This document shows positions 1 through 64,000 of a stretch of DNA of 64,000 bases, one piece after another. The stretch's first letter is position 1. Each line of letters begins with the position of its first letter. Under the pieces are notes generated by a model that saw only the letters and a list, made by a program, of their open reading frames with translations, searched no databases and was not told the origin of the DNA. The position numbers and the translations under genes were made by a program. Source of the DNA: Psychromonas aquimarina ATCC BAA-1526 (GTDB lineage: Bacteria > Pseudomonadota > Gammaproteobacteria > Enterobacterales > Psychromonadaceae); NCBI RefSeq assembly GCF_000428725.1, contig NZ_AUAM01000007.1, positions 62,001 to 126,000 of the forward strand, written 5' to 3'.

Positions 1-156
1 GGTTTTTTCTTCTTTAACGATACCGGCTTCGATTGCATCGATTGCTTTCTGATCGTGTGCATTTGCAGGACAGCCGCAGGCATGTTCACTTGATGCATGT
101 AAACGAGCTTGTTCCAGGTGCCATTGTGCTACTTTAATATGTTGATCAACATTCAT
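1..156 (-). CDS. Unknown small Cys-containing protein, 5' part only
   Basis: Reading leftward from an ATG at 154-156, 52 codons stay open to the window edge, so this is the N-terminal part of a protein whose end is not visible. A purine-rich AAGGA lies about eight bases before the ATG and supports the start. The peptide is hydrophilic, begins MNVDQHIKVAQWHLEQA and carries a Cys-Gly-Cys-Pro motif near residue 32, which could bind metal, but I do not recognise the family. A perfect FNR-type palindrome lies just upstream at 192-205, suggesting oxygen-responsive control. No function is assigned. Confidence 0.6.
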   Translation of the reverse strand, partial: MNVDQHIKVAQWHLEQARLHASSEHACGCPANAHDQKAIDAIEAGIVKEEKT

Positions 157-191
157 GGTAATAATCCTTAAGATAAAAACGGTGTTAGAAA

Positions 192-205
192 TTGATTTAA
201 ATCAA
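192..205. promoter_or_regulatory. FNR-type binding site
   Basis: TTGATTTAAATCAA is an exact match to the FNR consensus TTGAT-N4-ATCAA. Its centre is only about 42 bases from the ATG of the leftward gene, and the ribosome site lies between them. For that gene the site therefore overlaps or follows the likely promoter (repressing geometry) rather than sitting at the usual -41.5 activating position. It could instead act rightward, but no gene starts close by on that side. Confidence 0.65.
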
Positions 206-583
206 TTTGCAGATTATAAACAAACAAATTAGACAATCCAGTGCTTATTGGCTGAAAACTACAATTATTTAACAAATATATTTATCTGCGCAGCAATTCA
301 GCAGGGTAATGATAATCACTCGCAAATACCTGTTATTGCTCACTTCAAGCAGCTCATTGATTTCCTAATCAGTACAATAAATAAATCAGATAATCCGATA
401 TGTTCAACATTTATCTACACAGGTAGAAAGTATGACACAAGAGAGAAAACGTAACATTTTGTATCATTTAGCGGCGTGTAATATCAATGTGTTAAAGATG
501 TGAGTTAATGCCCGCTGCGGCTACTGCATTTTTAATTTAATCAGGTTATAGTCGAGAATATTCTTTCAACTCAGGTTTTCAAT

Positions 584-1483
584 ATGATTATCAAACAATC
601 CTCACTCATTTTACTTGCAGGCTTGACGCTTGCAGGCTGTTCGCAGTCAGTATTAAAATCACCAATTGACAATAATGCAGAGGCATTTATAGAGCCTGCT
701 AAAGCAAGCCTTGTGCTGGCAAATAAGCAGCCGTGCTGTAAAGATTTCAGTCAGCTGAAGTATAAAGAAATTGCCAACGACGATACGCTTTATATCCCGC
801 TAACCAGCGGCTCTCAGGTTTTTGCATTTCCTGAGGGCAACAGTTTTGTTCAGGCGTATAAATTAACGACCAAAGCTAAAAGGCTCAAGCTGACAGTAAG
901 CGGTCTGATCAAAAATACGGCCTTTGCACCGCAGCTGACCCTGTTAGATGCCAATTTCAATGTTACCCGTACTATTTCAACAAAACATTTCTTATATAAA
1001 GAAGCAAGTATGCTGAGCGGTGACATGTTGTCAGCTGATTTAAGCATCTTCCGAGCACAGGAAGATAATTCTGCAAATGAAACTTATCTGCTTTTTTATA
1101 CAACAGAGAAGGCGATGGCAGACAGTACAACGATAATCCACCCTTCGAAAGCTTTTGCAATCGCACACGGTACAGTGCCTCCTGATATTGCCGATCCGGT
1201 TATCCCTCATTCAGCAATGGGTATAATTAAGCTCGACGTTGAAGCTCAGGGAACTAAAGCTGATGTTGAAAACACTTATATTCCTGAAGCGATACCAGCA
1301 GCAATGCCGATGCCGAGCACCAAAAAAGTACTGACTACGGAAGTCGAATTCAATCAGGCAATTGTTCAGGCGGTGGCAGCAAAAGAGATTGATAAAGCGT
1401 TAACTATTGTGGATGACGCTGAAGAAGCCGGCTTTAATAACGCCAGAGAGACTTTTATCGAAGCACTTAAAAACAGCGACTAA
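584..1483 (+). CDS. malM: MalM-family periplasmic lipoprotein
   Basis: A 299-residue lipoprotein with a signal peptide ending in the lipobox LTLAGC (Cys19 the lipidated residue). The mature part matches the MalM (maltose operon periplasmic protein) pattern: a Cys-Cys pair at 51-52 followed by a DFSQL-like stretch, an LLDANF segment in the middle, and the HPSKAFAIAHGTVPPDI block around 186-201 that is typical of the family. MalM is normally the last gene of malK-lamB-malM, and its biochemical role is not settled. Here it stands alone, with its own terminator and no maltose genes nearby. The start is the only ATG before the signal peptide; the ribosome site is weak. Identification rests on remembered family motifs. 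Confidence 0.82.
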   Translation: MIIKQSSLILLAGLTLAGCSQSVLKSPIDNNAEAFIEPAKASLVLANKQPCCKDFSQLKYKEIANDDTLYIPLTSGSQVFAFPEGNSFVQAYKLTTKAKRLKLTVSGLIKNTAFAPQLTLLDANFNVTRTISTKHFLYKEASMLSGDMLSADLSIFRAQEDNSANETYLLFYTTEKAMADSTTIIHPSKAFAIAHGTVPPDIADPVIPHSAMGIIKLDVEAQGTKADVENTYIPEAIPAAMPMPSTKKVLTTEVEFNQAIVQAVAAKEIDKALTIVDDAEEAGFNNARETFIEALKNSD

Positions 1484-1501
1484 TATAACTAATAAACCAA
1501 G

Positions 1502-1536
1502 AGTGACGGTGAACAATTCTCCGTCACTTTTCTTTC
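1502..1536 (+). terminator. Rho-independent terminator after malM
   Basis: An 8-bp perfect stem AGTGACGG/CCGTCACT (1502-1509 with 1521-1528) with an 11-base loop is followed by a T-rich run, 19 bases after the malM stop codon. Confidence 0.8.
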
Positions 1537-1567
1537 CTGCAGATACCTTATTCCTTCTAAACAGACT

Positions 1568-2338
1568 TTAAGATAAAGCTTTAAACTCCACAGTGTATTT
1601 TCCTAACCCCGAATACTCAATTTCAGTACTGCAGTCAAAGTCCACTTCAACTATTCCTGCATAAGAACCACTGATAATAGCCTGCCCGGCTTTAAAGCTG
1701 GTACCGCGCTTAGTCATAAAATTGATTAACCAGTACAAAGGATTCTGCGGAAGCTGATTCGGATGCCGGCCGGCAAAAGTTTGTGTCTTATCCGCTTGCC
1801 TTACCTTGATAGAAATTTCACTGGCGGCGTAAGCTTTTGACTTATCAATCTGCGGACCGATAAACAGTCCCTGATTAACCAAACAGTCGGCAAGCTTCTC
1901 ATAAAAAGTCACCCCGCTCTCTGGTGCAAACCTGTCCTGCATCAGCTCCAGTGCCATATGGCAGGAAGCAACCGCTTCATCTATCTGCGCCTCACTATAA
2001 TCCTGCTGCTGCGCAGGTAGATCTTTACCTAATACAAAAGCGATTTCAGGCTCAATGCGTACTGTCTGATTATCAGCAAACAATGTGCAGATTTCCCCCT
2101 GCTGCACCGTCTGTGAAAAAATCGGTGCGACCACCAGCTGATTATCCGTTATCGGTAACAGACATTTCCAGCCGCCGACAGCATCATTTCGCTGCTTTAT
2201 CATCTGTTCATGAACAGATAATGCATCATCTATACAATTAGGCTGCAGTTCGCTGTTTAGACGAGGAGCTTTTGTACCGGCAGCACGGCGTTTTAATAAC
2301 TCGGCGGCGGCCTGGGAAAATTTATTACAAGTAGTCAT
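1568..2338 (-). CDS. 2-keto-4-pentenoate hydratase-like (FAH superfamily) protein
   Basis: A 256-residue protein of the fumarylacetoacetate hydrolase superfamily, closest in layout to MhpD-type 2-hydroxypenta-2,4-dienoate hydratases. These are cytosolic, divalent-metal enzymes that add water to 2-hydroxydienoates in aromatic meta-cleavage pathways. Family signs are the Glu-x-Glu metal-binding motif in RIEPEIAFVLG (about residues 95-105), the downstream ALELMQDRF block and the C-terminal GIVEVDF segment. No aromatic-degradation genes lie nearby, so the substrate is open: the gene stands alone downstream of pepB, behind the pepB terminator. A decarboxylase of the same fold is possible. Confidence 0.75.
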   Translation of the reverse strand: MTTCNKFSQAAAELLKRRAAGTKAPRLNSELQPNCIDDALSVHEQMIKQRNDAVGGWKCLLPITDNQLVVAPIFSQTVQQGEICTLFADNQTVRIEPEIAFVLGKDLPAQQQDYSEAQIDEAVASCHMALELMQDRFAPESGVTFYEKLADCLVNQGLFIGPQIDKSKAYAASEISIKVRQADKTQTFAGRHPNQLPQNPLYWLINFMTKRGTSFKAGQAIISGSYAGIVEVDFDCSTEIEYSGLGKYTVEFKALS

Positions 2339-2429
2339 AATGAAACCTTAATTGGATAAAAAATATCATACTAGCCTTTGCCGAACGGTGTAGACAGCAA
2401 AACTCTTAATAAATAATAAGTTACACGCA

Positions 2430-2457
2430 TAAAAAGGCCGCGGATAAACGCAGCCTA
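2430..2457 (-). terminator. Terminator after pepB (end of isc-pepB region)
   Basis: On the minus strand AGGCTGCG, a six-base loop and CGCGGCCT form a stem (2435-2442 with 2449-2456), followed by TTTTT. It lies about 20 bases after the pepB stop codon. Confidence 0.8.
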
Positions 2458-2477
2458 ATAAATAAACAGTAGCGCAC

Positions 2478-3770
2478 TTAGACAAACAGCATCTTACTGA
2501 TAGTGCGTACACCATGGCCTTTACCGCCCGCTGCCCATAAAGCATTTGCACTGACCTGATAACTTCCAGCCAGATCAAAATGAATCCAGCCTTTCTGCGG
2601 CTGCTGTACAAACTTAGCTAAAAATGCGGCCGCGGTTGAAGCGCCGGCCATGCCTTCACCACTATGAATATTGGCAATATCAGCAAACGGCGAACTAATC
2701 TGCTGCATATGAAACTCTTCAAAGGGTAAACGCCAAAGCTTTTCATTTTCTTGAGATGCACAGTTTGAAGCAAGTGTTACCAGCCGCTCATCCATGCTTA
2801 ACACTGTATTATAATCACGTCCGACAGCCGTTTTAGCGGCACCGGTTAATGTAGCGGCATCAATAATAGACAAAGCTTTATCTTCCTGGGCGGCAATTAA
2901 TCCGTCGGCTAATATCAGACGCCCTTCTGCATCACTGTTTAAGACTTCAACCGTTACACCGTTTTTATAGGTGATCACATCACCTAATTTAAGGGCACTG
3001 CCGCTGATCAGATTTTCAGCGCAGCACAGATACAGTTTAATACGTTTATTCAAACCGTTAACAATAGCTAATGCCAGTGCACCGGTAAGTGTTGCAGCGC
3101 CGCCCATATCACTTTTCATGGCGGCCATGCCGGCGCTTGGTTTCAGGCTGTAACCGCCGGAGTCAAAGGTAATGCCCTTACCGACTAATGCGAATGCAAC
3201 GGGTGCATGGACATCGCCTGTGGGGTTATAATCCAGCTGCAGCATACAGGGCGGACGCGAACTGCCCTTTCCAACCTGATAAATACCCTGAAAACCATGC
3301 TCTAACAAGCTGTCACCTGAGATAATATTATGTTTTATATGTAAACCTTCAGGTAAAACATGTTTTATTAAAGTAACAGCTTTATCACATAAGATCTCTG
3401 GAGACAGTGCCTGTGGCCCAAGATTAATGGTTTTACGGACCCACTCCATAATCAGTTTACGTGATGTCAGAACTTCGGCTTCATTATCCTCAATGTCACC
3501 AAAATGCACCAGAGCTCCATTTTTGGCATTGTAAAACCCCTGGCTGAATGCCCAGCGCAGCTCTGTTGTCCAAAGTTCTCCCTGCAGCTTTACCTTTTCA
3601 ATACCCATACCGTCTAGTTTTCTGGCGGCACTCTGCACCACAGAAAATGCACCAGTCGGATCGTCAATATGAATCTGAGCATGCCCTTCAGAGAAACTCA
3701 GCAGCGCATTTTTGCCCCAGCTGGAATGAGCCGTATCCGATGATAATGAAACAAAAAAATAGTCTGTCAT
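2478..3770 (-). CDS. pepB: Peptidase B, M17 leucyl aminopeptidase family
   Basis: A 429-residue cytosolic M17 metallo-aminopeptidase (E. coli PepB has 427). The C-terminal catalytic half shows the family core: VGKGITFDSGG (Lys and Asp about 198 and 203), MKSDMGGAA, and the signature NSDAEGRLILADGL at about 278-291 that supplies metal ligands and the catalytic Arg. I start at the ATG at 3768-3770, which has AAAGG eight to nine bases upstream. The longer frame would start at a TTG inside the U-tract of the preceding terminator. pepB follows iscX, as in many gammaproteobacteria, but a good terminator separates the two, so it may have its own promoter. Confidence 0.95.
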   Translation of the reverse strand: MTDYFFVSLSSDTAHSSWGKNALLSFSEGHAQIHIDDPTGAFSVVQSAARKLDGMGIEKVKLQGELWTTELRWAFSQGFYNAKNGALVHFGDIEDNEAEVLTSRKLIMEWVRKTINLGPQALSPEILCDKAVTLIKHVLPEGLHIKHNIISGDSLLEHGFQGIYQVGKGSSRPPCMLQLDYNPTGDVHAPVAFALVGKGITFDSGGYSLKPSAGMAAMKSDMGGAATLTGALALAIVNGLNKRIKLYLCCAENLISGSALKLGDVITYKNGVTVEVLNSDAEGRLILADGLIAAQEDKALSIIDAATLTGAAKTAVGRDYNTVLSMDERLVTLASNCASQENEKLWRLPFEEFHMQQISSPFADIANIHSGEGMAGASTAAAFLAKFVQQPQKGWIHFDLAGSYQVSANALWAAGGKGHGVRTISKMLFV

Positions 3771-3788
3771 ATTATTACCTTTTATCAA

Positions 3789-3818
3789 AAACAAAAACGC
3801 AGGCTAGTGCCTGCGTTT
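3789..3818 (-). terminator. Terminator between iscX and pepB
   Basis: The minus strand reads AAACGCAGGC-ACTA-GCCTGCGTTTTTG: a 10-bp perfect stem, a four-base loop and a U-rich tail. It begins about 20 bases after the iscX stop, so most isc transcripts should end here and pepB may be expressed by read-through or separately. Confidence 0.8.
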
Positions 3819-3838
3819 ATATTATTTTAAGTGTGCGA

Positions 3839-4036
3839 TTACATCTCTTCAATCCAGCACTGCTGCACCGCTTCTAATATACGTTCACTGCAGTGTTTAG
3901 GATCATCATCAAACTCTTCAAGGTTCAAAATCCATTCACGCAGATCGGTAAAACGAATTTGAGTCGGCTCCTGATCCGGATAGATATCCATTAAAGCCAA
4001 TGCTAATTCCCGGGAGTCCAGCCATTTTAAAACCAT
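3839..4036 (-). CDS. iscX: IscX, Fe-S cluster assembly regulator
   Basis: A 65-residue acidic protein (E. coli IscX has 66) starting MVLKWLDSRELALALMD and ending in the family's QCWIEE(M) motif. IscX binds iron and the IscS desulfurase and tunes desulfurase activity. The central FTDLREWILNLEEFDDDP stretch is the conserved IscS-facing acidic surface. It sits in its usual place, 68 bp after fdx, as the last gene of the isc set before a terminator. Confidence 0.95.
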   Translation of the reverse strand: MVLKWLDSRELALALMDIYPDQEPTQIRFTDLREWILNLEEFDDDPKHCSERILEAVQQCWIEEM

Positions 4037-4104
4037 CTTATCCTCCAGTATTATCTTATTCTTAACTGAGTTTATGCTGCTTTAAATATTCTGCTGGATT
4101 CAGA

Positions 4105-4443
4105 TTAATGATTCTCAGAAACGATATTCACTGTGTATTTTGGAATCTCTACCACTAAATCTTCATCTTTCACACAAGCCTGACAGCCTAAACGCGATTC
4201 CGGCTCAAGTCCCCATGCTTTATCCAGCATATCATCTTCTAACTCATCACTCTCTTCAAGAGAATCAAAACCTTCTCGCACAATCACATGACAGGTCGTA
4301 CAGGCGCATGACTTTTCACAGGCATGCTCAATACCGATCTCATTTTTCAAGGCAAGGTCTAAAATAGTTTCACCTTCAACCGCTTCAACAACCAAACCTT
4401 CCGGGCATAACTCTTCATTGGGTAAAAATATTACTTTTGGCAT
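4105..4443 (-). CDS. fdx: ISC-type 2Fe-2S ferredoxin
   Basis: A 112-residue adrenodoxin-type ferredoxin that passes electrons during Fe-S cluster assembly. The ligand pattern is complete: Cys42, Cys48, Cys51 in HACEKSCACTTC and Cys87 in RLGCQAC, the same positions as E. coli Fdx. The extra Cys46 and Cys90 are also those seen in ISC ferredoxins. The gene lies 42 bp after hscA and 68 bp before iscX, as expected for the operon. Confidence 0.96.
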   Translation of the reverse strand: MPKVIFLPNEELCPEGLVVEAVEGETILDLALKNEIGIEHACEKSCACTTCHVIVREGFDSLEESDELEDDMLDKAWGLEPESRLGCQACVKDEDLVVEIPKYTVNIVSENH

Positions 4444-4485
4444 CTTAATCGCACCTTATGCTTTTAATATATCTATTAATTTCTG

Positions 4486-6357
4486 TTAAATCTGATCTAC
4501 TGACTGGCCGGTCAGGGCCTGCTTAATCGATGCATCCATACGCAGTGATGCATAATGATCCGTCAGCTTGTCAATGGCTTCAAGCGCATCTTTAATGGCA
4601 TTAACATCGTCACCACGCCCTGTTTCGGCAAGTGTTTTAATATTATCAACAATGCTCTGATACTCGCTCTCAGACAGGAGCTGCTCACCGTCTTTTTGTA
4701 ATGCAGCTTCCAGATTTTCAATGACACGTTTTACTTCTACCTGCTGCTCAATCAGCATACGCGCCTGAATATCCTGCTGTGCAAAGGTTGTCGAATCAGA
4801 AAGCATCTCCATTACCTGAGCATCACTTAAGCCGTAGGAAGGTTTCACTTCAATATGCGCCTGCACACCAGATGATTTCTCCATTGCGCTGACACTTAAT
4901 AAACCGTCTGCATCAACCTGAAAAGTCACGCGAATATGCGCGGCACCGGCAGCCATCGGCGGAATATCCGTTAAAACAAAACGAGCCAGGGAGCGGCAGT
5001 GCTTAACCATTTCCCGCTCTCCCTGTAAAACATGAATCAGCATCGCTGTCTGACCGTCTTTAAAGGTAGTAAATTCCTGCGCCCGTGCAACTGGAATGGT
5101 GGTATTACGCGGAATCACTTTTTCAACCAGATCGCCCATGGTTTCAAGCCCTAATGACAGGGGCAGGACATCCAGCAGAAGCATTTCTGAATCGGGTTTA
5201 TTACCCACTAAAATATCGGCCTGCACAGCTGCGCCGATAGCCACCACTTTATCCGGATCAATACTGGTTAACAGATCACGTTTAAAGAACTCACTGACCT
5301 TTTCACGCACTAAGGGCACACGGGTTGAACCGCCGACCATCACCACTTGTACAATTTCATCAAGACTGACAGCGGCATCTTTAACGGCACGCTTACAGGC
5401 GCGCAATGTCTTTTTCACTAATTTTTCAATCAGCTGTTCAAAGGTGTTTTTATCAAGCAGACCTGACCAGTTAAGGTGCTGCAGTTCGATTTTCACCTGC
5501 TTCTCTGCACTTAATATCTGTTTCGCATTACGGGCGGCCTGTAATAACTCCTGCTGTAATTCCGGGCTTATCGGAGTGCAGATACCCGCCTGCTCTTTAA
5601 TCCAGTTAACAATGGTCAGATCAAAGTCATCCCCGCCAAGTGCTGAATCACCGCCGGTAGCAAGCACTTCAAAAACACCTTTATGCAGACGTAAAATAGA
5701 AATATCAAAGGTACCGCCGCCTAAATCATAAACAGCAATAAGCCCTTCCTGACCTGAATCTAATCCGTAAGCAATCGCGGCCGCCGTCGGTTCATTTAAT
5801 AAACGTAATACGTGCAGTCCCGCTAAACGGGCTGCATCTTTTGTACCCTGACGCTGCGCATCATCAAAATAAGCCGGCACGGTGATAACCACACCGTCTA
5901 ACTCCCCCTGCAGAGTCTCTGCGGCCCGGGCGCTTAATGCTTTTAAAATTTCACTGGAAGCCTGCACGGCATTAACTGCACCGCTGCGGGTTTCAATCTG
6001 CGCTAAACCGCTTTGATGCGCGCTTAGCTGGTAGGGAAGATGGGTCTTATCTAAATCCAGTAATGCCTTACCGATTAAACGTTTAACTGAAACCAGTGTA
6101 TTCTGCGGATCAGTTAACAAATATTGCTGTGCACTGGCACCAACGCTGATCGAAGTCTCGCCCTGTTCATTCAATTCTCCGTAATGCACTACTGAAGGCA
6201 GCATGTCCTGCTGATTATGATCTACTAAAGTTAAAGCTTCACCGCTTCTCACGCTGGCAACAAGGGAGTTAGTGGTGCCTAAATCGATACCGGCAGCTAA
6301 TTTGTGCTGGTGAGGAGCTGCAGATAAACCCGGCTCTGCAATTTGTAATAATGCCAT
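4486..6357 (-). CDS. hscA: HscA, Hsp70-class chaperone for Fe-S assembly
   Basis: A 623-residue DnaK-like ATPase, close to the 616 of E. coli HscA. The N-terminus [17 protein letters not shown] is characteristic of HscA rather than DnaK. The nucleotide-binding domain shows GIDLGTTNS (23-31), the [12 protein letters not shown] phosphate-2 motif and [10 protein letters not shown]; the substrate-binding domain follows from about residue 390. HscA binds the LPPVK motif of IscU, which is intact in this window, and releases the nascent cluster. It is encoded 24 bp after its J-domain partner hscB. Confidence 0.97.
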
Positions 6358-6381
6358 CGTTGATTATCCTGTTTACTAGTT

Positions 6382-6891
6382 TTAGTCGAACAATTTTTCT
6401 TCGAGCAGATCGAGTTCGATTTTAAGTTTAAGCATGAATTTTAGTTTTCTTACGCTGTCAGCAGCCGCTTCTAATTGTTTTTCCTGCAGCTGCAGTGCAA
6501 TTTCCGACTCTAAGTCCTGCACCTGCTCCTCAATATTTTCAGCAAAAGCTTCAATTTCATCTTCATCATCTTCTGTAAATGAAGCAATTGTTTCCCGCCA
6601 TTCCATCTGCTGCATTAAGAAGCTGGTATCCTGCAGGGTTCTCTGTTCTAAAGCGATATCAAGACCGTTCAGCAGCAGTAAATACTGTGCACGTAAGCAG
6701 CTGTTTTTTAAAGTTTGATAGGCATCGTTAATTTCTGTGCTTTTCTGCATAGCAGCTAGACGTTCACTGTCTGAATGCATGGCAAATTTATCGGGATGAT
6801 ATTGTTTCTGCAGTTCACGATAGGTTACAGATAATCGTGTTTGATCAACAGAAAACAGAGCAGGCAGGGAGAATAGTTCAAAGTAGTTCAA
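6382..6891 (-). CDS. hscB: HscB, J-domain co-chaperone
   Basis: A 169-residue protein (171 in E. coli) with an N-terminal J domain containing the His-Pro-Asp triad at 32-34 (YHPDKF) and a C-terminal helical bundle that docks IscU. It delivers IscU to HscA and stimulates its ATPase. It follows iscA after 88 bp, a gap containing a terminator-like hairpin that could lower hscBA expression relative to iscSUA. Confidence 0.96.
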   Translation of the reverse strand: MNYFELFSLPALFSVDQTRLSVTYRELQKQYHPDKFAMHSDSERLAAMQKSTEINDAYQTLKNSCLRAQYLLLLNGLDIALEQRTLQDTSFLMQQMEWRETIASFTEDDEDEIEAFAENIEEQVQDLESEIALQLQEKQLEAAADSVRKLKFMLKLKIELDLLEEKLFD

Positions 6892-6923
6892 AACAGTTTC
6901 CTAACGGAGTGAGTGTTAAAATA

Positions 6924-6957
6924 AAAACACCTTTATCTTAACTAAGGTTAAAGGCGT
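6924..6957 (-). terminator. Terminator-like hairpin between iscA and hscB
   Basis: On the minus strand, ACGCCTTTA (6949-6957) can pair with TAAAGGTGT (6927-6935) with one G-T pair, followed by TTTTAT. The loop is 13 bases and holds a further small palindrome. It resembles a weak or partial terminator inside the operon, downstream of iscA. Confidence 0.45.
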
Positions 6958-6979
6958 TAATATAGTGTGAAATCAATAT

Positions 6980-7303
6980 TTAAACACTAAAACTTTCACC
7001 ACAGCCGCATTCGCCGTCGGTATTCGGATTATTAAATTCAAAACCTTCATTAAGGCCTTCTTTAACAAAATCTAATTCTGTACCGTCAAGGTAAACTAAA
7101 CTTTTTTCATCAACGACGATTTTCACACCTTTATCAGTGAATACCTGATCATCATCATTAAGTACATCTACAAATTCAAGAACATAAGCCATGCCCGAAC
7201 AGCCTGATGTTTTAACCCCTAAGCGCAAACCAATGCCTTTACCGCGGTTAGCGAGGAAAGCCGCAACATGTTTTGCTGCTGGTTCTGTCATTGTGATAGC
7301 CAA
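6980..7303 (-). CDS. iscA: IscA, A-type Fe-S carrier (TTG start)
   Basis: A-type carrier with all three cluster cysteines, Cys35 in TSGCSGMAY and Cys99/Cys101 in GECGCGESF, the E. coli IscA positions. I chose a TTG start at 7301-7303: it gives exactly 107 residues as in E. coli, aligns the [10 protein letters not shown] start with the known N-terminus, and has GGAG six bases upstream. The longer reading would start at another TTG (7315) that overlaps this ribosome site. IscA carries clusters or iron to apo-proteins. It lies 105 bp after iscU. Confidence 0.95.
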
Positions 7304-7408
7304 AGTCGACTCCAATTTTTAATTTTATTTCACTAATAAAAACAACTTAATCCGCTTCAATACAGGCAGCTGATTACTCAAGCTGCAGGCATTAAAGCGC
7401 TGTTATCT

Positions 7409-7795
7409 TTATTCAGCCGTATTTTTACTTTTGTAATCATCAATCGCCGCTTTGATCGCATCTTCAGCAAGAATTGAACAGTGAATTTTTACCGGCGGCA
7501 GAGCCAGCTCGGCTGATATTTCAGTGTTGCTGATTTTACCAGCCTCTTCCAGTGTTTTGCCTTTTACCCATTCAGTCACTAGTGAGCTTGAAGCAATTGC
7601 ACTGCCGCAGCCGTAAGTTTTGAATTTAGCATCTTCAATCACACCGTTATCATCGATTTTCAGCTGCAGTTTCATTACATCGCCGCATGCCGGCGCGCCG
7701 ACCATACCTGTCGCAACAGATTTGTCATCTTTATCAAATGAACCTACGTTACGTGGGTTTTCGTAATGGTCGATTACTTTTTCGCTATAAGCCAT
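7409..7795 (-). CDS. iscU: IscU, Fe-S cluster scaffold
   Basis: A 128-residue scaffold protein, the same length as E. coli IscU. Cluster ligands Cys37, Cys63 and Cys106 with His105, and the HscA recognition motif LPPVK at 99-103, are all present. The protein builds 2Fe-2S clusters with sulfur from IscS. The gene is preceded by an unusually long 256-bp gap after iscS that contains a copy of the iscS tail. Confidence 0.97.
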   Translation of the reverse strand: MAYSEKVIDHYENPRNVGSFDKDDKSVATGMVGAPACGDVMKLQLKIDDNGVIEDAKFKTYGCGSAIASSSLVTEWVKGKTLEEAGKISNTEISAELALPPVKIHCSILAEDAIKAAIDDYKSKNTAE

Positions 7796-7953
7796 GATAT
7801 TTATCCTTTTCTCTTTTCTTTAATTTATTACGTAAAATTCAGCTTGTTATCATTGTCTTTAACTTCCAAGTAAAACCTGCATCTCACAAATATAAGAGTG
7901 CGGTTTTTCCGCTAAAGTTCAACAAAACAACTAAGGCCGGTTTTAGTGCATAC

Positions 7954-8013
7954 AACTAGTGATGCGACCACTCGATGCTGCTGATATCGATGCCTTCTTT
8001 AATACATATCCCA
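7954..8013 (-). repeat. Second copy of the iscS 3' end
   Basis: This 60-bp segment matches the end of iscS at 8050-8108 at all but two positions: one synonymous C/T change and one extra A. Read leftward it still encodes the last 14 IscS residues, [14 protein letters not shown], and a stop. It lies 36 bp downstream of the real iscS stop with no start codon of its own, so it is a direct-repeat remnant rather than a gene. Confidence 0.85.
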
Positions 8014-8020
8014 ATTAATG

Positions 8021-8042
8021 GAGAGACATATAAATGTCTCTC
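8021..8042. repeat. Perfect hairpin between the two iscS tails
   Basis: GAGAGACAT-ATAA-ATGTCTCTC is a perfect 9-bp stem with a four-base loop that fills most of the 36-bp gap between the true iscS end and its duplicate. There is no U-tract in either direction, so it is not a standard terminator. It may stabilise or separate the iscRS part of the message. Confidence 0.6.
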
Positions 8043-8051
8043 AGCTATTAA

Positions 8052-9266
8052 CTAGTGATGTGACCACTCGATGCTGCTGATATCGATGCCTTCTTTATAC
8101 ATATCCCATAACGGTGACATTTCACGTAAACGACCAATATTTTCACGAATAATTTTAACTGCGTAATCAATTTCTTCGAAAGTTGTAAAACGTCCGATAC
8201 TGAAACGAATCGAACTGTGTGCCAGCTCATCATCACGACCAATTGCGCGTAACACATATGAAGGTTCAAGGCTTGCCGAAGTACAGGCACTACCCGATGA
8301 AACCGCTAAGTCTTTAAGCGCCATTACCAGAGACTCACCTTCAACATAGTTAAAGCTGATATTGATATTACCTGCCACACGGTGCTCCATGGAGCCGTTA
8401 ACATAAACTTCTTCCATATCGCTTAAACCGTCTAATAAACGAGTACGCAGCGCCAGAAGGCGTTCATTTTCAGTCGCCATCTCTTCTTTGGCAATTCGGA
8501 AAGCTTCACCCATAGCAACTATCTGATGTGTCGCCAGCGTGCCGCTGCGCATACCGCGCTCATGTCCGCCGCCGTGCATCTGTGCTTCTAAACGAATACG
8601 CGGTTTACGGCTGACGTATAATGCGCCGATACCTTTAGGGCCGTATACTTTATGTCCTGAAAATGAGATCAGATCAACTTTCATTAACTGCACATCAATA
8701 TCTACTTTACCGGCACTTTGCGCCGCATCAACATGTAAAATGGTTTTATTAGCACGACATAACTCACCGTATGCAGCTATATCCTGAATTACACCAATTT
8801 CATTATTTACATGCATCAGACTAACCAGAATAGTATCTTCACGCAGTGCTTCCTGCAGCTGCGCAGGAGTAACGATTCCGTCCTCCTGAGGATCCAGGTA
8901 AGTCACTTCATAACCTTCACGCTCTAACTGACGACACGTATCTAACACCGCTTTATGCTCTGTTTTAGCAGTAATAATATGTTTGCCTTTTTTGCCGTAG
9001 AAGTGCGCAGCACCTTTAATAGCAAGATTATCTGATTCTGTTGCACCGGATGTGAAGACTATTTCACGCGGATCAGCATTGATTAGATCCGCAATTTGTT
9101 CACGGGCAATATCAACCGCTTCTTCCGCCTGCCAGCCGAAACGATGCGAACGAGACGCAGGGTTACCAAACTCTCCGTCCAGCGTTAAAAACTGCATCAT
9201 TTTCTCTGCCACGCGGGGATCTACCGGGGTTGTTGCAGAATAATCAAGATAAATAGGTAATTTCAT
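8052..9266 (-). CDS. iscS: IscS, cysteine desulfurase
   Basis: A 404-residue PLP enzyme, identical in length to E. coli IscS, that takes sulfur from cysteine for IscU, tRNA thiolation and other acceptors. The PLP lysine is Lys206 in [10 protein letters not shown] and the catalytic cysteine is Cys328 in [14 protein letters not shown]. The C-terminus [11 protein letters not shown] is the IscU-contact tail. I start at the ATG 9264-9266 ([10 protein letters not shown]); GGAG lies six bases upstream, whereas the longer GTG start would overlap that ribosome site. It follows iscR after 27 bp. Confidence 0.97.
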
Positions 9267-9293
9267 TTTTGTCTCCACTGCTGAGCGTTAAAT

Positions 9294-9770
9294 TCACTGG
9301 CTTTTAACGTTAAGTTGAGCAGTCTGGTTAAATTTATTATTTTGAATTTCAGATATATGTTGTACATGTTCAGTCGACATTAACTCTTCAAGAGTAATAT
9401 CATCCAGAAATGTGGTAATTCGTTCACTAAGCTGTGCCCACAATGAGTGGGTTAAACACTGCACGCCGTCTTCTTTACAGCCGCTGTTGCCTGTACATTT
9501 TCGAACATCGACAGACTCATTAACAGCATCAATAATCATAGCGACTGATATTTCACTACGCAGCTTGCCCAGTCTATAACCGCCGCCGGGACCGCGCACA
9601 CTGCTAACTAACTCTTTTTTACGTAACTTAGAAAACAGCTGCTCTAAATATGAAAGAGAAATCCCCTGACGCTCAGAAATATCCGCTAACGGTACAGGAC
9701 CATTGTGCTCTTTAATTGCTACATCTAACATTGCAGTGACCGCATAACGGCCCTTTGAAGTTAATTTCAT
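9294..9770 (-). CDS. iscR: IscR, Rrf2-family Fe-S regulator
   Basis: A 158-residue winged-helix Rrf2 protein. The N-terminal [18 protein letters not shown] and the HTH region to about residue 65 match IscR. The cluster ligands are Cys92, Cys98 and Cys105 (one residue later than Cys104 of E. coli) with His108 in CLTHSLW. With its 2Fe-2S cluster IscR represses its own operon through type-1 sites; a good type-1 site overlaps the promoter at 9842-9866. Confidence 0.96.
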
Positions 9771-9834
9771 AATACTTCACTCATATAATGGGAAAGAGGT
9801 GCGTCGCATACCTTCCATGGACTTTATATGAGCA

Positions 9835-9862
9835 AGTATAAATACCTGACAATCTTAGTCAA
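9835..9862 (-). promoter_or_regulatory. isc operon promoter (-35/-10)
   Basis: On the minus strand TTGACT (9857-9862) and TATACT (9835-9840) are separated by 16 bp, a strong sigma-70 arrangement about 65-90 bp before iscR. The -35 element lies inside the IscR site, consistent with repression by steric block. Confidence 0.75.
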
Positions 9863-9866
9863 GTAA
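9842..9866 (-). promoter_or_regulatory. IscR type-1 operator
   Basis: A 25-bp near-palindrome agrees with the type-1 IscR consensus (ATASYYGACTR...YAGTCRRSTAT) at 22 of 25 positions by my count, with the CTTGACT and GTCAGGTAT halves intact. It overlaps the -35 of the operon promoter, as in E. coli iscR. Confidence 0.75.
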
Positions 9867-9910
9867 AAAACCACAAGGTTTAGTAGGTTTTATTTTTTAT
9901 TTATAATCAG

Positions 9911-10669
9911 TTATTTCTTATCTGAATCAACCTCAGAAGCAGACTCCTGCCCGGCGCTTATAACTGACTTTTGAATGCTGCTGAAGATGCCGCGCCACAT
10001 GCGCAGCTCTTTGATTTCTGGTCGAGCACGATTAAAGAAACGACGCAGCTTAGTCATCACCAGTCCAGGGTGAGCGGGTACGATAAAACGCGTATCTTTT
10101 AATGTTTCTTCAAGATGATTGAACATGCCTTCAATCTCTTCTGACAGCGGGTACTCTTCTTCCTGCGCTGGATATGCTTTTGAAGCTAAAAATGCCATAC
10201 GGATTTCATAGCTTAAAGTCTGCACAGCCATTGCTAAATTAAGCGAGCTGTAGTCCGGATTTGCAGGAATAAACACATGAAAATGACACTTCTGCAGTTC
10301 ATCATTACTCAAACCACTATTTTCACGTCCAAACACTAAAGCTACCGGGTATTTCTGACCTTCAATAACTGCTTTTTCACCCATCTCTCGCGGATCAAGC
10401 ATAGGCCAGTCTAATGTACGCGGACGTGCACTTGCACCAATTACCAGGCCGCAGTCGGCAATCGCTTCATCAAGTGTTGCACACACTTTATGATTATTTA
10501 ATACATCAGTAGCACCGGCTGAAAGCGCAACTGATTTACCGTCAATTTCACACTCCGGATCAACAAGCACTAAATTTGTTAATCCCATTGTTTTCATTGC
10601 TCTTGCCGCACTGCCGATGTTTCCCGGATGAGAAGTACCGACAAGTATAATGCGTACATTTTCCAGCAT
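9911..10669 (-). CDS. trmJ: TrmJ, tRNA Cm32/Um32 2'-O-methyltransferase
   Basis: A 252-residue SPOUT-class methyltransferase that uses SAM to 2'-O-methylate position 32 of tRNA. The start motif [25 protein letters not shown] and the knot motifs [10 protein letters not shown] and [17 protein letters not shown] are typical of TrmJ. I start at the ATG 10667-10669, which has AAGGA seven bases upstream; the longer frame has no comparable site. It lies upstream of iscR and divergent from suhB, the order seen in many gammaproteobacteria. Confidence 0.94.
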
Positions 10670-10919
10670 TTGTATTCCTTGATATCTATTCAAAATTAAA
10701 GAGCGCAAAGTTTAGCATTAATTGGCAGCCATGCCAGCAGAAAATAGAGGATCACCAGGCTGATTAATGATATAAGCGCCGGCACAAGAATAAATCAGCG
10801 GCACACTTAATTAATGAGCCCCTTAACAGCGCTTAAACAGACAAATAACACTAAGCGGATGTTTTCCATAAAAATTAATAATAAAGATAAAAAAAAAACC
10901 AGCAAAACTGTTTAATTAT

Positions 10920-10948
10920 TTGCAGACTTTATGTGATCTCTGTATAAT
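10920..10948 (+). promoter_or_regulatory. suhB promoter
   Basis: TTGCAG (10920-10925), a 17-bp spacer and TATAAT (10943-10948) form a good sigma-70 promoter with an untranslated leader of about 50 bases before suhB. The rest of the 333-bp trmJ-suhB gap (10670-11002) is AT-rich and shows nothing else I can name. Confidence 0.6.
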
Positions 10949-11002
10949 TTTGCGCCGAAGGAATCTCCCTTCAATGTTCTTTTAAAATCTAATGGTGATC
11001 CA

Positions 11003-11791
11003 ATGCATCCAATGTTAAATATTGCGATTCGTGCTGCCCGTAATGCAGGCAAAGTAATTGTTAAAGGCTATGAAAATCTAGAAGCCGTCGAAGTCGAAGA
11101 AAAATCGTTACATGATTATGTCAGCAGCGTTGATAAAGAAGCGGAACTTGCAATCATTGGCACATTACGTAAATCATTCCCGGACCACAGCATTGTTGCT
11201 GAAGAGTCAGGTATCGATGAAGGTAAAGACAAGGATTACCAGTGGATTATTGATCCGCTTGACGGAACAACTAACTTCATTCATAACATCCCGCATTTTG
11301 CTGTTTCAATCGCATTAAAAATTAAAGGCCGTACAGAAATCGGCATCGTATTTGATCCGATTCGTAACGAGCTGTTCTCAGCGGTTAAAGGCCAGAGCGC
11401 ACAGATTAACGGTTACCGTACACGTACCAGCAGCGTACCTAAATTACCCGGCACACTTCTAGCAACTGGTTTCCCGTTCAAACAGAAGCATATTACCGAA
11501 ACATACCTGAATATCTTTAAAGATTTCTTTATGGATGTTGCCGATATGCGCCGCAGCGGCAGTGCAGCCCTAGACCTTGCTTATGTTGCAGCCGGCCGTA
11601 TGGACGGATTCTGGGAATTTGGTCTAAAACCTTGGGATATCGCAGCCGGTGAACTGTTACTTAAAGAATCAGGCGCAATTATGACTGATTTCAACGGCGG
11701 CAACGACTACATGAAATCAGGTAATGTTGTAGCAGCTAACCCGAAATTATTAAAAGAGATGTTAACGGTTATTCGTAAACACGACGTTTAA
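11003..11791 (+). CDS. suhB: SuhB, inositol-1-monophosphatase / rRNA biogenesis factor
   Basis: A 262-residue Mg-dependent phosphatase of the IMPase family (E. coli SuhB 267). The metal and catalytic motifs are VAEESG (about 68-73), WIIDPLDGTTNFIHNIP (about 81-97) and WDIAAGELLLKESGA near residue 212. In enterobacteria SuhB also takes part in the rRNA antitermination complex. It is transcribed from its own promoter and followed by a strong terminator, so it is probably monocistronic. Confidence 0.95.
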   Translation: MHPMLNIAIRAARNAGKVIVKGYENLEAVEVEEKSLHDYVSSVDKEAELAIIGTLRKSFPDHSIVAEESGIDEGKDKDYQWIIDPLDGTTNFIHNIPHFAVSIALKIKGRTEIGIVFDPIRNELFSAVKGQSAQINGYRTRTSSVPKLPGTLLATGFPFKQKHITETYLNIFKDFFMDVADMRRSGSAALDLAYVAAGRMDGFWEFGLKPWDIAAGELLLKESGAIMTDFNGGNDYMKSGNVVAANPKLLKEMLTVIRKHDV

Positions 11792-11864
11792 TATTTTCCC
11801 GTCAGAAAGATATTAACAGATACAGCTAAGCATAATGCTTAACTTATAACTGTTAGACTGACTT

Positions 11865-11895
11865 AAAAAGCGCAAATTCTATTTGCGCTTTTTTT
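11865..11895 (+). terminator. Terminator after suhB
   Basis: AAGCGCAAAT-TCT-ATTTGCGCTT is a perfect 10-bp stem followed by an uninterrupted run of T, 75 bases after the suhB stop. With the A-run on the left it could also act leftward. Confidence 0.88.
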
Positions 11896-12041
11896 ATGCC
11901 TGTTATTTAAACGAAACCTGCCTGTAATGTGCTGAGCATAACAATAGCTTGATCTAACCCGCCTTCATACTCTCTACTATTTGCAATTTAACACTAAGTT
12001 ATTATTATGAAGATTCCCGAATTTAATGGAAGTGAATAATA

Positions 12042-12278
12042 ATGATTAAAAACTACTCTGATACTTTATTTGACGAAATGAAACTACTTGCTAAATTCCC
12101 TGAAAAATCACAACTGGAAGGTATTAAAATTCATCATGATGCCAGCCCTAGCATCATCACTGCGGCTAAATCTCTATTTGACAAAGGGTTAATCACACAA
12201 ACAGACGGCGGCTATCTAACTGACAGCGGTTTTGAAACAGTTGACCATCTGCATCGAGTTTTAGCAACTTTAAGCTAA
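12042..12278 (+). CDS. TIGR02647 family small protein
   Basis: A 78-residue cytosolic protein. The EGIKIHHDASPSIITAAKSLFDKGLITQTDGGYLTDSG core matches the TIGR02647 family of gammaproteobacterial proteins of unknown role, whose fold looks like a small winged helix. No catalytic motif is seen. The ATG is preceded by GGAAGTG about ten bases upstream. xthA follows after 75 bp and may share the transcript. Confidence 0.75.
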   Translation: MIKNYSDTLFDEMKLLAKFPEKSQLEGIKIHHDASPSIITAAKSLFDKGLITQTDGGYLTDSGFETVDHLHRVLATLS

Positions 12279-12353
12279 CAACACTTTACCTTGTTGAGTT
12301 ATCCGGCTCAGCAAGGTACATTCAGCCTTTATTTCTATTTAAGGCTCTCTTCC

Positions 12354-13160
12354 ATGAAAGTTATCTCATTCAACATCAACGGGCTGCGCGCTCGCCTTCA
12401 CCAGCTTCAAGCCGTTATTGATAAACATCAGCCGGATGTCATCGGCCTGCAGGAAATCAAAGTTCATAATGACGCTTTCCCGGTAGAAGCTGTAGAAGCC
12501 ATGGGTTACCACGTTTTTTTTCATGGCCAGAAAGCCCATTACGGCGTAGCAATGCTGTGTAAAAACAAACCGTTAGATATACAGTATGGTTTTCCGACAG
12601 ATGATGATGAAGCGCAGCGCCGCATGATAATGGTCACTGTAGAAGATAAAGACGGCTTCCCGGTGCGTATTTTAAACGGTTATTTTCCGCAGGGTGAAAA
12701 CCAGACCCATGAAACAAAGTACCCTGCTAAACGCAAATTTTACCAGGATTTAAATACCTATTTAAACGAGTCACACAGTGCAGAAGATCAGATAATCGTA
12801 ATGGGGGATATTAATATTTCACCACTGGATTTAGATATTGGTATTGGCGAGGTAAATGCCAAACGCTGGCTGAAAACACTAAAGTGCAGTTTTTTACCCG
12901 AAGAGCGTCAATGGTTAGCAAAATTAATGGATTTTGGCTTTAGCGATACTTTCCGTCTGCTTAATCCGGAAGTGAATGATCAGTTCAGCTGGTTTGACTA
13001 CCGTTCCCGCGGCTTTGATGATAACCGCGGTCTGCGTATTGATGTTATTTTAGCAACAGAAAAATTAGCCGATAAAACCGTAGATGCCGGTATCGACTAT
13101 GAGCTGCGGGGCATTGAAAAACCTTCAGATCATGCGCCGATCTGGACAGAATTTGCTTAA
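12354..13160 (+). CDS. xthA: Exonuclease III
   Basis: A 268-residue AP endonuclease and 3'-5' exonuclease, the same length as E. coli XthA. It acts in base-excision repair. Motifs are [14 protein letters not shown] at the start, IGLQEIKV (metal-binding Glu near 34), [13 protein letters not shown] in the middle, the [19 protein letters not shown] region and the C-terminal SDHAPI with the catalytic His. I use the ATG at 12354, which gives the family N-terminus; the frame extends upstream but that part resembles no XthA. Confidence 0.96.
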
Positions 13161-13206
13161 TAGCAAATAGTATATTATCAGGTGCGTTTTAGATGCACCT
13201 GATAAT

Positions 13207-15429
13207 TTACAAAGCCTTTTCTAATACTTGTTCAATGGTGATCGGTTTAAAGTAAAAAAATCCCTGCGCCACATCAGCATTTAACTCTAACAGCAGATCA
13301 ACCTGCTCCTGGGTTTCTACCCCTTCAACAACGACCCGCATATCTAAGTCCTGACAGATTTTTAACATCGAAGACAGAACCGCAAGTGCTTTTGAATCTC
13401 TGGAGATATAACTGACAAAGGAACGGTCAATTTTGATCACATCTAAAGGCAGTTTAAGCAGATAAGAAAGAGAAGAATAACCAGCCCCGAAATCGTCCAG
13501 GCATAAGATAAAGCCTAGTTCTTTTAACTCTTTTAAATGCTGGATCGCCATATCACTGCGTACTAAGGCATTCTCAGTAATTTCTATCTCTACCCTGCTT
13601 AAATCAGTACCGGTTTCATTAATAATCACTTTCAGTTCGTCAATAAAATCACAATGGTGTAATGAATTAGCAGAAAAATTAACCGAGATAGGTTTTGTTA
13701 TCTGCGGGTACTTTTCAATCATCTCAAGGGACTTGCGGAACACATACATATCGATATCAAAATATAAACCAGACTGTTCAGCAACGGGAATAAACGCATT
13801 AGGAGAAATAATACCTTTTATAGGATGGTCCCAGCGGATTAATGCTTCATAACCGACAACCTCTTTACTGGTCATCGACACCTTAGGCTGCAGCAGTAAA
13901 AACAGTTCATGTTTAGCCAGACCATTACGCAGATCCGCTAAAATATCTAAATGGGCACGTTTATCATCTTCCAGCTTAGGTTTAAAGAGCTGCCCTACTC
14001 CGCGCTGGTGCTCTTTGGCAACTTTTAAAGCAATCTCGGCATGACGCAGCAGCAGTTCCACATCAAATTTCTCCACAGCTAAATCACATTCAGCTTCCCC
14101 GACCGTTACACCGAGACGAAGTGAGTTTCCCTCCAGTAAAAAAGGTTTGGAACATTCTCTGGTTAAATCTCTAAAATCCCAGTCAGTATCGGGTAATAAC
14201 AAAGCAAAAACATCCGAATGCAGGCGGCTGAGAATACCAGAGGATGCAAAGTCCCGGTTTAGCACAGAGGTCATCGCATTCAGTACTTTATTACCAAATT
14301 CAAAACCAAGGCTTTCAATAATTTCATGAAAATAATCAATATCGATAATAAACAGGGTAACTTTATTCTTACTGCGCCGGTAAATATCAGCTGCATTATC
14401 AATAAATCCAACGCGGTTATATAAGCCGGTTAACGCATCATAAAAAGCGGCATGGTTAAGATGAGTGAAAAACTTGGCATTTTCTAAACCAAGCGAAACA
14501 TTTAAGCAGAATAGTTTTAATAATTCTTCATCAATATCATTTAAATTTAATGCTCCGTCCATTACCACCACGCCTTCCCAGCCGGAAGGGGTGGATAAAT
14601 AGATACTGCATAACTTGTCACTATCAATATTTTTCTTTTCGTTTAATGCCTGTAAAGCCAGTCTGCTTGCCTCATTGTCAGTTATCTCCTGCAGATCTTT
14701 ACCATAATACTGATTGTAAGAATTTGAGGCGGCAACCACATAATAGGAGTTAGTTTTAACTTTAGCATGATCAAAATCATGCGGCCCTTTTAAGGGACGC
14801 TGCGAAACACAGAACATCCCCTGTGCAGATAAATGAAACAGCGCATTAATCTGCTGCAGCACACCGCTGGCAAATTTATGAACAGAGCGCTCTTTCATCA
14901 GGCTGGCAGATGCCCCGATAACATTTTCTAAACCCGCTTTACTTTCATCTAATGCGACTAAATGACTGTATGAACGGATTGCAGTGGCAAGTGATGTGAA
15001 CAGTTTATCCCGGGTTAATTCACTTTTTGTTTTATAATCATTAATTTCGTAACGATTAATAATTTCTTCTTCGGGTGAGTACCCAGGCTGTCCGGTTCTT
15101 AAAATAATCTGCAGGTTTTCATATTTTAATTCAGTGCGGATTCGATCCGCAAGCTGCAGACCTGCATCGGAACTTTCCATCACCACATCAAGCAGTACAG
15201 CTGCACAGTCAGGGTTATCCTGCAGAAGCTTAAAACCTTCCTCTCCAGAATATGCGCTGATGAAATTTAATTTCATGCCCTGCACTTTTGCACCGGACAT
15301 CGCTAAACGGGTAACATCATGCACACCAACTTCATCATCAATAATGGCAATTTTCCACACCTTGCCTTCTTCATGCGAAGATGTCGGCGTATCCTCATCA
15401 TCAATAATATTAATCAAAAAATCATTCAT
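13207..15429 (-). CDS. REC-DUF3369-GGDEF(degenerate)-EAL regulator, probable c-di-GMP phosphodiesterase
   Basis: A protein of about 740 residues. It opens with a receiver domain (Asp-Asp in AIIDDE, phospho-Asp in VLLDVVM, ILRTGQPG and the NDYKTK lysine), followed by DUF3369 (about 160-300), GGDEF (about 325-480) and EAL (about 495-740). The GGDEF signature is degraded to HSDVF, so cyclase activity is unlikely. The EAL domain keeps YEALIRW, VNFSAN, ITENAL, LDDFGAGYSS, IKIDRSF and VEGVET, so phosphodiesterase activity is likely. I start at the ATG 15427-15429 with AAGGA eight bases before it. It overlaps the end of the upstream kinase gene by eight bases, implying coupled translation and a cognate pair. 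Confidence 0.9.
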   Translation of the reverse strand: MNDFLINIIDDEDTPTSSHEEGKVWKIAIIDDEVGVHDVTRLAMSGAKVQGMKLNFISAYSGEEGFKLLQDNPDCAAVLLDVVMESSDAGLQLADRIRTELKYENLQIILRTGQPGYSPEEEIINRYEINDYKTKSELTRDKLFTSLATAIRSYSHLVALDESKAGLENVIGASASLMKERSVHKFASGVLQQINALFHLSAQGMFCVSQRPLKGPHDFDHAKVKTNSYYVVAASNSYNQYYGKDLQEITDNEASRLALQALNEKKNIDSDKLCSIYLSTPSGWEGVVVMDGALNLNDIDEELLKLFCLNVSLGLENAKFFTHLNHAAFYDALTGLYNRVGFIDNAADIYRRSKNKVTLFIIDIDYFHEIIESLGFEFGNKVLNAMTSVLNRDFASSGILSRLHSDVFALLLPDTDWDFRDLTRECSKPFLLEGNSLRLGVTVGEAECDLAVEKFDVELLLRHAEIALKVAKEHQRGVGQLFKPKLEDDKRAHLDILADLRNGLAKHELFLLLQPKVSMTSKEVVGYEALIRWDHPIKGIISPNAFIPVAEQSGLYFDIDMYVFRKSLEMIEKYPQITKPISVNFSANSLHHCDFIDELKVIINETGTDLSRVEIEITENALVRSDMAIQHLKELKELGFILCLDDFGAGYSSLSYLLKLPLDVIKIDRSFVSYISRDSKALAVLSSMLKICQDLDMRVVVEGVETQEQVDLLLELNADVAQGFFYFKPITIEQVLEKAL

Positions 15430-17452
15430 AAATGTCATCCTTTTTCGCTGGTGCTGTAAGAGGCAGCCTGATTTCAAATGTAGTCCCTATTTCACTTTCC
15501 ACACGGATTTTTCCCCCCATAATATTATGGACAATATTATGGACAATATTTAATCCGAGTCCCGAGCCGCCTCTGCCTAATTTGGTCGTGTAAAACGGAT
15601 CAAAAAGCTTACCGATAAACTCTTCTTTGACCCCTATACCGTTATCGGAAAACAGTATCTGCAGCTGCTCGGACACAACAGCAAAGCGGATATGAACCTC
15701 ACCTGTATCACGTCCCTCAAAAGCATGGAGCATGGCGTTATTAAATAAATTAGTGATCACCTGCCCTAAAGGTCCGGGATAGCTGTTCATTTCAATATCA
15801 TCAGGCCCCTCTACAAAAAACTGAATATGGGTGCGCTTAATACAGTGATGCAGTGTCGACATAATCTCATTCAGCGTTTCTAAGACATTAAAAACTCTTC
15901 GTTTAGAGCTGGTCTGATCCGTTGCAACCTGCTTGAAATTATTAATAAGATTAGAGGCCTGGCCAAGAGACAGCGCCAGGAGCTTAAATGACTCCTCGCT
16001 CTCTTTTTCAAAATGCTCTAATGAAGAACGCTTTAATTCACCCGATTTTACTTTATCAAGAAAACGCCGGTGATTTCTATTCAGTGTAGTGGACATAGTG
16101 ACACTAATGCCTAACGGCGTATTTATCTCATGTGCAACACCGGCAACCAAAGCCCCTAAGGAAGCCATTTTTTCAGTTGCAATAAGCTGCGACTGCGTCT
16201 CTTTTAACTGCTCTAATGCATGCTCAGCGGTATTTTTTTCACTCAGCAGCGCATCTTTCATCTGCCTTTCACTATAACGCAGCGCATCAAGCTCACACAG
16301 TTCAGTCTGAAACTGTTTTAAACTGTCTAACACCTCGGTTAACTCATCATTGCGGCTGAACTCTTTCATCTTAAAGTCCCGCTCTCCTTTCCTTAACTTA
16401 TCTATGGCAATGGTTATATGAGCGATTGGAAGAATAACGGTCCGCCCCAGATAGAAAAGAATCGATACGGTTAAGATGATAATAACTGCTGTTGACAGGC
16501 CTAAAACCCATGACAAATTCTTTGCTAACAGACCAAGATCATTCATAGAAGCGTTAACATTCTGCCTGGCATTGGAGGACAAGGCAGCCAGTATCTGCTC
16601 AGCTTGACTAAAACTCTGGTGTTCTAATTCATCAATAGCCTGCATCGCTTTAACTTTACTGCGGGCACTGTAAATATCAAAAACCAGCGCCCCGCGCGAT
16701 TTAAGCTCATTAAATAAACGCTCTATTTCATTGAGACGAATTATTTCATCCGGATTTTGTTCAAGAGGTTTAATCAGCGACAGATAGGATTCAAACTGCA
16801 GGGCATCATTATAAAAGGCACGTTTTGCGTCTAACTGCCCAAGTATAAAACGATCCAGAGCCGCAAGCATATCTCCAGCCTGATCCACAAGCTCAAGATA
16901 ATAACGTACAGCCGGCAGATCATCATTTACAATCTCAACAAAATTACTGCCGGAACCAGCATCAGAAATTTCTTCGTTTTTCATCTGCTCGAGAAGAGTT
17001 TCCAGTGGTTTACCGACATTCTCGATTAAATCATTAATCTGCTCAGCACTTTTTTTTTCCAGGCTGGGATCATAAACCAGAAAGACACCTTTCTCGGCAG
17101 CTTCTCTATGTGCCAGAATAATCCCAGTCACCTGCTCAATCGTCTTTTTCTGCGTACTGTCTTCGGGAATAAGCTCCTTAAAACGAAAAAGCTTATCAAA
17201 ATTTCGATAGTACTCCTGGCGCTCTTCACGTTCACCGGTCACGTATTCAAGCAGGTTAGCATTCATTTTTCCCAGTTCACTAAGCATAGCAAGGGTATTT
17301 AATGCAGCCGGCATATCATAGTTAATAACTTTACTGCTCGACCTGTTAACCTGCTCTCCGACATAAATAACCACGACCGAAAATGACAGCATCACCAGTA
17401 TGATAAGGCCGAGAATGACATTAATTCGAAATAAGATAGAGCGGCGCTTCAT
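15422..17452 (-). CDS. Membrane-bound sensor histidine kinase
   Basis: A 676-residue kinase: transmembrane helix at about 9-29, a long, mostly helical periplasmic domain, a second helix at about 317-337, HAMP, a coiled coil, HisKA with the phospho-His in GVAHEINTPLG, and HATPase (N box near NLFNNAMLHAF, DNGIGV, GRGGSGLGL). AAGGAAGG precedes the ATG. It presumably phosphorylates the EAL regulator encoded directly downstream. The sensed signal is unknown. Its H-box resembles that of the soluble kinase at 52957-54183. Confidence 0.9.
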   Translation of the reverse strand: MKRRSILFRINVILGLIILVMLSFSVVVIYVGEQVNRSSSKVINYDMPAALNTLAMLSELGKMNANLLEYVTGEREERQEYYRNFDKLFRFKELIPEDSTQKKTIEQVTGIILAHREAAEKGVFLVYDPSLEKKSAEQINDLIENVGKPLETLLEQMKNEEISDAGSGSNFVEIVNDDLPAVRYYLELVDQAGDMLAALDRFILGQLDAKRAFYNDALQFESYLSLIKPLEQNPDEIIRLNEIERLFNELKSRGALVFDIYSARSKVKAMQAIDELEHQSFSQAEQILAALSSNARQNVNASMNDLGLLAKNLSWVLGLSTAVIIILTVSILFYLGRTVILPIAHITIAIDKLRKGERDFKMKEFSRNDELTEVLDSLKQFQTELCELDALRYSERQMKDALLSEKNTAEHALEQLKETQSQLIATEKMASLGALVAGVAHEINTPLGISVTMSTTLNRNHRRFLDKVKSGELKRSSLEHFEKESEESFKLLALSLGQASNLINNFKQVATDQTSSKRRVFNVLETLNEIMSTLHHCIKRTHIQFFVEGPDDIEMNSYPGPLGQVITNLFNNAMLHAFEGRDTGEVHIRFAVVSEQLQILFSDNGIGVKEEFIGKLFDPFYTTKLGRGGSGLGLNIVHNIVHNIMGGKIRVESEIGTTFEIRLPLTAPAKKDDIYE

Positions 17453-17612
17453 TAACCTTCCTTAGAGTTACAGCAGAAGGTAGAAAATTGAACCAGACTG
17501 CTGTTACAAAGATATCTCTAGGAAAGTGTAGTACGGATATGCCGTTTATGATGTTCAAAAAATTCATGAACTTATTGAGTTATAACCCAAAAATAAAAAT
17601 TTTGAATAAAAT

Positions 17613-18341
17613 CTAGATTTTCGGCCAGGGCAGGTTTTCTAACTTGCCGAAGTTATGAATTTTTGACAAAAACATCTCAGACAAAAACAATTTTCCCTGC
17701 TCCGGAGCGGCCTGAAACGAGTAGGTCTGCTTATTAAAACTGAAATCAAGCTGGTAGGCATGCAGGTAGCCGCGGTCATACAAAGGTTCCTGAGCAGCTT
17801 TCTCTGCATATAAAGGATCGCCGCACACGGGACTGCCGATACTTTTAAGCGCCACACGAATCTGATGAGTTTTACCGCTATGCGGTTTAACCACAAATAA
17901 ACGTAAACCTTCTGAGCAGGCAAAACTAAAAAACTGCGTAACCGCAACATTGTTTTTTTTCTGGGTCAGCTTCCACATTGAACGCCGGGATTTCTCCATA
18001 CCTCCTTTTATCAGACCCTGTTTCTTTTTCGGTTTTTTATCACTTAAAGCCAGATAATATTTGTGAATCCGGCGCTCAGCAAATAAAGCTGCCAGCTGCG
18101 CGGCTGTATGTGATGATTTAGCCAGCAGCAGTAACCCGGATGTCATTTTATCAAGCCGGTGTACACTATAAAGCTTACAGGAAAGTGCTTTTTCTGCAGC
18201 TACCACCACACCAAACTCGCCGTCTTCGCTGTGAAAGTTAATATCAGCCTGTTTATTGATAACAACAAAGTCGCTGTTTTCAAAAACCACAGAAAAATAC
18301 TCGCTATAGGGGAGCGGATCTGCGCCTTCTACTTCAGGCAT
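17613..18341 (-). CDS. RluA-family pseudouridine synthase (TIGR01621-like)
   Basis: A 242-residue RluA-type synthase that isomerises uridine in RNA. The catalytic motif is HRLDKMTSGLLLLAKS, with the essential Asp at about residue 63, and the C-terminal SGKTHQIRVALKSIGSPVCGDPLY block follows. There is no S4 domain. The target RNA cannot be read from the sequence. It overlaps the upstream UPF0149 gene by eight bases, so the two are translated from one message. Confidence 0.85.
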   Translation of the reverse strand: MPEVEGADPLPYSEYFSVVFENSDFVVINKQADINFHSEDGEFGVVVAAEKALSCKLYSVHRLDKMTSGLLLLAKSSHTAAQLAALFAERRIHKYYLALSDKKPKKKQGLIKGGMEKSRRSMWKLTQKKNNVAVTQFFSFACSEGLRLFVVKPHSGKTHQIRVALKSIGSPVCGDPLYAEKAAQEPLYDRGYLHAYQLDFSFNKQTYSFQAAPEQGKLFLSEMFLSKIHNFGKLENLPWPKI

Positions 18342-18924
18342 AAGCGATATCCTGAGTTGAAAAATGCCCTAATTTACTCAGCAGTGCCGGCAGTAAATCA
18401 ACAATTTCCGGCATATCCGGGAGCTGTGAAAATAAAAACTGCATCTGTGTCTCATCACTGTCAGATGCCGCCAGTTTACTCAGCAGCAGCATACTGGTCT
18501 GCAGCAGCTGTTCAGCTTCACTGCCGGGCTGCAGATCCAGACTTTGCCATACAGCTTCAATGCTGTGAAAAGCCGATAGATAACCAGCAGCAAACAAACG
18601 GCCTTGAGCTGTGACCTGTAGTTCCTGATCCAGCCATTGTTCCGTCGGCAGAGGTAAAGGTAATAACTGCTGATAGCAGACTAAACACTGTTCATAAAAC
18701 TGCAGTACAGCAGCGGCAAAATCAACCGCAGTTTGCTCATCACTAAATGACGGCGCACTATCCTCTGCCCATAAAAACGGCATCCACTGTTCAATTTCAA
18801 CCTGCACAGGGGCGGCGGCAATCGAGGATATAAATCCAAGTATTTCATTACACCCGCGTGCATTTTTTTTGATTTCCGGAATTTCACAAACATTGATCAG
18901 CACTTGATATGCTTTATCGGTCAT
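18334..18924 (-). CDS. UPF0149 family protein
   Basis: A 196-residue mostly helical, acidic protein of the UPF0149 (YgfB/YecA-type) family. It shows the GFISSIAAAPVQVEIEQWMPFLW pattern near the N-terminus and the LFAAGYLSAF motif mid-protein. Family function is unclear; members often carry a zinc-binding tail, which this one lacks. It is the first gene of a two-gene unit with the pseudouridine synthase. Confidence 0.7.
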   Translation of the reverse strand: MTDKAYQVLINVCEIPEIKKNARGCNEILGFISSIAAAPVQVEIEQWMPFLWAEDSAPSFSDEQTAVDFAAAVLQFYEQCLVCYQQLLPLPLPTEQWLDQELQVTAQGRLFAAGYLSAFHSIEAVWQSLDLQPGSEAEQLLQTSMLLLSKLAASDSDETQMQFLFSQLPDMPEIVDLLPALLSKLGHFSTQDIAYA

Positions 18925-18946
18925 TTTAATAAGTTTCCTTTAGATA

Positions 18947-18974
18947 ACAAAAAGCCTACCAGAAGGTAGGCTTT
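18947..18974 (-). terminator. Terminator upstream of the UPF0149 gene
   Basis: AAAGCCTACC-AGAA-GGTAGGCTTT is a 10-bp perfect stem; on the minus strand it is followed by TTTTTG. It sits beyond the MITE-like element and would stop leftward transcripts coming from pfkA. Confidence 0.75.
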
Positions 18975-18981
18975 AAAGGTT

Positions 18982-19246
18982 TATACCCATTCGACTTCAA
19001 GATGCTAATTCAGAGACTAGCTCGAATACCAGGACAAGGCGCAACATGATGAGAATGGTATTTCCTTTTCAAGTGTTGCAACACAGTACTGGTTTTCGAG
19101 CTAGCCTCCCTCTGGGCAAGGCGAGAGCCAACCATCTTCAGCGTTATGAAGCATTGATTTAGAATGACTAAACCTTCTGCTTCATGCCTGGAATATGGCC
19201 ACCTCTCGTCTTGCTGATTTTTGCATCTTGAGGTGGAATGGGTATA
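18982..19246. mobile_element. MITE-like structured repeat with 24-bp terminal inverted repeats
   Basis: The outer ends are 18982-19005 and 19223-19246. They begin TATACCCATTC and end CAAGATGC, and are inverted copies agreeing at 22 of 24 positions. Inside are two further inverted pairs: CTAGCTCGAATACCAG (19017-19032) with its near-complement at 19089-19104, and GCAAGGCGAGAG (about 19117-19128) with its near-complement at about 19208-19219. The element would fold as a three-way junction. It encodes no protein. It fills the 337-bp space between the terminator at 18947-18974 and pfkA. No clear target duplication beyond two bases is visible. Confidence 0.75.
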
Positions 19247-19261
19247 TTACTCAGTCTGCTT

Positions 19262-20224
19262 TTAGAATAAAGCGTGAGATAAATCGTATAAGTCCTGACG
19301 GAACGGACGTTTCATCTCTTCTAAACATTCAATAATGTCGTGATGAACCATTGTGCCGTTCTGAATACCGATACAGCGGGCAATTTCTCCCTGCATAAGA
19401 AGTTCAACACCGTAAGCCCCCATACGGCTTGCTAAAATACGGTCAAACGCCATTGGCGCACCACCACGCTGAATATGGCCTAAAATAGTCGCACGCGTTT
19501 CACGGCCTGTTTTAGCTTCAATACGTTTAGCTAATTCATTTACATCTGTGATGTGCTCAGTAATAGCAATAATGGCATGCTTTTTACCTTTGTCTTCACC
19601 ACGCTGAATCTGATCTACCAGTTCATCTTCATCAAACTCGGCTTCCGGTACAATAACGTACTCACTGCCGCCGGCAATTGCAGCCCAAAGGGTCAGGTCG
19701 CCACAGTAACGTCCCATAATCTCAACAATTGAAATACGGTTATGCGAAGAAGATGTATCACGTAAACGGTCAACAGCATCAACAATTGTATTTAAACAGG
19801 TCATGAAACCGATAGTGTAGTCTGTACCGGCAATATCATTATCAATTGTGCCGGGAATACCGATACAAGGGTAACCCATTTCACTAAGCTTTTTAGCCCC
19901 CATGTAGGAGCCGTCACCACCGATAACGATAAGCGCTTCAATACCGTGTTTTTCCAGGTTTTTAATTGCTTCTTTACGTACGCTTTCTTCCTTAAATTCA
20001 GGAAAACGCGCACTGCCTAAAAAAGTACCGCCACGGTTAATAATGTCAGACACAGAGTGACGCTCTAATTTTTCAATTTTATCAGCGTGAAGTCCTGCGT
20101 AACCGTCATAGATACCATAAACTTCAATATCATTCGCAATACAGCAGCGCACTACTGCGCGTACAGCAGAATTCATACCCGGCGCGTCGCCACCACTTGT
20201 TAAAACACCAATTTTTTTAATCAC
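19262..20224 (-). CDS. pfkA: 6-phosphofructokinase, ATP-dependent
   Basis: A 320-residue bacterial PfkA (same length as E. coli), catalysing the ATP-dependent phosphorylation of fructose-6-phosphate. The motifs are [19 protein letters not shown] at the N-terminus, GGDGSYMGA (ATP site), [16 protein letters not shown] with the catalytic Asp127 region, and [13 protein letters not shown]. The gene stands alone, with a long upstream gap and the MITE-like element directly downstream. Confidence 0.97.
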
Positions 20225-20578
20225 TTGCTACCTCGACCAATTATAGAAATTGACAATAGTTAATATACAAATTGTTATAAGCTGAAGACAGGCTCTATGG
20301 ATGACCTGTCCAGCCTTTTAATTCTGCGGTAACTCTTTATTAAGTTATTTATTATTATTTAAGAAACTTAAGTTACCTAGTATAAAGCAGTTTACCCTGT
20401 TTTTAAGTGCATGTGGTTAAATGATCATAAAGATTCTATAAAATGCATAAATAATCATCTGTCACAGATATTTACAGCATAAATTGTGGTAAATCTACTA
20501 ACAATAAAGGAATTATCTTACAGTAAATATTTTGTTTCTTTGTTCTTTCGCAAGTTCATCTGCAAAAAGTCTTTCGCC

Positions 20579-20596
20579 CTGTCATCTGATTGTCAT
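20579..20596 (+). promoter_or_regulatory. Pho-box-like site
   Basis: CTGTCATCTGATTGTCAT has two direct heptamers, CTGTCAT and TTGTCAT, spaced four bases apart as in the PhoB consensus, with one mismatch in the second repeat. A TACAGT at 20607-20612 lies at the distance expected for the -10 of a PhoB-activated promoter. The 41-aa ORF begins 50 bases further on. The rest of the 421-bp pfkA-to-ORF gap (20225-20645) holds a GACAGG/CCTGTC hairpin at 20287-20310 and nothing else I can name. Confidence 0.45.
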
Positions 20597-20645
20597 AAAC
20601 CAACTTTACAGTTACTGCATATACAAACAAAAGAGAGAGGTAAAA

Positions 20646-20771
20646 ATGAAAAATAAAAAAAGAACACTGCGCAATAAACACATCTGGTATTCAGTATGGA
20701 ACGCTAAAGCAGACGGCCCCAGTCCGAAATGTGATGCACTGTACCGCCCTACTAGAGTTTCCAGCAAATAA
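20646..20771 (+). CDS. 41-residue basic small protein
   Basis: An ATG at 20646 with AGAGAGG about six bases before it opens a 41-codon frame, ended by TAA and followed directly by a strong terminator. The ribosome site, terminator and upstream Pho-box-like promoter support a real gene. The peptide is very basic (starting MKNKKRTLRNKH), with two Trp, one Cys and a PSPKCDALYRP stretch. It has no signal peptide or membrane segment. I do not recognise it. The frame extends upstream to 20532, but that part overlaps the promoter and is unlikely to be translated. Confidence 0.6.
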   Translation: MKNKKRTLRNKHIWYSVWNAKADGPSPKCDALYRPTRVSSK

Positions 20772-20797
20772 AAAACAGGTCCCGGACCTGTTTTTTA
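20770..20797. terminator. Bidirectional terminator
   Basis: ACAGGTCC and GGACCTGT form a long stem with A-runs to the left and T-runs to the right, so it can stop both the 41-aa ORF from the left and the SulP gene from the right. Confidence 0.85.
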
Positions 20798-20882
20798 TTA
20801 AGCGGCTGAATATATCCGATACATATCTGCGAACTGCAGTTAAATCAACATCCGGATAAACCTACAGTAATACTATCTTGAT

Positions 20883-22445
20883 TTAACCTAAAGTATCCGA
20901 TGCAACCTTGTAAGACGGATCTTCAATAATATTGACTTCAACCAGAACGCCGGCTTTGTGCAGCAGCTTGCGGCAGTCAGGGCTTAAATGACGGACATGC
21001 ACTTTTTTACCTTCCTTAACATAACGGTCAGTTAATACACTGATCGCTTCGATTGCAGAATGATCCGCAACACGCGATGATGCAAAATCAACAACCACAT
21101 GACGAGGGTCATTTTTCACATCAAACAGTTCCAGGAAGTTACTCACTGAACCGAAGAAAAGAGGACCGCTGATAGCATAAAATTTTTCTTTTTCATCTTC
21201 GCTTAATTCAGTCACAGCGTGAATATGACGGGCATGTTCCCAGGCAAACACTAATGCCGAGACAATCACACCGACAAATACAGCAACCGCCAAGTCAGTC
21301 AGTACTGTTACCACACTTACCAGCACAATAACAAAAGCGTCTTTTTTAGGCACTTTGCGCATCATTTTAAATGAAGCCCATTCAAATGTACCTAATACAA
21401 CAATAAACATCACACCAACCAGTGCCGCCAGCGGTACGATTTCAATCAGGCCAGATGCAAACAGGATAAACGCCAGTAATGCTAAAGCGGCAGTAATACC
21501 TGATAAACGGCCTCGGCCGCCGGAGTTAATATTAATCATAGACTGACCGATCATGGCACAACCGCCCATACCACCGAATACGCCGTTAACCATATTTGAA
21601 GCGCCCTGAGCAATACATTCTTTATTTGCACGGCCGCGTGTACCGGTCATTTCATCTACGACCGTCAATGTTAATAAAGATTCAATCAGGCCAACCGCCG
21701 CAAGAATCAGTGAGTAAGGTAAAATAACCTGCAGCGTTTCTAATGAAAACGGTACGGCAGGAATAGCAAAAGTAGGCAGTGAACCTGCGATAGTCGCATT
21801 CTCATCACCGGACATAGTACGCAGGAAGTCAACAACGGTACGTGTGTCTAATGCAGGCACAAAATAAACCAGCAGAGTAACAACCACAATCGCGGCCAGT
21901 GTTGACGGTACTGCAGTAGTTAGTTTCGGCAGAAAATGAATAATTGCCATAGTCAGCAGGACTAATCCCAGCATGATATATAACGCAGAGCCCTGCAGCC
22001 ATTCAAACTCACCAGCCGCATTTTTAACTTTGAACTGTCCAAGCTGCGCTAAGAAAATAACGATCGCCAGACCGTTAACAAAACCGATCATTACCGAATG
22101 CGGCACCATGCGGATAAATTTACCAAGGTGGAACACGCCGCATAAAACCTGAATCAGACCAGCCAGTAATACTGCGGCAAACAGATACTGCACGCCGTGC
22201 TCAGAAACTAAAGAGACCATGACCACAGCCATCGCACCAGTTGCGCCTGAAATCATACCTGGACGGCCGCCGAAAACAGCGGTAACTAACCCCACCATAA
22301 AGGCTGCGTATAAACCAATCATGGGCTCAACACCGGCAACAAATGCAAATGCAACCGCCTCTGGTACCAATGCCAGTGCCACGGTTAAACCCGATAACAC
22401 ATCATTTTTGACACTGCTCTTACTGAACTGGGGAAATTCAAACAC
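20883..22445 (-). CDS. SulP family anion transporter with STAS domain
   Basis: A 520-residue SLC26/SulP transporter. About 10-14 membrane segments occupy residues 15-400, beginning with the family signature VLSGLTVALALVPEAVAFAFVAGV; a GCAMIGQSMIN motif lies mid-protein. The cytosolic STAS domain spans about 425-500, with the VVVDFASSRVADHSAIEAI stretch. SulP proteins move sulfate, bicarbonate or other anions, usually with Na or H; the substrate cannot be told here. No sulfate-assimilation or carbonic anhydrase gene is adjacent. Confidence 0.92.
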   Translation of the reverse strand: MFEFPQFSKSSVKNDVLSGLTVALALVPEAVAFAFVAGVEPMIGLYAAFMVGLVTAVFGGRPGMISGATGAMAVVMVSLVSEHGVQYLFAAVLLAGLIQVLCGVFHLGKFIRMVPHSVMIGFVNGLAIVIFLAQLGQFKVKNAAGEFEWLQGSALYIMLGLVLLTMAIIHFLPKLTTAVPSTLAAIVVVTLLVYFVPALDTRTVVDFLRTMSGDENATIAGSLPTFAIPAVPFSLETLQVILPYSLILAAVGLIESLLTLTVVDEMTGTRGRANKECIAQGASNMVNGVFGGMGGCAMIGQSMININSGGRGRLSGITAALALLAFILFASGLIEIVPLAALVGVMFIVVLGTFEWASFKMMRKVPKKDAFVIVLVSVVTVLTDLAVAVFVGVIVSALVFAWEHARHIHAVTELSEDEKEKFYAISGPLFFGSVSNFLELFDVKNDPRHVVVDFASSRVADHSAIEAISVLTDRYVKEGKKVHVRHLSPDCRKLLHKAGVLVEVNIIEDPSYKVASDTLG

Positions 22446-22598
22446 GTCTTATAATTCCTTAATTAGCGCTAATAGCAGACGCATGCGAAAAATATTTTCC
22501 TAATGCGGCTGTTACAATAAAGTTGGGCGCAAATTATAGACAGTTTTGAGATCAAGTTCAAAAAAACATTTACTCTTTCCTGATACAGCTCAATAAAA

Positions 22599-23063
22599 CT
22601 ACTCTTCTTCAGCTGACTGCATTGTCTGTTGATAAACCTGCATATTCTGCGCCTGCTGGTGCATGGCCTGCTGCTGTAAAACAGTTTCTCGAGCATCTTC
22701 ATTATTAGATAAATAATAAGCGGTCGGGGCAGACATACTGCCGCCGCTGCCGGTGACCATATTCGCCATATCGGAATGAACTTGATACTGCAGCAGCGCT
22801 TTTTTAAACTGCGCGTACTGCTGCAGTTTATCACCGGTCAGCGGGTTTTCCGGCAGCCCGGGCAGAGCTGCGGCTGGAATCTGATTATCTGTACTGCTGA
22901 CTGAGAGATTATCAGTCTGAGCAAGCTGCAGCGCTTGTGCTGAAATACTGACCTGCACGCCGGGTTCAGCTGCGCTGCCGGAATTTGTTTTTTGTGTTTC
23001 AGCGGCGGGTGCTGAAGGTGCAGTCACCATTGACTGGATCTGTTGATAACCGTTGATCTGCAT
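22599..23063 (-). CDS. Unknown Gln/Ala/Met-rich protein
   Basis: A 154-residue protein without signal peptide or membrane segment. The first third is Ala/Ser/Pro-rich and disordered and contains PGVQVSISAQALQLAQ, a pattern like short stretches in flagellar and other secreted regulators. The last 40 residues are Gln/Met-rich and likely helical (QQQAMHQQAQNMQVYQQTMQ). I do not recognise a family. It lies alone between the SulP and spermidine-synthase-like genes with about 150-bp gaps on each side. Confidence 0.6.
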   Translation of the reverse strand: MQINGYQQIQSMVTAPSAPAAETQKTNSGSAAEPGVQVSISAQALQLAQTDNLSVSSTDNQIPAAALPGLPENPLTGDKLQQYAQFKKALLQYQVHSDMANMVTGSGGSMSAPTAYYLSNNEDARETVLQQQAMHQQAQNMQVYQQTMQSAEEE

Positions 23064-23203
23064 AAAATGGACAGCCTTAACTTAAGTAGAATCTGCATCC
23101 TGCACAGTTTGTTTTTCGCCCAGTAACTGAGCAAAAAACCATCTAAATCCATTTACAGGAGCGAATATACTTAAATCAGAGAAATAATCAACAACAGTTC
23201 ATA

Positions 23204-24904
23204 TTAAGGCGAAAGCTCCGTTTCTCTTTCCCAGGCTTTCTGATGGTATTGGTAAAGCTGGTTTGATCCCAGATAGTTAGCTTTCACTTTATCTGCATCG
23301 GCATAAAAACCTTTGTTAAAAACAAATGCACTTTGTAATAAAGGCGGAGTTAACCAGGATGTTTCCACGCTTAATTCTGGAATTTTTTGTAAACGCTTAC
23401 TAGCACTTGAGCCCCCTTTAACTGCAATACTCCAGCCCCACTCACCAAAGGAGGGAACATTCTGATGATACTGTTCAACCTGGGTAAATTTAGCCTGCTG
23501 CATTGTTTTGGCTACAGATATAAAAGCATTCTGAGCATGGAACGGTGATGTTGACTGCACCACCATCACGCCGTCTCCGTTTAACAGATGATTCAGGCGG
23601 TAATAAAAATTAACACTGTATAATTTGTTTAAATCCGGATGACTCGGGTCCGGCAGATCAACAATAACAGCATCAAAAACCTGCTTGTTCTGCAGTAATT
23701 TATCGATAGCAATAAAGGCGTCATCATTAATCACATTAACACGCGGATCATTAAAGCTGTTATTGGTTAAGCGTTCAATTTTATCGGCTAAATAATCCGG
23801 CAGCTGTTTTTTCGGCTCCTTAAACAAAGCGACTAAATTCGGATCCAGATCCACTAAGGTCACAGACTTAGGCTGCCATTTCAGTACTTCGCGCAGCGCC
23901 AGTCCGTCGCCCCCGCCGATAATCAAAATATTGTCCTGTCGGCCTGACGCCTGCATTGCCGGATGTACTAAAAACTCATGGTAAATCTGTTCATCTAAAC
24001 TGGAAAACTGCAGCCGCCCGTTAATATAAAAGTTATAAATAGGCTCCATTTCACCGCCTAAATGACGCTGCGTGAATACCAGATTCTGATAAGGGGTCTG
24101 TGTCTGATAAACCACCTTGTCCAGATAGAGCATGTTCTGCATCTGTTTCTGCCAGAAATCACCATACTGGAAAACTAACACAACCAGCACTGCTAACACT
24201 GCATGGCCTAATAATAAAATTTTAATATGTTTTAAATACTTTCTAAAACGAATCAAAAATATAAAACCGGCAATAAGATTAAGCGTTGCCGTCAGCGCGG
24301 CCGCCTGGCTTATCTCAATGCGCAGCATTATTAATACCCAGATGGCGGCACCGATTCCCGCACCGATATAATCAGCACCATAAATGGTACCGGCATTATT
24401 GGCTAAATGCTGTCCGTAAACGGCTTCTCTAATACGCGCAATCAACGGGATTTCCATACCGATAAAAAAACCTAATATAAAGGCAAACAAGTACGGCAGC
24501 TGTGTACTCAGCCAGTTAAGCTGCGCAAGAAATCCGCCCTGCGGCAAAGCATCCATAGGTATTTGATAAGTTTCTGCAATTAACTGCGGTAAAGTCTGAT
24601 TAAAAGCGATAACCGAGGCAATAAACAGCGTCGAGCTGCAGCCGATAAAAGCCACTACCAACTCTAAAATAACAAAGCCCTGAAACTCATGTTTTATTTT
24701 TTTGGCTGCAAATGCACCTAAGCCCATGGAAACAATCATAATGCCGATAATTGCATAAATAACAGTTTCAACACTGCCTAGAATTCGTGCAGAGTAATGA
24801 GAGAGCAGGTACTCATAAATCATGCCGCAGCAGGCAAGTGTCGCCATAATCAATATCAGCAGACTGTCGTCAATCAGCAGTTTAAGTTTTTTCGGATCAC
24901 GCAT
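23204..24904 (-). CDS. Membrane-anchored polyamine aminopropyltransferase (spermidine synthase family)
   Basis: A 566-residue two-part protein. Residues 10-230 hold about seven transmembrane helices. From about residue 265 the protein is a spermidine-synthase-type methyltransferase-fold domain with IIGGGDGLALREVLKW (cofactor loop), VTLVDLDPNLVALFK, VINDDAFIAI and the active-site-like VIVDLPDPSHPDLNKLYSVNFYYRL. Such fusions are known as membrane SpeE homologues; the real product is often unproven. It is encoded after the DUF350 gene but separated from it by a terminator. No speD is present here. Confidence 0.85.
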   Translation of the reverse strand: MRDPKKLKLLIDDSLLILIMATLACCGMIYEYLLSHYSARILGSVETVIYAIIGIMIVSMGLGAFAAKKIKHEFQGFVILELVVAFIGCSSTLFIASVIAFNQTLPQLIAETYQIPMDALPQGGFLAQLNWLSTQLPYLFAFILGFFIGMEIPLIARIREAVYGQHLANNAGTIYGADYIGAGIGAAIWVLIMLRIEISQAAALTATLNLIAGFIFLIRFRKYLKHIKILLLGHAVLAVLVVLVFQYGDFWQKQMQNMLYLDKVVYQTQTPYQNLVFTQRHLGGEMEPIYNFYINGRLQFSSLDEQIYHEFLVHPAMQASGRQDNILIIGGGDGLALREVLKWQPKSVTLVDLDPNLVALFKEPKKQLPDYLADKIERLTNNSFNDPRVNVINDDAFIAIDKLLQNKQVFDAVIVDLPDPSHPDLNKLYSVNFYYRLNHLLNGDGVMVVQSTSPFHAQNAFISVAKTMQQAKFTQVEQYHQNVPSFGEWGWSIAVKGGSSASKRLQKIPELSVETSWLTPPLLQSAFVFNKGFYADADKVKANYLGSNQLYQYHQKAWERETELSP

Positions 24905-24925
24905 TACTTTTCTCTATCCACAGCA

Positions 24926-24952
24926 TAAAAAAAGGCCATCAAATGATGACCT
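24926..24952 (-). terminator. Terminator between the DUF350 and SpeE-like genes
   Basis: On the minus strand AGGTCATCA-TT-TGATGGCCT is followed by seven T. It lies about 80 bases after the DUF350 stop. A second perfect hairpin without a U-tract, CTCCGAT/ATCGGAG, lies between at about 24994-25013. Confidence 0.75.
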
Positions 24953-25029
24953 GTTAAATTTGTTCTTTAAAATATAATATCCAGCGGCTTTACTCCGATA
25001 TAAAGATCGGAGCAAATCCCCTGTGCAGT

Positions 25030-25929
25030 TTATGTCATTAACGCCATCAGCAGTAACGCGATTGAAAATGATGTGGTTAACTCAATTGTTGCAATACCGA
25101 TATTCTGCTGGTCTTCAACCTCTTCTCTACGGTTAATTCCCCATAACACAATAAATTTCGCCACCGTGGTTAACAGGGTTAATGCAGTCATTAAGATCAG
25201 ACTCATTACCGCCCACTGAGTAATGCCTACCCATAAATTCTGCACATCATAACTGATAAAGTAACTAGCAGCCGTCACCGACATTGCAGTAGAAATCAGG
25301 TAACCGGAGTAACGAATAGCTAAGGCTGTCTGTCCGCCTTCTAGTGTAGTCTGAAAACTAACACCGTTATTACGACTGTACTGCCACTCAAATACACGGG
25401 TAATAATCACCAGCATAATCTGCGACACAATCCAGGCGGAAGCCAGTGCAATAAAGGTACTGATATCGAGTCCTTCAACCCAGATCAAAGCGGCACGGAC
25501 CACAATTGCCGTTGCAATAACCGAAGCTGCATCAACAATACCCACAGAGATATTTCTCTGTAAAATCTGCTCATGTTTATTACATTCCGGCAGCGCAAAT
25601 TTATCATGAATAAAACGTCCGGCTTTAATCATAATTAAACCGGCAAGGCCGTAGGTAAGCATTCCGACTAACTCTATCGTGTATGAGCCGGCTAACTCAC
25701 CGGTAATTGCCCCGCTTAATGCAATGCCCATAGCAGCCACACCACCAGCAAGACTGATACCATAAGCAAAGTTATCTTTTTGAGACAGTTCGTCTTTAGT
25801 ATCAACATTACCAATAAAACCCATGGTATAACGAATGCCGCCTAATAAAAGAATTGCCACCGCCATATCGATCAGCAGATACCCGACCAGACCACTGTTA
25901 TGTCCTAACGTTGTTATTAATTCATTCAT
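25030..25929 (-). CDS. DUF350 (YjfL-type) integral membrane protein
   Basis: A 299-residue protein with about eight hydrophobic segments arranged as two related halves (each containing an AxxxxGGxxxxGIALSG-like or AIRYSGYLISTAMSV-like motif), the usual double DUF350 layout. Function is unknown. Members are often found beside PspA, glutathionylspermidine-synthase-like or spermidine-synthase-like genes, and here a SpeE homologue and a lipoprotein flank it. It lies nine bases after the lipoprotein gene and is evidently in its operon. Confidence 0.82.
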   Translation of the reverse strand: MNELITTLGHNSGLVGYLLIDMAVAILLLGGIRYTMGFIGNVDTKDELSQKDNFAYGISLAGGVAAMGIALSGAITGELAGSYTIELVGMLTYGLAGLIMIKAGRFIHDKFALPECNKHEQILQRNISVGIVDAASVIATAIVVRAALIWVEGLDISTFIALASAWIVSQIMLVIITRVFEWQYSRNNGVSFQTTLEGGQTALAIRYSGYLISTAMSVTAASYFISYDVQNLWVGITQWAVMSLILMTALTLLTTVAKFIVLWGINRREEVEDQQNIGIATIELTTSFSIALLLMALMT

Positions 25930-25938
25930 ATTTAAACC

Positions 25939-26877
25939 TTATTTTCCTCGGCTTATACCGCGTGAAGTTGTCGATTTACTATTCCGGAAACTGCTTGATG
26001 ATTTTGTTTTTGAAAAACTTGATTTACCAGAAAAAGGCGCGGCTTTTTGAGCCTGACGACTAGAAGTCGACATACGGCTTGCACCTGTTTTTGATTTTGC
26101 ATAGGGACTTTTAAAGCCGCCTTTACCGGCAAACTGTTTCTTGGTTTTTGCCGCTAGATTATCCTGTGTTTTTGCCTGCTGCGGCGAGGTATAACGATTA
26201 CGTCCGTAATCATTGTAATAACTGTAGTCTCGGCGTGACGACCAGCGGTCATAATAAACAGGCCGAGGCGACAATGCTGAGAACATCGCATACATGCCGT
26301 ACCACTGCCAGAATGATGCGCCGTTACTGTGAGTCTGCCACTGCCCGTATCCCGGATTACCAACTAACTGACTGCCGGCACCATTGTCTTCGGCACCGTT
26401 AGCCGTAAGACTCTGCTGTTTACTGATTGCATTAACACGCGCCAGTTTGCCGTCGGACATATCAGCAATAACATTAATCGGATCTGAAAGAGCATCATTA
26501 AACAGAGCCGGATCAGTAGCTTCAATTAAATTTTCCGTTTCATACAGCTGCGCTTCAATATCACCTAATATCTGAGGCTGCTCTTTAACTGTTTTTAAAC
26601 GCTGCTGCAGCCCCTGAAACATCGGGCCGTCTCTGCCGGCATCACGGCTTAACTGCCCGAGCAGGGATTTAAGCTCCGGTTTATCTTCACTAAGCAGTTT
26701 GGCATACTCACGTAATATCATGGCATTACGTATAGAGTTAGCATCCAGATTAGCGCCTAAATTCTGCAGCAGATAATCCGCCGTTTGAACATTAGCATCG
26801 ATGCGGTCCTGCCGTTCATCACTACAGGCGGCCAGCATAAAACTCAGGCAAAAAATAAGTAATACTTTAATTTTCAT
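25939..26877 (-). CDS. Lipoprotein with basic, Ser-rich tail
   Basis: A 312-residue protein with a lipoprotein signal ending LAAC (Cys18). The first part of the mature protein is helical (about 25-150). A Tyr/Trp/Arg-rich middle (YYDRWSSRRDYSYYNDYGRNRY, about 210-231) is followed by a 70-residue Lys/Ser/Arg-rich, low-complexity tail with repeated SSSxFRxSK-like elements. I do not know the family. The basic tail could bind LPS, peptidoglycan or nucleic acid at the envelope. It starts only eight bases after kdsB and continues into the DUF350 gene. Confidence 0.75.
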   Translation of the reverse strand: MKIKVLLIFCLSFMLAACSDERQDRIDANVQTADYLLQNLGANLDANSIRNAMILREYAKLLSEDKPELKSLLGQLSRDAGRDGPMFQGLQQRLKTVKEQPQILGDIEAQLYETENLIEATDPALFNDALSDPINVIADMSDGKLARVNAISKQQSLTANGAEDNGAGSQLVGNPGYGQWQTHSNGASFWQWYGMYAMFSALSPRPVYYDRWSSRRDYSYYNDYGRNRYTSPQQAKTQDNLAAKTKKQFAGKGGFKSPYAKSKTGASRMSTSSRQAQKAAPFSGKSSFSKTKSSSSFRNSKSTTSRGISRGK

Positions 26878-26885
26878 TACTCTTC

Positions 26886-27653
26886 CTAATTCGATAAATG
26901 GTCAATCACGCGCAGCAGATCTTCCTGCGTATCTATACCTGCAGGCGGTACTTCACAGGCCTGCTGTACATGGATTTTATAACCGTGCCATAACACGCGT
27001 AATTGCTCAAGCTTTTCAATTGATTCTAATGGAGAAATGGACAGCTGCGCATATTGTGCAAGAAAATCAACCCGATATGCGTAAATACCTATGTGACGCT
27101 GCAGGCAGCATGGAACAACTGACTGCTGCACCTGATTTTCAGCGGTAAAACTGTCGCGATCCCATGGAATCGTTGCCCGGCTGAAGTATAACGCCATATC
27201 ATTTTTGTCGGTAACAACTTTCACAGCATTGGCATTAAAAACATCTGCACAGTCAGTAACCGGCGCACTTAATGTTGCCACACTGGCACTGTCATTATTA
27301 TGCAGATTAGCCGCCACCTGGCTGATTACCGCCGGCGGAATTAAAGGCTCATCTCCCTGTACATTGACAATTATTTCGTTCTTAGAAAACTGATATTTAC
27401 GGCAGACTTCCGCTAAACGGTCAGTCCCGGATTCATGATCCGGCGAAGTCATACACACTTCAATATTCTGCACATTCGTTAAAACGTCACTAATGCGCTG
27501 ATCATCCGTTGCTACAATCACCCGCGAGGCACCGCTTTTTAACGCCTGCTCAGCAACCCGCTCAATCATAGTTTTACCGAGAATATCCAGCAGAGGTTTT
27601 GCCGGTAAACGGGTCGAGTGATAACGCGCCGGAATAACAACAATAAAAGACAT
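26886..27653 (-). CDS. kdsB: KdsB, CMP-KDO synthetase
   Basis: A 255-residue 3-deoxy-manno-octulosonate cytidylyltransferase that activates KDO with CTP for lipid A core synthesis. The N-terminal [20 protein letters not shown] signature and the [14 protein letters not shown] nucleotide/metal motif are clear. It is the last recognisable lipid A gene of the leftward run and starts two bases after ycaR. Confidence 0.96.
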
Positions 27654-27655
27654 AG

Positions 27656-27838
27656 TTAGATTTCCTCGTCAGCCGTAATAGTACGTGCTCTAACCTGCAG
27701 TAGCGCCGGAATACCGTCAACAACCGGATAAGCAAGATGATCCGGTTTACAAATAAGCTCGTTGGTTTCTTTTTTATAACCGAGTTTTCCTTTGCATACT
27801 GGACAAGCGATAATATCTAACAATTTTACGTCTAACAT
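27656..27838 (-). CDS. ycaR: Trm112/YcaR family protein
   Basis: A 60-residue Trm112-like protein of the YcaR family with the metal-binding-type CPVCKGKL motif at 12-19 and a later single Cys ([12 protein letters not shown]), matching the bacterial family in length and spacing. Its exact role is unknown, and it is habitually encoded between lpxK and kdsB, as here. Its start overlaps lpxK by seven bases. Confidence 0.93.
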
Positions 27839-28797
27839 TTTCTTTCCTTAATCTTACTTAATAACTGATCTTTAAAAGCTGACGGCAGCTCTGCGGTTAT
27901 CGGCAGATACCACCAGTCAGGCTGAGCAAAAGCACTGCATTTAACCGCATCTTTTTCTGTCATCAGCAGCGGCAGCTCCGTGCCGAACTGTTTAAAATCA
28001 TCACTGCTGAAAGCGTGATGATCAGCAAAAGAGACACTGTTATTAATCACAAACTGCTGCTGCCTTAATGTATTAAAAAAGCGCTCCGGATAACCGATAG
28101 CTGCACAGGCATTCACTCTGCTGCCGGAGTCTAACTGACCCGATTGACCATCAACACGCAGACAACTGTCCGGCTGCAGCTGCATAGTTATCTCACCAGC
28201 AGCCTGTTCACCATTATTAATCACAAAATCAACACTGTCTAAGCGGGATAATGTCTCTCTTAACGGTCCCATAGGGATTAAATGATTATTGCCGTAACGG
28301 CGGACACCATCAACAATAACAATTTCAATATCACGCTGCAGCGCATAATGCTGCAGGCCGTCGTCGGTAATAATAATATCAACAGCGCAGTGCTCAGCTA
28401 AGTAGGCGGCTGCATCGGCGCGAACCGGATCCACCACAACGGGAATACCGATACGTTTGTAAATTAACAGCGGCTCATCCCCGGCCTCTTTACCGCTGAC
28501 ATTATCATCCACCAGAAGCGGATATGAGCTGCTTTTACCGCCATACCCCCGGCTGATCACACCAGGTTTGTAACCCTGTTCAATTAAAAACTCACATAAC
28601 CAGATAACAAAAGGCGTTTTACCATTGCCGCCGACAGAAATATTACCCACCACAATCACCGGCAGCTCACTGCGGAAGCTCTTAAACACGCCAGCTTTAA
28701 ACAATAGACGGCGCACACTGCTTATGCATAAAAACAGCAGTGAAAACGGATATAAAAACCAGCACCACCAGGTTAAGGGACGATACCAAAAGAGCAT
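27832..28797 (-). CDS. lpxK: LpxK, tetraacyldisaccharide 4'-kinase
   Basis: A 321-residue inner-membrane kinase that phosphorylates the lipid A disaccharide precursor. It has an N-terminal membrane helix (about 10-27) and the Walker A motif [13 protein letters not shown] (50-62), followed by VISRGYGGK and [18 protein letters not shown]. Start and msbA stop overlap as TAATG, so the two are coupled. Confidence 0.96.
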
Positions 28798-30548
28798 TAC
28801 AACTCTCCAGAAGCTTGTAGTTTATTTAAGCTGTGATAAATCGCTTTTTTAGCCAGCAGTTCGTTATGCGTGCCGCGCTCAACAACCCTGCCTTCATCAA
28901 TAACCAGGATTTGATCGGCATGCTCAATCGTTGAAAGGCGGTGTGCAATCACCAGTGAAGTACGGTTTTTCTGCAGTTCATCAAGGGCGGCCTGAATATG
29001 ACGCTCTGACTCTGTATCAAGCGCTGACGTCGCCTCATCTAGAATTAAAATCGGCGCATCACGCAGCAGAGCCCGGGCAATAGCAAGACGCTGGCGCTGT
29101 CCGCCGGACAGCATAGTACCGTTTTCACCGATAACCGTATCTAAACCATCGGGAAAACGCTTAATAAATTCCATGGCATGTGCCGTTTCTGCTGCCTTTA
29201 TAATATCTTTGCGTGAATATTTATCTTCACTTGCATAAGCTATGTTATTGGCAATGGTATCGTTAAACAGGTGCACATTCTGCGAAACAACCGCAACCTG
29301 ACTGCGCAGAGAAGCCAGTGTGTAGTCTTCAATATTCACACCGTCCATGGTTATTTCACCGCTGTCGATATCATAAAAACGCGTTAATAAATTAGCTATG
29401 GTTGATTTACCGCTGCCCGAGCGCCCTACTAATGCAAAGGTTTGTCCGGCCTCAACTTTAAAGCTGACTTTATTTAATGCCGCTTTTTCAGCTTCAGGGT
29501 AAGTAAAGACGATATCTTTTAACTCAATATCACCTTGTGCACGGCTGACGGTTTTTGTACCTTCATCTTTAGCCGCAGTCATATCTAAAATACTGAATAA
29601 ACTGCTGCTGGCGGCAACACCGCGCTGGATCTCTGCATTAACCTGGGTCACCGCTTTTAAAGGTTTCATTAACATCATCATATAAGTAACGATAACCGTA
29701 AATTTACCCGGTGTCAGGGTGTCCATAATTTCCGGAAAAGTCGCCAGGTAAAGAACAAATGCCAGAGCAAATGAAGCAATGGTCTGAATAACCGGCACGC
29801 TGATTGCGTTAGCACTGGTCATCTTCATATTCTGCGAGCGGACCGTATTACTGACATGCTCGAATCTCTCTTTTTCAACCTGCTGGCCGCCGAACATTAA
29901 CACTTCTTTATGGCCTTTGAGCATCTGCTCAGAAGAGGTTGTCACCAGTCCCATTGCATCCTGTATACCTTTACCTATTTTACGGAAACGTCTGCTGACA
30001 ATACTGATAGCCACAGCAACAATAGGCCCGATAACAAAAAATACCAGTGACAGCTGCCAGCTGAGGTAAAACATCATAGCGATAAAACCGATCGCTGTTG
30101 CGCCCTCGCGGAAGATTTTCACCAGCGCGTTACTGGCTGCGTTTGATACCTGGCTGGCATCATAGGTGATTTTTGAAAGCAGATCGCCGGTATTGGTTTT
30201 ATCAAAAAAGCTGATAGGCAGCACCATTAACTGATTAAACAGCTGACGCTGCAGCTTCATTACAATATGATTACCTACCCAGGCCATACAATAGGAACTT
30301 AAAAAGGCGGCAACCCCGCGGGCGGCAACAATTAAAACCACAAATATCGGCATAAAGGTTAAAATACTCGGATCTTCCCCGGTTAAACCTTTATCAATTA
30401 ACGGCTGGATTGAAAATACAAAAGCAGTATCAACAGCCGCATAACCTACCATGCCGAGAATGGCGCCAAATAAACCTAATTTAAATTCTTTTACATAACC
30501 GACTAAACGTTTAAAAACCGGCCAGCTGCTTTCTTCAGTGTTTTCCAT
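28797..30548 (-). CDS. msbA: MsbA, lipid A flippase ABC transporter
   Basis: A 583-residue half-transporter (E. coli MsbA 582) that flips lipid A-core across the inner membrane. Six membrane helices lie in the first 310 residues; the ATPase has ALVGRSGSGKST (Walker A), MLSGGQRQRLAIARALLRD (signature), ILILDEATSALD (Walker B) and the switch His in IAHRLST. It sits between comEC and lpxK, the standard order. Confidence 0.97.
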   Translation of the reverse strand: MENTEESSWPVFKRLVGYVKEFKLGLFGAILGMVGYAAVDTAFVFSIQPLIDKGLTGEDPSILTFMPIFVVLIVAARGVAAFLSSYCMAWVGNHIVMKLQRQLFNQLMVLPISFFDKTNTGDLLSKITYDASQVSNAASNALVKIFREGATAIGFIAMMFYLSWQLSLVFFVIGPIVAVAISIVSRRFRKIGKGIQDAMGLVTTSSEQMLKGHKEVLMFGGQQVEKERFEHVSNTVRSQNMKMTSANAISVPVIQTIASFALAFVLYLATFPEIMDTLTPGKFTVIVTYMMMLMKPLKAVTQVNAEIQRGVAASSSLFSILDMTAAKDEGTKTVSRAQGDIELKDIVFTYPEAEKAALNKVSFKVEAGQTFALVGRSGSGKSTIANLLTRFYDIDSGEITMDGVNIEDYTLASLRSQVAVVSQNVHLFNDTIANNIAYASEDKYSRKDIIKAAETAHAMEFIKRFPDGLDTVIGENGTMLSGGQRQRLAIARALLRDAPILILDEATSALDTESERHIQAALDELQKNRTSLVIAHRLSTIEHADQILVIDEGRVVERGTHNELLAKKAIYHSLNKLQASGEL

Positions 30549-30596
30549 GGATATACCAAATAATTTAATAATTAAGCGCTTTAATATTACAGCGGC

Positions 30597-33002
30597 TTAG
30601 TATGTTGAGAGAGACAAAGATTGATGATACCAATAAGATGCAAGATCTTCTCTATATGTTTGCATGTTAATGTACTGTTTTTCTATATTAAAACGAATAA
30701 AACCACTTAAACCGCTGTTTACTGACATCACTCCCTGTTTTTTATAGCGCAGTTTTACCTCCTGCGCAGGAAATCCCCAGTGATTCATAAAACCAACACT
30801 ATAAATAACCCGCTGAGGGTCGACTGCTTTGATAAAGGCTTCACTGGAGGAGTACTTACTGCCGTGGTGCGGCGCCAGTAACAGATCACTTTTCAAACGG
30901 TCGCCGTATTCCCGGACTAATAACAACTCTTGTTTCTTTTCAATATCACCGGTTAACAGAAGCGAATTAAACCCGTCCGTAATGCGTAATACACAGGAGT
31001 TATTATTATTCTTTTTCGTTATTAAAAACGGCGATAATACCTCTATCGACAGACTGCCTAACTGCCGTTTTTGTCCAGCCTGGCAGAGACGGCTGTTCCT
31101 CGGCAGCGGTTCATTTTCAGACAAGGGCTCACCCAGCAGGATATGCTTAGGCTTAAACTCACGATTAATAACAGAAAAACCGCCTGCATGATCAATATCA
31201 CTGTGGCTTATTATCAGGTAATCTAAATTTTTTACACCTGATAACTTTAAATAGGGATAAATTTCACTCACAGCTGTTGTGAAACCGGAAGGATAACGAG
31301 GTCCGCTGTCGTACAACAAGCTCTGCCCTGCACTTCTGAGCAGCACGGCTAATCCCTGCCCGACATCAAAAACTTCAACAAACCATTTTGACTGGCTGTC
31401 CCGCTCTGAGCGCAGCTCATAGAGCAGAACAAAACTCAGCATTAACACCACACAAACAAAGCCGATGCGGCGCTGCACAGGGCCGTGAAAATAAACAACC
31501 GATAAAACAATACTCAGCAGAACAAACAGGATAATCACATTTGACTGCGCCAGGGAAAAAACCTGGTATGCTGATGCCCCCTGCCTGAGAAACAGAAAGA
31601 AAAGAGTAATCAGCTGATCTGCACAATAAAATAGGAGCAGTGCTGCAGGCTCCGAGAACAGAGAAAGCAGCGCCCCTAATAAAGTCAGCGGAATAATCAG
31701 CAGAGAAAAAAGCGGTACGGCAATAAGGTTAATCAGCGGCGCTAAGACGCTGAAAGCGGAAAAACTCAATAACTGTATCGGTATCATCAGCAGAGTTAAA
31801 CCGAGCTGAATAATACACAGCAGCTTCAGGTAAGCGCCCATATTATAAAACAGCTTATGCGTATTGCTTTTAACCTGGCTCTTTTCAGCTTTCGGAAAGC
31901 GCCATAAAACCGCAACTATCAGGCAGACCGCAGAAAAAGAGAGCCACAGACTTAAGCTTAATACTGCTAACGGGTCCCATAATAAAATAATAAACAGAGT
32001 CATTGCTATTAAATCAAAAAATGCACACTTACGCTTCATAGACAGAACCAGCACAGCAAACAGCAGCATTAAAAATGCACGCTGCGTCGGCAGTGAAAAT
32101 CCAGCCAGATAAGCGTAAAACAGTGCGGCGGCTAGTGCCCCTGCATTCACTAAGCGCCAGCTTGCCCACCCCAGACAGGACCTGGGTACAGCGGCATTAA
32201 CTAAAAAGTGCAGGAGCAGATAAACAAATGAAAATAAAAGGCCGATATGCAGGCCGGAGATAGCAAATAGATGAGATATTCCAAGTTTTGTGATTAACTC
32301 TTTCTGCTCAATAGTGATTAATGACTTATCCGCAAAAGAGAGCGCTAACAATATCCCCTGTTGAGGAAGTGCTTCGCTAACCTGTTTTACTTTCTGATAA
32401 AAATAGCCGCGGGAGGATAGATCAGATGATATTTCCTGCAGGTGTTCTTTAATAGTAACCTGATAAGCAGTATGTTCAGAAAAAGACCATTTCTGACGGT
32501 CAAAACCGCCCGGATTAGCACGCCCGTAAACAGGTTTAAAAGAGGCTCTAAAGCTGTGTATCTGCCCGGCATGAACCTGCAGTGTCGGTTTATACCAGCG
32601 CATTTCTAACAGCGGCGAATAATTTAAGTGATTTCCATCAAGTTCAATTAAGTTAGCCCTGAAATAGCCCTGGTTTTGAGGGCTTATTAATGAACTGACT
32701 TGTACAACTATGTTATGGTCTTGCCCGTCGACTGTCTCTTGTAGTGAAAATGAGTTAGATAGCGGCAAATTAATATCATTTACAGGATAAGGCAGGCTTC
32801 CAGTTAAAGTTAAATTTGCATAGAATGTGAAATATACGGCAGATAATGGAATAACCGCTAAAATACGAATACTGCGGATGGTTAATAACAGTACAAAAAC
32901 AACCAGACAAACAATAATGTCCTGATAATTCAGAAGCTGCGGCCAGAATAAGCTTGAAACAAAAACAGCAATCGATAACCACAAAACGGTACGCATTGTC
33001 AT
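30597..33002 (-). CDS. comEC: ComEC/Rec2 DNA-uptake channel protein
   Basis: An 801-residue polytopic membrane protein. It has N-terminal helices and an OB-fold-like soluble region, the Competence domain helices (about 220-500, with GISHLFAISGLHIGLLFSF), and a C-terminal metallo-beta-lactamase-like domain with LIISHSDIDHAGGF and LLAPHHGSKYSSS. ComEC carries single-stranded DNA through the inner membrane in natural transformation. The ribosome site before the ATG is weak; a second ATG lies two codons in. It is the first gene of the comEC-msbA-lpxK-ycaR-kdsB run. Confidence 0.93.
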   Translation of the reverse strand: MTMRTVLWLSIAVFVSSLFWPQLLNYQDIIVCLVVFVLLLTIRSIRILAVIPLSAVYFTFYANLTLTGSLPYPVNDINLPLSNSFSLQETVDGQDHNIVVQVSSLISPQNQGYFRANLIELDGNHLNYSPLLEMRWYKPTLQVHAGQIHSFRASFKPVYGRANPGGFDRQKWSFSEHTAYQVTIKEHLQEISSDLSSRGYFYQKVKQVSEALPQQGILLALSFADKSLITIEQKELITKLGISHLFAISGLHIGLLFSFVYLLLHFLVNAAVPRSCLGWASWRLVNAGALAAALFYAYLAGFSLPTQRAFLMLLFAVLVLSMKRKCAFFDLIAMTLFIILLWDPLAVLSLSLWLSFSAVCLIVAVLWRFPKAEKSQVKSNTHKLFYNMGAYLKLLCIIQLGLTLLMIPIQLLSFSAFSVLAPLINLIAVPLFSLLIIPLTLLGALLSLFSEPAALLLFYCADQLITLFFLFLRQGASAYQVFSLAQSNVIILFVLLSIVLSVVYFHGPVQRRIGFVCVVLMLSFVLLYELRSERDSQSKWFVEVFDVGQGLAVLLRSAGQSLLYDSGPRYPSGFTTAVSEIYPYLKLSGVKNLDYLIISHSDIDHAGGFSVINREFKPKHILLGEPLSENEPLPRNSRLCQAGQKRQLGSLSIEVLSPFLITKKNNNNSCVLRITDGFNSLLLTGDIEKKQELLLVREYGDRLKSDLLLAPHHGSKYSSSEAFIKAVDPQRVIYSVGFMNHWGFPAQEVKLRYKKQGVMSVNSGLSGFIRFNIEKQYINMQTYREDLASYWYHQSLSLSTY

Positions 33003-33032
33003 TCAAACTCACTAAAATAAAATTTTAATTAT

Positions 33033-33542
33033 ATGCCAAAAAAATTCATTCAGCGTTTTTCTCCAAAACCAGAAACACTAAAAGCACACCCTCATCTTAA
33101 GCATTTCGGCGAAGCTTTACATAACCCCAATTTATGGCATTTAAACCGCCGCAGCGCAGCAGGTGCCGTCGCAATCGGATTATTCTGCGCGTGGATGCCG
33201 ATCCCGTTTCAGATGATCTTAGCAGCCGTTCTCGCGATGTTTTTTTCTGTCAATCTGCCTTTATCTGTCGCTTTAGTGTGGATTTCCAACCCGATTACTA
33301 TGCCTCCGCTGTTCTATGCGGCTTATCGTTTAGGCGCATTTTTATTAGGGGAGCCGTTAGTTGAGTTTCATTTTCACCTGTCTTTCGAGTGGCTTGGTCA
33401 GATGCTTGAAACCATTGCACCGGCGTTATTATTAGGCTGCTCTATTCTCGGCTTATCATCGGCACTGCTGGGATACTTACTGTTTCGCGCTTTCTGGCGT
33501 TTCAGTGTTGCCAGAAAATGGCTCGGCCGTAATAAAAAATAA
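33033..33542 (+). CDS. DUF2062 membrane protein
   Basis: A 169-residue inner-membrane protein of the DUF2062 family with three or four hydrophobic segments. The conserved WHLNRRSAAGAVAIGLFCAWMPIPFQM and WISNPITMPPLFYAAYRLG stretches are present. Function is unknown. It is divergent from comEC, with 30 bp between start codons, a placement common in this bacterial group. Confidence 0.88.
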   Translation: MPKKFIQRFSPKPETLKAHPHLKHFGEALHNPNLWHLNRRSAAGAVAIGLFCAWMPIPFQMILAAVLAMFFSVNLPLSVALVWISNPITMPPLFYAAYRLGAFLLGEPLVEFHFHLSFEWLGQMLETIAPALLLGCSILGLSSALLGYLLFRAFWRFSVARKWLGRNKK

Positions 33543-33549
33543 AATATTC

Positions 33550-33580
33550 GATGCGGCTGAGCCCTATGCTCAGCCGCATC
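33550..33580 (+). terminator. Strong hairpin after the DUF2062 gene
   Basis: GATGCGGCTGAGC and GCTCAGCCGCATC form a perfect 13-bp stem with a five-base loop, seven bases past the stop, but only AAATTT follows, so termination may depend on stem strength. The remaining gap to 33877 is AT-rich with no feature I can name. Confidence 0.6.
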
Positions 33581-33877
33581 AAATTTACTTAAAAGTATGA
33601 TCCAGCTCTGCTATCTTCTCAGAAAAAACCTCCCGTAATTTCCTCCTGGTACTTTGGTGCTACAATTTTTTACTCGATGACTAATAGTTTTCATTACTTT
33701 TTTTATCGTTCAGCAGCTTCACAGTGCAAAACCTGGACTAGTATCTATAAACATATTTTCAAAATACCAACGGCAAGAAAAATAAAACAAACATCAAGTT
33801 GTTAACTAAGTCGCTAACTTTTTATATCTAAAGTGTCATAATAAATTTAAGTTTTAATTAACTGAGCGGACAAAAAT

Positions 33878-34513
33878 ATGGATGAAATGATTCGCATTGT
33901 TAGAAAATCTCTTACTTTAATTGTCTTACTGAGTTTTACTTTGTGCAGTTCAGCAGATCCCATTGATGACTATATTGCTGTCAGCCTCTACCTTGGCGGG
34001 CGGATCAGTTCTGATCTCACGGATAATCAAACAGGTGAACCTGCTAAAGTCAGTGACGATTTTGCACAGACATTAGCATTCACCTGGCGGCACAGCAGAA
34101 ATAAAGAGGGTGAACTGCTGTTTTCTAATGCCAGCCAGAATATACAAGTGCCGGGTGAAAATAATAGTTCAGCCGAGCTCAATACCACTTATCTGCATTT
34201 TGGCGGCCGGGCTTTATTTACTCAACCTGACAGTCCCTTTTCAAGCAGTGTCGGTTTAGGAATCGGCGCAGCATTCCTTATTCCAGATGAAAGCAAATAT
34301 GATAATGAAATTGCCCTTTCCGGTAATATCAGCGGCGGTATTCGTTATCAGTTAAATGATAAATGGGCGCTGCGCAGTGATCTGCGTATATACGGCACGG
34401 TGCTCAATTCAAACAACTCACTTTTTTGCGGCGAGGGGCAGTGCCTGGTCAAACTAGAAGGCGAAGTCTACGTACAGACAGATTTAATGGCAGGTGTTGA
34501 ATATAAGTTTTAA
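33878..34513 (+). CDS. Outer-membrane beta-barrel-like protein
   Basis: A 211-residue protein with a signal sequence (hydrophobic core LTLIVLLSFTLCSS, about 12-25). Alternating polar/nonpolar strands follow, such as YLHFGGRALF, SVGLGIGAAFLI and GGIRYQLNDKWALRSDLRIYG, and the C-terminal GVEYKF ends in Phe as outer-membrane barrels do. Length suggests an 8-stranded barrel of the OmpA/OmpW size class. I cannot place it in a named family. It is a single gene with its own terminator. Confidence 0.7.
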   Translation: MDEMIRIVRKSLTLIVLLSFTLCSSADPIDDYIAVSLYLGGRISSDLTDNQTGEPAKVSDDFAQTLAFTWRHSRNKEGELLFSNASQNIQVPGENNSSAELNTTYLHFGGRALFTQPDSPFSSSVGLGIGAAFLIPDESKYDNEIALSGNISGGIRYQLNDKWALRSDLRIYGTVLNSNNSLFCGEGQCLVKLEGEVYVQTDLMAGVEYKF

Positions 34514-34537
34514 CTTTTCGACAAAGCGATAGAAATA

Positions 34538-34563
34538 AAAACAGCGCTCAAGGCGCTGTTTTA
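34538..34563. terminator. Bidirectional terminator
   Basis: AAAACAGCGC-TCAAG-GCGCTGTTTT is a perfect 10-bp stem placed between convergent genes; A and T runs on each side allow it to work for both. Confidence 0.82.
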
Positions 34564-34579
34564 TTATCTATCAATCTAT

Positions 34580-35023
34580 TTATTTTTCAGGGTAATTATA
34601 CTGATTATAAACCATTTTTTTACCCTCTTTAGTAAAAGCGACTACCTGATAAGGATCATTGTTTCCCGGTACATCCATACCCGGTGATGATGCCGGCATA
34701 CCAGGCACGGCTAAACCTGCAATCGCCGGTTTCTCTTTTAACATACGCTTAATATCAGCTGGCGGCACATGCCCTTCTAACACATATCCACCAACTTCAG
34801 CGGTATGGCAGGACATCAGCTCCGGAGTAATACCGTGCTTCTGGCGAATTTCATTATTATTTGCCTGTTCAATCACGGTAATGTTAAAACCCGCCTCTTC
34901 AAGCTGCTCTGCCCATGCTGTACAGCATCCGCAGTATGGGGATTTATACATAGTCATATCAGCGGCAGCTGCACTGCCGGCAAATAGAGAAAGTGTAATC
35001 AAAAGTGTTTTTAGTTTATTCAT
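34580..35023 (-). CDS. DUF411 metal-binding periplasmic protein
   Basis: About 147 residues with a signal peptide (cleavage after SAAAA). The mature protein begins with the DUF411 signature MTMYKSPYCGCCTAWAEQL, whose CGCC motif is the likely Cu(I) site, followed by a thioredoxin-like region with SCHTAEVGGYVLEGHVP. The family is linked to copper handling. I prefer the ATG at 35021-35023 because a GGAT lies upstream; an ATG four codons earlier is also possible. It is encoded 19 bp after a Cys-rich secreted partner, behind a MerR-type promoter. Confidence 0.85.
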   Translation of the reverse strand: MNKLKTLLITLSLFAGSAAAADMTMYKSPYCGCCTAWAEQLEEAGFNITVIEQANNNEIRQKHGITPELMSCHTAEVGGYVLEGHVPPADIKRMLKEKPAIAGLAVPGMPASSPGMDVPGNNDPYQVVAFTKEGKKMVYNQYNYPEK

Positions 35024-35042
35024 TTTATTATCCATTTTTAAA

Positions 35043-35381
35043 TTAAGTTATTTGTTTATTTATTCGCTTAGTATTAGACAAATAACTAATCGGAGGCCTA
35101 AATGGAGGTGAAAGATACTTTGTAAGCAGCATGTTTTCTGAATCAAAATATGCGCAGCGCCTGCCGGCAGGCATATAACTGAAGCTGTTTAACGCTTCAA
35201 ATGCAAAAGATAAAACAGCGGCAGTTGAACAGCACTGACTGACACCATTATCTGCAGCCGCATTACACAAACAGCTTTCTGACTGCATGACACGGACAGC
35301 AGAAGTTATTTCAGCCTGCACTGGAAACGTACTGATAAAAAGTATTTTTAGTATTAATAAAACTGTAAAAATTCGTTTCAT
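35043..35381 (-). CDS. Small secreted Cys-rich protein
   Basis: A 112-residue protein with a signal peptide (about 1-23, ending VQA). The mature part has five Cys, including a C-x-C in ESCLCNAA and a Cys-Cys pair in VSQCCST, which could bind Cu(I) or form disulfides. I do not recognise a family. It is the first gene after a MerR-type promoter and precedes the DUF411 gene, so a role in metal response is inferred from context only. Confidence 0.65.
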   Translation of the reverse strand: MKRIFTVLLILKILFISTFPVQAEITSAVRVMQSESCLCNAAADNGVSQCCSTAAVLSFAFEALNSFSYMPAGRRCAYFDSENMLLTKYLSPPFRPPISYLSNTKRINKQIT

Positions 35382-35410
35382 AGCTGCGTATTCATGATTT
35401 AGGAAACATT

Positions 35411-35441
35411 ATAATAAGCTATACCCTTAGGGTAAGGTCAA
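35411..35441 (-). promoter_or_regulatory. MerR-family (CueR-like) promoter/operator
   Basis: On the minus strand TTGACC (35436-35441) and TATTAT (35411-35416) are separated by 19 bp, the over-long spacer typical of MerR-type control. The spacer carries the dyad TACCCTAAGGGTA. The leftward metal-protein pair starts 30 bases on. No merR-type gene is adjacent. The remaining sequence to 35706 shows nothing else I can name. Confidence 0.6.
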
Positions 35442-35706
35442 AGATGAACGACATTTTTTTACTGAATTTCCAGCTTCCAGCGCTCAACACCGGAACCAAA
35501 ATACAGTTCAGCAGTCACAACAGGATATACCTCTCAACAGTAAGAAAAACATAGGTTTTATATTATTTTGAGATTACCTTAGTCGCTTCTATCCACTATG
35601 ATTTCACAATATAATAAATTTAAGGTTCAAATAAGTACACTGCTTTAAAGTTTGAAATCAGCATGTTGAGAAAAATATAGCGTTTTATAAATTCAGAGGA
35701 AATACG

Positions 35707-36570
35707 ATGCCGCCACTAACGAACTATCCGGGAACATCCAGAACGAATCCAATGAAGATTTCTATTATTACTGCGGCTGTCTTTGTCGCAGTTACAGCCG
35801 GTGTTTATTTTTATATTCCCGCTCAAGAACTCATGGTCGAAGAACCGCCGCAGGTTGTTGAGCCGCCGGCTGTTGTTGTACAGGTGGAACCTCAGCCAGC
35901 ACCTCCTGCTGTAGACGAGCAGCCGCAGATAACAGGTAAGGCCCCGCAGGAAACACAAGCGCCTGACAAGCTTCCCTCATTAAATAACTCGGACAGCATA
36001 GTTTTAACGTCAGCTCAGCAGCTGTCGCCCCTGCCTGAATACGCTCCGAAATTAGCCGAGCAGGACATTATTAGAAACTTTGTGGTTTTTATTGATAACT
36101 TCTCCAGTGGAGATCTTTTATCAAGGTTCAGTCCATTAACAAAACCAAGTGAGAATTTCAGCGTAGTGAAACGGGATAATGAAATATATCTTAACGAACA
36201 AAGCTACCGCCGCTACGATATCTATGTCGATATAATAAATTCAATGGACGTCGACTATGCGATGGCACAATACCGGCGCTTAAAACCTTTGTTTAATGAA
36301 GCTTATCAGGAAATCGGCTATCCAGAAAACAGTTTTGACAGCACTCTTTATAACGCAATAGACAACGTACTTAACGCCCCGGTTATCAGAGAGCCTATTA
36401 AGTTAATTGCACCGTCAGCTATGTATAAATTTGCAGATCCTGAATTAGAGGCTCTCTCGTCAGCTGATAAACTGATGATTAGAATGGGCCCTAGCAATAT
36501 ACTTAAATTAAGATCCAAACTGCAGCAGATCCAGATAGCTTTAGATACTCTGCACAGCGAGCAGCTGTAA
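35707..36570 (+). CDS. DUF3014 family membrane-anchored protein
   Basis: A 287-residue protein with one N-terminal membrane helix (about 17-37), a Pro/Val/Glu-rich linker (about 43-85) and a conserved globular part with LPEYAPKLAEQDIIRNFVVFIDNFSSGDL and YRRYDIYVDIINSMD, the DUF3014 pattern. Function is unknown; the layout suggests an inner-membrane anchor with a periplasmic domain. AGAGGAAA precedes the ATG. It is monocistronic by appearance. Confidence 0.8.
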   Translation: MPPLTNYPGTSRTNPMKISIITAAVFVAVTAGVYFYIPAQELMVEEPPQVVEPPAVVVQVEPQPAPPAVDEQPQITGKAPQETQAPDKLPSLNNSDSIVLTSAQQLSPLPEYAPKLAEQDIIRNFVVFIDNFSSGDLLSRFSPLTKPSENFSVVKRDNEIYLNEQSYRRYDIYVDIINSMDVDYAMAQYRRLKPLFNEAYQEIGYPENSFDSTLYNAIDNVLNAPVIREPIKLIAPSAMYKFADPELEALSSADKLMIRMGPSNILKLRSKLQQIQIALDTLHSEQL

Positions 36571-36697
36571 AGTAAATGTTTTATGCTTACAAGGCTTCTG
36601 CAGACGGGTTTAACCCGCCGCTACAGGTATTGCGTTTTGTCCTTTAGACAAAATTTCTCTATTACAGGCTTCGTAGAAGGGTAAAAATTTAACAAGG

Positions 36698-36737
36698 TTA
36701 GGCATATAATCATCAATTTGGGTGATCTTATGCCTAA
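36698..36737. promoter_or_regulatory. Dyad upstream of the first TetR gene
   Basis: TTAGGCATA (36698-36706) and TATGCCTAA (36729-36737) are perfect inverted repeats, with further partial symmetry inward (AATCA/TGATC). It lies 85 bp before the regulator's ATG. It could be the TetR operator; a mobile-element end is an alternative. Confidence 0.4.
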
Positions 36738-36821
36738 TTTATCTTTTAATAGATGTAAAACCTAGATCATCTATTTATTGCTCTATATCTTACCCACCTT
36801 TTAAACTGGTAAAAAAATCTA

Positions 36822-37283
36822 ATGCCGTCAGAAACATTTGAACGCTTAAATCAGCAAAAGAAGAATCGGATCCTTTCAGCAGCACAGAAAGAGTTTTCTA
36901 AAAGTGTTTATGAGAAAGCCAAAGTCGTCAATATCTGTAAAGAAGCTGGTATCCCAAGAGTGACATTTTACAGTTACTTCAGTTCTCTGGATGATATTTA
37001 TAGATACCTCTACACAACGCTGTCACATTTCTACATTGAAGGCTCTGCTGCCGACTGTCGTGCCGGAGAATATGACTTGGTGTGGGAAGAGTATTATATG
37101 AAACTGATTGAATCGGATAAGGGCCAGCGCATACTGTACAGCAGTATGCAGTCAGCCGCACTTGAGGAACGTATGCTCCACAACATAAGCATGTCATTAG
37201 CCCATCAGGTTAAATTGAAGCTCTTATCAAGATCAGATTTTATTGCAGAGCTCTCCCGTATGCGCACCAAGCTTTTTGAATGA
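36822..37283 (+). CDS. TetR/AcrR-family regulator (paralogue 1)
   Basis: A 153-residue repressor, short for the family. The N-terminal HTH (about 10-50) has KNRILSAAQKEFSKSVYEKAKVVNICKEAGIPRVTFYSYFSSLDDIYRYL; the rest is a helical ligand domain shortened relative to usual TetR proteins. It is closely similar along its full length to the regulator at 38849-39307, sharing the ASETFERL-type start, the WEEYYMKLI block and KLKLLSR. It is followed by a dyad and an oxidoreductase gene, the likely target. Confidence 0.85.
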   Translation: MPSETFERLNQQKKNRILSAAQKEFSKSVYEKAKVVNICKEAGIPRVTFYSYFSSLDDIYRYLYTTLSHFYIEGSAADCRAGEYDLVWEEYYMKLIESDKGQRILYSSMQSAALEERMLHNISMSLAHQVKLKLLSRSDFIAELSRMRTKLFE

Positions 37284-37285
37284 AA

Positions 37286-37311
37286 ATATACACTCTTTAA
37301 AATCTGTATAT
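37286..37311. promoter_or_regulatory. Dyad just after TetR gene 1
   Basis: ATATACA (37286-37292) and TGTATAT (37305-37311) form an inverted repeat two bases after the regulator's stop and about 75 bp before the oxidoreductase start. It has the same relative position as the dyad behind the second TetR gene. Confidence 0.35.
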
Positions 37312-37385
37312 TGAGATGCCTTCTTTTCTCACTTATTTTAATAGAAATTAAAATTGAATGATTTATAAATATCAAGAGGTTAAAG

Positions 37386-38408
37386 ATGAGAAAGACAAAT
37401 TTGATGAAAGCATCAGTAATTCCTGGATACGGAGATGCAGATAGCTTTGAATTGATACAACTACCCGTACCAGATGTTAAAGCCGGAGAAGTGCTGATCC
37501 GTGTTGCCTATGCAGGAATAAATCCTGCGGACTGGAAGTATAGAGAAGGCCTGTTAGCTCAGCATGTCAATATACAATTCCCCGGTGTTTTAGGAAACGA
37601 TGTCTCTGGCGTTGTTGTTGAAGTTGGGGAAGGTGTTACCCGGTTTACACCTGGCGACAAAGTTTTCGCTTTCACCAACATCAGTAAAGGAGGATTGGGA
37701 GCTTATGCTGAGTATACTGCCGTTGATGAAGACCGAATAGCTCTAGTACCTGAAGAGGTAAGCCTGAAGTCTGCGGCTGTTATTCCTACAGCTGCTCTCA
37801 CTAGCTGGCAGAATTTGTTACGCAAGGATAGAGGTAATCTGCAAGCCGGACAAAAGGTGTTGATCAATGGAGGCTCTGGCGGATTAGGTAGTTATGCGGT
37901 TCAATTTGCCAAGTGGGCAGGGGCTGAGGTGGCCGCTACTTGTGGTTCGAGTAATCAGGATTATGTTCAATCGCTTGGTGCCGACCTTGTTATTGATTAT
38001 CGAAAGCAGAATATTAGCGGCGAATTAGCAAAATGGGCTCTGGAAGGTGTTGATATTATTTTAGATACAGTAGGTACTAAGTCACTCCCCGATGCCCTTA
38101 GCATGATCAAGAAAGGAGGCAGGCTGGTCAGCATTCCCACCATGGATGCCGATATGGATGATGATGTCGCCGGAGATATTGCAGAGGCGGCCAGTCTGGG
38201 TATTAGCAAGATCTTTGACTTCTGCACGCTTGAAACTTGCGGTAAGGATTTCAGCCTGATTATCAGCCTGTTGGCTGAGGGGAAAATCACTGATCCGATG
38301 ATAGAAACATTCTCTATTGACGAGGTTTGTGATGCACATAAAAAGCAGGAAGAAGGTCATGTACAGGGAAAATTGGTATTAGAGATTGCCGGGGAAACCA
38401 TCACCTGA
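37386..38408 (+). CDS. NADP-dependent zinc-free MDR oxidoreductase
   Basis: A 340-residue quinone-oxidoreductase-type member of the medium-chain dehydrogenase/reductase superfamily. GINPADWKYREG and GNDVSGVVVEVGEGVTRFTPGDKVFAF are the N-terminal family motifs, and VLINGGSGGLGSYAVQFAKWAGAEV (about 160-184) is the NADPH Rossmann motif. The zinc ligands of alcohol dehydrogenases are missing. Such enzymes reduce quinones or activated alkenes. AGAGG lies six bases before the ATG. Control by the adjacent TetR protein is likely. Confidence 0.88.
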   Translation: MRKTNLMKASVIPGYGDADSFELIQLPVPDVKAGEVLIRVAYAGINPADWKYREGLLAQHVNIQFPGVLGNDVSGVVVEVGEGVTRFTPGDKVFAFTNISKGGLGAYAEYTAVDEDRIALVPEEVSLKSAAVIPTAALTSWQNLLRKDRGNLQAGQKVLINGGSGGLGSYAVQFAKWAGAEVAATCGSSNQDYVQSLGADLVIDYRKQNISGELAKWALEGVDIILDTVGTKSLPDALSMIKKGGRLVSIPTMDADMDDDVAGDIAEAASLGISKIFDFCTLETCGKDFSLIISLLAEGKITDPMIETFSIDEVCDAHKKQEEGHVQGKLVLEIAGETIT

Positions 38409-38485
38409 ATTACTCGACGTCTTAATAAGGTAGTGTTCAAAAATCTGTGTCATTTCAGTAAAATAGACTAAAACTGGAATGACAC

Positions 38486-38791
38486 ATGACTGATGAATTT
38501 AATTTTGAACAAGCTTTAAAAGATCTTCAATATGGTAAATCTTAAACTGGCAAAGACGCTATTTAAAGCCCATTAATAAAGCAGTTAACAGAAGCGGCCC
38601 TTAACGCCGAACTAGAGCTGCACCTCGATAATGACAACCTTCCTAATCGTAAGAATGGTAAAATGAGTAAAACTATTAAGCATGCTTCCGGCAGCTTTGA
38701 CCTTGATACGCCGAGAGACCGTCATGGCAGTTTTGAGCCTCAATTAATTAAAACAGCCGTCGGGATCAGGCCTTTAGTTTTGAATTTATAG
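38486..38791 (+). pseudogene. IS256-family transposase remnant
   Basis: From an ATG at 38486 the frame reads MTDEFNFEQALKDLQYGKS, stop, TGKDAI, stop, then SPLIKQLTEAALNAELELHL, followed by PNRKNGKMSKTIKHASGSFD and LDTPRDRHGSFEPQLIK. That last stretch is the N-terminal pattern of IS256/mutator transposases. Two in-frame stops interrupt it, and similarity ends about residue 90 of a protein normally near 400, so only the 5' end survives. It lies between the two TetR-oxidoreductase modules and abuts the ribosome site of the second TetR gene. Confidence 0.85.
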
Positions 38792-38848
38792 AAAAGTAGA
38801 TAAAAGATCTGGCCCTCAAAATGCATCTTTAAAAAAAGGAAAGAATAA

Positions 38849-39307
38849 ATGGCTTCTGAAACATTTGAACGATTACCAGAAGATAAAAAAGCTCGAATTC
38901 TTTCCGCTGCCCGGAAAGAGTTTTCAGAGAGAATCTATGAAGAGGCAAAAGTGGTAAACATCTGTAAGAATGCGGATATTCCACGAATGACGTTTTACAG
39001 TTACTTTACCTCACTTGCTGACATCTATGAATACCTCTATATGGCCTTATCTCAAAATTACCTCAGCGGTTCAATTACAAACTGTCAGGTGGAATCCTAT
39101 GATATTGAGTGGGAAGAGTATTATATGAAACTGATTGATTCTGATCAGGGACAACGAATCCTCTACAAATCAATGCAGGCTGTACCGCTTAAAGAGCGAA
39201 TGTTACATCATATTATGCTTTCATTAACCCGACAGTATAAGCTGAAACTGCTTTCGAGAAAAAAGTATATCGAAGAGTTTGCAGCTATGCGCAGCGCCCT
39301 TTTTTAG
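38849..39307 (+). CDS. TetR/AcrR-family regulator (paralogue 2)
   Basis: A 152-residue TetR protein clearly paralogous to the one at 36822-37283: the two can be aligned without gaps through the HTH (ARILSAARKEFSERIYEEAKVVNICKNADIPRMTFYSYF) and the WEEYYMKLI and MLHHI blocks. AAGGAAAG precedes the ATG. Its natural promoter region appears to have been replaced by the transposase remnant. Its likely targets are the two SDR genes downstream. Confidence 0.85.
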   Translation: MASETFERLPEDKKARILSAARKEFSERIYEEAKVVNICKNADIPRMTFYSYFTSLADIYEYLYMALSQNYLSGSITNCQVESYDIEWEEYYMKLIDSDQGQRILYKSMQAVPLKERMLHHIMLSLTRQYKLKLLSRKKYIEEFAAMRSALF

Positions 39308-39312
39308 ACTGA

Positions 39313-39342
39313 TGATAAACAGTTTTGAAAAGCTGTTTATTG
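39313..39342. promoter_or_regulatory. Dyad after TetR gene 2
   Basis: ATAAACAG (39315-39322) and CTGTTTAT (39333-39340) are perfect inverted repeats with a ten-base spacer, just past the regulator's stop and 70 bp before the next gene. The same half-sites recur at 40068-40100, before the second SDR gene, making them candidate operators. Confidence 0.45.
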
Positions 39343-39409
39343 ATACCAACATCCCTAACAAGCTATCTTAATAGAGAACAAAATTGAGTTATTTATTAAG
39401 AGGCAAATT

Positions 39410-40054
39410 ATGAAATTTGTAATATTTGGTGCAAACGGTGCCATCGGAACATTGGTAATGAACGAAGCTCTCAAAGATGGTAATGAGGTAGTAGCATATG
39501 TGCGTCGTGAGAATACGATCACTATGGAACATACAAATCTAACCGTTGTTGTTGGAGACCTGCAGAATGAATCTCTTATTGAGGATATCGTTAAAGATTC
39601 AGATATTGTAATAAGTGCTTTAGGACCATATATGGAAACAACCAGAAAAGTGACAACAACCCCCATTTCTGACGGCTATGAAGTGATTTTCAGAGCAATG
39701 AAAAAGCATCAGAAGAAAAGGTTTATTGCTTTGGGAACACCCACGATTCAGGGAAAAGGCGATCGTAAAGACTTTAATAACACCTTTTTTCCAGCGATCT
39801 TAAAACTGTTCTTTCCGGTTACACACTTTAAAACTAAAAAAATGGGAAGAGTCATCAGCAATTCTGGTCTGGACTGGACTCTTGTTAGATTTCTTGATCC
39901 GAAAGGAAAGCACAAAAATCGCCCCCTCAATATAACCTTGGATGGAACAACAAAGAAGATTCAAATATCCAGAGAACATATCGCAAGTTTTATCTATTCA
40001 GCAGCTAAAGACAATCTATATATACAGCAAATGCCCACGATTTCTCATGCATAA
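39410..40054 (+). CDS. NAD(P)-binding atypical SDR / NmrA-like protein
   Basis: A 214-residue Rossmann-fold protein with the nucleotide-binding motif GANGAIGT (8-15), VVGDLQNESLIEDIVKDSDIVISALGP and a C-terminal segment common to NAD(P)H-binding NmrA-like oxidoreductases. It lacks the classical SDR Tyr-x3-Lys pair, so redox-sensor or reductase roles are both possible. AGAGG lies upstream of the ATG. It appears to be controlled with the second TetR gene. Confidence 0.8.
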   Translation: MKFVIFGANGAIGTLVMNEALKDGNEVVAYVRRENTITMEHTNLTVVVGDLQNESLIEDIVKDSDIVISALGPYMETTRKVTTTPISDGYEVIFRAMKKHQKKRFIALGTPTIQGKGDRKDFNNTFFPAILKLFFPVTHFKTKKMGRVISNSGLDWTLVRFLDPKGKHKNRPLNITLDGTTKKIQISREHIASFIYSAAKDNLYIQQMPTISHA

Positions 40055-40067
40055 GTCTAATAAAAAA

Positions 40068-40100
40068 GTATAAACAGGTCATACCCAGAGCTGTTTATAC
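40068..40100. promoter_or_regulatory. Dyad before the second SDR gene
   Basis: GTATAAACAG (40068-40077) and CTGTTTATAC (40091-40100) form a perfect 10-bp inverted repeat with a 13-base spacer and no U-tract. It repeats the half-sites of the dyad at 39313-39342, suggesting a common DNA-binding protein. Confidence 0.45.
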
Positions 40101-40162
40101 AACATAGCGTATGACAGTGGTGGTTAGGCGGCAGCGAAATCTAAACTTTTATTAGGAACAAA

Positions 40163-41065
40163 ATGAAGAGTAATTGGACAACTTCTGATATAGCAAATCT
40201 GCACAGCAAGGCCGCAGTTGTTACAGGTGGAAATATAGGGTTAGGCTATAAAAGCAGTTTAGAACTAGCCAGGAAAGGAGCGGTTGTTGTCATTGCCTGC
40301 CGAAGTGAAGACAAAGGCAGGAAAGCCGTTGAATCCATAAAAAAGGAAGTTCCTAACGCAAGATGCGATGTGATCCCTCTAGACTTGCTTGACAAAGACT
40401 CTATCAGACAATTTTCTGAAACCTTTAATGATCGATACAAGCAGCTCAGTATATTATTATTAAATGCAGGAGTGGTGAATTTAGATAATCTGCAAAGATC
40501 CACCGATGGTAACGAAATGCATATGGCAACCAATCACTTAGGGCACTTTGCACTCACCGGCAGATTATTCAAAGTTTTAAAGGACACCGATAATTCACGA
40601 GTGGTCACAGTGAGTAGTTTGGCTTATAAATCCGGCGTCATTGATTTTGACGACTTCACTTGGGAAAAACGAAAATATGACAGATTTAAAGCTTATGGGG
40701 ACAGCAAATTAGCAAACCTTTTGTTTATGACAGAGCTTCAAAAAAAATTTGATAGTGTTGGTTCAAGCGCTGTTTCAGTCGCAGCTCACCCAGGACTCAC
40801 AGGGACGGAACGCCAGCAGTCCATTGGTATTGGGGGCGTAATTGCACGGTGGATTGCCTCTCCTGTGAGCAAGGGATGCCTGCCTCAATTATCAGCAGCG
40901 ACTGAGACAAATGTTAAAGCGTGTGAATTTTATGGTCCCAAGTACGGGCTTGCGGGTCCTCCTAGTCTACAAAAAGTGAAATCGAAATTATTGAATAAAG
41001 AGCTGTCGAAAAGATTATGGTCATTTTCTGAAGAGTTAACAGGTGTCAAGTATGGAGAAGAGTGA
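40163..41065 (+). CDS. Short-chain dehydrogenase/reductase
   Basis: A 300-residue classical SDR related to the retinol-dehydrogenase/protochlorophyllide-reductase-like group. The cofactor motif is TGGNIGLG (21-28), the NAG motif is LLLNAGV (about 98-104), and the catalytic Ser151/152, Tyr178 and Lys182 are in VTVSSLAY and AYGDSKLAN. Substrate is unknown. It is the last gene of the second TetR module. Confidence 0.88.
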   Translation: MKSNWTTSDIANLHSKAAVVTGGNIGLGYKSSLELARKGAVVVIACRSEDKGRKAVESIKKEVPNARCDVIPLDLLDKDSIRQFSETFNDRYKQLSILLLNAGVVNLDNLQRSTDGNEMHMATNHLGHFALTGRLFKVLKDTDNSRVVTVSSLAYKSGVIDFDDFTWEKRKYDRFKAYGDSKLANLLFMTELQKKFDSVGSSAVSVAAHPGLTGTERQQSIGIGGVIARWIASPVSKGCLPQLSAATETNVKACEFYGPKYGLAGPPSLQKVKSKLLNKELSKRLWSFSEELTGVKYGEE

Positions 41066-41087
41066 CGAAGATCTGCCAGTTATTAGC

Positions 41088-41338
41088 GAAGCCTCTGTGC
41101 AAATAAGCCAGCTTTCATTTTTAAAACATCGGAGCTTAATTTTCACTTTTTAAGTGAATTAGCTGGTTATAAACCTGCCCCTTACTTTGCCTCCCGTGGA
41201 ATGAAGTGGATACAGCACTATGACAGCTCAAAAGAAACAGATGAAGATTTAGCGTATTACCTTAAAGAGTCTTATCGGATTGTTTCGTTGGGTCTTACTA
41301 AAAAAAGGAGCCGAATAAACAGCTCCTTGAAAAATTTA
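41088..41338 (+). pseudogene. MmcQ/YjbR-family remnant
   Basis: A frame without a start codon reads FIFKTSELNFHFLSELAGYKPAP, then YFASRGMKWIQHYD and DLAYYLKESYRIVSLGLTKK. That matches the C-terminal half of the YjbR/MmcQ (DUF419) DNA-binding-fold family, where a PAPYFAxxxWIQ and ESYRLVxxGLxKK pattern is usual. The N-terminal half is absent, and a single-base slip near the A-run would restore a normal end. It has no ribosome site and lies directly downstream of the SDR gene. Confidence 0.5.
41300..41328 (-). terminator. Terminator after the GNAT gene
   Basis: On the minus strand AAGGAGC, a ten-base loop and GCTCCTT are followed by TTTTTTT (the A-run at 41300-41306 on the plus strand), about 18 bases past the leftward GNAT gene. 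Confidence 0.75.
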
Positions 41339-41345
41339 AGGCCTG

Positions 41346-41885
41346 TTACCAATATTCAGGTTTGCTAAGTGCTTGTACGCAATATGAATTACCGGCAATC
41401 GCCTCAATTTTATCACTAACCAAGGATTGACCCAGCCACCCTTCCGGATAGGTTAACTTTAAGGGGGCTTTTACTAACTCTTCGTTAATAGGAGCAAATC
41501 CTGCTTTAGAGTAAAAATTCGGATCACCATAAGTAATCGCCAGCTCTACTCCGCTCTGCTTCAAGGCATCAAGCCCAAAGTTAATCAGCTTCTGACCAAC
41601 TCCTTTTCCCTGACAGCTTGTATGTACTGCTACTGGTGCTAAGAGAAAAGCATTAACCTCACTCTTTTCAAAACCCAGCTTAGAAAAAATAATACTGCCG
41701 ATGATTTTTTCATTTTCAGTGGCGATAAAACAATAAAGATCATGCCCATCTGTATTAGTTAATAAATCATAGGCTAAGTTTCCTATTAATGTACCTTCTG
41801 CTTCTCCTTCTGAGTCTGAAAATGTCTTAGTGAACAGCAGTTTAATTTCTTCAATGCTACTTGGATTATATGTTGAAAATTTCAT
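41346..41885 (-). CDS. GNAT family N-acetyltransferase
   Basis: A 179-residue acetyltransferase of the Gcn5 superfamily resembling YhbS-type enzymes. The acetyl-CoA-binding motif A is CQGKGVGQKLINFGLDAL (about 90-107), preceded by the VNAFLLAPVAVHTS strand and followed by ELAITYGDPNFYSKAGFAPI. The acceptor is unknown. It begins 22 bp after the MerR-methyltransferase gene in the same direction, so the two may be co-transcribed. Confidence 0.85.
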   Translation of the reverse strand: MKFSTYNPSSIEEIKLLFTKTFSDSEGEAEGTLIGNLAYDLLTNTDGHDLYCFIATENEKIIGSIIFSKLGFEKSEVNAFLLAPVAVHTSCQGKGVGQKLINFGLDALKQSGVELAITYGDPNFYSKAGFAPINEELVKAPLKLTYPEGWLGQSLVSDKIEAIAGNSYCVQALSKPEYW

Positions 41886-41907
41886 CTGTCTGCCTTTATA
41901 TTGTTAG

Positions 41908-43083
41908 TTAGGATCGGATCTTCTTCAGCACAAAAACCTGATAGCCAAACTCATTTCGATTTTGGCAGCAAATAGCCAGCTCTGTTTCGATATCGAGTAA
42001 TGCTGCAGAGTGCGCCATTTCAGATTTGAGGGCATCAATACGCTCCTGAAGCGGCAGATAGTAGGCCTGCCATGCCTCTTCGTTAAGAGCAAAGTTATCA
42101 AGCACTTGATAACCAGTCGCTTCCGCCAGTTCAATCCGCTGAGCCGCTGTGCTCATATCCGGGTACTCTTTTTGCCAGAATGCCTGTACATCCGCACTTG
42201 GCGCTGCTGTATGCCATACCAGATCACTGATTACCAAAACACCGTTATCTTTAAGTAGCCTGCGCCACTGCTCCAGCGCTTTAGCCACCCCCATAATATA
42301 AGCACAGCCTTCAGCCCAGATAACGTCAAAGCTTGCCGCCTCAAAGGGCAAGTCTGTCATACTCGCGCATACGGGGGTCACTCTGTCGGCCAGTCCTGCA
42401 TCAACTAAGCGCTCAGATAAGCGGCTCAGTGCGGGCTTATCATTATCCACAGCGGTGATCATGGCAGAGCAGTGCTTTGCTAAAACCGTGGTGGCAATAC
42501 CTTGGCCGCACCCTATTTCCAGCATGTTCTGCACAGAAAACGGTATTTTCACCAGCGCTTTTAGCGTTTCCGCTTCAGAGCCAGGGCCCCACCTGTCTAA
42601 ATCTTTAAAAATCCGGCCAAAATCAGCCATATATTGTTCATGTTCGTTCATGTCTTTTGATAACCATTTCAGTCTTAGGGCCTCTTTTTCGTTAAAGCCC
42701 TGTTTTATTAACCAGTCTAAATGTGCATCTGGAGCTATTTTGTCGATAGATTCATGCCATTCCCTGAGTCCGCTTTCGCCCAATAGAGCAGCAAGCAGCT
42801 GGCGCGATTTTTGTTTTTGAGCAATCTCCTGATCAAGCAGCTGCAGCCGGTTGAGCAGAATTTTGCGTTCAACTTTGCTGTCCAGGCAAGCTTTACATTC
42901 CTTAAGTGTCAAACCGCCGGCCTGAAGCTGCTGTATCAGCTGTAAATGCTGCAGATCCCTGTCACTGTAGGTACGATATCCGTTTCCAAGGCGCCGCCCT
43001 TGGATCAGCCCCAGCTTTTCGTAATACAGCAGCGTGGTACGTGACAGCCCTACTTGTGCCGCCAGTTCTGATATTCGATACAT
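41908..43083 (-). CDS. MerR regulator fused to SAM-dependent methyltransferase
   Basis: A 391-residue fusion: an N-terminal MerR winged-helix (MYRISELAAQVGLSRTTLLYYEKLGLI, 1-27, then the GYRTYSDRDLQHLQLI wing), a dimerisation coiled coil (about 80-125), and a class I methyltransferase domain (about 170-310) with MLEIGCGQGIATTVLAKH (SAM motif I) and FDVIWAEGCAYIMG. The ATG at 43081-43083 has AGGAG about ten bases upstream; the longer frame reads into the promoter. Such fusions are known but their substrates and inducers mostly are not. An 11-bp inverted repeat lies upstream. Confidence 0.88.
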   Translation of the reverse strand: MYRISELAAQVGLSRTTLLYYEKLGLIQGRRLGNGYRTYSDRDLQHLQLIQQLQAGGLTLKECKACLDSKVERKILLNRLQLLDQEIAQKQKSRQLLAALLGESGLREWHESIDKIAPDAHLDWLIKQGFNEKEALRLKWLSKDMNEHEQYMADFGRIFKDLDRWGPGSEAETLKALVKIPFSVQNMLEIGCGQGIATTVLAKHCSAMITAVDNDKPALSRLSERLVDAGLADRVTPVCASMTDLPFEAASFDVIWAEGCAYIMGVAKALEQWRRLLKDNGVLVISDLVWHTAAPSADVQAFWQKEYPDMSTAAQRIELAEATGYQVLDNFALNEEAWQAYYLPLQERIDALKSEMAHSAALLDIETELAICCQNRNEFGYQVFVLKKIRS

Positions 43084-43168
43084 CAATCTATTTCTCCTGG
43101 TGGGTGCTGACTGCCGTGATAAACTGCATCTTAAACTGTAAAGCTGTAGACAGGTCAATAACTAAAAA

Positions 43169-43205
43169 GCTATTACTTGGATTATCTTCACTATCAAGTA
43201 ATAGC
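43169..43205. promoter_or_regulatory. 11-bp inverted repeat upstream of the MerR-methyltransferase gene
   Basis: GCTATTACTTG (43169-43179) and CAAGTAATAGC (43195-43205) are perfect inverted repeats separated by 15 bases, 86 bp before the start codon. The position suits an operator; the wide spacing is unlike ordinary MerR sites. Confidence 0.5.
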
Positions 43206-43235
43206 ATCTTTAAATACTAGCGATAAAAAGCAAGC

Positions 43236-43273
43236 ATAAAAAAAGACTGTCCAGTTACCTGGACAGCCTTTTT
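43236..43273 (-). terminator. Terminator after carB
   Basis: On the minus strand CTGTCCAG-GTAA-CTGGACAG is an 8-bp perfect stem followed by TCTTTTTTT, about 30 bases past the carB stop. Confidence 0.82.
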
Positions 43274-43304
43274 AAAGCTTAGCTTTTAAACGTCAGTTAA
43301 TAAA

Positions 43305-46300
43305 TTAACCGCTGATACGTTTATGCAGCTCCTGCACTGAGTTTACTGTCGCTTCGTCAGCTGTCGGATCTGCAAGATGCGCCTGACAGGTTGCAAATGC
43401 GCCGTTCAGCGTAGTTGTGTAGTTTACCTTGTAACGCAGCGCGGCACGACGTAACTGACGTGAATCTTCAATGGCAACACGCCCTTCAGTGGTATTTACC
43501 ATATAGGTGTATTCACCGTTTTTAGTGCGGTCAAGAATATGCGGACGCCCTTCATGCACTTTATTTACCGTACGTACATAAATACCCGATTCTTTAAGTA
43601 CTTCAGCTGTACCCGTCGTTGCATCTATCGCATAACCTAAATCGATTAATTTAGAAGCAAGCTTAGCAACACGTGCTTTATCGCTCTTACGCACAGAAAG
43701 TAATACGCGGCCGACATTCGGTACATCTTTAATCGAACCCAGTTCCGCTTTTGCATAGGCTTCAGCAAAAGTATTACCTGCGCCCATTACTTCACCGGTA
43801 CTGCGCATTTCCGGACCTAAGATAGGATCAGAACCCGGGAATTTGTTAAACGGTAATACCACTTCTTTAACTGAGTAGTACGGCGGAATCACTTCCTTAG
43901 TTACACCCAGCTCTTTCAGTGTTTTACCGGCCATTACGCTAGCACCGATTTTAGCAATTGGAACACCGGTTGCTTTAGAAACAAACGGAACCGTACGTGC
44001 AGCACGAGGGTTAACCTCGATCATGTAGATTTCATTGTTTTTAACCGCAAGCTGAGTATTCATCAGACCGATAACACCAAGTTCTAATGCAAGTTTACGA
44101 ATGTATTCACGCATCTCATCCTGAATTTCAGCACTTAATGTGTAGGCAGGGAGAGAACATGCCGAGTCGCCAGAGTGAACACCAGCCTGCTCGATATGCT
44201 CCATAATACCGCCGATAACCACATCAGTACCGTCGCAGACTGCATCTATATCAACTTCGATTGCATCATCTAAGAAACGGTCCAGCAGTACTGGAGATTC
44301 GTTAGAAACACTCACCGCTTCTTTAAAGTAACGGCGCAGATCAATTTCATCATAAACAATTTCCATTGCACGGCCGCCAAGTACATATGACGGACGAACA
44401 ACTAACGGGTAACCGATACGTTTAGCAGACTCAACCGCCTGCTCAAGCGTCGTAACAGTATCATTTTCCGGCTGTTTCAGACCTAAACGCTCAATAGTCT
44501 GCTGGAAACGCTCACGGTCTTCTGCACGGTCAATTGCTTCAGGAGAAGTACCGATAATCGGCACACCAGCAGCTTCAAGAGCACGTGCCAGTTTAAGCGG
44601 CGTCTGACCGCCGTACTGTACAATCACACCTTTTGGTTTTTCAACTTTAACGATTTCCAGCACATCTTCGAATGTAATTGGTTCGAAGTATAAACGGTCT
44701 GATGTATCGTAATCGGTAGAAACAGTTTCCGGGTTACAGTTAACCATAATGGTTTCATAACCGTCAGCACGCATTGCCATAGCGGCATGTACACAACAGT
44801 AGTCAAATTCGATACCCTGACCGATACGGTTAGGACCGCCGCCGATAATCATGATTTTATCTTTATCAGACGGATTAGCTTCACACTCTTCATCGTAAGT
44901 AGAATACATGTAAGCTGTATCAGAAGAGAATTCTGCAGCACAGGTATCAACACGTTTATAAACAGGGTGCAGTTCAAAACGCTCACGCAGTTTGCGGATC
45001 TCTTTTTCAGACACACCGGCAACGGCTGCGATACGGCTGTCGGCAAAACCTTTACGCTTAAGGCGCTTAAGTTCAGCTTTGTCCAGTGCACGCAGGCCGC
45101 CTGCGGCTATTTTCTTCTCTTCAAGGATCAGATCTTCAATCTGTACCAGGAACCATTTGTCGATCATGGTAATTGCGTGGATTTCATCCATGCTCATGCC
45201 TAAACGGAATGCATCACCGATATACCAGATACGCTCAGCACCGGTTTCACGCAGTTCGTATAATACTTTGTCCAGCGCATCCGGGTCGTTGACATCAACC
45301 ATAGGGTTGAAACCGTCAGCGCCGACTTCCAGACCGCGCAGTGCTTTTTGTAAAGACTCCTGCTGATTACGGCCGATCGCCATTACTTCACCAACAGATT
45401 TCATCTGTGTAGTCAGACGGTCATTTGAGTTAGCAAATTTTTCGAAGTTAAAACGAGGGATTTTCGTTACCACGTAATCGATAGTAGGCTCGAACGATGC
45501 CGGAGTTTTACCGCCGGTGATATCATTCTGCAGCTCATCCAGCGTGTAACCGATAGCCAGTTTAGCCGCGATTTTAGCAATCGGGAAACCTGTTGCTTTC
45601 GACGCCAGTGCAGAAGAACGAGATACACGCGGGTTCATTTCAATAAGCACCATACGGCCGTCTGCCGGGTTGATACCAAACTGAACGTTTGAACCGCCGG
45701 TTTCAACGCCGATTTCACGCAGTACTGCTAAAGATGCATTACGCATTAACTGATATTCTTTATCTGTTAATGTCTGCGCCGGTGCAACAGTAATTGAGTC
45801 ACCGGTATGAATACCCATAGGGTCAAAGTTTTCAATCGCACAAACAATGATACAGTTATCATTTTTGTCGCGAACCACTTCCATCTCGTACTCTTTCCAG
45901 CCGATTAATGATTCATCAATTAACAGCTCAGTCGTAGGAGAAAGATCCAGACCGTTTGAACAGATCTCGTCAAACTCTTCTTTGTTATACGCAATACCGC
46001 CGCCGGTGCCGCCCATAGTAAAAGAGGGGCGGATAATACAAGGGAAACCAACCATGTCTAAAACACCGTAAGCTTCTTCCATTGAATGCGCGATACCGGC
46101 ACGAGGACACTCAAGTCCGATTTTTTTCATTGCTGTATCGAAACGGCTGCGGTCTTCCGCTTTATCAATTGCGTCAGCCGTTGCACCGATCATTTCAACA
46201 TTATATTTTGCTAATACGCCTTTTTCTTCAAGCTCAAGTGCACAGTTAAGTGCAGTCTGCCCGCCCATTGTCGGCAGCACCGCACATGGACGCTCTTTAG

Positions 46301-46535
46301 CGATAATTTTCTCAACCACTTCCCAGTGAATTGGTTCGATGTATGTGGCATCGGCCATATCCGGGTCGGTCATAATTGTTGCCGGGTTAGAGTTAACTAA
46401 TACAACACGGTAACCTTCTTCTTTCAGTGCTTTACAAGCTTGCGCACCTGAGTAGTCAAACTCACAGGCTTGGCCGATAATAATCGGACCGGCACCAATA
46501 ATCAGGATGGTTTTTAAGTCATTACGTTTTGGCAT
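43305..46535 (-). CDS. carB: Carbamoyl-phosphate synthase large subunit
   Basis: A 1076-residue enzyme (E. coli CarB 1073). With CarA it makes carbamoyl phosphate from bicarbonate, glutamine-derived ammonia and two ATP for pyrimidine and arginine synthesis. It has two homologous ATP-grasp halves, each opening with a signature ([19 protein letters not shown] near residue 12 and [19 protein letters not shown] near 560) and each with a PSYVLGG/PSFTMGG loop, followed by an allosteric C-terminal domain. It starts 43 bp after carA. Confidence 0.98.
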
Positions 46536-46578
46536 GTGAAATTTACCCTTTTTATTCGAATTCTATCTGCGTATGTCA

Positions 46579-47715
46579 CTAGGCTTTTTTGTACTGTTCA
46601 ATCAACTCAATAAAGTGATTGAATAAAGGCGCCGCATCATGCGGACCGGGACTTGCTTCCGGGTGTCCCTGGAAACTAAATGCAGGTTTATCAGTACGAT
46701 GAATACCTTGTAGTGAACCGTCAAATAATGAAACGTGCGTAGCACGCAGATTATCAGGTAATGAAGTCTGGTCAGCAGCAAAACCGTGGTTTTGACTGGT
46801 GATCATCACAACGTCTCTGTCTAAATCTTTCACCGGGTGGTTGGCACCGTGATGACCGAATTTCATTTTTGCTGTTTTTGCGCCGCTTGCTAAAGCCAGC
46901 AGCTGATGACCTAAACAGATACCAAATACTGGAATTTCTGTTTTTAAAATTTCTTGAATTGCTTCGATTGCATAAGTACACGGCTCAGGATCACCCGGTC
47001 CGTTGGAAAGGAACACGCCGTCAGGTTTCATTGCTAATACGTCGCCTGCAGGTGTCTGCGCAGGAACCACAGTAACGCGGCAGTCACGATCCGCCAGCAT
47101 ACGTAAAATGTTGCGTTTAACACCGTAATCGTAAGCCACAACATGGTATTTAGCATCTGTAATGTCGTTTGGTAAACCGCCCGTCAGCGTCCAGCTGCCT
47201 TGTGCCCATTCAAATGATTCAGCTGTTGTTACTTCTTTTGCTAAGTCCATGCCTTTAAGGCCTGGAAAAGCTTTCGCCTGTGCAAGAGCCTCGGCCTGAT
47301 CAAGATTTTCACCCGCGATAATACAACCCGCTTGTGCACCCTTTTCACGTAATATACGTGTCAGTTTACGTGTATCAATATCTGCGATACCAACAACGTT
47401 ACGTGCTTTCAGATAATCACTAAGAGATGTCTGATTACGGAAATTGCTGGCAAGAAGAGGTAAATCGCGAATGACTAATCCGCATGCATGGATTGATGGA
47501 GATTCTTCATCTTCATCATTTGTTCCGGTGTTTCCGATATGGGGGTAAGTTAGGGTAACGATTTGGCGTGCGTAGGATGGGTCTGTTAAAATTTCTTGGT
47601 AACCTGTCATGGATGTATTAAAAACAACTTCACCGACAGAACTTCCATCAGCGCCTATTGATACACCTTCAAATACAGTTCCATCTTCCAATACCAGTAT
47701 GGCAGAATGACTCAA
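46579..47715 (-). CDS. carA: Carbamoyl-phosphate synthase small subunit (TTG start)
   Basis: A 378-residue glutamine amidotransferase subunit (E. coli CarA 382). The catalytic Cys is in [13 protein letters not shown], and the His/Glu of the triad are in [14 protein letters not shown] near the C-terminus. I choose a TTG at 47713-47715: GGAGG lies five bases before it and the following [16 protein letters not shown] aligns with other CarA starts. The longer frame would add a 32-residue hydrophobic stretch not found in the family. Confidence 0.95.
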
Positions 47716-48103
47716 GATAACCTCCATTAGGACAACAATAAAAATAAATTTTACGACCATCAACGGAAAGTAATGAGCTTTTTTTCCGCCAACAATCATA
47801 AATTTTGGCAAATTCGCGACAGTCTATAGATCTTCCGCACAATTAACCAATCAAATTTTTATTTTTAATGAAATAAAATGATTAATGGGGTATTTAAAGG
47901 GGAATAGGAGTTAAAGGAAATAAACGGCTGACAAAATTAGCCATTTATATATGCGCCTAGTAGAATATTTTAATTAGTGTCAGGCCGGCAGGTAAGGTCG
48001 GGATAAGAAAAACAGCAGACAGGCCAAAAAACAAGCTGCTGTATAGAGGGATCTTTAAGTTTTTCTTATGATACTATAAATTCTTTTATCTGTTCCTGGC
48101 ATA
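47716..48103. other. carA-pepD intergenic region
   Basis: This divergent promoter region of about 390 bp is AT-rich and must hold the carA promoter. AAATTTTTATTTTTAATG-type tracts at 47850-47870 might include arginine-regulator half-sites, but none is convincing. No small ORF with a ribosome site was found. Confidence 0.4.
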
Positions 48104-48117
48104 TTGATTTAGATCAA
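48104..48117 (+). promoter_or_regulatory. FNR-type site upstream of pepD
   Basis: TTGATTTAGATCAA matches the FNR consensus TTGAT-N4-ATCAA exactly. Its centre (48110.5) is about 41.5 bases before a possible start at about 48152, with TAACAA at 48141-48146 as a -10 candidate. This is the geometry of a class II FNR-activated promoter 71 bp before the pepD ATG. Confidence 0.6.
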
Positions 48118-48181
48118 TTTACCATACCTTTAACACCGACTAACAATATGGTTTTCCCTCTCCTTTATAATAAGGTCTTTT

Positions 48182-49639
48182 ATGCAATCCTTACAATCAA
48201 CTTCCGCTTCTTCTGTCTGGTCTTATTTTTCAAATATCTGTGCAATTCCACATCCGTCAAAACATGAACAGCAGCTGGCTGACTGGATCATCAACTGGGC
48301 AAAAGAAAATAACATATCCTGCATTCAGGATGAGATCGGCAATCTAATTTTAAAAAAAGACGCCGCACCGGGATATGAAAATAAAACCGCAGTTATTCTT
48401 CAGGCACATCTGGATATGGTGCCGCAGAAAAACAACGCTACACAGCATGACTTTTTAAGCGATCCGATCACCACTATTGTCGACGGCGAATGGCTGCATG
48501 CAGACAATACAACCTTAGGTGCGGATAACGGTATCGGCATGGCTGCCTGCTTAGCAGTTTTAGCTGATAAAAACTTAAAACACGGCCCCTTAGAAGTGCT
48601 TCTAACCACAGATGAAGAAACCGGCATGACCGGCGCATTCGGTCTGCAGGCTGGTTCGCTGCAGGGGGAAATTTTAATTAATACCGATTCGGAACAGGAA
48701 GGTGAGTTATATGTCGGCTGTGCCGGCGGTATTAATGTTAATGTCAGCTTACCCTACGAGAAAATGGAAAGCACACCTTCAGACAGCGCCTATGAAATAT
48801 CACTGAGCGGCTTAAAAGGCGGTCATTCCGGCTGTGATATCAATTTAGGGCGGGCTAATGCGATAAAAACCTTAGCTTCTGTTTTAAATAACTTTGACGG
48901 CGTTCCTTTTCATTTAGCCCTGTTTGAAGGCGGCAGTTTACGCAATGCTATTCCGCGTGAAGCACGTGCCGTGATTGTCTGCGATGCGCAGTACCAGAAC
49001 AGCTTAGAAATTGTTATCAATACCCTGCAGTTAAACCTGTGTAATGAATTCAAAGAAGCAGAGCCTAATCTGCAGCTTTCAGTACAGCCCTGTGACTTAC
49101 CGGCCTCTATTTTAACTCATCAGAGTCAGACTAACTTATTAAACAGCCTGCTTGGATGCGCTAACGGCATTTTTGCCATGGATAATAACTTTTCCGATGT
49201 TGTCCAGACATCAAGCAATATGGGCGTGATCACCCAGAATAGCGGCGAGCAGAGCAGTTTTGATATTCAGGTATTAATTCGTTCACAGGTTGAGCAGGAA
49301 AAACAGACTGAAGCTGAAAAGATTGCGCAGCACTTTACAAAACACGGCGCAGCAGTGCGCAAGGACGGCAACTACCCGGGCTGGACCCCCAACAAAAGCT
49401 CTGCCGTTTATAAGGTGATGGAAGCGCAGTACCGCGAGCTGTTTAATGAAACACCAAAAACCATGGTGATTCATGCCGGCTTGGAGTGTGGTCTGTTCAG
49501 CGATAAATACCCGCACTGGGATATGATTTCATTCGGTCCGACCATCAAATTCCCGCACAGTCCTGATGAGAAAGTACATATCGCCAGTGTTGATAAGTTC
49601 TGGCAGCTGCTGCAGGCAACTCTTGCTGCAATTGATTAA
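48182..49639 (+). CDS. pepD: Aminoacyl-histidine dipeptidase (PepD, M20)
   Basis: A 485-residue metallopeptidase, the same length as E. coli PepD, which splits Xaa-His dipeptides such as carnosine. Motifs are the metal-binding ILQAHLDMVPQ (His near 80), ADNTTLGADNGIGMA (Asp near 119), LLTTDEETGMTGAFGL (catalytic Glu near 149) and the C-terminal ISFGPTIKFPHSPDEKVHI. It is a single gene with an FNR-type site upstream and a strong terminator downstream. Confidence 0.96.
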   Translation: MQSLQSTSASSVWSYFSNICAIPHPSKHEQQLADWIINWAKENNISCIQDEIGNLILKKDAAPGYENKTAVILQAHLDMVPQKNNATQHDFLSDPITTIVDGEWLHADNTTLGADNGIGMAACLAVLADKNLKHGPLEVLLTTDEETGMTGAFGLQAGSLQGEILINTDSEQEGELYVGCAGGINVNVSLPYEKMESTPSDSAYEISLSGLKGGHSGCDINLGRANAIKTLASVLNNFDGVPFHLALFEGGSLRNAIPREARAVIVCDAQYQNSLEIVINTLQLNLCNEFKEAEPNLQLSVQPCDLPASILTHQSQTNLLNSLLGCANGIFAMDNNFSDVVQTSSNMGVITQNSGEQSSFDIQVLIRSQVEQEKQTEAEKIAQHFTKHGAAVRKDGNYPGWTPNKSSAVYKVMEAQYRELFNETPKTMVIHAGLECGLFSDKYPHWDMISFGPTIKFPHSPDEKVHIASVDKFWQLLQATLAAID

Positions 49640-49672
49640 ATATCAATAAGTAAACAAGAACTCTTATAAACC

Positions 49673-49702
49673 GGAGGCTGTATAATACAGCCTCCTTTTT
49701 TA
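49673..49702 (+). terminator. Terminator after pepD
   Basis: GGAGGCTGT-ATAAT-ACAGCCTCC is a 9-bp perfect stem directly followed by TTTTTTT, 34 bases after the pepD stop. The next gene converges on it from the right. Confidence 0.88.
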
Positions 49703-49719
49703 TCGTCAGTTAACGGCTG

Positions 49720-50229
49720 TCAATCATCTAATACAAACCGCCATAACTTATTTATCCACACCTCTCCTGCATAATCAATTCCCACACGTTCAGCTGCTGT
49801 ATAGCTGACAGGCTCAACACCGTTTTCAATCCATATCCGACTGGATTGAGTAATATCCTCTCCATAGAAGGATTTATCTAACTGCAGCTGTCTACCCACT
49901 CGCCCGGGGCCGTTTATCTCCTGCAGTCCTCGAATCAGTACTGCCTGCGGGTGTTCATTTGCTCCGGTTACAATATTAAGAAGCCAGTACATTCCATAAA
50001 TAAGATATACATACACAACCCCGCCTTCCTGATACATCATCTCAGTTCTGGCGGTTCTGCCTTTACTGGCATGGCACGCTGAATCCTCTTCGCCGCGATA
50101 TGCTTCCGTTTCTGTAATAACGTATTCTTTTCTGCATCCGTCCTCAAAAACACGAACCAGTCTTTTCCCAAGCAGATCTGGAGCGATTTCAAGAACATCA
50201 TTAGTAAAATATGTTTTAGGTAGTCTCAT
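49720..50229 (-). CDS. 3-methyladenine DNA glycosylase, AAG/MPG type
   Basis: A 169-residue monofunctional glycosylase of the eukaryotic-like AAG/MPG family that removes alkylated purines. Characteristic stretches are DLLGKRLVR, ITETEAYRGEEDSACHASKGRTART with the catalytic Glu, VYVYLIYGMYWLLNIV, and NGPGRVGRQLQLDKSFYGEDIT. It is slightly shorter than the usual 190-210 residues, the C-terminal part being compact. The 320-bp gap to 50549 has no feature I can name. Confidence 0.9.
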   Translation of the reverse strand: MRLPKTYFTNDVLEIAPDLLGKRLVRVFEDGCRKEYVITETEAYRGEEDSACHASKGRTARTEMMYQEGGVVYVYLIYGMYWLLNIVTGANEHPQAVLIRGLQEINGPGRVGRQLQLDKSFYGEDITQSSRIWIENGVEPVSYTAAERVGIDYAGEVWINKLWRFVLDD

Positions 50230-50549
50230 TTATTATCTCTAAAGGTAACTGAACGGCAGCCGCAGGAAACTCAGCAGTAAAACAGGCTAATCAAAAGCTA
50301 GAGCCTAATCTGCTATATAAAGAGGAGCATAGACCAAACTGTCTGGTTGTTTTTTACAAGGCGCCAAAGTAATAAACTTTATGGAGCACCTGGCTCACTT
50401 TCGCCCTAAAAACACCTTAGAATAATTTACAGGCAGCGCTGAAAACAAGATCGAATTTACGCTCCGTTACACTTGAGCCGGCAAATTAAACCTAGAAAAA
50501 ATAATATCTTCTCCTAAACTTGATGGTACGCTTTAGGGAAATAACAACT

Positions 50550-52967
50550 ATGTTAGAAGATGACGATATTTTCGCCTTAAGCGATGAGCATGAGGCCGAA
50601 ACAAACAGCAGGAATTCCGCATTACCGCCATGGAGAATAATGCTGGTTGATGATGAACCGTCTGTTCATCATGTAACATTACTCGCTTTGCGTTCTTTAA
50701 CATTTGAAGAAAGAGGCATTGAGTTCCTCCATTGCTACACGGGTGGTGAAGCTAAATTGATGCTTGCGGAGGAAAAAGATATTGCCCTGGTTTTTCTCGA
50801 TGTCGTTATGGAAACAGAAAACGCAGGGTTGGAAGTTGCCCAGTACATTCGCGAAGATCTAAAAAATAAACAAGTACGCATCATTTTACGCACCGGACAG
50901 CCGGGCAGCTTTGCTGAATCAGAAATGATGACCAGCTACGATATCAATGACTATAAAACCAAAACAGAGTTAACCAGTAATAAATTAAAAACCACGATAA
51001 TTTCTGCTCTACGTTCATATCAGGAGTTAGATAACTCTGAATCTTTACGATTAGCATTAGATAAAATGCTTAAATGTGCTTCTGCATTAATGAGTAAAAA
51101 ATCGATTACTGAATTAAGCGCAGAAATATCAGCAAGTACCGGGCAGATGCTGCCGTTAGTACAAAAGTTTGAAAGCACTCCACCAGTCGTAAATATAGTC
51201 TGCTTCGACAGCGAAGACTTAAGCTGCCGTCAATCTTTTATGGAAAAAAACAGCGGCGGCAGCATTTCTCCAGAGCTCCATCAAAAACTTAGCGATAGTT
51301 TTACTGTTGAAAATCCCCCCAGCTTTATTGACGGGCAATATGCACTCTTATATATAGGCAAAACTGCTCAAAAGCAGCATTATTATTTATTGTTAACATA
51401 CTGCAGCCCCATTGAAGAGAAAGAAACGCTGCTGCTGTTCAATTTACGGACTAATATTGAAATTATTTTTAATAATATCAGCTTAAAAGAATCATTAGAA
51501 AATGTGAATACTGGTTTAGAAGAAAAGGTAAAACAGCGCACTATTGATTTTCAACAGGCTTGTGAGCGGGCAGAGCAGGCCAATCAGGCTAAAAGTAGTT
51601 TCCTCTCAAATATGAGCCATGAAATACGTACACCAATGAATGCGATATTAGGATTCACGCAGATATTGACACGCAGTGCAGACATTCCCAGTCAGCAGAA
51701 GAACACCCTGGAAAAAATAGCCAAAGCAGGCCAGCATCTGTTAGGAATTATTAATGATATTCTTGAGATATCAAAAATAGAAGCGGGCGCGGCGCAGCTG
51801 AAATTAATCGATTTTGAACTAGTGACACTGTTAACTGATATAGGACAAATGTTCCAGTTTCGCTGTGAACAAAAACAGCTGGACTGGCATTTTATCAACA
51901 ACGCAGCTCAATCTATCTATGTCCGCGCAGACGAGGGAAAGATTCGCCAGATTTTAATTAATCTGCTGGGAAATTCAGTCAAATTCACCGACCAGGGCTC
52001 AATTACATTAGTTTTAAATCAACCGTCAGCTGATATTTATCAGTTTGAAATTATCGATACAGGCGCTGGTATATCCGCTGAAGAGCAGAAAAAATTATTT
52101 CACAATTTTTCTCAGGGAGCCGCCGGAGAAGAAAAAGGCGGGACAGGTTTAGGGCTGACTATTTCAACCAAACATATTGAAATGATGGGGGGAAAATTAA
52201 CACTGCAGTCGGAACTAGGCAAAGGCTCAACATTTTCCTTCAGCATCGAGCTAGAACGCGGTAATGAAGAAAACGCATTACAAAGTGTGCCTGAAATAGA
52301 ACAGATTACATTAGTTAAAAATAGAAAATTCAGGGCGTTATGTGTCGATGATATTGCTGAAAACAGGGAGTTATTAGGGAACGTACTTACTTCCTGCGGT
52401 ATTGATGTTACCTACGCTGAAGACGGCCAGCAGGCTGTTGAATTAATCAAAGAACAAGCATTTGATATTGTTTATATGGATCTGCTTATGCCGGTCATGC
52501 GTGGTGATGATGCGGTTAAAATTATTCGAGGAGAGCTCAATCACGACAAGTTAATCTGTATTGCTGTTTCTGCTTTTAGTTTATCCCATGAAATTCAGCA
52601 CTATTTAACCATTGGTTTTGACCTTTTTATTGCCAAACCATTTTCATTTTCAGAAGTATTCAATAGTTTATTAACTTTTTTTCCTGACGATTTTATTAAA
52701 GAAGAGCCGCAGGTCTCTGCTGAAAAAATTGAGCAGAAGCAGAAAGACATTAACTTATCTGAATTTACATTATCCAGCAAAGTGCTGGATGACTTAAAAT
52801 TATCAGCCTCAATCAACCGTTCATCATATATTAAACAGCTCTTAGCGGACATTGCTGTACAAAGGCCGCAAGACAAAATTTATACTGATTATCTCATCCT
52901 GTTTCTAGATAATTTCGATATGGCAGGCCTTGTTAAAGCATTGGAGGAAGTTAAATATGAACAATAA
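50550..52967 (+). CDS. Hybrid kinase: REC-DUF3369-HisKA-HATPase-REC
   Basis: A soluble protein of about 805 residues with no membrane segment. It opens with a receiver domain (about 28-150; IMLVDDE, VFLDVVM, ILRTGQPG, NDYKTK), then DUF3369 (about 160-300), a coiled coil, HisKA with FLSNMSHEIRTPMNAILG, HATPase (NLLGNSVKF, DTGAGI, GTGLGLTI) and a C-terminal receiver (CVDDIAEN, IVYMDLLMPVMRGDDA). I prefer the ATG at 50550, with AGGGA ten bases upstream; the frame opens at 50520. The REC-DUF3369 front matches the EAL regulator at 13207-15429. Confidence 0.88.
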   Translation: MLEDDDIFALSDEHEAETNSRNSALPPWRIMLVDDEPSVHHVTLLALRSLTFEERGIEFLHCYTGGEAKLMLAEEKDIALVFLDVVMETENAGLEVAQYIREDLKNKQVRIILRTGQPGSFAESEMMTSYDINDYKTKTELTSNKLKTTIISALRSYQELDNSESLRLALDKMLKCASALMSKKSITELSAEISASTGQMLPLVQKFESTPPVVNIVCFDSEDLSCRQSFMEKNSGGSISPELHQKLSDSFTVENPPSFIDGQYALLYIGKTAQKQHYYLLLTYCSPIEEKETLLLFNLRTNIEIIFNNISLKESLENVNTGLEEKVKQRTIDFQQACERAEQANQAKSSFLSNMSHEIRTPMNAILGFTQILTRSADIPSQQKNTLEKIAKAGQHLLGIINDILEISKIEAGAAQLKLIDFELVTLLTDIGQMFQFRCEQKQLDWHFINNAAQSIYVRADEGKIRQILINLLGNSVKFTDQGSITLVLNQPSADIYQFEIIDTGAGISAEEQKKLFHNFSQGAAGEEKGGTGLGLTISTKHIEMMGGKLTLQSELGKGSTFSFSIELERGNEENALQSVPEIEQITLVKNRKFRALCVDDIAENRELLGNVLTSCGIDVTYAEDGQQAVELIKEQAFDIVYMDLLMPVMRGDDAVKIIRGELNHDKLICIAVSAFSLSHEIQHYLTIGFDLFIAKPFSFSEVFNSLLTFFPDDFIKEEPQVSAEKIEQKQKDINLSEFTLSSKVLDDLKLSASINRSSYIKQLLADIAVQRPQDKIYTDYLILFLDNFDMAGLVKALEEVKYEQ

Positions 52968-54183
52968 TCTCGTCACTATTAAAGGCAGTAAAATATTAAT
53001 TGTTGACGACAAACAAGAAAACCTGGAGCTGTTAACGCAAATATTAGAAGCAGAAGGCTTTGAAATTGCCTTTGCAGTAGACGGTGAGCAGGCAATTAAA
53101 ATCGCCAACCTGTTTTTACCGCATCTTATTCTGCTGGATGTCATGATGCCGGGCATTGACGGCTTCGAAACCTGCCGACGCTTAAAGTCGCTTAACGATG
53201 TCAAAGAGATTCCGGTTATTTTTGTCACAGGAAAAGCCGGCATTAATGATATCGTTGAAGCATTTAATGCCGGAGGGGTTGACTACGTAACAAAACCAAT
53301 ACGACACGAAGAAATTCTGGCCCGTGTCAATACTCATCTGCAGCTGCAGGCGCTTATATCTTTACGTGATGAGCTGATCAGCGCCTTAAGAGATCAGAAT
53401 ATTGAATTAGAAAAAATGAGCAGTCTAAAAGATGAGCAGCTGGAAACCGCTGTGCAGTTTAACCATATTGGAGAGTTAGTGGGCGAGCTCACTCATGAAG
53501 TAGCTACACCGCTCGGCATAATGAATACAGCGATGAGTACGTTAGATGAACAACGGTTAACCATGATGAAACAGCTGGACGAGAATCATCTTTCCAAAAA
53601 AAATCTTACCGATTTCATTGAAATATCAGGAGAAGTTTCTGATATTGTTAATTCCAATTTAAACCACGCTATTAATCTGGTTAATAGTTTTAAAAAAATC
53701 GTAGTCGGAGAATTCAGCCACACTAAAACTGAGTTTGTAATAAGTACATATTTGAATGATATCAAGCATACTTTACTCCCCAAATTTAAACGCTGCACAC
53801 ATACTTTGAAGATTGAATGCGCAAAACCAATCGTGTTTACTGCTGAAACAGGTGCCTTATCTCAGGTACTAATTAACTTAATCAGTAATGCTTTAATACA
53901 TGCATTTTCAGAAGAACAAAACGGCAGTATTCAACTCGTTGCCAGTGAAACAGATGACGCTGTTATTCTGGATGTAATAGATGACGGCAAAGGACTCGAT
54001 GAATCATCACTCAATAAAATTTTTGACAAGTATTATTCAACGCGAAGTGGTAAAGGAGGCAGCGGCTTAGGGCTCTACATAGTTAAAAAACTTGTAGAGA
54101 ATAATTTGAACGGAAATATAAGTGTCAAAAGTTCACTAGGTAACGGCACACATTTTTCGATATCCATGGCCAAAACAACATAA
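52957..54183 (+). CDS. Soluble REC-histidine kinase
   Basis: A 408-residue protein with an N-terminal receiver (ILIVDDKQENLELL, LILLDVMMPGIDGFETC, phospho-Asp near 56, FVTGKA, VTKPI), a coiled coil (about 130-170), HisKA with ELTHEVATPLGIMN, and HATPase (NLISNALIHAF, DVIDDGKGLD, GKGGSGLGLYI). There is no sensor or membrane part, so input probably comes by phosphotransfer to the receiver. The ATG has GGAGG nine bases upstream and overlaps the end of the hybrid kinase by 11 bases, so the two are made together. Confidence 0.9.
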   Translation: MNNNLVTIKGSKILIVDDKQENLELLTQILEAEGFEIAFAVDGEQAIKIANLFLPHLILLDVMMPGIDGFETCRRLKSLNDVKEIPVIFVTGKAGINDIVEAFNAGGVDYVTKPIRHEEILARVNTHLQLQALISLRDELISALRDQNIELEKMSSLKDEQLETAVQFNHIGELVGELTHEVATPLGIMNTAMSTLDEQRLTMMKQLDENHLSKKNLTDFIEISGEVSDIVNSNLNHAINLVNSFKKIVVGEFSHTKTEFVISTYLNDIKHTLLPKFKRCTHTLKIECAKPIVFTAETGALSQVLINLISNALIHAFSEEQNGSIQLVASETDDAVILDVIDDGKGLDESSLNKIFDKYYSTRSGKGGSGLGLYIVKKLVENNLNGNISVKSSLGNGTHFSISMAKTT

Positions 54184-54326
54184 CGCTAGAGTAAACGAAT
54201 ACAGCAGGAGCAGATGCCTGCTCAATCAAACCGCTAAAGATAAGTTTAATTACCTTTAAAATAATTATTGCCGCTAACTTAACAAGCCAATATTTATTAT
54301 CACCTTAATGCTAAGCCGGCTTTGCA

Positions 54327-54354
54327 TGCATATATGAAATTTGTTATATATGCA
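54327..54354. promoter_or_regulatory. Candidate ArsR operator before arsC-arsR
   Basis: TGCATATAT (54327-54335) and ATATATGCA (54346-54354) are perfect 9-bp inverted repeats with a ten-base spacer, centred 40 bp before the fusion gene. AT-rich dyads of this kind are usual for ArsR proteins, and a related palindrome precedes the GAPDH gene. Confidence 0.6.
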
Positions 54355-54379
54355 GTTAAATTTAAATAATCAGGCATCT

Positions 54380-55132
54380 ATGAAAAAACGCTTACTCTTT
54401 CTCTGTACAGGTAATTCAGCACGCTCGCAGCTTGCCGAAGCCCTGTTTCGACATTTATGTGCTGACAGTTTTATTGTTGCCAGTGCAGGCACAGCTCCAA
54501 GCGAGATAGATCCCCGTGTCTTTGAGGTATTAAAAGCCAATGCGGTCAGCAGCGAAGGGTTAAAAAGCCAGTCAGTTGAACAGCTGCAGTATGAACACTT
54601 TGATTATGTGATTACTTTATGTGATAAAGCGAACCATGAATGCGCTCTGTTTTCAGACTCACAAGCCTTAATCCACTGGGATTTTCCCGATCCTAAATAC
54701 CTTAACGGCATACAGCCTTTTATTGATACCTTTAACGGTTTAAAAACACGCATCTCTTTATTTTTAATGCTTAACGGCCAGGAATCGGCAGATCCGTTCG
54801 GCCCCGTTGAGCTGTTCAAAATTATGAGTGATCCGCTGCGTTTAAAAGTACTGATGCTGATTGAAGATGAACAGTCTCTCAGCGTTGGAGAGCTCGTCAG
54901 CGTACTTGAAGTCAGTCAGCCTAAAGTTTCCCGCCATCTGGCTTTACTGCGTGAGAGCGGCATTTTACAGGTAAAAAAACAGGGACTCTGGGTTTTTTAC
55001 AGCCTCTCTAAACAGCTTCCTGTGTGGATACGTCACACACTAGCCACGGTTCGTAACGGTAACCCCGGTATCATTAACCGCGAAAAAATTAAACTTCACC
55101 AGATTCCTGACAGAAAACAACTTCAGCAGTAA
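54380..55132 (+). CDS. ArsC-ArsR fusion: arsenate reductase domain plus ArsR repressor domain
   Basis: A 250-residue fusion. Residues 1-140 form a low-molecular-weight phosphatase-fold arsenate reductase with the P-loop CTGNSAR (9-15), the redox pair Cys81 and Cys88 (LCDKANHEC) at S. aureus ArsC-like positions, and WDFPDP. Residues 143-250 are an ArsR winged helix (VELFKIMSDPLRLKVLMLI; recognition helix SQPKVSRHLALLRESGIL). The ArsR part has no cysteine, so the usual As(III) thiolate site is missing. I start at the ATG 54380, where the ArsC motif begins; an in-frame ATG at 54341 lies inside the operator. It heads an arsenic operon. Confidence 0.9.
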   Translation: MKKRLLFLCTGNSARSQLAEALFRHLCADSFIVASAGTAPSEIDPRVFEVLKANAVSSEGLKSQSVEQLQYEHFDYVITLCDKANHECALFSDSQALIHWDFPDPKYLNGIQPFIDTFNGLKTRISLFLMLNGQESADPFGPVELFKIMSDPLRLKVLMLIEDEQSLSVGELVSVLEVSQPKVSRHLALLRESGILQVKKQGLWVFYSLSKQLPVWIRHTLATVRNGNPGIINREKIKLHQIPDRKQLQQ

Positions 55133-55211
55133 TAATCTCTTCTAAATCTGCGGCTTAAACTCCGCACAGCTATGCTGACAGCTTGCCGTTCAAAACCAAA
55201 TATACGGAAAA

Positions 55212-55236
55212 CCATATATATGGATTTACATATGTA
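55212..55236. promoter_or_regulatory. Tandem palindromes before the ars GAPDH gene
   Basis: CCATATATATGG (55212-55223) and TACATATGTA (55227-55236) are two perfect palindromes 49-73 bp before the GAPDH start. They share the ATATATG core with the dyad before the ArsC-ArsR gene, so control by the same ArsR is likely. Confidence 0.55.
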
Positions 55237-55284
55237 ACTTGAGTATCTATACTGACTTCACGACAGGTTAACGGGAAACAGATA

Positions 55285-56286
55285 ATGACAGTTAAAATAG
55301 GTATAAATGGTTTTGGACGTATCGGCAGATTAGCGCTTCGCGCTTCTTTTGACTGGGATGATATTGAGTTTGTGCAGATCAATGATGCTGCCGGAGATGC
55401 AGCTGCATTAGCACACCTGCTTGAATTTGATTCTATCCAGGGGCGCTGGCATCATCAGGTCAACAGTGACGGTAATGATATTGTTATCGGCACTACTCGA
55501 ATCAAGTGCAGCAGCGAGCGGGATTTAGACGCCGTAGACTGGAGTGCCTGTGATGTGGTACTTGAATCTACAGGTGTACACCGTCAGGTAGATTTATTAC
55601 AAAAATATTTAGATCAAGGCGTACAGCGTGTAGTGGTTTCAGCACCGGTAAAAGACGACAGCGTATTAAATGTCGTTGTGGGTGTAAATGCTCACCTGTT
55701 TGATAAAAGCATCCACCGCATTATCACGGCAGCTTCCTGCACCACCAACTGTATTGCTCCGGTTGTAAAAGTGATTCATGAAAAAATCGGTATTGAACAT
55801 GCTTCTTTCACTACCATTCATAATTTAACTAATACACAGACCATTCTTGACGCACCGCATAAAGATCTGCGCCGGGCAAGATCCTGTGGTATAAGTTTAA
55901 TTCCAACCACCACCGGCTCTGCGAAAGCGGTTATTGATATTTTCCCTGAGCTTGAAGGCAAAATTGACGGTCATGCAGTGCGGGTCCCCTTAGCGAATGC
56001 CTCGTTAACCGATATCATTTTTAATGTCTCCCGTGATACCGATATAGATGAAGTTAATGCTTTATTAAAAGAAGCTTCACAGGGTGAGCTGGCCGGAATT
56101 CTAGGCTTTGAAACACGCCCTCTGGTATCAATCGACTACAAAGGCGATCAACGTTCGACGGTTGTTGATGCATTATCCACTATGGTAGTTAATAAACGTA
56201 TGCTGAAAATCTATGCCTGGTACGATAACGAAATGGGTTACGCGGCCAGAACGGCTGAGTTAATCCGCACCGTCGGTCAGCCGTAA
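55285..56286 (+). CDS. Glyceraldehyde-3-phosphate dehydrogenase of the arsenate detoxification pair
   Basis: A 333-residue GAPDH with the NAD motif INGFGRIGRLALRA at the start, catalytic Cys152 in SCTTNC and the ATTHNLTNTQ-type His block; LRRARSCGISLIPTTTGSAKAV is typical of GAPDH genes that travel with arsJ. In this pathway the enzyme uses arsenate in place of phosphate to form 1-arseno-3-phosphoglycerate. Assignment to arsenic metabolism rather than central glycolysis rests on position between the ArsR fusion and ArsJ, and on the upstream palindromes. Confidence 0.92.
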   Translation: MTVKIGINGFGRIGRLALRASFDWDDIEFVQINDAAGDAAALAHLLEFDSIQGRWHHQVNSDGNDIVIGTTRIKCSSERDLDAVDWSACDVVLESTGVHRQVDLLQKYLDQGVQRVVVSAPVKDDSVLNVVVGVNAHLFDKSIHRIITAASCTTNCIAPVVKVIHEKIGIEHASFTTIHNLTNTQTILDAPHKDLRRARSCGISLIPTTTGSAKAVIDIFPELEGKIDGHAVRVPLANASLTDIIFNVSRDTDIDEVNALLKEASQGELAGILGFETRPLVSIDYKGDQRSTVVDALSTMVVNKRMLKIYAWYDNEMGYAARTAELIRTVGQP

Positions 56287-56355
56287 CAGCTGCAGTCTTA
56301 ACAAAAAATATTACAGACTCCGCCCCGGCGGGTGTCTGTTAGCGAGTATAAATTG

Positions 56356-57576
56356 ATGCTTCAGAAATTATCAGCCCTTAACAAAGATGTGCAGCAGTAC
56401 ATGCTGGTCACCTTTAATTACTGGAATTTTACCCTGACCGACGGCGCCCTGCGCATGTTAGTGGTTTTACATTTTCATCAGTTAGGTTACAGCCCGCTGC
56501 AGATTGCCTCTCTGTTTCTTTTTTATGAGTTTTTCGGCGTAGTGACCAACCTGATCGGCGGCTGGCTGGGAGCGCACTTAGGCTTAAATAAAACCATGAA
56601 TATCGGTTTAGCCATGCAGATAGCGGCTTTAATAATGCTGGCTGTACCCTCTGAATTTTTAACTGTGATCTGGGTGATGCTTGCGCAGGCTCTTTCCGGC
56701 ATTGCTAAAGATCTTAATAAAATGAGTGCTAAAAGCGCAATTAAAACCTTAGTTCCCCCGGATCAAGAGGGGGTTTTATATAAGTGGATTGCCGTACTGA
56801 CCGGCTCTAAAAATGCATTGAAAGGCTGTGGTTTTTTTCTCGGCGGCGTTTTACTGGCGGTAATCGGCTTTCAGGGGGCTGTACTGGCAATGGCGGCGAT
56901 CTTAACGGCAGTCTTAACCTTAAGCCTTTTGTTATTAGGCAAAGATATCGGCAAAGCCAAAAACAAAGTGAAATTTTCACAGATATTTTCCAAAAGTCGA
57001 CCTATTAATATCCTTTCCGCAGCCCGTATGTTCCTGTTCGGCGCACGTGATATCTGGTTTGTAGTTGCTTTACCTCTCTACCTCGGCAGCGTGTTCGGCT
57101 GGGCTCATTCATGGGTAGGCGGTTTTCTGGCTGTCTGGGTAATTGCCTATGGGTTTGTGCAGAGCCTGGCTCCTAAAATAACCGGAAAATCGGCGGCAGT
57201 GCCCCCGGACGGCAAGTCAGCAATGAACTTAACGGCACTGTCAGCAGTTATCACAGTTTTTATCGCATTGGCTGTCCAGTATTCCTGGCTTCCTGAGTTA
57301 TCAATCATAGCCGGCTTATTAATTTTCGGCGCCCTGTTTGCACTGACTTCATCACTGCACTCTTATCTGATTGTCAGTTATGCCAGAGGCGACGGTGTTT
57401 CACTTGATGTAGGTTTCTATTATATGGCTAATGCCATGGGCCGCTTAATCGGCACCATTTTATCAGGCTGGTTATATCAGTCTTACGGTATGGCGGCCTG
57501 TTTATGGTTTTCCTGTGCTTTTTTAGCAGCAGCGGCGCTGATATCTACCGCATTACCCCGTCATCAGCAAATTTAA
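56356..57576 (+). CDS. arsJ: ArsJ, organoarsenical efflux permease (MFS)
   Basis: About 406 residues with 11-12 membrane helices, a major facilitator of the ArsJ type: ALNKDVQQYMLVTFNYWNFTLTDGALRMLVVLHF at the N-terminus and LSGIAKDLNKMSAKSAIK after helix 4 are characteristic. ArsJ exports 1-arseno-3-phosphoglycerate made by the adjacent GAPDH, which then breaks down to arsenate outside. I prefer the ATG at 56356; a GTG at 56332 is possible but lies in a GC-rich hairpin. A bidirectional terminator follows. Confidence 0.93.
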   Translation: MLQKLSALNKDVQQYMLVTFNYWNFTLTDGALRMLVVLHFHQLGYSPLQIASLFLFYEFFGVVTNLIGGWLGAHLGLNKTMNIGLAMQIAALIMLAVPSEFLTVIWVMLAQALSGIAKDLNKMSAKSAIKTLVPPDQEGVLYKWIAVLTGSKNALKGCGFFLGGVLLAVIGFQGAVLAMAAILTAVLTLSLLLLGKDIGKAKNKVKFSQIFSKSRPINILSAARMFLFGARDIWFVVALPLYLGSVFGWAHSWVGGFLAVWVIAYGFVQSLAPKITGKSAAVPPDGKSAMNLTALSAVITVFIALAVQYSWLPELSIIAGLLIFGALFALTSSLHSYLIVSYARGDGVSLDVGFYYMANAMGRLIGTILSGWLYQSYGMAACLWFSCAFLAAAALISTALPRHQQI

Positions 57577-57587
57577 CAAAGCGCATA

Positions 57588-57620
57588 AAAACAGGGGACA
57601 TAATGTTCCCTGTTCCTTTT
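57588..57620. terminator. Bidirectional terminator between arsJ and serA
   Basis: ACAGGGGAC-ATAAT-GTTCCCTGT forms a 9-bp stem with one G-T pair; T-runs lie to the right (CCTTTTT) and, on the other strand, to the left (TTTTTA). It separates convergent genes. Confidence 0.8.
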
Positions 57621-58786
57621 TATAACGAACGCACAGCAATAACATGTTCAACTTTACGGATCGCTTCAATCAGCTCTTCCTGCGGTTCGCTTTCCAGATC
57701 GATAATGTTATAACCGATATTATCCCGGCTTTTATTCATCATATCGGTCACATTGACATTTTCATCCGCAAGAATAGAGAGCACATTACCTAATACCCCG
57801 GCGACATTTTCATTAACAAAGGTGATCCGGTACGGGGTATTTCTTTCCAGGCTGATCGGCGGGAAATTAACTGAGTTTTTAATATTACCGTTTTCAAGAA
57901 ACTCAATTAACTGATTACAGGCCATTATCGCACAGTTATCTTCAGCCTCTTCGGTACTTGCACCAAGGTGAGGCATAGGGATCACCTCGGAGCGGTGAAT
58001 CATGGCGGCCGTTGGAAAGTCTGTTGCAAAATGAAGCAGCCTGCCGCTGTCCAGCGCTGCAGTAACAGCCTGCGCATCACACACTTCACCGCGGGCAAAG
58101 TTAAGCAGACAGGCTCCCTCTTTGATATGTGCCAGTGCTTCACTGTTGATCAGGTTTTTAGTCGCTTCCATCGCCGGGATATGCAGAGTAACGTAATCAC
58201 AGCGTGCCAGCAGTGAGTGCAGGTTTTCCATTTTCTCAATTTTGCTGGATAAACGCCAGGCGGCATCAATTGAGATAGCCGGATCATAACCGACCACATT
58301 CATACCTAAATCTATACCCATATTAGCAACATTAGCGCCGATCGCTCCCAGGCCGACAACCCCTAATGTTTTAGCTGCAATTTCACTGCCTTTAAACTGT
58401 TTTTTAGCCTGCTCAAGCACACCTCCTATTTCAGCATCAGAAATATCAGTTAAACCGCGGCAGTGGTTAATGCCTTCAACAGCCCCGCGGGAACAAAGCA
58501 GCATGGCTAACAGTACCAGTTCTTTAACCGCATTGGCATTAGCACCCGGCGTATTAAAAACCACAATGCCTTTCTCTGAGCATTTTTCAACGGGGATATT
58601 ATTAACCCCCGCCCCGGCTCGGGCAACTGCTTTAACTGAATCCGCTAAAGGCTCATCATGCAGTTTAAAACTGCGCAGCACCAGCGCATCCGGCAAACTA
58701 AGCGTACTCGCAACTTCATAGTTATCACGGCTGAAATTATCCAGGCCGATACTGGCAATCTGATTATAAGTTCTAATTTGAAACAT
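57620..58786 (-). CDS. serA: D-3-phosphoglycerate dehydrogenase with ACT domain
   Basis: A 388-residue 2-hydroxyacid dehydrogenase: Rossmann motif LGVVGLGAIGANVANMGIDLGM (about 140-160), substrate and catalytic Arg/Glu/His region with LNFARGEVCD and MPHLGASTEEAEDN (catalytic His), and a C-terminal ACT domain (about 315-388). The length and ACT layout fit the SerA type that makes 3-phosphohydroxypyruvate for serine. It stands alone, convergent with arsJ. Both arsJ-GAPDH and SerA touch the 3-phosphoglycerate node, which may be coincidence. The 286-bp gap to 59072 holds nothing I can name. Confidence 0.88.
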   Translation of the reverse strand: MFQIRTYNQIASIGLDNFSRDNYEVASTLSLPDALVLRSFKLHDEPLADSVKAVARAGAGVNNIPVEKCSEKGIVVFNTPGANANAVKELVLLAMLLCSRGAVEGINHCRGLTDISDAEIGGVLEQAKKQFKGSEIAAKTLGVVGLGAIGANVANMGIDLGMNVVGYDPAISIDAAWRLSSKIEKMENLHSLLARCDYVTLHIPAMEATKNLINSEALAHIKEGACLLNFARGEVCDAQAVTAALDSGRLLHFATDFPTAAMIHRSEVIPMPHLGASTEEAEDNCAIMACNQLIEFLENGNIKNSVNFPPISLERNTPYRITFVNENVAGVLGNVLSILADENVNVTDMMNKSRDNIGYNIIDLESEPQEELIEAIRKVEHVIAVRSL

Positions 58787-59072
58787 ACTAATTCCTGTTT
58801 TGAAATTAAAAAATCACGTCAGAAACAGCTAGACGCAGATGATAAGCAGCATTTAATTAAACACAGTATTAGCTCAGGATCTCTTTTCCACAAGCGGAGC
58901 AGCAAAGCATTACCTGATACAGATCAAAGAGATGAAAAACAATGTATTAGCAGCATTAACTAAAGATTAGTTATACCCGTAATTCGCAGTAAAAGTAATT
59001 TGAGGCTATTTATTAAGTATTGCTGTTATTTAAAAGATGTCGCTTTAGCGAGCCCTATGAGACAATTCTGTT

Positions 59073-59429
59073 ATGAAAATATATCCCCATATATATAAAG
59101 CACCCGTACGTGTTTTACGCATCAGCAGACGACGTTTCTGGTTACGTTTAAAACGTGACTTACTGGTTTTGAAAGGCGCATTAGCGCAGGAAAAGCAGGA
59201 AACTAAAGAGATGCTGATCACCTATAAACGTTATACGCAGAAGCAGGCTACTCAGGAAGAGATGCAGGCGGCCAATAAACAGTTTGCAGACATCTTAAAA
59301 GGTTTAGGTCTAGGCATGTTTGCCGTTTTACCTTTCGCTCCAGTTACCATACCTTTAATCGTTAAGCTCGGTAAAATTGTTGGTGTTGATGTGCTGCCGA
59401 GCTCATTTAACAAAGACTCAGAAAAATAG
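59073..59429 (+). CDS. Small LETM1-like protein
   Basis: A 118-residue protein. A basic N-terminus (RVLRISRRRFWLRLKRDLLVLKGALAQEKQETKEM) is followed by a helical region and a hydrophobic segment LGLGMFAVLPFAPVTIPLIVKLGKIVGVDVLPSSF (about 77-111). The latter resembles the membrane-proximal part of LETM1 domain proteins, where VPFxxxxLPxxLKLFPxxLPSxF is usual. Bacterial proteins of this kind are uncharacterised. It is monocistronic by spacing; the next gene starts 232 bp on. Confidence 0.6.
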   Translation: MKIYPHIYKAPVRVLRISRRRFWLRLKRDLLVLKGALAQEKQETKEMLITYKRYTQKQATQEEMQAANKQFADILKGLGLGMFAVLPFAPVTIPLIVKLGKIVGVDVLPSSFNKDSEK

Positions 59430-59660
59430 AATGCACGCCCTGAACCTGCTGTTTATTACTCAATAATTTGAAATAACAGCTGAATTTAACTATTTCAATA
59501 ACAAAGTGTGCACCGGCCTATAGTTTCACAACAGTTATTTTGTCAGAATCAAATATATAAATACTAGATGCACAATATAAATCAAAAAAGCATCTATTTT
59601 CCCTGTACCCTTATAAAGTGCTGACATGAAATAATTAACGGAATAATTAGGAGTAGAGCT

Positions 59661-60791
59661 ATGCCGTTACCTGAAAATCAATCATTTGAAGAAATAACCA
59701 TAGAACAGCAGAGAGTTAAAAAGAATAAAGCAGCGGTAATGGAAAAGATTAACCTGCAGGGGCGAATGTCTCAAGGATTCAGATTAGTTAATAACAAAAA
59801 CTACCAGATAAAGCTGCAGAAGTTAAAAGATAAAATTAATTCTTATCAGTACGCAGATCCGGCGAATAAGAAGCAGGATCAGTCAATGCTCGACATTATG
59901 ACAAATAAGGACTCTTTAGCTAACTACCTGGAGCAGGACTGCAAAGAAAAAAGACAAAACCAGACGCTTGATTTTAAATCCCATACTCAAATTGCCAATA
60001 CGCAGTTAAAAAGAAAACAGTTATTCATGATGTTTCAGGAGACCATTGAAGCGCAGGAAGAATTAAAAGAGTACGCCGTTCAGATAGCATCGGTATGTAA
60101 CGGTATCGTTAAGCAGCCGCCGGGCGCTTATTTCGGCGTTAAAGATTTCCATGGTGCACTAGACAAAATAACCAACCGCAAAAGAAATTATGATATTGGT
60201 GATCTTAAAGATGCGGCCAGAATGACCATTATTTTTGAAAATATCGAAGATATGACAGCCGCTAAAGCCATGATCTCCTTAACCAAAGAATTTACCGAGC
60301 TGCAGCATTTTCAGTCAGCAATGAAAGACAGATACGGCACGGGCAAAGGGGCCAATGCCAAATATAACTGCGGCGCAACAGCGGCCGGTTATAAAGATAT
60401 CAAGTTCTTTCTTAAAACCAGTAACGGCCACATCGGTGAACTGCAGCTTAATACACAGAACATGATGGCGGCCAAAAAAAACGGCCATATTATCTATGAC
60501 ATACTGCGTGACGGCGGCGCATTAGATAAATCCTTCACAATTACCAATAGGGAAGTTATTGCCAAGGTCAGCAGAAATATGAGTGATAAATGGTTTAACT
60601 TTATCAGAACAAGGGTACCCAAAGCCAAATTAGAACTGCTGGAAATTGAAAAAATGCTGGAGCGCTTAAAAACAAATGTCAGCCGCGGCAACCATAGCTT
60701 AGCGGTCAGTTTAAAGGAAATTAAATCACTCTCAACCGTCAGTCTTTTGATTTATGAACAGGGTGATAATGCAAGAGTGCTGTTAGATTAA
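59661..60791 (+). CDS. Orphan protein with RelA/SpoT-type nucleotidyltransferase core
   Basis: A 376-residue soluble protein. Residues about 155-285 carry motifs like those of the RelA/SpoT synthetase fold: YDIGDLKDAARMTIIF (the DLxGxR-type Asp181 to Arg187), GYKDIKFFL (YxS(I/L)H-type strand, 243-251) and GELQLNT (the ExQIRT-type catalytic Glu260, 259-265), then a helical GHIIYDILRD. The flanks (1-130 and 300-376) are helical and basic and match nothing I know. There is no HD hydrolase, TGS or ACT domain. Function could be alarmone-like synthesis, RNA pyrophosphorylation or toxicity; none is shown. GGAG precedes the ATG. Confidence 0.6.
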   Translation: MPLPENQSFEEITIEQQRVKKNKAAVMEKINLQGRMSQGFRLVNNKNYQIKLQKLKDKINSYQYADPANKKQDQSMLDIMTNKDSLANYLEQDCKEKRQNQTLDFKSHTQIANTQLKRKQLFMMFQETIEAQEELKEYAVQIASVCNGIVKQPPGAYFGVKDFHGALDKITNRKRNYDIGDLKDAARMTIIFENIEDMTAAKAMISLTKEFTELQHFQSAMKDRYGTGKGANAKYNCGATAAGYKDIKFFLKTSNGHIGELQLNTQNMMAAKKNGHIIYDILRDGGALDKSFTITNREVIAKVSRNMSDKWFNFIRTRVPKAKLELLEIEKMLERLKTNVSRGNHSLAVSLKEIKSLSTVSLLIYEQGDNARVLLD

Positions 60792-60820
60792 TAGGCGCAG
60801 ACTGTAAAATTCATTACTAA

Positions 60821-60858
60821 AAAATGCCTTTCGCAGCAATGCAGAGGCATTATTTTTA
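60821..60858 (+). terminator. Terminator after the RelA/SpoT-like gene
   Basis: AATGCCT (60823-60829) pairs with AGGCATT (60845-60851), followed by ATTTTTAT, 32 bases past the stop. It separates this gene from the 60-aa ORF. Confidence 0.6.
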
Positions 60859-60978
60859 TCCGTTCACAAAAAATCACCAGTAAGCTCCGCGCAGTAGAAG
60901 CCAGCCTGCTTTAAAATAACGCCAGATCTGTGTTTATAAGCTAAAATTAATAGTGTGGAGCTATAAAAGGTTATCATT

Positions 60979-61161
60979 ATGTATGATTTTATCGAAACCC
61001 TTATCTTAAGGGACCAGGCAGCTGAAGAGCTATTTTTTGAAGCCATGGATGATAAATTAAAACAGCAGGCAAAAGCTGATCGGAGGAGAGCAAAACCAAG
61101 AGGAGAGGTGCATGTTTATATCGATGATAAAGATCATAAATACTACTTCCACCCTCATTAA
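60979..61161 (+). CDS. 60-residue charged protein
   Basis: An ATG with AAGG eight bases upstream opens a 60-codon frame ended by TAA and followed by a terminator, so it is probably a gene. The N-terminal half is acidic and helical (LILRDQAAEELFFEAMDDK), then comes a basic stretch KADRRRAKPRG and a short strand-like end with VHVYIDDKDHKYYFHPH, whose two final His might bind metal. I do not recognise it. It lies between the RelA/SpoT-like gene and norB. Confidence 0.6.
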   Translation: MYDFIETLILRDQAAEELFFEAMDDKLKQQAKADRRRAKPRGEVHVYIDDKDHKYYFHPH

Positions 61162-61168
61162 TTTTACC

Positions 61169-61199
61169 AAGCCGGCATATTTACAAGTCGGCTTTTTCT
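61169..61199 (+). terminator. Terminator after the 60-aa ORF
   Basis: AAGCCG (61169-61174) and CGGCTT (61189-61194) pair across a 14-base loop, followed by TTTTTC, just past the stop codon at 61161. Confidence 0.6.
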
Positions 61200-61294
61200 T
61201 TGCCTGTTAAAACACCTGCAGATCCAATCAGCATTGCTTCTCCTTGATCCTCTCACTACTGCAGTAATGTAATATTTTACTCACCTTTAGCGCT

Positions 61295-61347
61295 GTCAAT
61301 ATGACACAAGGCTGTCATTTAGACATTAATGCGTTTGTCATTTTGAC
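61295..61347 (+). promoter_or_regulatory. Three NorR-type binding sites
   Basis: Three sequences fit the NorR core GT-N7-AC: GTCAATATGAC (61295-61305), GTCATTTAGAC (61314-61324) and GTCATTTTGAC (61337-61347). They lie 55-110 bp before a sigma-54 promoter, the arrangement known for norVW in E. coli, where NorR binds three enhancer sites when NO is present. Confidence 0.8.
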
Positions 61348-61401
61348 AGCAACCTCTAATACCACTTCAACATAAACCTTGTAATACAAGAACTTACGCA
61401 T

Positions 61402-61417
61402 TGGCATGTATATTGCC
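61402..61417 (+). promoter_or_regulatory. Sigma-54 promoter of norB
   Basis: TGGCATGTATATTGCC carries the -24 GG and -12 GC dinucleotides ten bases apart with flanking bases close to the consensus TGGCAC-N5-TTGC. Transcription should start near 61427, about 33 bases before the norB ATG. Confidence 0.82.
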
Positions 61418-61460
61418 ATATGTGCAGCATCGATTATAAGAATAAACCTATGGAGAGGAT

Positions 61461-63749
61461 ATGAATAAAAATAAAATCACCGCAATAGCACTGCTTGCTG
61501 TACTTATTGCTTCCTTCACCGTACTGCTGAGTTTAGGCAGTGATATCTATCGGGAAAAACCCCCAATCCCAAACGCCTATGTTGGTATCAACGGGCAGAT
61601 AATATTCACTAAAGATGATATTGAACAAGGGCAGCTGGTCTGGCGTTCAATGGGTGGTCATCAACTGGGTTCAGTCTGGGGGCACGGCTCTTACGTTGCA
61701 CCGGACTGGACAGCAGACTGGCTGCACCGTGAAGCGCAGGCCTGGCTTAATATTACTGCTCAGCATCGCTACCAGAAGCCGTTTGCAGCACTCGACAGTG
61801 AAACTCAAGCCGGCTTAGAGCTGGCACTGCGCAATGATATACGTCATAACACAGTCATAGAGCAGGCAGACGGAACCACTGAAGTACGCCTGTCTGCAGT
61901 ACGTACTGCGGCTGTAGAACAAGTTGCCGATCATTACCTGTCATTATTCGGCAGCGATCCTGAGCTGTCCTCCCTTAGAGAGCAGTACGCCATGAAAGAA
62001 GGTACGGTCCCTTCTCTTGAGCGTCGTACAAAACTTAACGCCTTTCTGTTCTGGGGGGCCTGGGCCGCGATTACTGAACGTCCGAATGAAAATTACACTT
62101 ACACCAACAACTGGCCCTTTGATCCGCAGCTGGGTAATACACCAACATCGAGCAACATTGTCTGGTCAATTCTCAGTATCGTTACCCTGATTGCCGGTAT
62201 CGGCGGGCTTGTCTGGCATCATGCCGGCGCTAAACACGATCCTCTGCCTAAGCCGGCGGAACAGGATCCGCTATTTTTCACTAAACCCACTAAATCCCAA
62301 AAAGCTGTGACTAAATATTTTGTTACCGCAATAGGTCTGTTTCTGCTGCAGATTCTGCTCGGCGGCATAACCGCTCACTATGCCGTTGAAGGGCAAAACT
62401 TCTACGGGATTCCATTAGCTGAAATTCTGCCTTACTCAGTCACACGCACCTGGCACACCCAGCTTGCCGTGTTCTGGATTGCGACTGCCTGGTTAGGCAC
62501 AGGGCTTTACATTGCCCCGGCTCTCTCCGGTCATGAGCCTAAATTCCAGCGTATCGGGGTAAATATACTTTGGGCTGCGCTGGTTGTTATCGTTCTCGGC
62601 TCTATGGCCGGTGAATGGCTGGGTGTACAGCAGTACTTTGATCTGGACATGAACTTCCTGTTCGGTCATCAGGGTTATGAATATATCGATCTTGGCCGAG
62701 TCTGGCAGATCCTGCTGTTAGTCGGTCTGTTTATCTGGTTAGCGCTAGTAACAGCGGCCATCCGTCCGGCACTTAAAAAACAGGGCGAGATGACACCTGT
62801 TATCTGGGTGCTGTACGCTTCCTGTGTTGCTATCGGTTTATTCTACGGCGCAGGTCTGTTTATGGGTAAGCACACCAATTTAGCCGTTGCCGAATACTGG
62901 CGCTGGTGGGTTGTTCACCTGTGGGTGGAAGGCTTCTTCGAAACCTTTGCAACCTCTGTTATCGCGCTGATGCTGGTACGTTTAGGACTTATTCGCGCAC
63001 GCAGTGCTAATGCGGCAGTATTATTCACAACGGTTATCTTCCTCACCGGGGGGCTGATAGGTACCCTGCATCACTTGTACTTTACTGGTGCACCGACATC
63101 TGTTATCGCCTGGGGTGCGATCTTCTCTGCTCTTGAAGTTGTACCGTTAGCCTTGATCGGCTTTGAAGCAGTTGAAAGCTACCGTATGCGCAGCGCAGCT
63201 CCCTGGATGATACGTTACAAATGGGCAATTATGTTTTTTGTCGCAACCGCATTCTGGAACTTAATAGGCGCCGGCGTACTTGGTTTTCTTATCAACCCGC
63301 CGATTGCACTGTACTTTATTCAGGGGTTAAATACCACAGCGACCCATGCCCATGCAGCCTTTATGGGTGTATACGGTATGCTGGGTATAGGTCTGATGCT
63401 CTTCTGTCTGCGTGGAATCAGCGGCAGCTTAGTCTGGAATGACAGTTATCTTAAAGGCGCATTCTGGACATTAAATATCGGCCTGGCGGCTATGGTATTT
63501 ATGTCGCTGCTGCCTGTTGGTCTGACGCAGTTCTTCGCGGTACTGGAAAACGGTTACTGGTACGGACGTTCACCAGAAGTTATTCATAGCCCGCTGGTTG
63601 AAACCTTAGTCTGGCTGCGTGTTCCCGGAGATGTACTGTTCGGTATAGGCGGTATTCTGCTGGGTCTGTTCCTGTTCGACCTGCTGAGAAAGAGCCTGGT
63701 TAAAAAACCGCTTACTGATACGGCAGAAGATTTAACAGCTGAAGTCTAA
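61461..63749 (+). CDS. norB: Quinol-dependent nitric oxide reductase (qNor)
   Basis: A 762-residue single-subunit NO reductase of the haem-copper oxidase superfamily that reduces NO to N2O at the inner membrane with quinol electrons. After an N-terminal helix (about 7-26) comes a periplasmic region of about 200 residues (cytochrome c-like fold without a haem-binding CxxCH), then about 12 helices with the conserved haem and iron ligands in RTWHTQLAVFW, RWWVVHLWVEGFFE, GTLHHLYFTG and TATHAHAAFMGVYGM. GGAGAGG precedes the ATG. The upstream NorR/sigma-54 region points to NO detoxification rather than respiration. Confidence 0.96.
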   Translation: MNKNKITAIALLAVLIASFTVLLSLGSDIYREKPPIPNAYVGINGQIIFTKDDIEQGQLVWRSMGGHQLGSVWGHGSYVAPDWTADWLHREAQAWLNITAQHRYQKPFAALDSETQAGLELALRNDIRHNTVIEQADGTTEVRLSAVRTAAVEQVADHYLSLFGSDPELSSLREQYAMKEGTVPSLERRTKLNAFLFWGAWAAITERPNENYTYTNNWPFDPQLGNTPTSSNIVWSILSIVTLIAGIGGLVWHHAGAKHDPLPKPAEQDPLFFTKPTKSQKAVTKYFVTAIGLFLLQILLGGITAHYAVEGQNFYGIPLAEILPYSVTRTWHTQLAVFWIATAWLGTGLYIAPALSGHEPKFQRIGVNILWAALVVIVLGSMAGEWLGVQQYFDLDMNFLFGHQGYEYIDLGRVWQILLLVGLFIWLALVTAAIRPALKKQGEMTPVIWVLYASCVAIGLFYGAGLFMGKHTNLAVAEYWRWWVVHLWVEGFFETFATSVIALMLVRLGLIRARSANAAVLFTTVIFLTGGLIGTLHHLYFTGAPTSVIAWGAIFSALEVVPLALIGFEAVESYRMRSAAPWMIRYKWAIMFFVATAFWNLIGAGVLGFLINPPIALYFIQGLNTTATHAHAAFMGVYGMLGIGLMLFCLRGISGSLVWNDSYLKGAFWTLNIGLAAMVFMSLLPVGLTQFFAVLENGYWYGRSPEVIHSPLVETLVWLRVPGDVLFGIGGILLGLFLFDLLRKSLVKKPLTDTAEDLTAEV

Positions 63750-63775
63750 AGGCTTCATAGAGTTTGTTAACTATC

Positions 63776-63797
63776 AGGGGGCTTTGCCCCCTTTTTA
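63776..63797 (+). terminator. Terminator after norB
   Basis: AGGGGGC-TTT-GCCCCCT is a GC-rich perfect 7-bp stem directly followed by TTTT, 26 bases past the norB stop. Confidence 0.85.
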
Positions 63798-63838
63798 CTA
63801 ATATTTTGTACAGAATAAGATTTACAACAGGCACTTTA

Positions 63839-64000
63839 ATGGATTATTTACTGGTTAAAAACATACATATGGGAGCTGCTTATCTCAGTATCAGCTTGTT
63901 TATTTTCCGCTCAGTCTTATCGGTAGCCGGATCGGCACTGCTGCAGCATAAACTGCTAAAAACAGTACCCCACGTGATTGATACTGTTCTACTGCTCTGC
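63839..64000 (+). CDS. SirB2 family membrane protein, 5' part
   Basis: An ATG at 63839 opens 54 codons to the window edge. The visible part, MDYLLVKNIHMGAAYLSISL onward with FIFRSVLSV and a KTVPHVIDTVLLLC end, matches the start of SirB2-family integral membrane proteins: a first helix, a basic loop with LLQHKLLK, and the PHxxDTxLL motif. Function is not established. It follows the norB terminator, so it is likely an independent gene. Confidence 0.75.
   Translation, partial: MDYLLVKNIHMGAAYLSISLFIFRSVLSVAGSALLQHKLLKTVPHVIDTVLLLC

What the first reader, a model, noticed from the sequence alone, without database searches (positions are those of the whole stretch)
54327..57576. ArsC-ArsR fusion whose ArsR domain contains no cysteine, driving a GAPDH-ArsJ operon
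Seen: residues 143-250 of the fusion form an ArsR winged helix without a single Cys, while the fused ArsC domain keeps its P-loop Cys9 and the Cys81/Cys88 pair. Known: classical ArsR proteins sense As(III) through thiolates (for example ELCVCDL), and GAPDH with ArsJ exports pentavalent arsenic as 1-arseno-3-phosphoglycerate. Inference: sensing has moved to the ArsC half, either by its redox cysteines binding As(III) or by its catalytic state, so a reductase may double as sensor. No arsenite pump is in the window, which makes an enzyme-as-sensor reading more attractive.
Basis: partly seen in the sequence, partly recalled or inferred. Interest (0 to 1): 0.7.

Follow-up and report, generated by a model that had tools for sequence, protein, structure and literature searches.

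The report
Arsenate repressor that senses through enzyme
A marine bacterium controls its arsenate-export genes with a repressor that has lost the usual arsenic-binding cysteines but is fused to an intact arsenate-reducing enzyme, and comparison with relatives suggests that the enzyme half has become the arsenic sensor.

Summary
The 250-aa ArsC-ArsR fusion (54380-55132) has cysteines only at 9, 27, 81 and 88, none in the ArsR half, and precedes gapdh-arsJ. Relatives extend the case. (1) Of 290 distinct fusions sampled, all 125 lacking the full ArsR CxC motif keep ArsC Cys9/81/88 and Arg15; the 8 with a broken ArsC set all keep CxC (p 0.011, not corrected for kinship). (2) CxC goes with an arsenite pump: with Acr3 downstream on the same strand 32 of 32 fusions have CxC, without it 20 of 59. 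(3) The 61 unfused ArsRs aligned from Vibrionaceae gapdh-arsJ loci keep thiols, and the same operator dyad lies upstream of 60 of 61. (4) Both halves are under purifying selection. Against: the tree needs only four changes of CxC and three of the ArsC set, and pair tests on it are not significant. Eleven fusions have CxC and no Acr3 in the locus. The genome, though not the window, encodes Acr3 and a separate ArsC. Best reading: the ArsC half senses arsenate, probably through its catalytic or redox cycle. ArsR/ArsC fusions are known; ten literature searches listed no test of where they sense.

The parts
54380..55132 (+). ArsC-ArsR fusion gene, 250 aa (an upstream in-frame TTG would add 13 aa; relatives support ATG 54380)
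54380..54763 (+). ArsC half (residues 1-128), low-molecular-weight phosphatase / thioredoxin-type arsenate reductase fold
   Evidence: PF01451; pI258 ArsC, D. indicus ArsC2; 8p5n, TM 0.87 by target length
54404..54406 (+). Cys9, P-loop nucleophile of C-X5-R (Arg15 follows)
54620..54643 (+). Cys81 to Cys88, resolving cysteine pair
54800..55075 (+). ArsR winged-helix half (residues 141-232), no Cys
54881..54889 (+). Residues 168-170 (S-V-G), the place of the CxC arsenite motif in other fusions and many ArsRs
54330..54349 (+). Operator dyad 1 (12 of 14 positions), inside a perfect 9-bp inverted repeat at 54327-54354; overlaps a promoter-like site at 54341-54370
55200..55219 (+). Operator dyad 2 (14 of 14), the only exact match in the 5.53-Mb genome
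55216..55235 (+). Operator dyad 3 (13 of 14), 16 bp after dyad 2; overlaps the -35 of a promoter-like site at 55225-55253
55285..56286 (+). ArsJ-associated glyceraldehyde-3-phosphate dehydrogenase, 333 aa
   Evidence: NF033735, NF006512
56332..57576 (+). ArsJ, MFS exporter (GTG start uncertain; the profile begins at residue 21)
   Evidence: NF033734
57590..57614 (+). Terminator-like hairpin after arsJ

Best explanation
The fusion is the repressor of its own gene and of gapdh-arsJ, and its arsenic sensor is the ArsC half. SHOWN by sequence and comparison: the two domains, the ArsC catalytic set (Cys9, Arg15, Cys81, Cys88, Asp104), the absence of thiols in the ArsR half, operator dyads at both promoters, and reciprocal retention of thiols across relatives. 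INFERRED: the ArsR half binds the dyads as a dimer and represses. Arsenate enters the ArsC P-loop, is attacked by Cys9 and, on turnover, leaves a Cys81-Cys88 disulfide. One of these states (arsenylated or oxidised) changes the ArsC redox segment and so pulls the ArsR half off DNA, and thioredoxin resets it. GAPDH and ArsJ then export As(V) as 1-arseno-3-phosphoglycerate (function of that pair from the literature; PMC9601151 argues for export of free As(V) in V. cholerae). In relatives with an arsenite pump in the operon, the ArsR thiols stay and the ArsC half is free to decay.
For: Reciprocal pattern over 290 distinct fusions: CxC present, 157 intact and 8 broken ArsC sets (Cys9, Cys81, Cys88, Arg15); CxC incomplete or absent, 125 intact and 0 broken. 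Eight of 23 same-genus genomes have a fusion hit. Two of the eight, the window genome and G572, have a Cys-free fusion with gapdh-arsJ and no Acr3 in the locus. The other six have FUSION>Acr3 with CxC; three of those six have lost ArsC catalytic residues and a fourth (L189) has a split frame. Same-strand downstream Acr3: CxC 32 of 32; none: 20 of 59. The 61 unfused ArsRs aligned keep 2 or more Cys. Operator upstream of 14 of 15 fusions, 15 of 15 gapdh genes in those loci and, out of sample, 60 of 61 unfused ArsRs. dN/dS 0.053 (ArsC) and 0.082 (ArsR) against G572. A Cys-free fusion sits after pstSCAB (L183) and a CxS one follows arrAB (L184), both arsenate or phosphate settings. The genome has a separate glutaredoxin-type ArsC, so the fusion need not be the cell's reductase.
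Against: The tree needs only 4 changes of CxC and 3 of the triad. Over random pairings of 13 independent pairs differing in Acr3, CxC goes the same way in 2.5 on average, the other way in 0.3 and does not differ in 10.2; sign test not significant. Eleven of 52 CxC fusions have no Acr3 in the locus, and 5 of 39 without CxC do. The catalytic Asp104 is missing in 7 of the 125 fusions without full CxC, as in 7 of 165 with it, so 'intact' covers Cys9/81/88 and Arg15 only. Of the 8 broken rows two are 99% alike and two 84%. The unfused V. cholerae ArsR governs an arsenate-inducible operon although no As(III) production was found (PMC9601151, passages), so an ArsC half is not required for an arsenate response. 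Repression, ligand and allostery are untested. The AlphaFold model has pTM 0.57, so domain packing is unknown.
Confidence: 0.5

Rival explanations
1. The ArsC half is the sensor, but of arsenite: As(III), made by this or the separate ArsC, is held by Cys9/Cys81/Cys88, a thiol site that replaces the lost CxC. Catalysis is irrelevant.
For: Three invariant thiols in 140 rows. An arsenite-bound structure of pI258 ArsC exists (1lju, listed).
Against: Arg15 is kept in all 125 fusions without full CxC and Asp104 in 118 of 125; both serve arsenate chemistry rather than thiol binding (recalled). The operon exports As(V), not As(III). The genome's Acr3 lies beside another, Cys-bearing ArsR-like ORF.
Confidence: 0.17
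2. The ArsR half senses through a non-thiol site, for example the conserved C-terminal helix (His219, Arg225, Asn233, Glu235, Lys236), with arsenate, 3-phosphoglycerate or a metal as ligand; the ArsC half is only a tethered enzyme.
For: His219, Arg225, Gly227, Asn233, Glu235 and Lys236 are conserved in 96% or more of 71 Cys-free fusions; all but Glu235 (not scored as specific) occur in 18% or less of 165 CxC fusions. The known sites of SmtB/CzrA lie in this helix (recalled).
Against: The same His219, Arg225 and GNP..IN.EK residues occur in CxC-bearing P0094, so they are not tied to Cys loss; the 165 CxC rows are also dominated by one lineage (search seeded with L190). It does not explain why the ArsC Cys and Arg15 stay whenever CxC is gone.
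Confidence: 0.15
3. No change of sensor: the fusion just co-produces a reductase with a repressor that is relieved otherwise (a second regulator, titration or heterodimers with another ArsR).
For: Fusions also occur with CxC and intact ArsC (157 of 290), so fusion by itself does not mean sensing by ArsC. Other ArsR-like genes exist in the genome.
Against: The dyad at the gapdh promoter is the only exact match in the genome. Unfused ArsRs in this operon keep thiols. ArsC is kept intact although another ArsC is present.
Confidence: 0.12
4. A relic: the ArsR half is a non-responsive or decaying repressor.
For: The arsenite motif is gone.
Against: dN/dS 0.082 in the ArsR half against G572, recognition-helix residues conserved in 97% or more of 71 Cys-free fusions, a well-supported clade of such fusions and operators kept at its genes.
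Confidence: 0.05

Closest known systems
Classical ArsR/SmtB arsenite repressors (R773-type, ELCVCDL)
   Same: Winged-helix fold, dyad operator at the ars promoter; HTH_5 and NF033788 cut-offs passed
   Different: No thiol in the ArsR half; fused behind an ArsC
Thioredoxin-coupled ArsC (S. aureus pI258; D. indicus ArsC2, 8p5n/8p6m)
   Same: CX5R P-loop, Cys pair and Asp; Foldseek TM 0.84-0.90 by target length
   Different: Far below the pI258 equivalog cut-off (74 vs 174 bits); carries a DNA-binding half
GAPDH-ArsJ arsenate export (P. aeruginosa DK2; V. cholerae var operon, PMC9601151)
   Same: gapdh-arsJ under an ArsR-type regulator
   Different: V. cholerae uses an unfused ArsR, reported with E-to-K and C-to-A changes in its As(III) motif, and adds VarH; the window operon has a fusion and no VarH between its genes
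ArsR/ArsC fusions in print (L. ferriphilum, Microbacterium, Sinorhizobium in PMC6205960; Actinobacteria clusters C4/C7 in PMC6514093; L. ferriphilum arsRC in PMC4443643)
   Same: The two domains on one chain; PMC4443643 measured arsRC transcripts after arsenite shock and draws ArsRC as both ArsR and ArsC
   Different: The passages seen test no DNA release and no sensing site, and L. ferriphilum arsRC sits with arsB. Domain order there not checked (L. ferriphilum recalled as ArsR first)
ArsRM of Brevundimonas (PMC10190100, abstract and outline seen)
   Same: ArsR fused to an arsenic enzyme, binds its own promoter
   Different: Methyltransferase; the abstract reports an As(III)-binding site

Membership tests
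ArsR/SmtB repressors | ArsR-type winged helix | tested here: met
   PF01022 48.2 bits (cut-off 22), NF033788 78.9 (55)
ArsR/SmtB repressors | Operator dyad at the controlled promoters | tested here: met
   by comparison only, no binding data
ArsR/SmtB repressors | Thiolate arsenite site in the ArsR fold | tested here: not met
   No Cys in residues 89-250
ArsR/SmtB repressors | Effector-dependent release from DNA | not testable with these tools
   Needs gel shift or reporter
Thioredoxin-type arsenate reductase | CX5R P-loop, two further Cys, catalytic Asp | tested here: met
   Cys9, Arg15, Cys81, Cys88, Asp104
Thioredoxin-type arsenate reductase | Curated equivalog cut-off TIGR02691 | tested here: not met
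   74 bits vs 174.3
Thioredoxin-type arsenate reductase | Arsenate reduction with thioredoxin | not testable with these tools
   Enzyme assay needed
GAPDH-ArsJ arsenate export | Adjacent ArsJ-associated GAPDH and ArsJ | tested here: met
   NF033735 543 vs 450; NF033734 606 vs 400
GAPDH-ArsJ arsenate export | Arsenate resistance and efflux | not testable with these tools
   Needs phenotype
ArsC-ArsR fusions in arsenite-pump operons | CxC in ArsR half with Acr3 in the operon | tested here: not met
   SxG, no Acr3 in the window

The most novel reading that the evidence does not exclude
A one-component arsenate sensor that reads enzyme turnover: an arsenate reductase domain converts As(V) into its own Cys81-Cys88 disulfide, and that redox state, not bound metalloid, releases the ArsR half from DNA. 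The regulator is thus specific for pentavalent arsenic and matched to an As(V)-only export pathway. It arose by stepwise loss of the arsenite thiols while ArsC was held intact, whereas sister lineages with arsenite pumps took the opposite path.
Probability: 0.35. Interest if true: 0.82.

Novelty: new variant of a known kind. Interest (0 to 1): 0.62.

Why it matters
How cells that export arsenate without reducing it sense arsenate is open: PMC9601151 says its ArsR probably senses As(V) and that more research is needed. This family offers natural pairs, some with arsenite thiols and a dead reductase, some with no thiols and a live-looking reductase, on a shared operator, so the location of the sensor can be tested directly. 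If the enzyme is the sensor, it would be a one-component arsenate switch and a starting point for a biosensor that tells As(V) from As(III).

Tried and rejected
'Simply inactive protein' was rejected on dN/dS and clade-wide conservation. 'A quirk of one sequence' was rejected: 71 of 290 fusions are Cys-free in the ArsR half. 'No arsenite pump at all' was rejected: Acr3 is on another contig. Tying Cys loss to fusion alone was rejected: 165 of 290 fusions sampled keep CxC. Tests on trees: fusion against Cys-free (one independent pair, no difference), CxC against Acr3; none reached significance, for want of independent events. Counting operator copies genome-wide showed no excess over the reversed-pattern control (3 sites vs 6, one strand); only their position is informative. 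The dyad is not universal: no hit upstream of 8 of 42 fusions and 7 of 31, among them the Cys-free L183, L225 and L251 and the gapdh-fusion-arsJ loci L222-L224; none in L252, V. campbellii. A search of solved structures with the V. campbellii MFS neighbour gave nothing. The monomer AlphaFold model cannot show domain coupling (pTM 0.57).

Rows dropped: one search aligned 61 of 63 unfused ArsRs (L080 2333-2677 and L061 7320-7658 lacked the N-terminal motif; L002, from the window's genome, was left out). One search thinned 203 rows to 112. One search dropped 5 duplicates and 6 gapped rows of 301. One search left out L189 (split frame). G870 was not fetched (half match). The Vibrionaceae loci number 15 fused and 61 unfused of the 80 fetched; L003 and L081 showed no regulator ORF in the scan, L026 and L032 carry the fusion on the other strand and no other ArsR, and L063 carries both and is counted among the 61. 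Locus lengths differ: L182, one of the eleven CxC loci without Acr3, is only 4,940 bases.
Full report
WHAT IS THERE. The gene at 54380-55132 encodes 250 aa. Residues 6-126 match the low-molecular-weight phosphatase/ArsC family and 151-197 the ArsR helix-turn-helix, both above the Pfam cut-offs. Cys occur at 9, 27, 81 and 88. Downstream are an ArsJ-associated GAPDH and ArsJ, both above curated cut-offs, then a terminator-like hairpin at 57590-57614. AlphaFold2 on a 24-row alignment gives mean pLDDT 90.4 but pTM 0.57, so each domain is well modelled and their packing is not. Foldseek's best hits are Deinococcus indicus ArsC2 (8p5n, with arsenate; 8p6m) and S. aureus pI258 ArsC.

THE ORGANISM. 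The nearest protein in the database, 94% identical, is named Psychromonas ossibalaenae (P0002). Its longest contig has the same length (149,734) as the G572 contig, in a genome that the tool places in the window's genus. The window is therefore probably from Psychromonas (inference).

CONSERVATION. In 140 fusion rows Cys9, Cys81 and Cys88 are never substituted (137, 139 and 139 of 140, remainder gaps). ArsR position 168 is Cys in 54, position 170 in 20, and 76 of 140 have no Cys in the ArsR half. The nearest relatives (Psychromonas, Photobacterium, several Vibrio) read [ST]V[GST]; Endozoicomonas and similar CVS or CVN; Marinobacter, Rheinheimera and others CVC or CVY. In a tree of 112 ArsR halves, 31 fusions without Cys (one of them, L015, with a single Cys) form one strongly supported clade; P0088, also Cys-free, lies apart, next to P0094 with CVC.

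THE UNFUSED CONTROL. Eighty ArsJ loci from named genomes were scanned for regulators. The 61 unfused ArsRs aligned have at least two Cys each, with conserved columns C18 (56 of 61), C29 (45), C90 (59), C111 (57) and C112 (49). The 15 fused regulators in the Photobacterium operons have none or one. Photobacterium ganghwense has both kinds, L044 fused and L070 unfused.

THE OPERATOR. A dyad ATATRYG-N6-CRYATAT, often twice at a 16-bp offset, was read by eye from fused loci and then counted at 12 or more of 14 positions: upstream of 14 of 15 fusions and 15 of 15 gapdh genes in those loci, with 3 hits elsewhere in 198,336 bases. In unfused loci, which were not used to define it, it lies upstream of 60 of 61, with 8 hits elsewhere in 787,815 bases. 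In the wider surveys it is upstream of 34 of 42 fusions and 24 of 31. In the window it lies at 54330-54349, 55200-55219 and 55216-55235. With up to 2 mismatches the window has 7 matches against 3.27 expected, a number that 3 of 100 shuffles reached. In the whole genome with at most one mismatch there are three sites, two of them these; the only exact one is at gapdh. Both candidate promoters overlap a dyad, but promoter-like sites are no more frequent here than in shuffles (8 vs 6.9). Fused and unfused regulators thus seem to read the same DNA and differ in the sensory part.

CONTEXT. Fusions with neighbourhoods came from the order of the window (40 loci), the order of G162 (31 loci), two plasmids (L091, L092), 18 Vibrionaceae loci and the window. 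Of the 91 used, those with Acr3 downstream on the same strand have CxC in 32 of 32, the rest in 20 of 59. Counting Acr3 anywhere in the locus, 41 of 46 against 11 of 45. Cases against: L162, L175, L177, L178, L182, L092, L232, L235, L244, L245 and L250 have CxC and no Acr3; L014, L063, L179, L221 and L226 have Acr3 nearby without CxC.

RECIPROCAL LOSS. In the window's own genus three fusions beside Acr3 have lost ArsC residues: L190 and L191 (Cys9 and Cys81 replaced, Cys88 to Asp, Arg15 to His) and L180 (Cys9 to Ser). In another family, L188 has lost Cys9, Arg15 and Cys81. A second protein search seeded with L190 brought the set to 290 distinct ungapped fusions, drawn from two best-120 lists, the loci and the window: CxC 157 intact and 8 broken; one Cys 36 intact; none 89 intact; no broken set among the 125 without full CxC (Fisher p 0.011, rows not independent). 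'Intact' means Cys9, Cys81, Cys88 and Arg15. Asp104 is absent in 7 of the 125 and in 7 of the 165. Among the 8 broken rows P0123 and L191 are 99% alike and P0125 and P0163 84%. The tree needs 4 changes of CxC and 3 of the triad; the three triad changes are all in fusions with CxC and Acr3. The direction of change is inferred, and the pair tests are not significant.

SELECTION. Against G572, dN/dS is 0.053 in the ArsC part and 0.082 in the ArsR part (one pair).

OTHER SETTINGS. A Cys-free fusion (L183) follows pstSCAB (PstB, PstC and PstS confirmed by profile; PstA by position), and a CxS fusion (L184) follows arrAB, the respiratory arsenate reductase. In the Pseudomonas and Methylophaga plasmids opened (L089, L090) the match is two adjacent genes, ArsC then ArsR with LCVC, followed by a second ArsC, Acr3, ArsH, a phosphatase, GAPDH and ArsJ, a plausible unfused forerunner.

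MECHANISM AND LIMITS. The data favour a sensor in the ArsC half. They do not separate arsenate binding, catalytic turnover and arsenite capture by the triad. Retention of Arg15 (125 of 125) and mostly of Asp104 (118 of 125) leans towards arsenate chemistry. The genome's own Acr3 beside a Cys-bearing ArsR-like ORF and its separate glutaredoxin-type ArsC suggest that arsenite handling is run elsewhere. V. cholerae shows that an unfused ArsR can serve an arsenate-inducible operon (PMC9601151: abstract, outline and passages seen), so the fusion is one solution, not the only one.

LITERATURE. Ten searches (one search was rejected) in the held open-access library. Fusions are reported as sequence features in PMC6205960 and PMC6514093 (passages seen). 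PMC4443643 (passages seen) measured L. ferriphilum arsRC transcripts after arsenite shock and draws ArsRC as both ArsR and ArsC, with no binding test in those passages. The hits in PMC3954881 are gene orders, not fusions. PMC6947025 and PMC5930303 (passages seen) describe gapdh-arsJ systems; the passages mention no fusion. Other listed papers were seen as listings only. No test of where an ArsC-ArsR fusion senses turned up. The paper on GAPDH-ArsJ by Chen et al. 2016 is not held and is known here only through citations. SmtB/CzrA site positions and the details of the pI258 ArsC redox cycle are recalled.

CHANGES ON RE-CHECK.

Noticed in passing
L183 (G519:C17), 5634-6386 with pst genes to 10381: Cys-free ArsC-ArsR fusion placed directly after pstS-pstC-pstA-pstB on the same strand, possibly tying arsenate sensing to phosphate uptake.
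   Followed up: partly
L184 (G396:C1), 2155-6384: Fusion (CxS) directly after arrA-arrB, the respiratory arsenate reductase.
   Followed up: partly
L190, L191, L180, L188: Fusions beside Acr3 whose ArsC half has lost catalytic residues: a natural ArsC-dead set.
   Followed up: yes
L222, L223, L224: Gene order gapdh-fusion-arsJ, with the regulator between enzyme and exporter; no dyad found upstream of the fusion.
   Followed up: no
L252 (V. campbellii), 6481-8744: Cys-free fusion divergent from an unclassified MFS transporter, no dyad; possibly another arsenical exporter.
   Followed up: partly
L089 4992-6260; L090 4992-6266: Unfused ArsC-ArsR gene pair plus a second ArsC; the first ArsC, the one matched by the fusion, may be a separate sensor subunit.
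   Followed up: no
window 57620-58786 (-): ORF that reads like D-3-phosphoglycerate dehydrogenase (name from recall, no profile run), convergent with arsJ; may be coincidence, though 3-phosphoglycerate is the carrier of exported arsenate.
   Followed up: no
L026, L032, L063, L179: Distant fusions (SxG motif, 3 other Cys in the ArsR half) divergent from gapdh-arsJ operons, two of which (L063, L179) also carry an unfused ArsR: two regulators at one locus.
   Followed up: no
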